Origin: Acidobacteriota bacterium
GTDB taxonomy: Bacteria > Acidobacteriota > Blastocatellia > Pyrinomonadales > Pyrinomonadaceae
Reading direction: 5' to 3'
Assembly (NCBI GenBank): GCA_025463135.1
Contig: JAOAPY010000042.1
Span: 1-35,788 of the forward strand
Length of the DNA stretch: 35,788 nucleotides
Positions 1 to 35,788 of the stretch are shown here, one piece after another. Position 1 is the first letter of the stretch; each line of letters opens with the position of its first letter. The notes below the pieces were generated by a model. The model was not told where the DNA came from. It ran no database searches and saw nothing but the letters and a program-made list of their open reading frames with translations. The position numbers were made by a program, and so were the translations under genes.

Positions 1-332
1 TGTTTGTCTTTGCGGAGTTATTGGTGGACGGCAAGCCGGTAGCGCGGAACGAACACTTCTTTCAGCCCTTCAAAAATCTCTTGTTACCGCGGCCGGAGAT
101 CAGCGCGAAGGTGGTGCGGACGCAAGCGGGATTGAGGGTCAGCTTGTCTTCGGACAAACTGGCCCGCAATGTTTACTTATCGGCGCCGAATTACGCCGGC
201 TTCTTTGTGGATAACTTTTTTGATCTGATCCCGGGAAGGGAAGTCGAAGTCGAATTTCGTGCGAGAGGCGCAGCTACGCTGGCCGATTTTCGAAAGCACC
301 TCACCGTGCGCTCACTGGCTGATGCTTTTTAG
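1..332 (+). CDS. Glycoside hydrolase family 2 beta-mannosidase-like, C-terminal fragment
   Basis: The reading frame is open from the left edge (codons from base 3), so only about the last 110 residues are present. The visible part has the features of the C-terminal Ig-like domain of GH2 beta-mannosidases: a run ending in DNFFDLIPG followed by a strand of alternating Val/Glu/Phe (EVEVEFRARG). Established knowledge: these enzymes release beta-linked mannose from glycans, and this domain packs beside the TIM barrel and is not catalytic. The catalytic domain lies outside the window, so the enzyme assignment rests on one domain. The internal TTG at 21 is not a real start. No terminator is visible; the gene runs straight into a palindromic repeat region. 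Confidence 0.7.
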   Translation, partial: FVFAELLVDGKPVARNEHFFQPFKNLLLPRPEISAKVVRTQAGLRVSLSSDKLARNVYLSAPNYAGFFVDNFFDLIPGREVEVEFRARGAATLADFRKHLTVRSLADAF

Positions 333-385
333 GTGCGGCGCGCGCGGCAGGGCACGCCAGAGACCACATCATTGATGATGACGCA

Positions 386-480
386 GTCAGTACCGGGAGC
401 CGTAGCGACCGGGTCTCAGTCAACGTCTCGGTCGAGTTTGTCTGGAGAACAACCCGGTCGCTACCGCTCCCGGTACTGAC
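386..480. repeat. Palindromic repeat, GTCAGTACCGGG type
   Basis: Left arm 386-414 and right arm 452-480 are 29-base inverted repeats with one mismatch, separated by a 37-base loop. The arms begin GTCAGTACCGGGAG and end GCGACCGGGT. The layout (GTCAGTACC, then a GC-rich core containing GTAGCG, then GGGT) is shared with the element at 562-695, so the two look like subfamilies of one repeat. The end of the window (35770-35788) holds the start of another arm of this subtype. Confidence 0.8.
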
Positions 481-561
481 CTCATTAGTCAACTCGCACC
501 TCTTCGAAGGCAATGAGGTCAGCACCACCTCGCGGGTCGTGAGGTCCGTCGGATCGGCAGT

Positions 562-695
562 ATGAAGTCAGTACCACCACGCGGTAGCGGGTGGGTCTGC
601 TTCCAACAAGATCGCTGGGCACAACCAGATCGTCTCGGCGTTATAGCTGCCCCGTCACTTACCCACCCGCTAGCGCGAGGTGGTACTGACTTCAT
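562..695. repeat. Palindromic repeat, GTCAGTACCACC type, copy 1
   Basis: Left arm 562-596 and right arm 661-695 are 35-base inverted repeats with two mismatches (ATGAAGTCAGTACCACC outward, GCGGGTGGGT inward). The 64-base loop includes CAACAAGATCGCTGGGCACAA. The same arms and the same loop sequence recur at 35553-35679, about 35 kb away, so this is a dispersed element and not a chance hairpin. Confidence 0.85.
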
Positions 696-869
696 GACAC
701 GGTAGTCGGAGCTTCCACACAGTCTCGGTAGTGACGGGAACCAACTTGCAACTCGCGATCGATGATTCATTAGAAAAGGATTCCAGGGACCTGGACGAAT
801 GTGGGATCCCGTCGCTCCCGCTGCGGGCTCCGTCATTAGCTGGCGGTTCTAAAAAGTGCCTTGTCACTA

Positions 870-1679
870 TTAAAAATTCCGCTCGCGCACGTCGACCTTC
901 TGCACACTGAAAACCACGCGCATGGTATCGGGCCGGCGATCGAAAGAGGCCGGCACAAACGCCGCATCGTGACGCAAGGCACTTTCGAAATCAGCAAGCA
1001 TGCGACGGTCACGTGGCGCCTGAACTACTCCGGCCAAAGACGCACTGCCATTACTAAAGACGTCTGCCACCACCACCATGTCATCGGCTTCGTCATAATC
1101 GAGCGGATGACGAGGAAGAGAATATGAGCGCGTCAGCGCTGCTAAAGCGCCTTTTGGATTCAAGCTGGGAGATTGCTCCGCAAACGGAGCCCGACTGGCG
1201 GCGTAATCTTCAGAATTTACCGGTTGATTTAGATCCAGCGCGAAGCCCGGGTTGCTCAGAAAGATGACCGAGTTGTTGGCAGTGCTTTGTAGCGCCGCTT
1301 CATGCAACGCCACGAAGTGCGGCCGGAGCGCAGCGAACACAGTCATAAACAACAACACCGAAGCGAAAGAGCCCACGGTGTATGGCATTAACCGGGGCCG
1401 CAACCAATGAGTAACACGCTCGCTAAATGAAAGTCGTGGATTTAGACGTCGAGCGCCCGCTTCTATAGCCAGTGCCTCATTTATGGACTGCGCCAAATCC
1501 ATTGGTAGCCGCGGACGAGCCATGGATCTCAGGCTCTGCTTCAGGTGACGAAGTTCAGCCAGGTGGGCCCGGCAAACGGGACACTCTCCCAAATGTTCGT
1601 CAATCGCCACCCGCATGGGCAACGAAACAACGTCATCCAGGTAATTCGAAATCAGCTGTTTTGTTTCTTCGCACAACAT
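870..1679 (-). CDS. Anti-sigma factor with zf-HC2 domain
   Basis: The protein has 269 residues. The N-terminus carries Cys3 and an H29-x3-C33-x2-C36 motif (HLGECPVC), the zinc-binding anti-sigma (ZAS/zf-HC2) signature. A single membrane segment lies at about residues 100-118 (YTVGSFASVLLFMTVFAAL), followed by a roughly 150-residue region outside the cytoplasm with no recognised domain. Known for this family: the cytoplasmic zinc domain holds an ECF sigma factor until a signal releases it. The partner sigma gene is upstream on the same strand but separated by about 420 bp, unusually far for such a pair. The ATG at 1679 has only a weak GGAA upstream, and a heptamer repeat tract directly abuts it. 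Confidence 0.85.
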   Translation of the reverse strand: MLCEETKQLISNYLDDVVSLPMRVAIDEHLGECPVCRAHLAELRHLKQSLRSMARPRLPMDLAQSINEALAIEAGARRLNPRLSFSERVTHWLRPRLMPYTVGSFASVLLFMTVFAALRPHFVALHEAALQSTANNSVIFLSNPGFALDLNQPVNSEDYAASRAPFAEQSPSLNPKGALAALTRSYSLPRHPLDYDEADDMVVVADVFSNGSASLAGVVQAPRDRRMLADFESALRHDAAFVPASFDRRPDTMRVVFSVQKVDVRERNF

Positions 1680-1680
1680 A

Positions 1681-1713
1681 AATTCAATTCCAATTGCCGA
1701 TTGCCAACTTCCC
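1681..1713. repeat. Heptamer repeat tract (ATTGCCR type)
   Basis: Degenerate 7-base periodicity reads aattcca / attgccg / attgcca / acttccc. It uses the same units as the inverted tract at 3895-3995. It sits immediately upstream of the anti-sigma start codon. Confidence 0.6.
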
Positions 1714-2070
1714 TTGACCTGGCTCGATTGAATTCCGGTGTGACCTTTCAGAATAGTTCAATTCGAGAAGATCATCGCGCATCGGCATTGTCTTGGATGG
1801 CTGACCGACCCCGGCTGCTCCCTACACTACAGGAAGCAAGGCGGATAGAATTCGGTGCTGACCAAACCGCTTTCTGAGCGACTCTCTCAACGGGTGTTGC
1901 TGGCCACGTTTCAAATTCGCTCCTTTGGCTGGTTCTGCCTGCCTCGCACTCCACCGTTCACTTCGACCCATTTGGCACCGAGTTGTTGTGAGCCGGGGCG
2001 GGTCAGCCATCCACGAAATTTGTGATTGCTGATCGCAGAATGCGGATTGATCTGGATGCCTCGTTCTTCC
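1714..2070. other. Sigma/anti-sigma spacer with an inverted repeat
   Basis: No gene is supported here. The stretch contains 23-base inverted repeats at 1794-1816 and 1991-2013 (two mismatches; core CAGCCATCCA / TGGATGGCTG) separated by 174 bases. Short open frames on both strands lack a ribosome binding site and any recognisable composition. The spacer may be an inserted or decayed element splitting a former sigma/anti-sigma operon. Confidence 0.5.
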
Positions 2071-2105
2071 AATCCGAAATCTGAAATTTGCAACCCGCAA
2101 TTACA
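2071..2105. repeat. Heptamer repeat tract (AATYYGM type)
   Basis: Five degenerate heptamers read aatccga / aatctga / aatttgc / aacccgc / aattaca. The last one runs into the stop codon of the sigma factor gene. Confidence 0.55.
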
Positions 2106-2760
2106 AAGATCCTTCTAACTTGCGGCGTAGTTCATCTCGGCCGCGCGATAGTCTCGACTTTACCGTCCCCACACTAATATCCAGGGTCGTGGCAATCTCT
2201 TCATAACTAAAGCCTTCAATATCGCGAAGAATTACGGTCTCTCGATAAGCGCGTCCCAGGGTCTTAAGCGCGGCCCGCAAAGCGTTTTCCCGTTCGTGAG
2301 CCAGAGTTCGTTCTTCGGGATCGTCACCCGGCGCCGCCCTCAATGTCGCTGTCAGCGGTTGGCCCAAAGGCCCTGCTGGGGCATCCAGCGATACCGTGGC
2401 GTCGCGCCGTCTTCGCCGCCACCAGCGCCAGCGATTGCGCGCTTGATTAATGGCAATGCGATAGATCCAGGTGCGCAAGTCAGCGTCGCCGCGAAAATGG
2501 GCGATGTTTTGAAAAGCGCGCAGGAAAGTCTCCTGGGTCAAGTCACGGGCCTCTTCGGGGTTTTCCGTCAACCGGTAAAGCAGGCCGTAAATTTCTCCTG
2601 ATCTTTCCGCTACCAGAAGTTCGAAGGCAGCTGCATCTCCTCGCTTCAATCTTTCAATGAACTGAGTCTCAGCGCCTGGGCGCGATTCGGCCGAGGCCGA
2701 CAATGCAGCCTGATCCAAATCCAATTGCCCGCGGAGGGCTATCGGCTCTCCGTAGCTCAC
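2101..2760 (-). CDS. RNA polymerase sigma factor, ECF subfamily (RpoE-like)
   Basis: The protein has 219 residues. Region 2 is seen as ARDLTQETFLRAFQN followed by LRTWIYRIAINQARN. Region 4 is seen as YRETVILRDIEGFSYEEIA then ISVGTVKSRLSRGRDELR, the helix-turn-helix that reads the -35 element. A Gly/Pro/Asp-rich linker separates them, normal for ECF factors. The start is a GTG at 2760 with a strong GGAGGG eight bases upstream. A basic, Trp/Arg-rich patch (NRWRWWRRRRRD) follows region 2. The downstream gene on the same strand is the zf-HC2 anti-sigma factor, its probable regulator. A GGAAC-N17-TGTCTA promoter candidate at 2856-2884 suggests self-regulation. Confidence 0.93.
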   Translation of the reverse strand: MSYGEPIALRGQLDLDQAALSASAESRPGAETQFIERLKRGDAAAFELLVAERSGEIYGLLYRLTENPEEARDLTQETFLRAFQNIAHFRGDADLRTWIYRIAINQARNRWRWWRRRRRDATVSLDAPAGPLGQPLTATLRAAPGDDPEERTLAHERENALRAALKTLGRAYRETVILRDIEGFSYEEIATTLDISVGTVKSRLSRGRDELRRKLEGSL

Positions 2761-2855
2761 TGATCATTCCCTCCGGGCGAGAAGCTCGAGCGGCGCTCAA
2801 GAGGCATTGGGCCACGTCCTTCTCCCGGAGCGCATTTCCGGGACAGTCCGCTCTT

Positions 2856-2884
2856 TAGACACCGTGTTCTGATCGATTGTTCCC
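2856..2884 (-). promoter_or_regulatory. Candidate ECF-type promoter for the sigma factor gene
   Basis: On the minus strand GGGAAC is followed after 17 bases by TGTCTA, resembling GGAAC / CGTnTA promoters of ECF sigma factors. It lies about 95 bases upstream of the GTG start. A similar arrangement lies upstream of the second sigma gene (11110-11136). Confidence 0.35.
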
Positions 2885-2977
2885 AACAAGTTTGCATGTG
2901 AATTCGCCCGCACCTTTGACCATCAAATACCGGCAAATCCTCACTGTCTTATGAGCGCGTGGTGCCAAGTCACTTGC

Positions 2978-3006
2978 TTGACAAGCTTTCGCGGCCGCCA
3001 TTAGAG
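2978..3006 (+). promoter_or_regulatory. Candidate housekeeping promoter
   Basis: TTGACA at 2978-2983 is followed after 17 to 18 bases by TTAGAG/TAGAGT at 3001-3007. The -35 is perfect and the -10 is weak. It would drive the 3084 gene and lies in the 323-bp divergent spacer 2761-3083, which otherwise holds only the opposing ECF-type promoter candidate. Confidence 0.45.
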
Positions 3007-3083
3007 TGAGTGTTTGCTCATCATACACCTTAAAGAACGCAGTTCACTATATGGACTTGCGAAAAGAAATAGGAATCAAATAA

Positions 3084-3893
3084 GTGGCTAAATACAACAA
3101 GAAGCGCGCCCGCGAGCTGAAACACGATAAGTTTCGCGACACGACCATGAGAGTGGTTGATCGACTCGGTGACCGTTTGGCGGGAAAGGGTCGCGCCATT
3201 TTATACGGCATCGCCGCCATTATCGTTATTGCGCTGATCACAGCTCTGGTTATCAAGTGGACGAATCGCAAAGCCGACGAGGCCCGGGCCGCGCTCGGAC
3301 GAGCGATTGCAATTGCCGCCGCACCGGTATCATCCTCTCCCACTCCCGGATCACCTGCCCCGGCTTTTAGCAGCGAGCAAGAGCGTGCCCAGAAAGCAAT
3401 TGAGGAATTTCAGAAGGTGGTTGCCAAATATGGCGATCCCTACCGCAGCGAGGCCCGCTACTTTATCGCTACCAGCTTGCTTTATGTGGATCGCAACAAA
3501 GGCATGAGCGAACTGAGCGAGTTGGGCAACAACAGCCTCAAGGAAGTGGCCGTTCTTTCAAAATTTGCGTTGGCGCATGCAAAGGAAGCCGATAGCAAAT
3601 TCGACGAGGCGATTGCGCTGTATCGGGAGTTGGCGGCGGCCAACAGTAACGTGGTGACTCCGGAAACCGCGAATCTGTGGCTGGCAAAAGCCTACGAAAA
3701 GCAAGGAAAGAAAAAAGAAGCGGCTGATCTGCTATTCAATATTGTCGAGGCTGCTCGTAAGGCGAAAGATCCGGAAGGGAACCCGCAGCCACAATCGCAG
3801 GCGGCACGCGATGCGTCGCAGGAACTCGAGAAGCTTGACCCCGCTCGCTACGAACAACTGACACCTGAAGCGCCACCCAACCTGTCCTTATAA
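3084..3893 (+). CDS. Membrane-anchored TPR-like protein
   Basis: The protein has 269 residues. A highly basic N-terminus (about 35 residues) precedes one membrane helix at about residues 39-58 (ILYGIAAIIVIALITALVIK), then a Pro/Ser-rich linker and an alpha-helical region with TPR-like pairs (for example FDEAIALYRELAAAN and LWLAKAYEKQGKKKEAADLL). The layout resembles YfgM/BepA-associated ancillary proteins: short cytoplasmic N-terminus, one helix, outside TPR domain. Specific function is not known. The GTG start at 3084 is fixed because an in-frame TAA ends at 3083; AGGA lies nine bases upstream. The gene ends just before the inverted heptamer tract at 3895. Confidence 0.7.
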   Translation: MAKYNKKRARELKHDKFRDTTMRVVDRLGDRLAGKGRAILYGIAAIIVIALITALVIKWTNRKADEARAALGRAIAIAAAPVSSSPTPGSPAPAFSSEQERAQKAIEEFQKVVAKYGDPYRSEARYFIATSLLYVDRNKGMSELSELGNNSLKEVAVLSKFALAHAKEADSKFDEAIALYRELAAANSNVVTPETANLWLAKAYEKQGKKKEAADLLFNIVEAARKAKDPEGNPQPQSQAARDASQELEKLDPARYEQLTPEAPPNLSL

Positions 3894-3894
3894 A

Positions 3895-3995
3895 CATTTC
3901 CAATTGCCGATTGCCAATTGCCAATTTAAGCAGTTGAGTCCAAGGTCACAGCCCTGTGATCTAAATCGGCAATCGGCAATTGGCAATTGGAAATG
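3895..3995. repeat. Inverted pair of heptamer repeat tracts
   Basis: Left tract 3895-3928 and right tract 3962-3995 are 34-base inverted repeats with three mismatches. Both are built from 7-base units such as ATTGCCA and ATTGCCG. The two arms could form a long stem between the 3084 and 4016 genes and might attenuate transcription, although no T-run follows. Confidence 0.75.
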
Positions 3996-4015
3996 CTTTC
4001 ATCGTCAATGCTTCC

Positions 4016-5164
4016 ATGGATAACCTCGCGCACTCGCTGGTTGGGCTGGCCGCGGCAAAGGCCGGTCTCGAAAAACTCTCGCCCGGTGCGACAGCCGTTT
4101 GCATTCTCGCCGCCAATGCTCCCGATCTGGATTTCATCTCAGCCATCTCCGGCGATCGCTGGACGGTCCTGCACTATCATCGCGGAGTCTCGCATTCCAT
4201 TCTGGGAACGCTCCTGTTAGCTCTTGCCATTCCTGCTTTGTTCTGCCTGATTGATCGCTTTGTTTCACGTAGTCGGGACCGGTCGAGGCGTTTTCGTTTC
4301 AAAGGACTCCTGGTGGCTTCGTTGCTCGCGAGCGCTACTCATCCGTTGCTGGACTGGACAAACAACTATGGAGTTCGCCCGCTGTTGCCCTGGAGTGACA
4401 AATGGTTTTACGGCGATCTTGTCTTTGTAGTTGACCCAGTGCTTTGGCTTTTGTTTGGCGCTGCCGCTTTCCTGCTGACTTCGAAATCGAAGACGCAGGT
4501 GTCGCTGTGGGGGCTTTTGGCGTCGATACTCACCGTCCTGGTTGTTTACGTTGCGGCGATCGGCCGGGGACTGGATCATCCCCTGGTTGTTCTTTTGGGT
4601 TGGCTCCTAGCGCTGCTGGCAATTATCGGTTGTTATCGGATCGATTTGGGCAGGCGATTCGGGCGGAAGATAGCCGTCGCTGCTTTTATCGGGTTGCTCA
4701 CTTATTGGGGGGCGCTGGGGCTCCTGCACTCCAAGGCAATGGAGTTGGCAGTGGAACAATCGTTGACGCTCTCGGACAAGCCCGAGAAGATTATTCGACG
4801 GGCCGCCATGCCGGCGTTGGCAAATCCTGCACATTGGCGTTGTGTAGTAGAGACGAATAAGGCGGTGTACCGCTTTGAAGTTTACCTGACCTCTCCTGAT
4901 CGCGGAGCAGTGGATCTTGTGCGATATGCGAAACCTGATAGTGCCGAGGCTGCTGTCATAGCCCAGGCCCTGAATGATCGCCGAACTCAGGCCTTCCTGG
5001 AGTTTGCGCGCTTTCCCGTCGAGAAAGTCATTGGTGATTGCGCCACCCAAACACTCGTTCAATTTGCTGACTTACGCTACACTGAACCGGGAAAATCGCG
5101 AGGTAACTTCTCGCTCGAGCTACCCGTTGAATGTCCCGGCACAGGAACCAGCAATGGAAGATAG
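4016..5164 (+). CDS. Membrane-bound metal-dependent hydrolase, YdjM/DUF457 family
   Basis: The protein has 382 residues. The start of the family is clear: MDNLAHSLVG with His6, then APDLDF (Asp37, Asp39), then HYHRGVSHS (His53, His55, His60), the conserved His/Asp set thought to bind metal at the membrane face. Several membrane helices follow, then a C-terminal roughly 150-residue domain outside the membrane without a known match. Known: YdjM-type proteins are putative phospholipase-C-fold inner-membrane hydrolases with unknown substrate. The ATG at 4016 is preferred over the in-frame ATG at 3980, because the extra 12 codons lie in the repeat tract and the family starts at MDNLAHS. No clear ribosome binding site is seen. 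It overlaps the next gene by 11 bases, implying coupled translation. Confidence 0.85.
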   Translation: MDNLAHSLVGLAAAKAGLEKLSPGATAVCILAANAPDLDFISAISGDRWTVLHYHRGVSHSILGTLLLALAIPALFCLIDRFVSRSRDRSRRFRFKGLLVASLLASATHPLLDWTNNYGVRPLLPWSDKWFYGDLVFVVDPVLWLLFGAAAFLLTSKSKTQVSLWGLLASILTVLVVYVAAIGRGLDHPLVVLLGWLLALLAIIGCYRIDLGRRFGRKIAVAAFIGLLTYWGALGLLHSKAMELAVEQSLTLSDKPEKIIRRAAMPALANPAHWRCVVETNKAVYRFEVYLTSPDRGAVDLVRYAKPDSAEAAVIAQALNDRRTQAFLEFARFPVEKVIGDCATQTLVQFADLRYTEPGKSRGNFSLELPVECPGTGTSNGR

Positions 5165-6575
5165 CGAAAAAGTAGAGGCCCTGAAAGCGCTTGCTGAGGC
5201 CGTCAAGCAACGCGAAAAAGCCGGTCGGCTCAAACCTCTTGCCAGCGTAAGGGTTTCTCCCGGCGCCTATCTGGCTGCTGCGAGTATCCTGACATTCGGT
5301 TCCGTGCTCCTCTTGCGCGTGGAAAGTGACGTGTGGGCATTATTGGCTTTGATTGCGGCCTGGTTTCTGATGCCGGCTCTGGCCCTGACCGATCGCCTTG
5401 TTTTCGATGGGCGCGCTCTGACGCGACGTGGCCCATTGCCATTCCTCTTCCACATTGTTTCAGGGCGTCGCCAGCAGCTCAGCATTTCCGACATAGAGCG
5501 GGTGGACACGAACGCGGTGCGCACTTTACGGCGCGGCGGCAGTGTTCGCTATCGATATCGTACTCAGGTTGTTGGTCGAGGTCTCAGCCTGGTTCTCGCT
5601 TCCGGCGGAAAAAGTTATCGCCGCATGGTGCACGAGCTTTTCCCCTTGATTCCGGAACTGAAGATCGACGCGCGTACGCGAGAGTTGCGCGACTATTTAT
5701 GCGAACCAGGATCGTTTGCTCATGAGATTCAGATGCTCGGACTGGCATCGCCGGTAGTGCTTGATAATGCCATGGCTGATGTCAAGAACCGTCTCGCCAA
5801 TAGAACTGCGGCACCCGAATCGCAACAAGGCGCGGATCTTGAGCGCGCGCGCGCCCTGCGACAGCTTGCCAATCAACTACGTGTTTGGGGACGTCTGACA
5901 GAGTCACGCGAAGCCTTTCGGCGGGCGCTGATTGTGCTGCCACGCGATGGCAGGTTGATTTATGAATTTGGCCGCCTGCTGCGCTCGCAAGCCAGCGCGA
6001 TGAGTGATGCTCGTTTACTGTCACGCGCCCGCGCGGCTCTGCGTCTGGCATCCTTGCGGGCTGATGATGATTCCAGCCTGCTGTCATTGGTAGGAGAAAG
6101 TCAGGTTGAGTGCGGCGATGTCGAGCGTGCGGAACGAACGCTGCGGCATGCTCTCGTGCTTGATTCGCAAAGTTTTCGCGCCCGCATCGATCTAGCCGAT
6201 CTTGCTCTTCGCAGCGGCAAGCTGGCCCACGTCATTCTTCATTATCGCGATGCCGCGCAGGTTGCTCCCGACAAGGCACTGTCAGCGTACGCGCGACGCG
6301 AGGCAGATTATTACGCGCGCTTGAACGACGATGAAGAATATCTTACCGCGGAACTGCGTCGTATCGATTGGTTGCAAAATGCGGTAAAAGTACGGCGCCT
6401 GGCCGGACGCGTCACCAACGCGAGCATTCTGATCGCCTTGACCGGACCTTATATCCACTCGACAGTCAGCGGGTTAGGCTGGTCATTGGCTTCGTGCTCG
6501 CTATTCGCATGGATAGGTGCATTTTCTTTGAGCAAGCTGCTGTCGGATCGTCGCAAACACCGTCCCGCGGAATAG
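5154..6575 (+). CDS. Membrane TPR-repeat protein
   Basis: The protein has 473 residues. Two membrane helices near residues 38-55 and 60-79 are followed by a domain of about 100 residues (LVFDGRALTRRG...) that looks like a bacterial PH-like membrane domain, then TPR-type helix pairs over roughly residues 230-420 (for example GRLTESREAFRRALIVLP and GDVERAERTLRHALVLD), and a C-terminal pair of helices. It is probably a scaffold at the inner membrane; no partner can be named. The ATG at 5154 has AGGA eight bases upstream and overlaps the stop of the YdjM-family gene, so the two are co-translated. A two-way terminator follows. Confidence 0.75.
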   Translation: MEDSEKVEALKALAEAVKQREKAGRLKPLASVRVSPGAYLAAASILTFGSVLLLRVESDVWALLALIAAWFLMPALALTDRLVFDGRALTRRGPLPFLFHIVSGRRQQLSISDIERVDTNAVRTLRRGGSVRYRYRTQVVGRGLSLVLASGGKSYRRMVHELFPLIPELKIDARTRELRDYLCEPGSFAHEIQMLGLASPVVLDNAMADVKNRLANRTAAPESQQGADLERARALRQLANQLRVWGRLTESREAFRRALIVLPRDGRLIYEFGRLLRSQASAMSDARLLSRARAALRLASLRADDDSSLLSLVGESQVECGDVERAERTLRHALVLDSQSFRARIDLADLALRSGKLAHVILHYRDAAQVAPDKALSAYARREADYYARLNDDEEYLTAELRRIDWLQNAVKVRRLAGRVTNASILIALTGPYIHSTVSGLGWSLASCSLFAWIGAFSLSKLLSDRRKHRPAE

Positions 6576-6589
6576 GAAGCACCACTTCT

Positions 6590-6640
6590 GAAAAAAGGAA
6601 AAGGGTGGAAGCCTGACAGGCTCCTACCCTTTTCCTTTTC
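6590..6640. terminator. Bidirectional intrinsic terminator
   Basis: A-rich arm GAAAAAAGGAAAAGGGT (6590-6606) pairs with ACCCTTTTCCTTTTC (6626-6640) around an inner GCCTGACAGGC stem. It lies between the convergent genes ending at 6575 and 6654 and has purine- and pyrimidine-rich tails suited to both directions. Confidence 0.75.
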
Positions 6641-6653
6641 ACTTTGACGGAGT

Positions 6654-7868
6654 TCAGGAGATCGTTTTCGATCCCGCTGAGCCCTTGCCCCTGGTCTTTC
6701 TTTCGCCAGGCGTTTTTGTAGAATCAGACTTGGCCCGCTGACTGCTGCGCGTGGTGCTCCGGTTCCCTGTCGAGTCTGCCTTGGCGCCGGCATCGGTCGC
6801 ACTGGCTTCAGCGACATTTTCAGCGGTGCTTCCCGCAGCGGCCCTGGCCTTTCCTTTGGTGTTTTCGGCCACGGGCTTGACCGTTCGTTGAGTCTGTTCC
6901 CCCGCGGAAGCAACTGCTTCGGTGCGGATGGGGGCGGGATTTAAGAATGCATCCCAGCGATATTGCGAGCGGGGCCGCGCTTCGCCCAATCGCTTGAAAA
7001 CGAGATCGGTTACGGCGTTGGTCACCCAGTTATGATAAAACTCTCCAACTGAAATCAGTTCCGCATCCGGAGCCGGATTCATGAAGTCAATCGCATAAGG
7101 GATGCCATCCTTAATCGCAAACTCAACAGTGTTAATGTCGTAACCCAGCGCAGTGCAGAGCGTCCGGACATCTTTCGTTACCCGATCAAAAAGCTTTGGT
7201 TCGAGGTAATCCGGGTTGTGGATGTACTGTTCACCGGAAAGGTATGGTTTGCGTGGGTCGTAGGGCATGATCATGACTTCCTGTTGCCCGATGCAGTAGC
7301 AACGCACGAACTGATCGAACTCAACTGAAGCCTGCAATGTCATGCAGAGGGTGCCGGTCTTTTCATACTCCGCCCACAGCTCTTCGAGTGAATTCACCTT
7401 CGATACGTTCTTCCAACCACCGCCGTCAAAGGGCTTCAGGAACGCAGGCATGCCGACGTAATCCACGATCCCCTGCCAGTCCAGCGGAAACTCGAGGTTG
7501 CGCAGGCTCTCGCTCACGATACCCGTCATGTAGTCCTTTTGCGGCAGTAAAACCGTGCGGGGCACCGCGACGCCAAGCTTCGCCGCCAGGGAATAGTTGA
7601 AGAACTTGTCATCGGCTGACCACCAGAAGGGATTATTTATGATAATCGTGCCTTCGAGCGCCAGACGCTTCAGGGTCGCCCGGTAGTAGGGCACCTCGTG
7701 CGAGATACGGTCAATAACCAGATCATAGCGCGGTGGATCATCATGGCGAATTCCGCCCACCTTGATGAACTCGGCCACCGTGTCACCTTTCCCACGTTCG
7801 TTGATGTTGCTGATCAGCGCGTCCGGGAAGGTGCGCTCACGGCCGACCAAAATTCCTACTCGTTTCAT
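6654..7868 (-). CDS. ATP-grasp family protein with basic low-complexity tail
   Basis: The protein has 404 residues. About 315 residues form an ATP-grasp-like core: a Rossmann-like N-terminus (MKRVGILVGRE), a central Lys-binding strand and glycine loop (PAFLKPFDGGGWKNV), and metal/ATP-binding acidic residues near the end (VEFAIKDGIPYAIDFMNPAPD). It resembles RimK/glutathione-synthetase-like ligases that join an amine to an acyl phosphate; the substrate is unknown. The last roughly 85 residues are rich in Ala, Thr, Ser, Lys and Arg, histone-H1-like and probably disordered. The start at 7868 is chosen because the family begins at MKRVGI and AGGAG lies about 13 bases upstream; a longer frame to 7958 would add an unlikely hydrophobic leader. 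Confidence 0.75.
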   Translation of the reverse strand: MKRVGILVGRERTFPDALISNINERGKGDTVAEFIKVGGIRHDDPPRYDLVIDRISHEVPYYRATLKRLALEGTIIINNPFWWSADDKFFNYSLAAKLGVAVPRTVLLPQKDYMTGIVSESLRNLEFPLDWQGIVDYVGMPAFLKPFDGGGWKNVSKVNSLEELWAEYEKTGTLCMTLQASVEFDQFVRCYCIGQQEVMIMPYDPRKPYLSGEQYIHNPDYLEPKLFDRVTKDVRTLCTALGYDINTVEFAIKDGIPYAIDFMNPAPDAELISVGEFYHNWVTNAVTDLVFKRLGEARPRSQYRWDAFLNPAPIRTEAVASAGEQTQRTVKPVAENTKGKARAAAGSTAENVAEASATDAGAKADSTGNRSTTRSSQRAKSDSTKTPGERKTRGKGSAGSKTIS

Positions 7869-7979
7869 ATTACTTAGGCTTCTCCTTTTGTGTGCTTCGC
7901 GTCCTCGAAAGAACGCATAGATTCCAATAAGAGCGACAATTAGATAATTAATGGTCACTCATGGGGCTGGAAAGCAGCG

Positions 7980-8008
7980 ACGATATCGTGCGCTCCGAAA
8001 CTTGTCAA
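7980..8008 (-). promoter_or_regulatory. Candidate sigma-70-type promoter for the ATP-grasp gene
   Basis: On the minus strand TTGACA is followed after exactly 17 bases by TATCGT, about 112 bases upstream of the start at 7868. The -35 is perfect and four of six -10 bases match. The rest of the 310-bp spacer 7869-8178 shows nothing else. Confidence 0.5.
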
Positions 8009-8178
8009 ACGAGGCACAAGCTAACCAGACGCAATCCTCTAATAAAAAGGCTGGAAGTCACAACGCTCTCGGATCGGCTGGTCGGAGATTGACTTGCGAG
8101 GTGTTCTGGGACCGGCGGTAAGGGTAATACTCGCTTCTAAGTCTGGCCAAACTGTATTAAGAGTCCGGCAGTTGGCCG

Positions 8179-8397
8179 CTAACTCATGATACGAAGCACC
8201 AGGCCGATCAAACACACCAGAAGAAATACCAGTGCAGAGTAAGATAAAGACACAGATATGCCTCTATTAAGGACCAGGCAGTTCAAGACAAATGCGCAGA
8301 TCCCGGTCGCTAACGGCTGGTATAAGATAGCCCAGCGGAAACCTCGTCTGCTCGCGACAAATGGACCAACGGACCGAAAGATTGTTGTTGATTTCAT
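8179..8397 (-). CDS. Small membrane protein, hypothetical
   Basis: The protein has 72 residues with two predicted membrane helices (about residues 22-41 and 46-68, the latter SYSALVFLLVCLIGLVLRI). The ATG at 8397 is preferred over one at 8436 because a strong GGAGG lies five bases upstream and nothing like it precedes the longer start. It begins 28 bases after the WG-repeat gene ends, so the two are probably co-transcribed. No family is recognised. Confidence 0.6.
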   Translation of the reverse strand: MKSTTIFRSVGPFVASRRGFRWAILYQPLATGICAFVLNCLVLNRGISVSLSYSALVFLLVCLIGLVLRIMS

Positions 8398-8425
8398 TTC
8401 TTCCTCCAATTCGCTCGCTAAGACG

Positions 8426-9448
8426 CTACTCTTCATGCTTCATTCGTTGTGGGTTAGCAACCTTAGCATTCCTTTTCTGGTCCTCCCACACGAATCTCCC
8501 GGTGCGGTCGATATAACCCCCACCGTCCCCTTTTACGACATCTACAAGGCCATTGCGAAAAAAGTCACCTGAGTCAAATTGAGGGGCGAGGACAAACTTA
8601 CCTTTCTTGTCAATGAAGCCCCACTTGGAATTCAGCTCGACAGCGGCCAGGCCCTCGGAGAAAAACTGGGCATCGTGAAATTGTGGGGGGATCACCATCT
8701 TGCCCTCAGTGTCAATAAAACCGTAAAGACCATCGCTTTTGACGGTGGCGAGGCCTTCAAGATGAAGTGAAGCGTCGTCAAACTGAACTGGAACAACAAC
8801 GTGCCCACTATGATCGATGTAGCCCCACTTGGATCCCGATCGAACCGGGGCTAGTCCTTCAGCAAACCGAGACGCATCTTCATATTGCGCCGGAATTATT
8901 AATGCACCAACTTTGTTGACGAATCCCCATTTTTGATTGGTCTGCTGAACGGGTGCGAGCCCTTCAGAGAAAGAACCGGCCTCTTCAAATTGAACCGGAA
9001 TAACCTCGGCACCTGCATGATTGATAAAACCAATCCGGCCTTTAACTCCAACCGCAGCCAAGCCCTCGCGGAAGCCGCCGGCGCTGTCATATTCCAAAGA
9101 GATCGAGAGCTTACCGCTCTTGTCGACATAACCGTACTTGTCATCAATCATAACGGATGCCAATCCCTCGGAAAATGTGTTGGCATTTTCAAACTTCATC
9201 GGGATAACAAATTTTCCTTCGAGATCGATGTAACCCCACTTATCACCAGAACTCACCGCAGCCATTCCTTCGCTGAAACCCGATGCGGCATCAAATTGAG
9301 GCGCTATTACAATCTCGCCTTTTCGATTGATATATCCATACTTTTCTTCGACCACAATGACGAAACGCTCGGGATCTCGGGTTACCGCAGCGAGGGAGCC
9401 CCAAGCGCACATAAGCAATAGACCAAGAAGACATGTTGCTCGTTTCAT
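8426..9448 (-). CDS. Secreted WG-repeat protein
   Basis: The protein has 340 residues. A signal peptide (about residues 1-20, ending LAA) precedes nine tandem repeats of about 35-40 residues. Each begins with an aromatic-Gly-aromatic-Ile/Val-Asp/Asn motif (WGYIDLEG, YGFIDTEG, WGFIDKKG and similar), and most contain FSEGLAxV. These are WG (KWG Leptospira) repeats, which fold as beta-rich modules and are usually exported. Function of the family is unknown, with a binding role likely. The start codon has GGGAG/TTGGGAT upstream. It is followed by a small membrane protein, possibly its partner. Confidence 0.88.
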   Translation of the reverse strand: MKRATCLLGLLLMCAWGSLAAVTRDPERFVIVVEEKYGYINRKGEIVIAPQFDAASGFSEGMAAVSSGDKWGYIDLEGKFVIPMKFENANTFSEGLASVMIDDKYGYVDKSGKLSISLEYDSAGGFREGLAAVGVKGRIGFINHAGAEVIPVQFEEAGSFSEGLAPVQQTNQKWGFVNKVGALIIPAQYEDASRFAEGLAPVRSGSKWGYIDHSGHVVVPVQFDDASLHLEGLATVKSDGLYGFIDTEGKMVIPPQFHDAQFFSEGLAAVELNSKWGFIDKKGKFVLAPQFDSGDFFRNGLVDVVKGDGGGYIDRTGRFVWEDQKRNAKVANPQRMKHEE

Positions 9449-10134
9449 ATCCCAACTCCCAAGTTTGCTAAGTTGAACTGACCCTTAATAAGTAAGGGCT
9501 GCTGAGCCTATTGGGTCGTCGCATCAACAAGCGTATTCGAATCGACACGAATAGACCCATATGAAAATTGATAGCCGGTTGCACCGGAATCTCAGATGCT
9601 TTTATCCCGGTCCCATATGTTCCCTGTCCCATTGGTCTTTATATCCCTCCCACCATTGACAGAGGGTTAGTTTATTGTACCGTTCCGTAGTCCGCGACGA
9701 AGTAACTACGTGGAGCTTTTCTCTTATGAATTCATTTCAGTGAGCAAGATATGATGCAGCGATGATGAGTGCTTAGCGTCTTGAAAAAAGTATGAGAGAG
9801 ATCTTTGACGCTCGGCTTATGCATGTCATATCCAACGATTGTCCCGCCCCATGCTCGACCGTTGAATAACCTGGTGCGCATAATGATCTCAATCATTTAC
9901 TCTGTCAATATTAATTATGTCGATGACTGTCCAGGGAGAATTGTGTCCCAGCGGCTAGGGCAAAGGCATCTGGGGCTGAGGGCTAAGCATCAATGAAACG
10001 GCGGCGGAAAGCCAAATGCCTGCGGGAAAACTGTTTTCTCGATGCGTATGATACAATCCCGGCGCTCGATGTGTTGCTTTCCCCAGTTTGCCGCACAAAA
10101 ATATTTACTGCGACGCCGTCAGGAGAATCGAAAC
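9449..10134. other. Gene-poor spacer
   Basis: About 690 bp divide the divergent WG-repeat gene and the 10135 gene. A small perfect hairpin (CCCTTA/TAAGGG) lies at 9482-9498. A TTGACA at 9656-9661 has no good -10 partner. The base composition is more AT-rich than the neighbouring genes. Short open frames near 9805-10200 lack ribosome binding sites and family resemblance. Confidence 0.5.
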
Positions 10135-11007
10135 TTGCTTCGACCCATTTCGTTCCTTATTACTCTTTGCCTGCTTGTGATCTGCTATGTTCAGCCCCTT
10201 AAGGCTCAGGACAACACTGCGAAAGAGAAGGCCGCCGCGGCCAAGCCGACATCGCAAGATACCATAGCGAAGACGGGACCAAACGCGACTCCTACCGGCC
10301 CGCAAGTAGCCGAATCAGTCATCTATGTTTATGGCAACAGCGGTGGTCGCGCCGTTCTTGACCAGATCCGGCGCAACGGCATCGAGCGCGGTAAGATAAC
10401 GCGAATCTCCGGCGACGGTCGTACAGAAGAGGCGAGCTACGAACGTCGATTCGTGCGGGGCGCGGATGCGACCAAGGACAAGGTGCGCGTCGATCAGAAG
10501 ATGCCCACCATGGAGTATTCGCTGGTTTATGGCAACGGACATTTGTGGGGAATCATCAACGGCGCCAACTTCACACCCAGGCAGGACGCCGCCGCGAGCT
10601 TTTTGTCACAACAAGTCCACAGCATCGACTCTTTGCTGCGGTACCAGGAAAACGGTTCGACGGTTACTTATGTGGACAAGCTGAAGCAGAAAGGCATCGA
10701 TCTGTACGTAGCGGATTTGACTGATAAAGAGAAGCGAGTGACTCGCTATTACGTGAGCGCCAAAACGCTTCATGTTCTTTGGCTGGAATACGAAGAGGCG
10801 CCCGAGCCTGGATCTCCACCGGTCAAATACACGCGAAGGTTTCACGACTACCGTCTGGTCCAGGGTACTCTGCTTCCTTACCGTTCAGTTCTCCTCGCAG
10901 ATGGCCGGCAGTTGCAGGAGACTCACGTTTCTTCAGTCACCTACGGCATCAAGCTGGATGACACGATCTTTCAAAATCCGGAAGCCCAGGCCAATTCAAA
11001 TCCCTGA
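10135..11007 (+). CDS. Secreted hypothetical protein
   Basis: The protein has 290 residues. A TTG start at 10135 is chosen because AGGAG lies nine bases upstream (10121-10125) and it gives a clean signal peptide (LRPISFLITLCLLVICYV, cleavage near PLKA-QD). A longer frame to 10042 has no ribosome binding site and a poor leader. The mature part starts with a Lys/Ala/Thr-rich linker, then a beta-rich domain with repeated strands (RTEEASYERRFVRG, YYVSAKTLHVLWLEYEE, YTRRFHDYRLVQGTLLPY). The repeated strand pattern recalls LolA/LppX-type lipoprotein-binding folds, but this is only an impression. It is the gene upstream of the sigma cassette. Confidence 0.6.
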   Translation: MLRPISFLITLCLLVICYVQPLKAQDNTAKEKAAAAKPTSQDTIAKTGPNATPTGPQVAESVIYVYGNSGGRAVLDQIRRNGIERGKITRISGDGRTEEASYERRFVRGADATKDKVRVDQKMPTMEYSLVYGNGHLWGIINGANFTPRQDAAASFLSQQVHSIDSLLRYQENGSTVTYVDKLKQKGIDLYVADLTDKEKRVTRYYVSAKTLHVLWLEYEEAPEPGSPPVKYTRRFHDYRLVQGTLLPYRSVLLADGRQLQETHVSSVTYGIKLDDTIFQNPEAQANSNP

Positions 11008-11019
11008 CGCCCTGGGGCC

Positions 11020-11036
11020 GCACGCTTCCAGCGTGC
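11020..11036. repeat. Short perfect hairpin after the secreted protein gene
   Basis: GCACGCT (11020-11026) and AGCGTGC (11030-11036) form a 7-bp stem with a three-base loop. There is no T-run, so it is more REP-like than a normal terminator. A similar hairpin is found at 24677-24691. Confidence 0.45.
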
Positions 11037-11109
11037 TAAGCTCGGCGACCCGGTACTGTCAGTGTGCCGCGACCCGGACAAACCCTTAACAATTTACCTG
11101 TTTGCTTTC

Positions 11110-11136
11110 GGAACCGAGTTCCTCCTGGTGCGTGTA
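11110..11136 (+). promoter_or_regulatory. Candidate ECF-type promoter for the sigma cassette
   Basis: GGAAC at 11110-11114 is followed after 16 bases by CGTGTA at 11131-11136, close to the GGAAC/TGAAAC-N16-CGTnTA pattern known for ECF sigma factors. It lies about 130 bases upstream of the sigma start at 11267. The -35 is also half of a GGAAC-cga-GTTCC palindrome. Confidence 0.4.
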
Positions 11137-11266
11137 CCTCTACAGGTGGCTGGGCTGTCGAGCGTATAATTGTTTCCCTGGCTCGCACGGACACCGGGAA
11201 TGAGAGCTCTGAGCCGATCAGCCAGGCTGAGAAGCCGGAGGATTTTAGCAAGAAGGAAGTTAAGAA

Positions 11267-11941
11267 TTGAGCGCGTGTGAGAGCCTACCTGCCCTAATGG
11301 ACACGCTGAGTTCTATAGACGACCTGAGTCTGGGCGCCGTCGCATTGACGCCGGACGTCGCCGTGGGCTCGGCCTCTGATCACGCTTTGCTCGAGGCGAT
11401 ACGTGCCGGGAATGAAGATGCCTTCACAGAGCTGGTGGCCCGCTATCGAAATCCTATAACCAGCTACATCTATCGCATGACCAGCGACTACGATGGCGCG
11501 GTCGACCTGGCGCAGGAAACTTTTGTCCGCGTCTATCGCGCCGCGGATCGTTACCAGACAAACTATGCGTTTTCCACCTACATCTATCGCATCGCAACCA
11601 ATCTCGCGATCAGCGAACTGCGAAAACGCAAGCGGCGGAAACTTGTTTCGCTCACCGGTTTCTTTCAATCGAGTGATGGCGGTGAGCCACGCGAGTTCCA
11701 GCCCAGTGACGGCCAACCGCTGCAGGATGTGGTGCTGATTGATACCGAGCGACGCGCGGCGGTACAGCGGGCGATTGGAACGCTCCCGGACAAGTACCGC
11801 GCTCCCTTGATTCTGAGAGATGTTGAAGGCAAGTCTTATGACGAGATTTCGCACATTTTGGGGACCAGCGAAGGCACCGTGAAATCGCGAATCAGTCGCG
11901 CGCGTGGTTTCCTGCGCGACAAGATGAGGGCCTATTTGTAG
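11267..11941 (+). CDS. RNA polymerase sigma factor, ECF subfamily
   Basis: The protein has 224 residues. Region 2 is seen as AVDLAQETFVRVYRAADRY and STYIYRIATNLAISELR. Region 4 is seen as YRAPLILRDVEGKSYDEIS and SEGTVKSRISRARGFLR. The TTG start at 11267 is favoured by AAGGA nine bases upstream; the ATG at 11297 has no ribosome binding site. The first roughly 35 residues are poorly conserved. It is followed after 28 bases by an anti-sigma factor and then by an HtrA-like PDZ protein, the order sigma, anti-sigma, protease-like known from envelope-stress operons such as algU-mucA-mucB-mucD. Confidence 0.93.
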   Translation: MSACESLPALMDTLSSIDDLSLGAVALTPDVAVGSASDHALLEAIRAGNEDAFTELVARYRNPITSYIYRMTSDYDGAVDLAQETFVRVYRAADRYQTNYAFSTYIYRIATNLAISELRKRKRRKLVSLTGFFQSSDGGEPREFQPSDGQPLQDVVLIDTERRAAVQRAIGTLPDKYRAPLILRDVEGKSYDEISHILGTSEGTVKSRISRARGFLRDKMRAYL

Positions 11942-11969
11942 AAATTCATTAGCGTTCAGGATAAAGACT

Positions 11970-12779
11970 ATGATTACCAATAAATGCAAGACGATCCGTC
12001 AGGAGCTTGAAGAGGCCGATGCGGGTCATGAACCAGGAGACAATCTTGCCGTCCACTTGCGTGGCTGTTCAGATTGTCGTGCGTTTGCCTCCGAACAAAG
12101 CGCTCTGCTTGGCTTGATCGGGACTCTGGAGCCGGTGGTGGCGCCATCGGATTTTGATTTCCGCTTGCGCGCCCGTCTCGCCCGAGAAAGGAGTCGCGAG
12201 CAAAACGGCGCAGGACTGCGGAGCTTTTTGCGGATTAGCAGACCAGTGGCGGCAGCGGCGTTGGTTTTACTCGTAGCTGTTGTCGGGGTCGTTGTAAAGA
12301 ACCGTTTGACAGTTACACCGTCGCATACGACAGTCGCACCGGCTGCCACAGTGATGGTTCCGGGAGCGACCCTAGGTGGGGTCAGCATTGCAACTACATC
12401 TGATCACGAGGTTGGGAATACAGGAGGCGTGGGTACAACCGCAGGGCCTAAGCATACTGTGGCAGTGATTGGTAGTCGCGACGTGGCCGGGCAAAATAAT
12501 CGAGGGCAGAGAGTTGATCCAGCACTCGGCCGGCGCGGGCCGGGGACCGTAACTCGCGAGTTTGGCCTCACTCCGGCCTCTATAGTTGTGAGCGAAACAG
12601 ACTACTCCGGGCCAGTCGTGCGTGTGCCCCTCGATCCGCGCGCCCTGCAGATTTCGATTGACGATGGGCGAGGCGAGACACGCACAATTTCGCTGCCAAG
12701 GGTGAGTTTTGGTTCGCAGCGATTGGTCGCAACGCAGTCGTTCATGCCCACCGTCTCAACTACGAAAGGCGTTTGGTAA
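11970..12779 (+). CDS. Anti-sigma factor with zf-HC2-like domain
   Basis: The protein has 269 residues. Cys6 and H29-x3-C33-x2-C36 (HLRGCSDC) form the zinc anti-sigma motif, with the same spacing as in the first anti-sigma factor of this window. One membrane helix lies at about residues 92-109. The outside part is Thr/Val/Gly-rich, then has a conserved-looking stretch near the C-terminus (VVSETDYSGPVVRVPLDP). It probably holds the sigma factor encoded just upstream at the membrane. Release may involve cleavage by a protease; the next gene encodes a protease-like protein that lacks catalytic residues. Confidence 0.85.
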   Translation: MITNKCKTIRQELEEADAGHEPGDNLAVHLRGCSDCRAFASEQSALLGLIGTLEPVVAPSDFDFRLRARLARERSREQNGAGLRSFLRISRPVAAAALVLLVAVVGVVVKNRLTVTPSHTTVAPAATVMVPGATLGGVSIATTSDHEVGNTGGVGTTAGPKHTVAVIGSRDVAGQNNRGQRVDPALGRRGPGTVTREFGLTPASIVVSETDYSGPVVRVPLDPRALQISIDDGRGETRTISLPRVSFGSQRLVATQSFMPTVSTTKGVW

Positions 12780-12823
12780 TTTTGAAGACTCTCGCGAAAT
12801 AGAAAAGGCTCGGGTGTTCCCGC

Positions 12824-14443
12824 TTGGCAATACTGAATTTCAAAAGACGATCATCATCGCTGCTCTTGTTGGCAGCCGTGCTTTGTTGCTGTTCTGCATG
12901 GGTGGCCGCGCAAACCACCACAACCAAAAAGCGACCGAACCCGGGTCCCGTTGTTGTTGAGCGCCAGGCTGCGGCTCCCCAGGTTATCACCGTCGTTCAC
13001 CGTATCAATGGACTCAAGATGTTGCGCCTCTTGATGCGGTCCGACGAAGGAGTGGGTGCGGTTGAGGCGATGGACCAGGCCTTTGCCATGACTGGCCAGG
13101 TGCACACGAACATTATCGCCGGACTTAGTCTGGATGACGGCGAGACTATCGCGGCCTGGTTGCCCGAAGCTGAGGTCGAAATCGAAGCTACGTTGCAGTT
13201 GGCCCCCAATGCTCCGGGGTCACGTGCGGCGTTTGTAGCGCCTCAATCGCCGATGGCATTCCCACTGCGCGGGGCGGAAACGTTGCCGGCCGGTATTTTT
13301 GCTCGACCGGATATTACGATAATCGAACGGGACGGAAAGCGGCATGAAGTTCAGTATGTAGGACTTGATGGCCTGACCGGCTTGTCGCTGCTTCACCTCG
13401 CTGAGAAAGATGCGCGCGCGCGACCGGACACCGGTGAGTTGGCAGTGGTTGTAGGCCAGCGGCTGCGTCTGTTTTCTCCGGAGCCGGTGCGAGAGGCAAA
13501 GGCTTCGACCAGCGATTCGATTTATGTGCGCATCGGTGAAACCGATGGCGAAGTTGTCAAAGTGGTGCGGGGAGCATCCGGCGAAATCAACCGTATCAGA
13601 ATCAAGTCGCTGAAGCTGACGCCCTCTAACGTTGGCGGAATCGCGATCAATGACGCGGGCCAGACGGTGGGCATCGTTGAAAGCATCGAGGGCGGTGAAG
13701 CCAACATTTTGTCTCCCAGCGTCATTCGCGCCGCAGCCGGACGTGTACTGGCGCGACAGACAAGTGTGCCGCGACCGTGGCTCGGTGTTACTGGTGAACC
13801 AGTGGCGTTCGCTTCACTGGAAAAGATTCTGGAGAAAGGATGGGAGATGCCGCGGGCGATGTCTCTGCTCCAGAAACAGCGCGGTATTCTCTTGAACTCC
13901 ATTGCCCCCGGCAGTCCGGCTGCTATTGCCGCGCTGCGCGCCGGTGACGTGATCGTTAGCGTCAACGATAACGACGTAAAGAGTAATGATGATTTTTCAC
14001 TACTGCTGACCGAGGCCGGCAGTAAGCCGGTGCGCTTTTCGATCGTTCGCCCCAACACTGAGGATGTGGAATCAATCGTCGTCAAGCTCAGCGAAGCTCG
14101 CGATCCTCTATTGCCTGTGAATAGGTTCGTTGGTCCGGCAGGCCCGCGCGCATGGTTCGCTAATCCTTTACTTGAGCATGGCATCGAAACCGTGCCGCTG
14201 CGCCCCGCCTCAAATCTCCTGACCGGGACCGCCAACGGTTGGCTGGTCGTTTACGTTCAGCCAAAGAGCGCAGCCTTCCAGGCCGGGTTGCGATCGGGCG
14301 ATGTGATCGAAGCGATTGACGGCCAAACGATCTCCGCCTGGTCCTCTTCTTCAAAACTCGTATCGACTAACGCGAACTATGACTTGAGCGTTTTGCGCGG
14401 CAAGCAAAGACTTGTGTTCAAGATAGTCGAGTCTGAGAAATAA
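12824..14443 (+). CDS. HtrA/DegP-like protein with two PDZ domains and a degenerate protease domain
   Basis: The protein has 539 residues. A basic start and hydrophobic signal segment (KRRSSSLLLLAAVLCCCS) target it to the envelope. Residues about 60-310 resemble the trypsin-like domain of HtrA, but the GNSGG motif reads SNVGG (Val270 in place of the serine). The catalytic-Asp strand reads LTGLSLL (Gly186 in place of Asp), and no NHV motif is found for the His. PDZ domains follow at about 315-425 (GSPAAIAALRAGDVIVSVND) and 455-535 (KSAAFQAGLRSGDVIEAIDG). It is therefore probably a sensor or scaffold rather than a protease. The TTG start at 12824 is the first possible after an in-frame stop at 12800; AAAAGG lies about 15 bases upstream. 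It is third in the sigma cassette. Confidence 0.8.
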   Translation: MAILNFKRRSSSLLLLAAVLCCCSAWVAAQTTTTKKRPNPGPVVVERQAAAPQVITVVHRINGLKMLRLLMRSDEGVGAVEAMDQAFAMTGQVHTNIIAGLSLDDGETIAAWLPEAEVEIEATLQLAPNAPGSRAAFVAPQSPMAFPLRGAETLPAGIFARPDITIIERDGKRHEVQYVGLDGLTGLSLLHLAEKDARARPDTGELAVVVGQRLRLFSPEPVREAKASTSDSIYVRIGETDGEVVKVVRGASGEINRIRIKSLKLTPSNVGGIAINDAGQTVGIVESIEGGEANILSPSVIRAAAGRVLARQTSVPRPWLGVTGEPVAFASLEKILEKGWEMPRAMSLLQKQRGILLNSIAPGSPAAIAALRAGDVIVSVNDNDVKSNDDFSLLLTEAGSKPVRFSIVRPNTEDVESIVVKLSEARDPLLPVNRFVGPAGPRAWFANPLLEHGIETVPLRPASNLLTGTANGWLVVYVQPKSAAFQAGLRSGDVIEAIDGQTISAWSSSSKLVSTNANYDLSVLRGKQRLVFKIVESEK

Positions 14444-14593
14444 GTCGTAACTGTCACCAAACTACGGCGCTACCGGTTGTCTCGCACCCGTTCGTATCCG
14501 ACCCTCGAAAACGTACACCTTATTCAGTCTATCTACTGACGATACGGTGTGCGCTCTTGCCTTTCCACAACCAAAAGACTGCCATTTTTGTAG

Positions 14594-14635
14594 ATTCCAT
14601 TCGATGGAATGGTAGTTGCCCTGTGATCAGCAGGG
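14594..14635. promoter_or_regulatory. Two hairpins in the leader of the Gln/Arg-rich protein gene
   Basis: ATTCCAT (14594-14600) and ATGGAAT (14604-14610) form a perfect 7-bp stem with a TCG loop. CCCTG (14619-14623) and CAGGG (14631-14635) form a 5-bp stem. Both lie 39-80 bases upstream of the start, within the 230-bp spacer after the PDZ gene. A role in leader-RNA control or as a protein-binding operator is possible. Confidence 0.4.
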
Positions 14636-14673
14636 TCAGTTTCCGATCCATAAGGGGTTCGTTAGGAGGCTTC

Positions 14674-15936
14674 ATGAAAACGAGTTTAATCAGGCAATTA
14701 TTAATCGCGTCGGCAGTGCTCGGGTCAACAATTGGCACGCAAGCCGCAGTAAATGCGCAGGGACGTGGCCGCGATCGTGAACAACGTAAGCAGGCAGAGC
14801 GCTCACAAAAAAATGACCAACAGCCGGCACAGGCGCAGCCTCAGCCGCAACAGCAGGAACAGCGTCGGGCGGAGAACCAACAACGCCGCCAGCAACAGGA
14901 ACAACAGCGCCAGGCAGGCGCGCAACAACAGCAGCAGCAGCAACAGCAGCGCAACGACCAGCAGCGCCGCGGCGATGATCAGCGCCGGCAGGCAGAAGCA
15001 CAACAGCGTCAGGCGCAGGAGCAGCAGCAACGCAACGAGCAGCGTCGTGGGAATGATCAGCGGCAGGCAGAAGCACAACAGCGTCAGGAGCAGCGTCGTG
15101 GCGACGATCAGCGTCGTCAGGCTGAGGCGCAACGCCAGGCTGATTCACAACGCCGCAATGCCGAATTGCAGCAGCGTCAACAACGCGACAACCAGCGGCG
15201 TAACGATAACGTCCAACAACAGTCGCAGCGGCGCGACAACGGTGATCGTCAAAGACAGTCTGACGACCAGCGGCGCCGGCTCGAGGAACAGCAACGACAG
15301 AATCAGCAGAGACAACAGTCGGACCGCTTCAACGGCTCGCGCGGCCGCGACAATCGGGACAACTCTGATTGGCAGCGCCGCCAGCAGCTAGCGTCGCAAC
15401 AGCGCGCCTCGCAATACCGCGATCGCTGGCAACAGCAACAGCGTTTCTTTGAACAACGTGAACGCCTGCTGCAACAGCAAAGACGTCAGCAGCGTTGGCG
15501 CTTTGAGCAAAACTATTGGCAGCGACGACAACAGGACCAGCTGCGGCTGCAAAATTTCACCTATAACGATTACGGCTATTCAAACTATCGTTACTCGCGC
15601 CAGGGACAGTATTACGAGACCAGCCAATACGGAGCTGACCTGCTGCGACGCGCGGTTAACAATGGTTACGAAGAAGGTTTTCTCGCAGGACAGGCGGATC
15701 GCCAGGATGGTTGGCAAGCAAACTATCAGGATTCGGGTGCCTTTAGCGACGCCAGTTCCGGGTACGATGGTTATTACGTCGATGTCGACGAATACCAGTA
15801 CTACTTCCGCGAGGGTTTTCGTCGGGGCTATGAAGATGGTTACTACGGCCGCTCGCAGTACGGCTCGTACTCAAACGGCAACCGTAGCATTCTCGGCGCG
15901 ATCCTGAACACGATTCTCAATCTGCAAACTTACTAA
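14674..15936 (+). CDS. Secreted Gln/Arg-rich low-complexity protein
   Basis: The protein has 420 residues. The ATG at 14674 has AGGAGG four bases upstream, a very strong site; an upstream ATG at 14557 is not used. A signal peptide (about residues 1-27, ending VNA-QG) is followed by about 270 residues made almost only of Gln, Arg, Asn, Asp, Ala and Glu, with loosely repeated units such as RRGDDQRRQAEAQ. The C-terminal about 110 residues are Tyr/Gly/Asp-rich and contain two related motifs (EEGFLAGQADRQDGW and REGFRRGYEDGYYG), probably a small folded domain. Function is unknown; the composition resembles prion-like or polyelectrolyte-binding proteins. A strong terminator follows, so it is transcribed alone. 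Confidence 0.85.
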   Translation: MKTSLIRQLLIASAVLGSTIGTQAAVNAQGRGRDREQRKQAERSQKNDQQPAQAQPQPQQQEQRRAENQQRRQQQEQQRQAGAQQQQQQQQQRNDQQRRGDDQRRQAEAQQRQAQEQQQRNEQRRGNDQRQAEAQQRQEQRRGDDQRRQAEAQRQADSQRRNAELQQRQQRDNQRRNDNVQQQSQRRDNGDRQRQSDDQRRRLEEQQRQNQQRQQSDRFNGSRGRDNRDNSDWQRRQQLASQQRASQYRDRWQQQQRFFEQRERLLQQQRRQQRWRFEQNYWQRRQQDQLRLQNFTYNDYGYSNYRYSRQGQYYETSQYGADLLRRAVNNGYEEGFLAGQADRQDGWQANYQDSGAFSDASSGYDGYYVDVDEYQYYFREGFRRGYEDGYYGRSQYGSYSNGNRSILGAILNTILNLQTY

Positions 15937-15963
15937 TTAACTCAGCAGACCATGACCAGCAAG

Positions 15964-16003
15964 CCGGGCTCATTCACAACGTGAATGAGCCCGGTTTTTT
16001 TTT
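15964..16003 (+). terminator. Strong intrinsic terminator
   Basis: CCGGGCTCATTCAC (15964-15977) pairs perfectly with GTGAATGAGCCCGG (15981-15994) around a three-base loop, followed by nine T. It ends the Gln/Arg-rich protein transcript. Confidence 0.95.
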
Positions 16004-16028
16004 GCTCTGAGGCGGCTCGGCCCGGCTG

Positions 16029-16127
16029 GTAGTGGGTCAGTTTGATGTCGGATTAGCTTTATAGCTTGTCGTAACGCCGCGACAAACTAAAGTTTGTCGG
16101 ACCTTTGCCGCGAGACTGATCCACTAC
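16029..16127. repeat. Palindromic GTAGTGGGTCAGTTT element, copy 1
   Basis: The ends are inverted repeats (GTAGTGGGTCAGTTT... and ...ACTGATCCACTAC), and the centre is a second imperfect palindrome (TAGCTTGTCG...CGACAAACTA). Related copies are at 19727-19818 and 28993-29077. The complementarity extends a few bases beyond the ends in this copy. It has no coding capacity and is similar in size to a MITE or REP. Confidence 0.85.
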
Positions 16128-16136
16128 CGGCCCGGC

Positions 16137-17387
16137 TCACCGCTGCTGAGCCAATAGCCACGACTTTAGAATTCCTGGATTGCTCGCACTCACCGCGAAA
16201 TATTCCTGAATCAATTTGTCATAAACCTCGTTACGCTCGGCCGGCTGCAGCTTGAGACCGTACGGCATCTTTCCGCCCTTGATGAATGAACTCAAGAGCA
16301 CCTGATCCATGGGCCAATTGAATGTACCGAGCCGATTGTAGTGATGACAACCCGAACAGGTCATCGCGCGTCCGGCTACGGTCTTTTCAAACCCGGCGCC
16401 AAAGCGCCGGTTTCGATCAGCCTCGCTTGCCGAGCTAAGACCCGGACCATACTTTCGTTCGTCGAGGTACTTATCAAAACGTGCCGAGCCATAAGTCAGA
16501 AAGCGTTCGTTCACGGCGAGCAGCGCCGGACGTTCTTCCACGGCAACGCTGCCGTTCTCAGGGAAGATCGGGAGGATGCCGCTCTTGTGACACTGAACGC
16601 ATTTATCATCCCCAAAGCCCAACTCCCAGCGTCCCTTCAGCGTAATCAAACCATCCCGGCGATAGGTGCGGAAGAAGTCCTTAAAGTAAACGTTCGAGGT
16701 GCCCTCCGGACCGGGCACTGCCGTCACAACTGATACATTCCGTACCCGTGCGCGCATTCCCGGATCTGTGACACCGAACTGGACCCACTTATCCGGCAGG
16801 TCCTTTTCTGCATCGCCGGGTACGACGATCAGGAGCCTGCGAAAACTATTATCGTTGTCCGGAGTTCCCAGGTGGCGCGATTCGTAACTGAAGAAGATGA
16901 GTTGCTCACCAGGCTTCCGACTCAGGTTTAGTTGCCGCAAAAACGCCTTGGCCCGCGGCAGGGTTTCGTAGCGACTGACAGAGCGGAGGAATCCCTGGTC
17001 CAAAAGAAAATCAGGAACCTGGACGAACTGCGCGGTCTCGGTAAAGTATTGTTTGTCGGGAACCTCAAAGCCGAGTTCGTGATCGGGTCTGCTTCCGAGT
17101 GAAAGCGTGGCGACGTATTGCACAAATTGCGGATAGCGACTGACGAATACGACGTCCTCGTCCACTTTGCACTGGCGGATCGTCGTGGCAATTCCACTAA
17201 GCACTTTCTCGTACGCCGGCTCAGCCTTTTCATCTTCAAAAGCCCGGCGGGCTGCGAGAATCAGCGCGTCAACTCTGCCTGTAACCCAGGCGTCAGGGCG
17301 CGCGTTCACCTCTGTGCAGGTAGCAGCTCGAGCCGCAGTCGCCGCCGTCAGGAGTAAGCATATGATTATGCCTGTCCGCAAACACAT
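16137..17387 (-). CDS. Exported di-haem cytochrome c-like protein
   Basis: The protein has 416 residues. A signal peptide (about residues 1-21, ending ARA) is followed by about 240 residues without a recognised fold, then two haem-binding sites: C263-VQ-C266-H267 and C344-SG-C347-H348 (CSGCHHYN). Haem would be attached covalently in the periplasm. The second site is followed by NRLGTFNWPMDQV. Di-haem cytochromes of this layout take part in electron transfer or peroxidase-type reactions, but no specific family could be assigned. The ATG at 17387 gives a good signal peptide, though no clear ribosome binding site is seen. The gene ends 10 bases from palindromic repeat copy 1. Confidence 0.8.
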   Translation of the reverse strand: MCLRTGIIICLLLTAATAARAATCTEVNARPDAWVTGRVDALILAARRAFEDEKAEPAYEKVLSGIATTIRQCKVDEDVVFVSRYPQFVQYVATLSLGSRPDHELGFEVPDKQYFTETAQFVQVPDFLLDQGFLRSVSRYETLPRAKAFLRQLNLSRKPGEQLIFFSYESRHLGTPDNDNSFRRLLIVVPGDAEKDLPDKWVQFGVTDPGMRARVRNVSVVTAVPGPEGTSNVYFKDFFRTYRRDGLITLKGRWELGFGDDKCVQCHKSGILPIFPENGSVAVEERPALLAVNERFLTYGSARFDKYLDERKYGPGLSSASEADRNRRFGAGFEKTVAGRAMTCSGCHHYNRLGTFNWPMDQVLLSSFIKGGKMPYGLKLQPAERNEVYDKLIQEYFAVSASNPGILKSWLLAQQR

Positions 17388-17663
17388 GATGATCTATGAA
17401 CGCCAATCTTTGTAGCGTGAAGAAAGCGCCAACGTTGACTGGAAGTGAATCATTCCTCCTTGGTTGCTTTATTCATATCAGCAACACCCGCGACGGTCAA
17501 CGATTTGTTCGCGATGTCTTGATTTAAGACCCCACCTTCGCGTCTACAATCTTCCCAAATCGATTGTCAGTCACGAAGTCAAAGCGAAAAGCAAAATTGC
17601 GCCGCCGTTCACGATGAAGTAAACAGCGCGCGCAACTTCGCCTGGGGGGAACTTCTTTATGTT
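17388..17663. other. Spacer between cytochrome and transpeptidase genes
   Basis: No gene, repeat or clear promoter is visible in these 276 bases. A plus-strand frame that starts near 17659 only overlaps the transpeptidase gene antisense. Confidence 0.4.
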
Positions 17664-19328
17664 CTATCTCTGGATGTCACTTACGCGACGTGGTCTGGTT
17701 TGTGATTGTGCCGACGGCCTGGGCGCCGGCTTTGCGACTACAGCCCTGACGTCGACCGGCCGATTCGGGATCGGCATCAACACCCGTTTGACGGTACTGC
17801 TCGCCGGCGTCCGGGTGTCGCGCCAGAGCGGTTGTGCAGCATGAGGCATCTGGGCTGACGTTACATTGGTCATCGAGGTTTCCAACATATTAGCCGAACG
17901 CGTCGTGCCCCTGGTTGCCTGATTGCCACTTGCTGCGTCGAGGGCCTCGACATTTTCCGCATCCTCCTCGGTATCTTCTTCGTTTAGTGAGACCTTGGGA
18001 TCGGAATTGAGCCCGCCACCGTTGCCTGCGTGCGCCGCGGCAATCTGCAAGTTGGTCGGAGTGCCAAAGCGGCTATTAAGGTCGCGATATATTCGTCCGG
18101 CTACGGCTGCAGGGAAGTGGCTGTGCGCGTCGGCACCGCGGGCGATGACGACGACGGCCAGCCGCGGGTTCACCAACGGCGCGTAGGATGCGAACAGACC
18201 TATCCAGGTCCCTTGCTCAATACAAGTACCAGTCTTGCCGGCGACAGTCTCTTGTGGGTTCTGCGCCCGTCTTCCCGATCCATAGTTGACCGCGCCTACC
18301 ATTCCCGGAACCATATAGCGCAAAGTATCCAAATCCAGATTGACGATCCGGCGCACCTTTGTCTTGAACTCTTTGGTGTCCCGTGAGTCGCGCGGAGTAT
18401 TCGGCGCCAGGAGTTTGCCGCCGTTAGCCATGGCCGAAACCAGTGTTGCCAATTGGACCGCCGTAACTTTGAAATCATCTCCGTGCGAAGACATGTGATT
18501 GACTGCATACCCGGATCGGGGCGACGGCATCTGGCCCGGAGATTCATTCGGAGCGTTGATGCCCGTCTTTTCGCCTAATCCTAAACGGCGGGCATAGGAC
18601 ACCATCTTGTCATAGCCGACGCGGCCGCCGACCTGCTGGAAATAGGTGTTATTGGAGTGGGCCAGGGCATCTGTCAGGCTCATCCGATTTGAATCAGAAA
18701 TTTTAGTTGTATCACTTGGGTCGATTACGTTTTCGTTCAATCCCGCCAGTCCCGTAACCAGTTTGATTGTCGAGCATGGTTTGAAGCCGCGGCGCAACGC
18801 CCACTCCTGATTCACGATTGAATACACTCGTCCGGTTCCGGGATCCATTACGACCACCGTGCCCGCGTGACTACCCAGCGCGTTTACCGCGGCGCGACGC
18901 ACATCCGCATCTTCGCCAGTGGTGTTATCTCTGCCAATGAACGTTTGCACCTCGCTCCGCATCGCTTCATCGAGGGCGCGTTGTTGGGCTATGGCGGCAA
19001 GCCGAACCGCTTCGGCATGACGTCGTGCTTCGATGCGGCGCATTTCGGCGGCGCGCTGTCGTTTTAACACCGAACGGTTTGCTGTTTGGCGCTTTGAAGC
19101 TGAATTGCGAGGACCTGGGACTTCTCGTCCAGCAGATGTCAAGCGTCGTTCCGCTGGCTTGGTCTTGCGCGGTTCCCTGGCAGGTGATTGTCCGCGGCGG
19201 GATGAACGTTCGGGTTTCCTGCCTGGATGACCGCCGGCATTCACTGGTTTAGAGCAAACTGCCGTGAACGAAATGACCAAAGTGAAAACTACACAAACGG
19301 ATTTGAAGATACTGTTATTAAAACGCAT
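17664..19328 (-). CDS. Penicillin-binding protein, transpeptidase domain only
   Basis: The protein has 554 residues. After a signal anchor (residues about 8-30) and a long basic, Arg/Lys/Ala-rich region with coiled-coil character to about residue 135, a transpeptidase domain is seen. It has S186-TI-K189 as the active-site SxxK, S225-N-N227 as SxN, and K365-T-G as the KTG box. It would crosslink peptidoglycan in the periplasm. The N-terminal dimerisation or glycosyltransferase domains of ordinary class B or A enzymes are absent, replaced by the basic region. The C-terminal 120 residues are low-complexity (Ala, Ser, Thr, Arg, Pro). A beta-lactam sensor or resistance role is also possible given the single domain. 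The start codon has AGGA just upstream. Confidence 0.83.
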   Translation of the reverse strand: MRFNNSIFKSVCVVFTLVISFTAVCSKPVNAGGHPGRKPERSSRRGQSPAREPRKTKPAERRLTSAGREVPGPRNSASKRQTANRSVLKRQRAAEMRRIEARRHAEAVRLAAIAQQRALDEAMRSEVQTFIGRDNTTGEDADVRRAAVNALGSHAGTVVVMDPGTGRVYSIVNQEWALRRGFKPCSTIKLVTGLAGLNENVIDPSDTTKISDSNRMSLTDALAHSNNTYFQQVGGRVGYDKMVSYARRLGLGEKTGINAPNESPGQMPSPRSGYAVNHMSSHGDDFKVTAVQLATLVSAMANGGKLLAPNTPRDSRDTKEFKTKVRRIVNLDLDTLRYMVPGMVGAVNYGSGRRAQNPQETVAGKTGTCIEQGTWIGLFASYAPLVNPRLAVVVIARGADAHSHFPAAVAGRIYRDLNSRFGTPTNLQIAAAHAGNGGGLNSDPKVSLNEEDTEEDAENVEALDAASGNQATRGTTRSANMLETSMTNVTSAQMPHAAQPLWRDTRTPASSTVKRVLMPIPNRPVDVRAVVAKPAPRPSAQSQTRPRRVSDIQR

Positions 19329-19385
19329 GTTCCTGGGATCTCACTATCTATGAAATGCTCGCGTTAATCGGGGAAAATATTTTTC

Positions 19386-19434
19386 AGGAAGGCTACTTAC
19401 TGAATGAAGCGATAGAAGGAAAACTACTTATGAA
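19386..19434. repeat. Direct repeat upstream of the transpeptidase gene
   Basis: AGGAAGGCTACTTACTGAA (19386-19404) and AGGAAAACTACTTATGAA (19417-19434) are related direct repeats 31 bases apart, 58-106 bases upstream of the transpeptidase start. They could be paired regulator binding sites. Confidence 0.3.
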
Positions 19435-19442
19435 CGGGGCGA

Positions 19443-19530
19443 GATTGTGCGGCAAAAGCACACGCCGGAGGCGAAAGGCCGATGCATCTTGCCGAGGGGG
19501 AATCACAATCCCGGCGTCTTGAGCACGCCG
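19443..19530 (+). ncRNA. Candidate structured RNA element
   Basis: GATTGTG (19443-19449) pairs with CACAATC (19504-19510). Inside it CGGCAA (19450-19455) pairs with TTGCCG (19489-19494), leaving the single strand AGGGGGAAT on one side only. A second stem follows directly: CGGCGT (19512-19517) with ACGCCG (19525-19530). Perfect nested stems with a purine-rich internal strand suggest a folded RNA, and the folding is similar on either strand. I could not match it to a known riboswitch class. The plus strand leads toward a short signal-peptide-like frame and kdsB; the minus strand would lie in the leader of the transpeptidase gene. Confidence 0.35.
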
Positions 19531-19667
19531 CTGTTCTTGCAGCACTTTTGATGCCGCTTTTTAAGTTCTTCGATTGTCCAGTTAATGCGCAGGAGTCACT
19601 GACTGAGTACCGATTTACGTCACTCGCCGGTGCTGTTAAGTGGCACTGTGTTGGCTCTCATCCTTAG
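19482..19667 (+). pseudogene. Possible remnant of a short secreted-protein gene
   Basis: This is a 61-residue frame with a hydrophobic stretch and signal-cleavage-like end (VLAALLMPLFKFFDCPVNAQ), followed by a short tail and a stop. It has no good ribosome binding site and its beginning overlaps the structured-RNA candidate, so it may be the broken 5' end of a former gene or chance. Confidence 0.2.
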
Positions 19668-19726
19668 CCGCAGATTTGCACGGACAAACGCGATCAGAAA
19701 TAGCAACGCAAAAAGGGAAATGTATT

Positions 19727-19818
19727 GTCAGTTTGATGTCCGATAAGCTTTTAGCTTGTCGTAACGCCACGACAAACTAAAGTTTGTCGGACATTTGCTG
19801 CGAAAACTGACCCACTAC
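19727..19818. repeat. Palindromic GTAGTGGGTCAGTTT element, copy 2
   Basis: It begins at GTCAGTTTGATGTCCG (the outer GTAGTGG of copy 1 is missing) and ends GACCCACTAC. The central palindrome TAGCTTGTCG...CGACAAACTA is conserved. It is a related copy of 16029-16127, located upstream of kdsB. Confidence 0.85.
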
Positions 19819-19835
19819 CGGCACTACTCCCAACA

Positions 19836-19865
19836 TTGACACTAGCCGTAGCAGCAAGTTAATCT
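19836..19865 (+). promoter_or_regulatory. Weak candidate promoter for kdsB
   Basis: TTGACA at 19836-19841 is followed after 18 bases by TAATCT (19860-19865). If used, transcription would begin only a base or two before the GTG start at 19874, giving an almost leaderless mRNA, consistent with the missing ribosome binding site. The -10 match is poor. Confidence 0.25.
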
Positions 19866-19873
19866 GTTGTCCC

Positions 19874-20692
19874 GTGAATCACACGGGCGCAAATCCCCAA
19901 ACAAACACCGTCGCAATCATTCCGGCCCGTTTCACCTCAAGTCGTCTTCCGGGTAAGCCCCTGTTGGAAATCGCTGGAAAGCCAATGATTTGTCGGGTCG
20001 TAGAGCGTGCTTTGGCTGCGCGTCGTGTATCGCGCGTCATTGTTGCCACTGACGACCTGCGAGTCATGCAGGCAGTGAACGCTGCCGGTTACGAAGCAAT
20101 TATGACTCGCAGCGATCATGCCAGCGGCACCGATCGTCTGGCTGAAGTCGCCTCGACTCTCGCTGACTTTGAAATTGTCGTCAACGTGCAGGGCGACGAA
20201 CCGCTGATCTCGCCGGAAACGATTGATTGTGCCGTCGATGCCCTGGTACAGGATCGGAATTGTGCTATCGCCACTACCTGGGAGCGGATTACCGAAATCG
20301 ACGACGTGTTAAGTCCGGATGTAGTCAAGGTCGTCCTGGACGATGACGGCTATGCGCTTTATTTTTCGCGCTCGCCCGTGCCTTATCCGCGCGAAGCGAC
20401 GCGCAGGCATGGTTCACTGGAAGCAGCGCTCGAAAATGAACCAGGCCTTATTTCTCAGTTCCGCAAACACACGGGGCTGTACGTCTACCGGAGAGATTTT
20501 TTGTTGGAATTTGCCGGCTGGCCGCAATCGCCGCTCGAGCAGACAGAGTCGCTGGAGCAATTGCGGGCACTCGAGCGGGGCATCAAGATCAGAGTGATAC
20601 AGGCCACGGCGCCGTCGATCGGAGTGGACACGGTGGAAGATCTCGAACGGGTGACTCGCTTACTGTCGGTACCATTGACACCATATGAATGA
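19874..20692 (+). CDS. kdsB: 3-deoxy-manno-octulosonate cytidylyltransferase (CMP-Kdo synthetase)
   Basis: The protein has 272 residues and transfers CMP from CTP to Kdo, activating it for lipid A core assembly in the cytoplasm. Family motifs are clear: the nucleotide-binding IIPARFTSSRLPGKPL, IVATDD, the SGTDRLAE stretch, VNVQGDEPLI, and the late HTGLYVYRRDFL and EQTESLEQLRAL. Length is slightly above the usual 250 because of an N-terminal extension. The GTG start at 19874 is the only start codon just before the conserved core; no ribosome binding site is seen, and the codon is inside a perfect hairpin (CCCGTG 19871-19876 / CACGGG 19882-19887). It overlaps the next small gene by 8 bases. Confidence 0.95.
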   Translation: MNHTGANPQTNTVAIIPARFTSSRLPGKPLLEIAGKPMICRVVERALAARRVSRVIVATDDLRVMQAVNAAGYEAIMTRSDHASGTDRLAEVASTLADFEIVVNVQGDEPLISPETIDCAVDALVQDRNCAIATTWERITEIDDVLSPDVVKVVLDDDGYALYFSRSPVPYPREATRRHGSLEAALENEPGLISQFRKHTGLYVYRRDFLLEFAGWPQSPLEQTESLEQLRALERGIKIRVIQATAPSIGVDTVEDLERVTRLLSVPLTPYE

Positions 20693-20963
20693 TCTGATCG
20701 GACTGGGAGTAATTGCTGTGATCGTCTTGCTGGCGGTCTATGGTTTATACGTACTAAGCAAGCCTTACGATGTGACTCCCGAAGAATTTGAGAAACGAGC
20801 GCAGGAGGGGCCGGGCCTGATCAGCGCCGGCATGATTGGATTGCAAAAGATGCTCGAGCCCGGCGCGAAAAAAGCGAGCGAAGTGCAAGAGGATCTGCGT
20901 CGGGGTCGTTACAACAAGGAAGATGAGTCAGGCGATCCGCCCGAGGCTGGGCATGAAGAATAA
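20685..20963 (+). CDS. Small membrane protein, hypothetical
   Basis: The protein has 92 residues. One N-terminal membrane helix (about residues 4-24, IGLGVIAVIVLLAVYGLYVL) is followed by a charged cytoplasmic tail with KPYDVTPEEFEKRAQEGPG and an acidic end. It overlaps the end of kdsB by 8 bases, indicating translational coupling. The function is unknown; it may be a conserved Kdo-cluster accessory. Confidence 0.7.
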   Translation: MNDLIGLGVIAVIVLLAVYGLYVLSKPYDVTPEEFEKRAQEGPGLISAGMIGLQKMLEPGAKKASEVQEDLRRGRYNKEDESGDPPEAGHEE

Positions 20964-20990
20964 TAAGGAAGAAGTAAAAAGGAAAAGTGA
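20963..20990. repeat. Heptamer repeat tract, purine-rich
   Basis: Four degenerate 7-base units read ataagga / agaagta / aaaagga / aaagtga. It is the inverse partner of the tract at 21077-21104 and lies in the pyrG leader. Confidence 0.5.
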
Positions 20991-21076
20991 GGGGAATCAA
21001 CATGCTCGAACGTGTCCTCTTTCCGGCTTTCCTGATTCTGAACGCCGAGCACATCGGCAGGATGGCGATGCCACGA

Positions 21077-22812
<1,736 letters not shown>

Positions 22813-22857
22813 CCTGGACTTGGGAGCTTAAGGGAGAGATCAAGGTGGCGTTAGGAC

Positions 22858-22995
22858 AAGTCAGGAAAGGGACCCTGTCCCCGCTTAACCTGCCGAAGAT
22901 TCATGTTAAGAGCCGGGATTGCCCCCAGATTTAAAATTGTGCTTCCACTTGAGCGCCGCGCAAGGTGAGCGGAGACAGGGTCCCCTTCCTGACCT
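22858..22995. repeat. Inverted repeat element with AGGGACCCTGTCC arms
   Basis: Left arm 22858-22885 and right arm 22968-22995 are 28-base inverted repeats with three mismatches (core GGGACCCTGTC). They bound an 82-base interior with no coding potential. It fills most of the 299-bp spacer between pyrG and the kinase and has the size of a MITE or REP-type element. Confidence 0.75.
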
Positions 22996-23111
22996 GCACT
23001 CGCTCCAACAGGCTCTTCATAATCAGTATTGATTACTCGAAGTGCATCCGAATGCTTTTTGCGAGATAATCCCCGTGTGCCCCTGCTATCAGTCTCGACA
23101 CCGTAAACTTC

Positions 23112-24662
23112 ATGCTTCATTGCCCCACATGCGGTCAGGATTACTCTGAGGACTTGAAGTTCTGTCCGCAGGACCGTTCACCACTACAGGCCGACGCAAC
23201 GAATGCTTCACCGCCGCCGGCGGATCCATTGCTGGGGCGTCTTCTTGACGAAAAATATCTGCTCGAAGAGAAGCTCGGCATTGGGGGCATGGGCACGGTA
23301 TATCGCGCCCGCCATCTGCTGATCGATCGCCCCGTGGCAGTCAAGGTTTTGAATCCGCGTTTCGTTGAGGACGAGGCTGCGAAAGCGCGTTTTCGGCGCG
23401 AGGCCAAGGCCGCCGGCCGCCTGCGCCATTCGAACGCAGTCAGCGTCACGGATTTTGGCCAAACGACAGACGGCTATGTCTACATTGTGATGGAGTTGCT
23501 CGAGGGCAAGACATTGCGAGAGTTGCTTGCCAAAGATGGACCGCTCGATTTGGCCCATGCGGTGTCAATCATGTTGCAGGTTTCGTCGGCAGTAGCAGCG
23601 GCGCATGAAGCAGGAATCATCCATCGCGATCTCAAACCTGCAAATATTTTTGTGGTCCAACGTCCGGATATCCCCACCGTGGTCAAGGTGCTGGATTTTG
23701 GTATTGCGAAACTCGCCGCTGATTCTTTGGACGATGACGATCGCCAAACTCTAACGCAGGTGGGAGTTATCATCGGCACGCCGCGCTACATGTCACCGGA
23801 ACAATGTCATGGCACGGCTTTGACGCCCGCCGCTGATGTTTACAGTCTGGGTGTCATTCTCTACGAGATGCTCACCGGGGCAGTACCGTTCAGCGGACAG
23901 ACACCGTTGGCAATAGCCATGCGGCACTCCACTGAAACTCCGCGCCGGCCCAGCGAACTTATCCCGTCAATTCCTCCGGCGCTTGAAGAAGTGGTGCTGC
24001 ATGCGCTCCAAAAACAACCCCAGGACCGCCCTCAGGATGCTGGGGCGTTTCGGCAGGAACTACTGGAGACGGCAGAGCGTCTTGGGCTTGAACACGCGGC
24101 CGCGTCAACGGCGCCCAGCATGGAAGCATTACGGAGCGCAGGCACTCAGTCACCTTCCGGAAGACTGGTGATCGACCTCGGACGACTGCGCGAGCATCGC
24201 GCCGCCACTTCGGGAGCGGGGGAGTTCCCGGCTGTTGATAAAGACCAGGCCCAAACCATCCTCTATAAGAGCACGACTGCGGCGCCGCCGGCGCAACCCG
24301 CAAGTTCCGCTGTATTACCAGCGCGAGATCAGCGGCGCATCAACATCGACTTCAATAAGAGCAAAGCCAGGCGCTCTGGCAAGAAAGGCCTCGTGGCGAT
24401 TGCCGCTTTGCTTCTCCTGATGGCGATCGTCGGTATTTCTTTTCTGGTTGGCCGGTCGCGAGGGACGACGGTAGAGCCTAACGCAATCGTTGCCGCCAGT
24501 CCCACGCCTGCCGAAGCTTCTCCTTCTCCGTCTCCGTCGCCCTCAGCCTCTCCGAAAAAGGAAGAGAACCGCAGGGCTGAAGCGAAGAAACCGCAGAAGA
24601 AGGAATCGAGGGTGGGCTCAGTGATTAATAAGGTCAAGCGCATTTTCAAGAAACCATTTTGA
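23112..24662 (+). CDS. Serine/threonine protein kinase with zinc ribbon and membrane helix
   Basis: The protein has 516 residues. An N-terminal zinc-ribbon-like segment (CPTCG then FCPQD) precedes the Hanks-type kinase domain at about 48-320: glycine loop GIGGMG (57-61), Lys78 in VAVK, H171-R-D173 with DLKPAN, D195-F-G197, and the activation-loop end GTPRYMSPEQ. A Pro/Ser-rich juxtamembrane region, one membrane helix at about residues 426-446 and a short Ser/Pro/Lys-rich outside tail follow. Known: such kinases phosphorylate Ser/Thr in envelope or stress regulators. Target is unknown; the neighbours are Kdo and nucleotide genes. The ATG is chosen because the zinc ribbon begins there, though no strong ribosome binding site is seen. 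Confidence 0.95.
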   Translation: MLHCPTCGQDYSEDLKFCPQDRSPLQADATNASPPPADPLLGRLLDEKYLLEEKLGIGGMGTVYRARHLLIDRPVAVKVLNPRFVEDEAAKARFRREAKAAGRLRHSNAVSVTDFGQTTDGYVYIVMELLEGKTLRELLAKDGPLDLAHAVSIMLQVSSAVAAAHEAGIIHRDLKPANIFVVQRPDIPTVVKVLDFGIAKLAADSLDDDDRQTLTQVGVIIGTPRYMSPEQCHGTALTPAADVYSLGVILYEMLTGAVPFSGQTPLAIAMRHSTETPRRPSELIPSIPPALEEVVLHALQKQPQDRPQDAGAFRQELLETAERLGLEHAAASTAPSMEALRSAGTQSPSGRLVIDLGRLREHRAATSGAGEFPAVDKDQAQTILYKSTTAAPPAQPASSAVLPARDQRRINIDFNKSKARRSGKKGLVAIAALLLLMAIVGISFLVGRSRGTTVEPNAIVAASPTPAEASPSPSPSPSASPKKEENRRAEAKKPQKKESRVGSVINKVKRIFKKPF

Positions 24663-24676
24663 CGCCAAATGTACTG

Positions 24677-24691
24677 CAGGCTGCCAGCCTG
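24677..24691. repeat. Short CAGGCT/AGCCTG hairpin
   Basis: CAGGCT (24677-24682) and AGCCTG (24686-24691) form a perfect 6-bp stem with a GCC loop, between the kinase and kdsA genes. It resembles the hairpin at 11020-11036 and may be a REP fragment. Confidence 0.4.
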
Positions 24692-24734
24692 TAGTTTGTC
24701 GGAACAGACAGTCTGGCAGACAGCATTCATCAAT

Positions 24735-25550
24735 ATGAACTCTTTCAAAGTTGGTAATGTAACTTTCGGCGATGGTCGCCTGACTATCATTGCCGGCCCG
24801 TGCGTAGTCGAATCGCCGCAGCACACCTTAATGATGGCGCGCGAATGTGCAGTCCGGGCGCGCAATGCCGGTCTCGATCTGGTGTTCAAGGCTTCGTTCG
24901 ACAAGGCCAATCGCTCGTCGGTGAGGAGCTTCCGCGGATTGGGCATGGAGGCCGGTCTGGAGGTGCTGCGCCAGGTCAAGGAGGAGCTCGGACTTCCCGT
25001 GCTTACCGACGTCCATGACGTCGCGCAAGTAGGACCGGTGGCTGAGGTAGTCGACATATTACAGATCCCCGCCTTCCTTTCGCGACAAACCGATCTGGTG
25101 CTTGAAGCCGCGCGATCCGGCAAAGCCGTTAACGTTAAGAAGGGACAGTTCCTGGCTCCCCAGGACGCGCGCAACATCGTCGACAAAGCCCGCGCCGCGG
25201 GCTGCGAAAAATTGCTGCTTACCGAGCGTGGAGTCAGCTTCGGTTATAACAACCTGGTGGTCGATATGCGATCGTTTCCGATCATGCGAGAGTTCGGCGT
25301 GCCGGTGGTGTTCGACGTGACTCATTCGCTGCAATTACCGGGCGGCCTCGGCCATGCAACTGGAGGGCAATCCGAATACATCGAACCGCTCGCGCGCGCG
25401 GGTGTCGCATGTGGGGTTGACGCGGTTTTTATGGAAGTGCACGAACGGCCTGAGCGCGCCCTTTCGGATGGTCCAAATGCGTTGCCGCTCGAGCGCATGC
25501 AATCGTTACTGAACACCTTACGCGACATTCACGCATTGGTGCGGCGCTGA
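24735..25550 (+). CDS. kdsA: 3-deoxy-8-phosphooctulonate synthase (Kdo-8-phosphate synthase)
   Basis: The protein has 271 residues and condenses arabinose-5-phosphate with phosphoenolpyruvate to give Kdo-8-phosphate. Core motifs of the family are all present: [10 protein letters not shown], the substrate-binding [62 protein letters not shown] and the final [20 protein letters not shown]. The ATG at 24735 matches the family start; an upstream in-frame ATG lies in the hairpin spacer and is unlikely. No strong ribosome binding site is visible. Together with kdsB and kdsC it covers most of CMP-Kdo synthesis. Confidence 0.96.
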
Positions 25551-25597
25551 GTATCCGGTCGAAGAGTTCAAGCAATTCAGTTAATGTTGTCCGTCTT

Positions 25598-25678
25598 GAG
25601 AGCGCACTTGTGCGCATGGTATGGAGTAGAGTAATGCGAAATTATTTCCACATCGGGTGGGCGCACAAGTGCGCTCTC
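25598..25678. repeat. Inverted repeat GAGAGCGCACTTGTGCGC
   Basis: An 18-base perfect inverted repeat lies at 25598-25615 and 25661-25678; each arm is itself partly palindromic (GCGCA...TGCGC). It sits in the 182-bp spacer after kdsA and could end transcription or be a REP-like element. Confidence 0.75.
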
Positions 25679-25732
25679 TAAACTGAAGAGTACAACTGCC
25701 GATCGTCAGCTTTGGAGTAATTACCACAGTCT

Positions 25733-28066
25733 ATGAAGAAACTTTTTACAAGCGCTCTTATTTTTTGTCTCTCTATTGGGTTATTAACTCAACGAGCCAC
25801 AGCCCAGGATGACGCTCGCGCGGCCTGGCAAATTACCGGCTTTGACATTGCCGCCAACGTGTTGCAATCGGAGCGCGCGCTTGCAGCAGTTGCGACTCTG
25901 ACTATCAAGAATGTCGGTCGCGCTTCCGGTACGGGACTAACTCTGCGTTTGAATTCGAAAGCCAAGATCAAAAGCGTGAGTGCCAATGGCGCGCCGGCCA
26001 CTTTTCATTTGCTCGCTGATGTGCGACCCGGCCTGCAACGTCTGAACATAACGTTGTTATCGCCGCTGGCTCCCAACGCCACAACGAATCTCAGTGTCGA
26101 CTATCGCATTTCTATTGATCGCAACAGTGGTCTGGAAGCCATCTCGCCTCTCGGATCGCAGTTTCTTCCCCTGACTTCCGTATCGGCGGCTGACCCGACG
26201 GCGGGCGGCTGGTATCCGGTGCTGAACACTCCGTTCACTGTGCGAGCGACGGATTCGGCGCCCTTCAAACTAAGAGTCGAGGGTACAAATGTAATCAGCT
26301 CCGGAAATGAAACGTCAGCCGGCAGCTCCGTTAGTTACGATCAGGCGTTCAATGGACAACCGTTTTTTCTACAGGGTGTTTGGGAGCGAGTGGAAGGTTC
26401 CGGAGATGCGAAAGGAATCACTGCCTTTCTGCCTCCGGGTGCGGCGGCTGATGAAAGAAAGCAAGCTGAAGCAATGTCAGGTCTAGCCGCGGCCGCGCGA
26501 GCGTTCTACGCCCTGCTCCTCGGTCCGGCGCCGGCGACCCCGATTCGCCTGGTGGCTGTGCGTCGTGGTTCGGGCTTTAACGATGGCGGCACTCTGCTGA
26601 TCGAACGCGGTGCATTTCGGCGCGAAAAACTCGACGCCGCGACGGCGATGCTGATTGCTGAATCCGTGGCGCGCCTCTGGATCGGCGGTCAAACCGCGGT
26701 GCGCGGAGAAGGATCGGGAGTCATACGCGATGGTCTGACGCGCTATCTCGCGACGTTGTTTCTGGAAAAGCAATTTGGGCGCGACGCCATGGAAGCCGAG
26801 CTGCTGCGTGAGCGCGCCGCCTATGCGACCGTCGCCAAACGTGATGCTCCGCTGTCGCGTTCAACTCCACTGGACGACAGTTACTTTAGCGGTGTGCCGA
26901 ACAAGAGCGCCATGATCTGGCGTTTGCTCGATCGACGTCTTGGTCGTGAAGCTTTCTTAAGCGCGCTGCGTCCGCTTTTACAGAGCGGGACTACGGACCA
27001 GGGTGGGATCAGCCTGGCGGCACTGCGCGTTGCGATCGGCAGTCGCGGCGACGAAGCGCTGAAGAAACTTTTGGACCATGAATTGGACCAGGCCACGGAA
27101 ATGGATTTGATGATTGGCTTACCTCAGCAACGTGGAGCCGAGTGGGTGGCGGCTCTCAGGAACCTCGGCTCACTCGATGCCCAGGTAACTGTAGTGGCCA
27201 CGACCGATCGCGGCGAACAACTCAAACTTGAGACGACCGTTCCGGCACAGAACTTCGCCGACGCTGTTTTTAAGACTGCCGCAAAAATAGTTCGCGTCGA
27301 AGTCGACCCGGACAGACTTTATCCGCAGATCGACTATGCCAACGATGTTGCGCCGCGCGTCCGAGACGTAAACGAAGCGATGGCTGAAGCCTCGCGCTTT
27401 TTCGGCGCCCAGGATTTTGTCCGGGCCGAGTCGACCGCGCGCGACATATTGGCGGCAGCGCCGCGCATGCAGGAAGCTCGCATCCTGCTGGCCCGCGCGC
27501 TGCTGGGTCAAAGCAAACTTGAAGAAGCGGAAAAGCTCTTTCGCGCCGCGCTTGACGACGCCTTGCCCACAGCGGTGTCGCTGGCCTGGGCCAACATCGG
27601 ACTGGGTGAGATTGCCTTGAAGAAAGGACAGACACCGGAAGCAGCGCGCCGCTTTAACGACGCGGTGCGAGCGGAGGGCGAATATGCCTCGGCACTCGTC
27701 TCGCGTGCGGGACGCATCAGGGCTGAGAGTGTCGGCAACGCGGCGCCACCAGTGGACGAAACCGCGCGCGCATTTGTCACACAACTGGAAAAGGACATCA
27801 CTTCCGGCAGCAAGGTTGAGTTGGAAAACAAAATCATACCTGGTGAGTTGGTGCGATTCGTAAATGGCATCCTGGGCACCAGGCCGGACAGTTGGCAAAC
27901 CAAAGTGCTCCGCACCGAACAGTTAGACGCAGCGCAGACGGCAGTTGACGTCTCAATCAATTCAAAAGTTCTGGGCAAAGAATCAGCGGGAACCGCGGTG
28001 TTTATTTTGGCGCGCGTCGGCGGCGCTTGGAAACTTGCCGGTATCGAACTCTTTGAGGTGCGCTGA
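25733..28066 (+). CDS. Secreted M1-peptidase-like protein lacking zinc ligands, with TPR region
   Basis: The protein has 777 residues. A signal peptide (about residues 1-24, ending TAQ) precedes a beta-rich domain like the N-terminal domain of M1 aminopeptidases, then a helical region with the pattern LIAESVARLWIGG (residues 307-319) where M1 enzymes have HExxHxxWxG. Both histidines are replaced by Ala309 and Ala313, leaving Glu310. The next ligand region reads RDGLTRYLA instead of NEGFAxYL. TPR-like repeats follow at about 550-670 (FVRAESTARDILAAAP, LEEAEKLFRAALDD), then a C-terminal beta domain. It is probably non-catalytic, a binding or chaperone-type protein in the periplasm. The ATG at 25733 gives a good signal peptide; the ribosome binding site is weak. 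Confidence 0.78.
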   Translation: MKKLFTSALIFCLSIGLLTQRATAQDDARAAWQITGFDIAANVLQSERALAAVATLTIKNVGRASGTGLTLRLNSKAKIKSVSANGAPATFHLLADVRPGLQRLNITLLSPLAPNATTNLSVDYRISIDRNSGLEAISPLGSQFLPLTSVSAADPTAGGWYPVLNTPFTVRATDSAPFKLRVEGTNVISSGNETSAGSSVSYDQAFNGQPFFLQGVWERVEGSGDAKGITAFLPPGAAADERKQAEAMSGLAAAARAFYALLLGPAPATPIRLVAVRRGSGFNDGGTLLIERGAFRREKLDAATAMLIAESVARLWIGGQTAVRGEGSGVIRDGLTRYLATLFLEKQFGRDAMEAELLRERAAYATVAKRDAPLSRSTPLDDSYFSGVPNKSAMIWRLLDRRLGREAFLSALRPLLQSGTTDQGGISLAALRVAIGSRGDEALKKLLDHELDQATEMDLMIGLPQQRGAEWVAALRNLGSLDAQVTVVATTDRGEQLKLETTVPAQNFADAVFKTAAKIVRVEVDPDRLYPQIDYANDVAPRVRDVNEAMAEASRFFGAQDFVRAESTARDILAAAPRMQEARILLARALLGQSKLEEAEKLFRAALDDALPTAVSLAWANIGLGEIALKKGQTPEAARRFNDAVRAEGEYASALVSRAGRIRAESVGNAAPPVDETARAFVTQLEKDITSGSKVELENKIIPGELVRFVNGILGTRPDSWQTKVLRTEQLDAAQTAVDVSINSKVLGKESAGTAVFILARVGGAWKLAGIELFEVR

Positions 28067-28173
28067 AGTAGCACAGACTTCGGTCGGTGGCTGGCTAGGT
28101 TCCCCTCGCCGCTGAGAGGGTTAGCGAGAGGTAGAGGTCGCCCCAACCCCGCCCCATTCATGGGCTGGGGAGC

Positions 28174-28201
28174 GAAACTTGAAACTTGAAACCTGAAACT
28201 A
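28174..28201. repeat. Heptamer tandem repeat GAAACYT
   Basis: Four consecutive units read gaaactt / gaaactt / gaaacct / gaaacta. It directly precedes the kdsC start at 28210. Confidence 0.8.
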
Positions 28202-28209
28202 GTGAACGT

Positions 28210-28752
28210 ATGGAAGACCTTGCAGCAATTGAACGTCGAGCCGCTCGCATCAAGCTCTTGTTGATGGACTGCGATGGTGTGCTTACCGATGGCACGCTGA
28301 TGTTGCTGGACACGGGAGACGAACAGAAGTTCTTTAACGTGCGCGATGGCCATGGCCTCGTGTTGCTTCATCGCGCAGGTTTGCGATCAGGAATTATCTC
28401 CGGACGCAGTTCGAGCGTTGTAACCAGGCGGGCGCTCGAGTTGGGGATGGAGCCAGGCCTTGTGCGCCAGGGCACACTGAATAAAATCAAAGACTTTGAG
28501 GAGCTGCGGGCGGTCGCTAAGGTTCAGGAGCACGAAGTTGCTTTTGTCGGCGATGATGTGACCGATATCCCACTCATGCAGCGAGTCGAATTCGCAGTGG
28601 CCGTTGCGGACGCCGTTCCGGAAACGCTGTCAGTCGCGCATTATGTAACCCAGGCGCTCGGCGGACGCGGCGCCGTGCGCGAAGTCGTGGAGATTATTCT
28701 CAAGGCCCAGGGTCATTGGAATTCATTGATGCAGCGTTACTTCACGCTCTGA
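28210..28752 (+). CDS. kdsC: 3-deoxy-manno-octulosonate-8-phosphatase (HAD family)
   Basis: The protein has 180 residues, the usual length. HAD motifs are visible: LLMDCDGVLTDG with Asp20 nucleophile and Asp22 general acid, the ISGRSS motif, and VGDDVTDIPLM for metal binding. It lacks a cap domain, as KdsC tetramers do. It would remove phosphate from Kdo-8-phosphate made by KdsA. The ATG at 28210 fits the family start; no strong ribosome binding site is visible, and the codon follows the heptamer repeat. In this genome it is not followed by lptC or lptA, but by a tRNA. Confidence 0.92.
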   Translation: MEDLAAIERRAARIKLLLMDCDGVLTDGTLMLLDTGDEQKFFNVRDGHGLVLLHRAGLRSGIISGRSSSVVTRRALELGMEPGLVRQGTLNKIKDFEELRAVAKVQEHEVAFVGDDVTDIPLMQRVEFAVAVADAVPETLSVAHYVTQALGGRGAVREVVEIILKAQGHWNSLMQRYFTL

Positions 28753-28822
28753 AAGTGGCATCGGCATCCTGCCCGTCTGTTGCCAGGCTCAATTAGAAAG
28801 AAAAGAATTTCGTTACGGTTCG

Positions 28823-28851
28823 TTGACACCTGCGTGCGCGCTGTTTATCTT
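28823..28851 (+). promoter_or_regulatory. Promoter of tRNA-Gly
   Basis: TTGACA (28823-28828), 17-base spacer, TATCTT (28846-28851), starting about 30 bases before the tRNA. It is the best sigma-70-type promoter seen in the window. Confidence 0.7.
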
Positions 28852-28886
28852 TCAATCGCACAACAGAGGTGTGGCTTTCCCAATCA

Positions 28887-28961
28887 GCGGGCGTAGCTCA
28901 ATGGTAGAGCGCCAGCTTCCCAAGCTGGATGTTGCGGGTTCGATCCCCGTCGCCCGCTCCA
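28887..28961 (+). tRNA. tRNA-Gly (anticodon CCC)
   Basis: Acceptor GCGGGCG pairs with CGCCCGC; D-arm GCTC...GAGC; anticodon stem CCAGC/GCTGG with loop TTCCCAA (anticodon CCC); T-arm GCGGG-TTCGATC-CCCGT; discriminator T and an encoded CCA end (28959-28961). All arms pair well. It reads GGG codons. Confidence 0.97.
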
Positions 28962-28992
28962 AAGTTTCTGAAGGTCGTGAACTTCCTTAAGG

Positions 28993-29077
28993 CTTGATGT
29001 CCGATAAGCTTTAGCTTGTCGTAACGCCGCGACAAACTAAAGTTTGTCGGACATTTGCCGCGAAACTGACCCACTAC
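28993..29077. repeat. Palindromic GTAGTGGGTCAGTTT element, copy 3
   Basis: It begins CTTGATGTCCGATAAGC and ends GACCCACTAC; the left outer part is truncated. The centre TAGCTTGTCG...CGACAAACTA matches copies 1 and 2. It lies 31 bases after the tRNA-Gly gene. Confidence 0.85.
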
Positions 29078-29203
29078 CTAGACTTGTTCAGCCGTTTGGG
29101 ATGCGGGTAAACGCTTGAGTGTCCTCTCAGTTCATGAGCGGCGCATGGTCGCCGCACGGCAAGGAATTGGCGCACTGTAGTCCCTCCTGAATTTGTGCAC
29201 TCT

Positions 29204-29884
29204 TCAGAACAAACTCGGTTGCGCTTCGAGAATTGACTCAACTGGTTGGACGAGCGTCTCGTTATCGATCTTCGCGTGATTGACGTCGCTGCTGACGGGA
29301 TAACTTTTCATCGCGGCGGCGGGGAAGGGAGCCAGAATGCTCATTAACTCTTCCGACTGGGTGTCGCGGTTGAGCCAGGCATCGTAGTGTTCGGCCGGCA
29401 GCATCGCGGGCATACGATCATGAATCTCTGCCAGTAATTTGTTTGGTGTGGTGGTGATGATCGCGCAAGAAATTTTAGAGACTCCGTCTCGGCGCCACTC
29501 GTCCCAGATGCCGGCAAAAGCAAAGGGCGTCTCGTCCTGCAACTGAAAATAAAAAGGCTGTTTGATTTTTCCGCGCTTCTGCCATTCGTAAAATCCGTCA
29601 GCGGGAATCAAACAGCGGCGACTGTGAAAGGAATCACTGAAGCTCCGCTTGAGCTCGAGCGTCTCAGCGCGGGCATTAATGAAGCCCGTTGCCTCAGTGC
29701 TCCAGGAAGGGGCCAGGCCCCAGTCGAAGAGACCCAGCGTCCGCTTTTCATCGATTTGGGTCACCGCCAGGATTTGCTGACTGGGCGCAATGTTGAAGCG
29801 CGGATTTACGTCGAAAAGTTCGGCCGCGGGTACGCCCCAAATTCTTACTCGCCGTGGATGTCTAAGCGTGAATCGTCCGCACAT
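29204..29884 (-). CDS. SOS response-associated peptidase-like protein (SRAP/YedK/HMCES family)
   Basis: The protein has 226 residues. Known: YedK/HMCES proteins form a covalent thiazolidine link with abasic sites in single-stranded DNA through the N-terminal Cys2 exposed after Met removal. Here MCGRFTL supplies Cys2, NPRFNIAPSQ the conserved Asn/Pro stretch, FINARAE and GFYEW the catalytic Glu region, and SSDVNHAKID the conserved His. It is therefore likely active in DNA damage tolerance. The ATG at 29884 is fixed by the Cys2 requirement; the upstream region is heptamer repeat. Confidence 0.93.
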   Translation of the reverse strand: MCGRFTLRHPRRVRIWGVPAAELFDVNPRFNIAPSQQILAVTQIDEKRTLGLFDWGLAPSWSTEATGFINARAETLELKRSFSDSFHSRRCLIPADGFYEWQKRGKIKQPFYFQLQDETPFAFAGIWDEWRRDGVSKISCAIITTTPNKLLAEIHDRMPAMLPAEHYDAWLNRDTQSEELMSILAPFPAAAMKSYPVSSDVNHAKIDNETLVQPVESILEAQPSLF

Positions 29885-29892
29885 TGAAAGAA

Positions 29893-29920
29893 GTCAGTTG
29901 TCAGTTGTCAGTTGTCAGTT
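29893..29920. repeat. Heptamer tandem repeat GTCAGTT, four perfect copies
   Basis: Four exact consecutive GTCAGTT units start about 9 bases before the SRAP start codon (minus strand). This is the most regular of the heptamer tracts in the window and resembles cyanobacterial short tandem heptamer repeats. Confidence 0.9.
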
Positions 29921-29929
29921 GGTTTCGTG

Positions 29930-30035
29930 CTTGGTACCTGGTTCTTAGTTCTTTGTAGGCACCGGTTAATGTCGACAATAAAGAAACGATGAAGCGGAGG
30001 GAAGAAACCAAGTATAAACGACCAAGTACCAAGCT
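29930..30035. repeat. Two inverted heptamer tracts between SRAP and EttA genes
   Basis: Left tract 29930-29957 reads cttggta / cctggtt / cttagtt / ctttgta; right tract 30008-30035 reads ccaagta / taaacga / ccaagta / ccaagct. They are approximately inverted (AGCTTGGTACTTGG versus GCTTGGTACCTGG). Confidence 0.6.
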
Positions 30036-30040
30036 CGGCT

Positions 30041-31723
30041 CTATCCCCGCGTCAAATGTCGATACTTGATGCGATGCGGTTGTTCCGCGGCTGCACCGAG
30101 TCGCGCTTTGCGATCGGTTTCGTAATCGGAATAGTTGCCTTCGAACCAGACAACCTTGCTGTCACCTTCGAACGCCAGGATGTGGGTTGCGATCCGATCC
30201 AGAAACCAGCGATCGTGGGAAATCACGACCGCGCAACCGGCAAAGTTTTCCAGCGCTTCTTCCAACGCGCGCAGCGTATTCACATCCAGATCGTTGGTCG
30301 GCTCATCCAACAGCAACACGTTCGCGCCTTCCTTCAACATCTTTGCCAGGTGCACACGATTGCGCTCGCCACCCGAAAGCATGCTCACCTTCTTCTGCTG
30401 GTCTGACCCGGAGAAATTGAAGCGTCCGACATACGCGCGCGAATTAACTTCACGTGTTCCCAGTTTCAAGAGGTCCGTCCCGCCCGAGATTTCTTCCCAG
30501 ATCGACTTACTCGCGTCGAGCGTGCGGCTTTGATCTACGTAAGCCAAGGCCACCGTCTCGCCAACGCGAATGGTGCCGCTGTCAGGTTGTTCCTGGCCCG
30601 TGATCATGCGGAACAGAGTCGTCTTGCCCGCGCCGTTTGGACCAATCACCCCGACGATGCCGCCGGGAGGCAGCTGAAAAGTCATGTCTTCGACCAGCAG
30701 GTTGTCACCAAAAGCCTTGTTCACCTTTTCCGCTTCGATCACCACATCGCCCAGACGCGGGCCTGAGGGGATGTGGATTTCCAAATCCTCGCGTCGCTTT
30801 TCAGCATCATTCTCGAGCAGCGATTGATAAGCATTGATACGGGCCTTGCCCTTGGCGTGACGCGCCTTGGGCGACATGCGAATCCATTCCAGTTCGCGCT
30901 GCAGCGTCTTTTGTCTTTCGCTCTCGGACTTTTCTTCGCGTCGCAGGCGTTCCTGCTTCTGTTCCAGCCACGAAGTGTAGTTGCCCTTCCAGGGAATGCC
31001 CGCGCCCCGATCGAGTTCCAAAATCCATCCGGCCACGTTGTCGAGAAAGTAGCGATCGTGAGTCACCGCGATGATCGTGCCGGGATAGCTTTGCAGGTGA
31101 TGTTCCAGCCAGGCCACCGACTCGGCATCGAGGTGGTTCGTGGGTTCGTCAAGCAGCAGTATGTCCGGTTTCTGAAGTAACAAGCGACACAAGGCAACGC
31201 GCCGGCGTTCGCCGCCCGAGAGAATTTTCACAGGCGTTTCCGGCGGCGGACAGCGCAGCGCGTCCATAGCCATCTCAAGTCGCGCGTCAAGATCCCATGC
31301 GTCCTGATGGTCCAGCTTCTCTTGCACTTCGCCCTGTCGCGCTAACAATTTGTCCATGTCCGCGTCCGACATTTCTTCGCCGAACTTTGCGTTGATCTCT
31401 TCAAACTCTTTGAGAAGGTCGACTGTTTCCTGCACCGCTTCTTCCACGACTTCACGGACAGTGCGCGCATCGTCGATCAGCGGTTCCTGCTCGAGAAAGC
31501 CGACGGTGTAGCCCGGCGAGATGACAGTCTCGCCATTGAATTCCTTGTCCACACCGGCCAGGATGCGCAGCAGCGATGACTTGCCCGATCCGTTCAGCCC
31601 GATAACGCCAATCTTTGCGCCATAGAAATAGGAAAGATAAATGTCTTTCAGCACGGCCTTCTTGTCATAGAACTTACTGACGCCGACCATGGAATAGATG
31701 ATTTTGTTTGGTTCAGTGCTCAT
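30041..31723 (-). CDS. ettA: Energy-dependent translational throttle protein (ABC-F ATPase)
   Basis: The protein has 560 residues. Two ABC ATPase domains are complete: Walker [12 protein letters not shown] and [11 protein letters not shown], signature [11 protein letters not shown] and [11 protein letters not shown], Walker [12 protein letters not shown] and [12 protein letters not shown] linker rich in Lys/Arg/Glu ([19 protein letters not shown]) is the P-site tRNA interaction segment, and the end [11 protein letters not shown] is typical of EttA. Known: EttA binds the ribosomal E site and gates the first elongation step according to the ATP/ADP ratio. No clear ribosome binding site precedes the ATG at 31723; nonamer repeats lie directly upstream. 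Confidence 0.95.
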
Positions 31724-31734
31724 AGTTTTTCATC

Positions 31735-31761
31735 CACAGATTACACAGATTCCGCAGAGAA
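31735..31761. repeat. Nonamer repeat CACAGATTM
   Basis: Three consecutive 9-base units read cacagatta / cacagattc / cgcagagaa, directly upstream of the ettA start. Confidence 0.6.
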
Positions 31762-31868
31762 GGAAAAAGGTGCGCTGGCGAAGAGAGGGCTTCTTGAGAG
31801 TTCGCGTACGAGGCAATTCTCAGATGCACTTAGCGGTTTGCAAGACTCTTTCTCATGCTGTTAATTTC

Positions 31869-31994
31869 TCAGCAGCTTTCAATAGTAAGGTAGCTCGCTC
31901 CTCTACACTGGCGGAACTCGGTGTGGGAAACTTCCGCTTTCGGTGGTTTCTTCAAGGCTGCGGGCTGAGGCACGACCTGATACTTGTTATTCAT
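31869..31994 (-). CDS. Short ORF, 41 residues, downstream of the HigA-N-like gene
   Basis: The predicted peptide begins MNNKYQVVPQPAALKKP and ends YLTIESC, with two cysteines and a Pro/Lys-rich first half. The ATG at 31994 has GGAGA about eight bases upstream, a good ribosome binding site for so short a frame. It begins 38 bases after the 32033-32254 gene on the same strand, so the two may be an operon. No family is recognised; it could be a small partner or toxin, or a chance ORF. Confidence 0.4.
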   Translation of the reverse strand: MNNKYQVVPQPAALKKPPKAEVSHTEFRQCRGASYLTIESC

Positions 31995-32032
31995 GCTAAA
32001 TCTCCGCGTGGACTATCATTCAAAGGACGACT

Positions 32033-32254
32033 CTAGTTCAACTCAGGTACCTCATCGTGTTCGTAGGTTTCAATTAGAATACCGACAATCTCCATTAACG
32101 ACGCGAGCGGGTGCGACTGGTCCTCGCCCACCTCATCTGTAATTTCATCGAGCACCGCAACCAGGTGTTGATAGTCCTCTTCGGAATGCGCCACGAAGAT
32201 AGTCCCGACCAACGACGACCAAGCGGCTGCGGTCTTACTGACGTCCAAGTTCAT
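32033..32254 (-). CDS. HigA antitoxin N-domain-like small protein (no HTH)
   Basis: The protein has 73 residues. The run DEVGEDQSHPLASLMEIVG followed by ILIETYEHDEVPE matches the N-terminal segment of HigA-type antitoxins (EVGEDExHPLASLLDxxxxLIExYEdEH). The helix-turn-helix that follows in the family is absent: the frame stops after VPELN. It may be a truncated antitoxin or a freestanding protein-interaction domain. No HigB-type toxin lies upstream. GAGAG about eight bases upstream supports the ATG at 32254. Confidence 0.5.
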   Translation of the reverse strand: MNLDVSKTAAAWSSLVGTIFVAHSEEDYQHLVAVLDEITDEVGEDQSHPLASLMEIVGILIETYEHDEVPELN

Positions 32255-32312
32255 TTATCTACTCTCTACACCTTTACTCCTCGCAGTCTGGGGAGTAATC
32301 AACCAACAAATT

Positions 32313-32702
32313 TTATCTAAAGTAGGAAGCGCAGGGCTTTCGCCTTAGCATTTGAGATTGTCCGGACGAGTTCTTAAGACTTAGACCCGCGGCGGTGACT
32401 TTGCCGTTGAACTTTTCTTCACCCACGGTGAAATTGACGGAAGCGCCATTTACCTTGACCGGCACAAATTCAGGCTTCGGATCCTCTGCGCCTCCCTGCG
32501 CAATCTGCACGATTGCGTAATGACCATCACCCGCAGCCACCAGGACCACTCTCATGCCTTCGAGGTCGCCTGAACCTTTACCCACCGTAAAATTTTCGTA
32601 GACGCCGGCCACGCTGGCGGCTGTTGGCTTCTTCGCCAGCGCCATCGGGATGATGATCAAGGAAATCGCAATGGTCAAAAATGCGCGCAGAGTTAGCTTC
32701 AT
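32313..32702 (-). CDS. Small secreted hypothetical protein
   Basis: The protein has 129 residues. A signal peptide (residues about 1-23, AISLIIIPMALA) is followed by a beta-rich domain with repeated Val/Gly-rich strands (NFTVGKGSGDLEGMRVVLVA, ASVNFTVGEEKFNGKVTAAG). GGAGG about six bases upstream strongly supports the ATG at 32702. No family is recognised. It sits alone between an inverted repeat (32778-32849) and the HigA-N-like gene. Confidence 0.7.
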   Translation of the reverse strand: MKLTLRAFLTIAISLIIIPMALAKKPTAASVAGVYENFTVGKGSGDLEGMRVVLVAAGDGHYAIVQIAQGGAEDPKPEFVPVKVNGASVNFTVGEEKFNGKVTAAGLSLKNSSGQSQMLRRKPCASYFR

Positions 32703-32777
32703 AAGAATCCTCCAAATTTGTTGATAATACGTTTGAGCATCGCATACTAAATCTTATTCTGTCTCTTGCTTTGCACC

Positions 32778-32849
32778 TTTGCGTCTCTGCGGGGAATTGT
32801 CTCCAGTGCTTGCGTACAGTTTGTGCCGCAAAGCCGCAGAGGCCGCAAA
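32778..32849. repeat. Inverted repeat TTTGCGTCTCTGCGG
   Basis: Left 32778-32792 and right 32834-32849 are near-perfect inverted repeats (one base insertion) downstream of the OPT gene. It could act as a terminator, and such TTTGCG/CTCTGCGG repeats are common in related genomes. Confidence 0.6.
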
Positions 32850-32889
32850 AGGATTTGTTTAAGATGCAATAGACGGGCGGTAATCAATT

Positions 32890-34608
32890 TCAGAAGTTCA
32901 CGTGGAGAGCCGCCAAAATTGCCAGCACTACGGCAACGATAGCCTCGCCGGCGATCAAACCTGAGGCCAACGGGATTCTGTAGTCTTTCTCAGTCTGAGG
33001 GGAAACTTTGGACCAGATAAATTGTCCCACGCCACCCAATATGAACGTCATCAAAACCGAAGCCGGTATCAACATCCCGATGCCGATGGCCGACGGCGAT
33101 GGGATTTTTTCTTCCCATTTCTCTGCCATTAGAGTGAGCAAGATCCCTACAGCAATTCCTATTACGAGTCCGACTAAACATCCTGGCGGCAAAGCGTTAA
33201 AGCCTTTCGTCAAGAGTTCGGCAAAGCCCGCCCACTTCACGCTGATAGGAGCCGACAAGCCTTGCGGTCCGATGCCAAACTTATCGCGCAGCACCGGATA
33301 GACGATGGCCGTAGCGATGGAACCAACCGGCGCTGCTATCAGTTGGGCGATTGTCAGGTTGCGAGGATTGGAACGGAGCAACTGGCCGGCTTTGAAGTCC
33401 TGCATTAGCGCTTCAGAAGTGACGGCGATGGTTCCCGTCAAGCCACTGGAAGACATATTCACCGGCACATTGCCCGGCGAGATGAAAGCAAAAATCGCCT
33501 GCATCATGTTCGACATCGCACTGATGGGGCCCCAGTTGGTTTCTCCCAGGACGCGCAGGCCCACCAGCATCAACGGTAACGAGAGCACTATGGCGATGAA
33601 CGAGAGGTAGACCGGAATACCCATGCTGAAATACTGCACCAGGCAAATCACCACGGTCATGATCAACGAGCCTATGACTACAAACCGGATCGGAAAATCG
33701 TTTCTCTCCATCTGGCTGCCGCGCAGTCCGCGAAATGTCTTGACGATCAAATTCCATTTCAATGCCAGCGACGTCAGACCGCCCGCAACCATCAGACCTG
33801 TCGCCGGCCACATCACCCAGCGCAGGGTCGCTGGAAATGTTTGCTCTGGAATCATTCCGTGCGAGAGCAGAAAGCTTGGGAGGATGAACCAACTGACGGC
33901 CGTGCCAATGGCCATGGCCAAACAGATACGGAACCCCACCAATAATCCCGAACCCAGCGACAACAGGCTCAGATTAAATCCAATATTCATCGGCTGCATG
34001 CCGGGCAGAAATACTGTGTCCCTGATCCACTTAAAATAAGTAGTAATTATCATCAAGGCGCCGGAAGCCAGCCCACCGAGGCCCAACGCTTTGACTGGGC
34101 CGGCGGATGCTCCCTTTTCACGACCTTCGTGCAACACCTTGATCGTTTCACCCGCGGCCAGACCATCGGCGAACGTCAGGTTCTCTTCGTCGATATAATG
34201 ACGGCGCATGGGCACGGCCAGCAGAATGCCGAGGAGGCTCGCACTGCAGAGCCAGAAAAAGATTTGCCACGTTCCGAGGTGAATCGGCGGATTGAGAACG
34301 CCTTTGGCATTCAGCAAATCAAACGCCGCCAGCAGCACGCACATGAAAGCAGTTTGTCCGGCGCTGGTGCCCATTGTCTGAACGATGTTGTTCTCGCGCG
34401 CATTGGTGCCGGCGGCGCGCAGAATCAATACGAGGGCAATGAAGCCAAAGAAGGCAGACACCACCGACAGGTTTGGTCCAAACCCGAGCTTCAACACACA
34501 GTAGGGATAGGCGCTGCCAATAATCACAGCCACGACCAGCCCGACTATGATCGAGCGCGCAGTGAGCTCGGGCGCCGTTGGTGCGGTGGAGGTTTTTGTG
34601 TCAGTCAT
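32890..34608 (-). CDS. OPT family oligopeptide transporter
   Basis: The protein has 572 residues and about 14-16 predicted membrane helices. A short polar N-terminus precedes LTARSIIVGLVVAVIIGSAY, the OPT start pattern. Conserved segments include NVPVNMSSSGLTGTI and helices rich in Gly and Ala. Known OPT proteins move small peptides or metal chelates, probably with protons; the substrate here is unknown. The ATG at 34608 has no strong ribosome binding site. Confidence 0.88.
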   Translation of the reverse strand: MTDTKTSTAPTAPELTARSIIVGLVVAVIIGSAYPYCVLKLGFGPNLSVVSAFFGFIALVLILRAAGTNARENNIVQTMGTSAGQTAFMCVLLAAFDLLNAKGVLNPPIHLGTWQIFFWLCSASLLGILLAVPMRRHYIDEENLTFADGLAAGETIKVLHEGREKGASAGPVKALGLGGLASGALMIITTYFKWIRDTVFLPGMQPMNIGFNLSLLSLGSGLLVGFRICLAMAIGTAVSWFILPSFLLSHGMIPEQTFPATLRWVMWPATGLMVAGGLTSLALKWNLIVKTFRGLRGSQMERNDFPIRFVVIGSLIMTVVICLVQYFSMGIPVYLSFIAIVLSLPLMLVGLRVLGETNWGPISAMSNMMQAIFAFISPGNVPVNMSSSGLTGTIAVTSEALMQDFKAGQLLRSNPRNLTIAQLIAAPVGSIATAIVYPVLRDKFGIGPQGLSAPISVKWAGFAELLTKGFNALPPGCLVGLVIGIAVGILLTLMAEKWEEKIPSPSAIGIGMLIPASVLMTFILGGVGQFIWSKVSPQTEKDYRIPLASGLIAGEAIVAVVLAILAALHVNF

Positions 34609-34963
34609 GATTAAAGAGTTTTCGGGTAACTGTTGGGCCTTGTATCACGATTTAGAGGGGAGTGTCGAGATCTATCGTCGGCGGGAAGTGGTATACCAGA
34701 AGCAATTATTTTATTCGTTGGTCCAGTAGGTGTGAAAACTGGAGCACGGCCTACCCTAAGTGTCTTGTCTCATTCTCACCCGGTTTTTAACCGGGTGACT
34801 AGCCTCCTGCTTTATCCCACAACCGTTTCAACGATTTACTTCGTAATTAGGAAAAGGTTCAAAAAATCAAAATGCAAACCAGCCACCCTGTTGAAACCGG
34901 CTGAGAATGAGATGAAGTATTGAAACTGTGTTTTCACAGAACCTTGAACGCGGCTGAGATGTA
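34609..34963. other. Spacer with REP pair
   Basis: The spacer has no gene beyond short unsupported frames. It contains the inverted element 34768-34912, and the rest is AT-rich, unstructured sequence. Confidence 0.5.
34768..34912. repeat. REP-pair-like element with hairpin
   Basis: Left 20-base arm (34768-34787, TCTCATTCTCACCCGGTTTT) and right arm (34893-34912) are inverted with two to three mismatches. A perfect 9-bp hairpin CACCCGGTT/AACCGGGTG with TTT loop lies at 34777-34797. The paired-REP layout is like a BIME. Confidence 0.75.
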
Positions 34964-35359
34964 TCAGGTAGCTTGAGCTGCACTGAGATAACGATGCAGC
35001 ACCGTTTCCAACTGGGCGAAATCGATCGGCTTAGTAAGATAGTCGTTAAAGCCCACTGCCGCGGCTTTGGCGCGGTGGGCTATGGTTGCATGAGCAGAGA
35101 TGGCGATGATGGGAACCGCGCCGCCATCGATCTCGCGTATCAGTCGCGCCGCTCCATAGCCATCGAGGACCGGCATACTCAAATCCATCAAAATCAGATC
35201 CGGTCGTCTGTTCCTACACAACTCGACCGCCTGCTCGCCATTGGCGGCTTCCAACACGCCATAACCGATTGAACGCAGGATATAGCGCAGGATTTCCCGA
35301 TTGTCTTCGGAATCCTCAACGATCAAAATGAAAGTTACGTCGTTGTTTGACTTTTGCAC
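34964..35359 (-). CDS. Single-domain response regulator (CheY-like)
   Basis: The protein has 131 residues, only a receiver domain. Acidic pocket Glu15-Asp16, phospho-acceptor Asp59 in LILMDLSMP, Ser88 in AISAHA, and Lys110 in LTKPID are all in place. No output domain is present, so it probably acts by protein-protein contact, as in multi-step relays or CheY-like signalling. The start is a GTG at 35359 with AGGTGA just upstream. No kinase gene is next to it in this window. Confidence 0.95.
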   Translation of the reverse strand: MQKSNNDVTFILIVEDSEDNREILRYILRSIGYGVLEAANGEQAVELCRNRRPDLILMDLSMPVLDGYGAARLIREIDGGAVPIIAISAHATIAHRAKAAAVGFNDYLTKPIDFAQLETVLHRYLSAAQAT

Positions 35360-35552
35360 AGCTCACCTAATCAGAGCCACATCGCGCCGAGTTTATCACT
35401 CAGAAAACAAGGAACGTTTCCTTAGAAAGTTCAGATCAGGGGAACGAGCAGAGCCAGGGAAGTGCGTCGCAGGAGAAACTAATTTTCAGTCGGAAACTAA
35501 AAGAGACTTTAGAGCCTGACGTGGTAAGAGTCAAGATAACATCCGGAAGGCA
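35360..35552. other. Spacer without gene
   Basis: AT-richer stretch between the response regulator and the repeat block; no gene or clear signal is seen. Confidence 0.4.
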
Positions 35553-35679
35553 ATGAGGTCAGTACCACCACGCGGTAGCGGGTGGGTCTATTCCCAACAA
35601 GATCGCTGGGCACAACTAGATCCTCTCGGCGCTGCCCCGTCACTTACCCACCCGCTACCGCGAGGTGGTACGACTTCAT
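35553..35679. repeat. Palindromic repeat, GTCAGTACCACC type, copy 2
   Basis: Left arm 35553-35587 and right arm 35646-35679 are inverted repeats of about 35 and 34 bases. The loop again contains CAACAAGATCGCTGGGCACAA, matching copy 1 at 562-695 with a few substitutions and a short deletion in the loop. Confidence 0.85.
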
Positions 35680-35788
35680 ACTGCCGACGGTCACAGATCG
35701 CTTACGAGACCCACCCGTTACCGCGAGGTGGTACTGACTTCATACTGCCGACGGTCACAGATCGCTCACGAGACCCGGTCGCTACCGC
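35672..35788. repeat. 64-bp tandem repeat of palindrome arm
   Basis: A 64-base unit starting GACTTCATACTGCCGACGG (35672-35735) begins again at 35736 and is cut by the window end after 53 bases. It contains another right arm of the palindrome, and the second unit diverges into a GACCCGGTCGCTACCGC arm of the other subtype. The repeat array continues beyond the window. Confidence 0.8.

Follow-up and report, generated by a model that had tools for sequence, protein, structure and literature searches.

The sigma-E gene of Escherichia coli has a GGAAC-type promoter, and RseB and MucB combine a LolA-like domain with a second domain which binds the anti-sigma factor. In Pseudomonas, the genes for a sigma factor, an anti-sigma factor and an HtrA relative share the operon algU-mucA-mucB-mucC-mucD, in which MucD is an active protease, and the HtrA encoded by the mycobacterial sigE-rseA-htrA cluster also has a catalytic triad. 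According to PMC8103513, destruction of RseA in E. coli is initiated by DegS, the PDZ domain of which reads the C-termini of outer-membrane proteins. MamO is reported to be a repurposed HtrA-type protease which functions in magnetite formation by binding metal (PMC4794232).

The locus described here is located in a window of 35,788 nucleotides, the whole stretch of DNA that was analysed (contig JAOAPY010000042.1 of assembly GCA_025463135.1, from an Acidobacteriota bacterium of the family Pyrinomonadaceae). It resembles the sigma-E/RseA/DegS/RseB system of E. coli in having an ECF sigma factor, a membrane anti-sigma factor and a PDZ protein of predicted HtrA fold, and also in the GGAAC-type promoter before the sigma gene and in the presence of a candidate site-2 protease in the genome (Peptidase_M50, 5e-61, in a frame of 466 amino acids). 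Unlike DegS, however, the HtrA-fold protein is predicted from its sequence to lack the triad, and unlike RseA, the anti-sigma factor bears an end resembling a PDZ ligand. Cutting of the anti-sigma factor by the HtrA protein, as in RseA/DegS, would not be expected of this operon, the HtrA-like protein of which appears to have no catalytic residues, and another protease may fill this role; the system is a variant of the RseA/DegS type, not a DegS. The sigma factor, anti-sigma factor and HtrA relative share an operon as in algU-mucA-mucB-mucC-mucD, but the triad present in the active MucD is gone, no other gene separates the anti-sigma gene of the window from the HtrA-like gene, and some members of the family carry a LolA-superfamily gene ahead of the sigma gene. 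The order of the three genes is identical to that of mycobacterial sigE-rseA-htrA, whereas the triad of the mycobacterial HtrA is missing. MamO (PMC4794232) is similarly a serine-protease relative turned to a non-proteolytic use, there magnetite formation by metal binding, here a link to a sigma factor. Among the matches listed in a search of titles and abstract openings, mostly of open-access literature, no description of a docked-pseudoprotease system was found.

Gene organization and its conservation

The sigma gene (11267..11941, forward strand) encodes an ECF sigma factor of 224 amino acids, containing only regions 2 and 4 of sigma-70 (Pfam Sigma70_r2 and r4_2). It is followed on the same strand by the gene for the anti-sigma factor (11970..12779), which has an HxxxCxxC domain and one hydrophobic segment near residue 92, and the C-terminal part of which is presumably periplasmic. 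The NCBIfam antisigma model matched this protein below its cut-off (6.7e-8) and the Pfam zf-HC2 model gave no match to it. Among the anti-sigma factors of the three-gene arrangement, 76 of 78 contain HxxxCxxC and 75 of 78 the hydrophobic segment, the features of a zinc-type anti-sigma factor. A second ECF sigma/zf-HC2 pair is found at 870-2760 on the reverse strand of the window, and the last residue of its zf-HC2 protein is likewise Phe (RERNF).

The third gene (12824..14443, forward strand, with a TTG start) encodes the HtrA-like protein of 539 amino acids. The initial annotation of the window had recognized in the three genes the order of envelope-stress operons, and this order was found to be conserved. 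A profile search of the bacterial family (E<=1e-40) matched 42 of 119 genomes, in 17 of 29 genera. There were 43 family loci including the window, all selected via the HtrA-like gene; six were cut by contig ends, and the order sigma, anti-sigma, HtrA-like was present in 37 of the 37 with sufficient upstream DNA. When loci of other families were read downstream from the sigma gene, an HtrA-like ORF was third in all 38 with enough DNA; the frame of the anti-sigma factor was identified in 37 of these and was not found in G043. The start codons of the relatives were set by rule and may be off. The sigma gene (E<=1e-75) was matched in 143 of the 162 genomes of the class Blastocatellia and in 47 of the 396 genomes of a phylum sample, every one from the same class. 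When the phylum was searched, a profile representing the whole class gave 24 matches of at least 209 bits, all from this class, and a remainder of at most 194 bits, a gap to be read bearing in mind that the profile was built from the same class.

Upstream of the sigma gene, a protein of the LolA superfamily (10042..11007, forward strand) was identified by a fold match of its model, and a similar LolA-type gene occupies the same position at 20 of the 42 homologous loci, although contig ends truncate some of the others. The model matched a DUF1329 structure at Z 15.6, LolA and LolB structures lower, and RseB structures at Z 7.0-7.5; as modelled, the product shares its fold with RseB, more weakly than with the DUF1329 structure, and its likeness to an RseB is confined to the fold.

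The HtrA-like protein and its catalytic positions

Two PDZ stretches were recognized in the HtrA-like protein with the family scoring above its Pfam cut-off (PDZ_6, 5.3e-18), in agreement with the two PDZ domains originally annotated. Ahead of them, Trypsin_2 matched residues 165-284 at 2.3e-4, under the curated cut-off, and the Do-endopeptidase model TIGR02037 gave 80.4 bits, not reaching its cut-off of 416.2. An AlphaFold2 model built with 19 homologues was of middling confidence (mean pLDDT 66.9, pTM 0.43) and matched the protease domains of the HtrA family, with DegS on top (VIA Z 16.5-18.4 among the 50 matches listed; 2qf3_C, for example, Z 17.8, 2.8 A across 181 residues). The protein is thus predicted to consist of a trypsin-like fold and two C-terminal PDZ domains, two of the traits of HtrA/Deg (S1C) proteins. 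The trypsin-like domain would comprise residues ~48-313 (12965..13762, forward strand), the DegS protease-domain matches covering residues ~41-315 of the model. PDZ1 (residues ~314-424, 13763..14095, forward strand) was placed by Pfam and by alignment of its loop, and PDZ2 (residues ~448-539, 14165..14440, forward strand) by Pfam and by profiles cut from the family alignment. WLGV in PDZ1 stands at the place of the carboxylate-binding loop, where HtrA-type PDZ domains hold the carboxylate of the ligand. A WLGV-type loop was present in 33 of 33 proteins of the bacterial family and in 33 of 37 from other families, where the four misses were mis-cut rows and the count is biased towards the motif, the rows having been cut at the loop-motif match. 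A long Glu/Ala-rich stretch, perhaps a coiled coil, separates PDZ1 and PDZ2 in some genera (L057, L061, L063 and L064, by eye). Named relatives of the protein are found in records of Pyrinomonadaceae and further Acidobacteria.

The protein was aligned with four catalytic HtrAs, two of which are encoded by the genome of the window, and in the columns of their His, Asp and Ser it has Pro114 (13163..13165), Gly186 (13379..13381) and Val270 within SNVGG (13631..13633, all forward strand). The two replacements first noted, Gly186 and Val270, were confirmed together with their residue numbers, and the His position, for which no NHV motif had been seen, is taken by Pro114. The catalytic His was found in none of the 74 homologues compared, Gly occupies the Asp column in 73 and Trp in one, and the four which have Ser at the Ser position do not have it within G[ND]SGG. 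An intact His-Asp-Ser triad with GNSGG, sought by alignment, occurred in 0 of the 74, a count made without loci cut by contig ends, without G025 (shifted 3' part) and without the fused anti-sigma factor G007, and with four rows settled in a second pass, three by alignment and G052 by eye. The two outcomes which the annotation had held against its proposal, a predicted structure with no trypsin-like fold and homologues with an intact triad, thus did not appear.

Among 23 class-wide homologues aligned, the invariant positions include His59, Gly100 and Gly186, suggesting that the fold is under constraint. Of these, His59 (12998-13000) closes the first strand and is distinct from the catalytic His. 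Its invariance could be cited for a protein which still cuts with catalytic residues located elsewhere, but with Gly in 73 of 74 proteins in place of Asp and Ser at its position in only four, never within G[ND]SGG, this is extremely improbable. Decay of a pseudogene was considered and ruled out by the same Gly together with the three invariant positions. As no intact triad was present among the homologues, which are spread over several families, the pseudoprotease state appears to be old.

The C-terminal end of the anti-sigma factor

The anti-sigma gene of the window ends with codons for Gly-Val-Trp (12768..12776, forward strand), a proposed PDZ ligand. The last residue was hydrophobic in 78 of the 78 anti-sigma factors of the three-gene arrangement, being Trp in all 40 from the bacterial family and Phe (27), Leu (7), Tyr (3) or Ile (1) in the 38 from other families; G043, in which the anti-sigma frame was not found, is not in this count, and G155, the contig of which ends before the third gene, is. 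As a control, 17 other zf-HC2 proteins with complete ends from the same genome were read; the last residue is aromatic in two of them and Trp in none. A patch resembling FG[AS]Q is located 14-25 residues ahead of the C-terminus in 69 of the 78, compared with an FG-type patch in 0 of 2 anti-sigma factors of genus g23 and 3 of 38 with a fused PDZ domain. The hydrophobic C-terminus, which is a new finding of this work, looks like the pattern of a PDZ ligand.

The last residue of Omp85 proteins was Phe in all 30 ends read out of 43 matches, all families included. Plain mimicry of the family's own outer-membrane ends was unsupported, as the tail ends in Trp and the Omp85 proteins in Phe, and is too simple as an explanation.

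Loci without PDZ1 or without the pseudoprotease

In the two species of genus g23 the partner protein has no PDZ1, its trypsin-like domain being accompanied by a single PDZ domain of the PDZ2 type. The anti-sigma factors of this genus end in QH or EQ, a hydrophobic C-terminus being present in 0 of 2. Since the trypsin-like domain and PDZ2 are retained in the absence of the tail, docking of the tail cannot be the sole link between the two proteins.

Ten further genera of the family gave no match to the pseudoprotease at E<=1e-40, a cut-off which also missed the diverged G133, so that a distant relative elsewhere in these genomes is possible, and the DNA read downstream of their anti-sigma gene contained no trypsin-like stretch. 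Instead, these genera have a longer anti-sigma factor with a terminal PDZ domain, detected with the PDZ2 profile in 37 of 39 loci; in G072 and G115 no PDZ2 stretch reached the threshold. The fused PDZ passed a Pfam cut-off in four of the five anti-sigma factors scanned, and the last residue of the fused proteins was hydrophobic in 2 of 38. HxxxCxxC is missing from most of them, being present in 9 of 38 (L172, L179, L184 and others).

The PDZ2 profile outscored the PDZ1 profile for all 38 fused proteins (mean 21 bits). Four of six control PDZ proteins also favoured the PDZ2 profile (mean 7), with PDZ2 scores above those of most fused proteins. Proof that the fused PDZ descended from PDZ2 of the pseudoprotease was thus not reached, generic PDZ domains scoring equally well or better. 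The fused PDZ is nearer to PDZ2 than to PDZ1, although PDZ1 is the proposed dock.

Arrangements were assigned to 122 of the 143 genomes of the class with the sigma gene. On a quick tree of the sigma factors from these 122 genomes, the three arrangements require three state changes, with G007 placed apart; of the 40 fused-type rows, G065 was included by assumption, its contig stopping short of the anti-sigma gene. When the fused rows were united in a single clade, the tree fitted better and was not rejected (p-AU 0.79), so two independent fusions are not claimed, only one or two. The joint losses are therefore few events, one for PDZ1 and the tail and one or two for the fusions, and the counts of genomes are not independent. 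As read from these sequences, each of the few events runs in the direction predicted by docking of the tail to PDZ1.

The tail could alternatively be the recognition end for another PDZ protease, of the S41 type or a catalytic HtrA, with which the pseudoprotease competes or which it accompanies. PDZ domains recognize the final 3-4 residues of target proteins (PMC8103513), and the genome of the window encodes at least two HtrAs with GNSGG. We consider this explanation unlikely, as the tail is missing where PDZ1 or the pseudoprotease is missing, whereas matches of HtrA length, candidate HtrAs, persist in tail-less genomes of the fused type, such as G085 and G111.

Promoter and regulon

A putative ECF promoter, GGAAC-N16-CGTG(TA), was identified by motif search before the sigma gene (11110..11136, forward strand). 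Of 35 family cassettes, 34 have GGAAC-N16/17-CGTG ahead of the sigma gene, compared with 0.39 expected from shuffles which preserve base composition only; spacings of 14-18 were permitted and 16 or 17 found. The one cassette without it, G022, is also without PDZ1. Among L119-L164, 36 of 45 further loci had the motif, as did 5 of the 39 fused-type loci. The sigma factor of the cassette probably reads this motif.

A fuller promoter pattern occurs at four sites in the genome of the window and at two in the reversed control, and because of this ratio only one gene, encoding a protein with two PDZ domains (L255 1560-2630, contig C14 of the same genome), was used as a member of the regulon. The fuller pattern lies 32 bases ahead of this gene, and the motif was found before the corresponding gene in 16 of 20 relatives (0.16 expected), in five of the 16 overlapping a mechanically chosen start codon. 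The two-PDZ protein is apparently a member of the same regulon as the cassette.

Location of the HtrA-like gene in the sigma operon, behind a promoter of the type the sigma factor would read, and the apparent presence of the two-PDZ protein in the same regulon would also be expected if the pseudoprotease were a periplasmic chaperone which the regulon produces and which does not touch the anti-sigma factor directly. This is quite improbable, as it leaves unexplained the tail, its loss together with PDZ1, and the PDZ domain which the anti-sigma factor itself bears in loci without the pseudoprotease.

Discussion

The sequence comparisons give good support to the view of the protein as a true pseudoprotease with a tie to the anti-sigma factor, through the gene order, the loss of the triad in 74 of 74 homologues, the tail, the joint loss of PDZ1 and tail, and the PDZ-fused anti-sigma factors. 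The initial annotation had proposed that the protein may sense misfolded envelope proteins and control the anti-sigma factor without cutting it, or may tether another protease, and given this tie, control without cutting is the likeliest reading, in which the binding itself is the inferred element.

Starting from the gene order, triad loss, predicted fold, tail, joint losses, fusions and promoter motif seen in the sequences, we regard it as somewhat probable that the secreted non-catalytic HtrA paralogue is a periplasmic partner docked on the tail of the anti-sigma factor, gating release of the sigma factor by another protease. The C-terminus of the anti-sigma factor would dock into PDZ1, and the FG[AS]Q-like patch may rest on the trypsin-like body of the pseudoprotease. 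The docked anti-sigma factor would be either shielded from a separate site-1 protease or presented to it; the site-1 cut would be followed by that of the site-2 protease. PDZ2 would be the likely site at which the envelope signal is read, and release or rearrangement of the complex would free the sigma factor, which would then raise expression of its own operon and of the two-PDZ protein. The sign of the docking effect, the signal and the protease are the parts of this mechanism which we infer.

By analogy with DegS, the ends of outer-membrane proteins are obvious candidates for the signal. A more specific version, possible but doubtful, is a ligand-displacement switch, in which the tail mimics outer-membrane ends in a PDZ domain of the dead protease and stray ends displace it, upon which another protease destroys the anti-sigma factor; in part of the family, fusion of a PDZ straight onto the anti-sigma factor would be a shortened form of this system.

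Envelope-stress sigma factors have been understood through a protease which both senses and cuts. If the ligand-displacement switch is true, a single protein without catalytic activity would combine sensing of the DegS kind with shielding of the RseB kind. The binding part has seemingly been kept across several families of one class while the cutting part is inactive, and the lineage-specific losses of parts, of PDZ1 with the tail or of the whole partner, allow the functions of the PDZ domains to be tested directly by means of peptides and small domains. The cassette suggests an envelope alarm which is run by binding and not by cutting.
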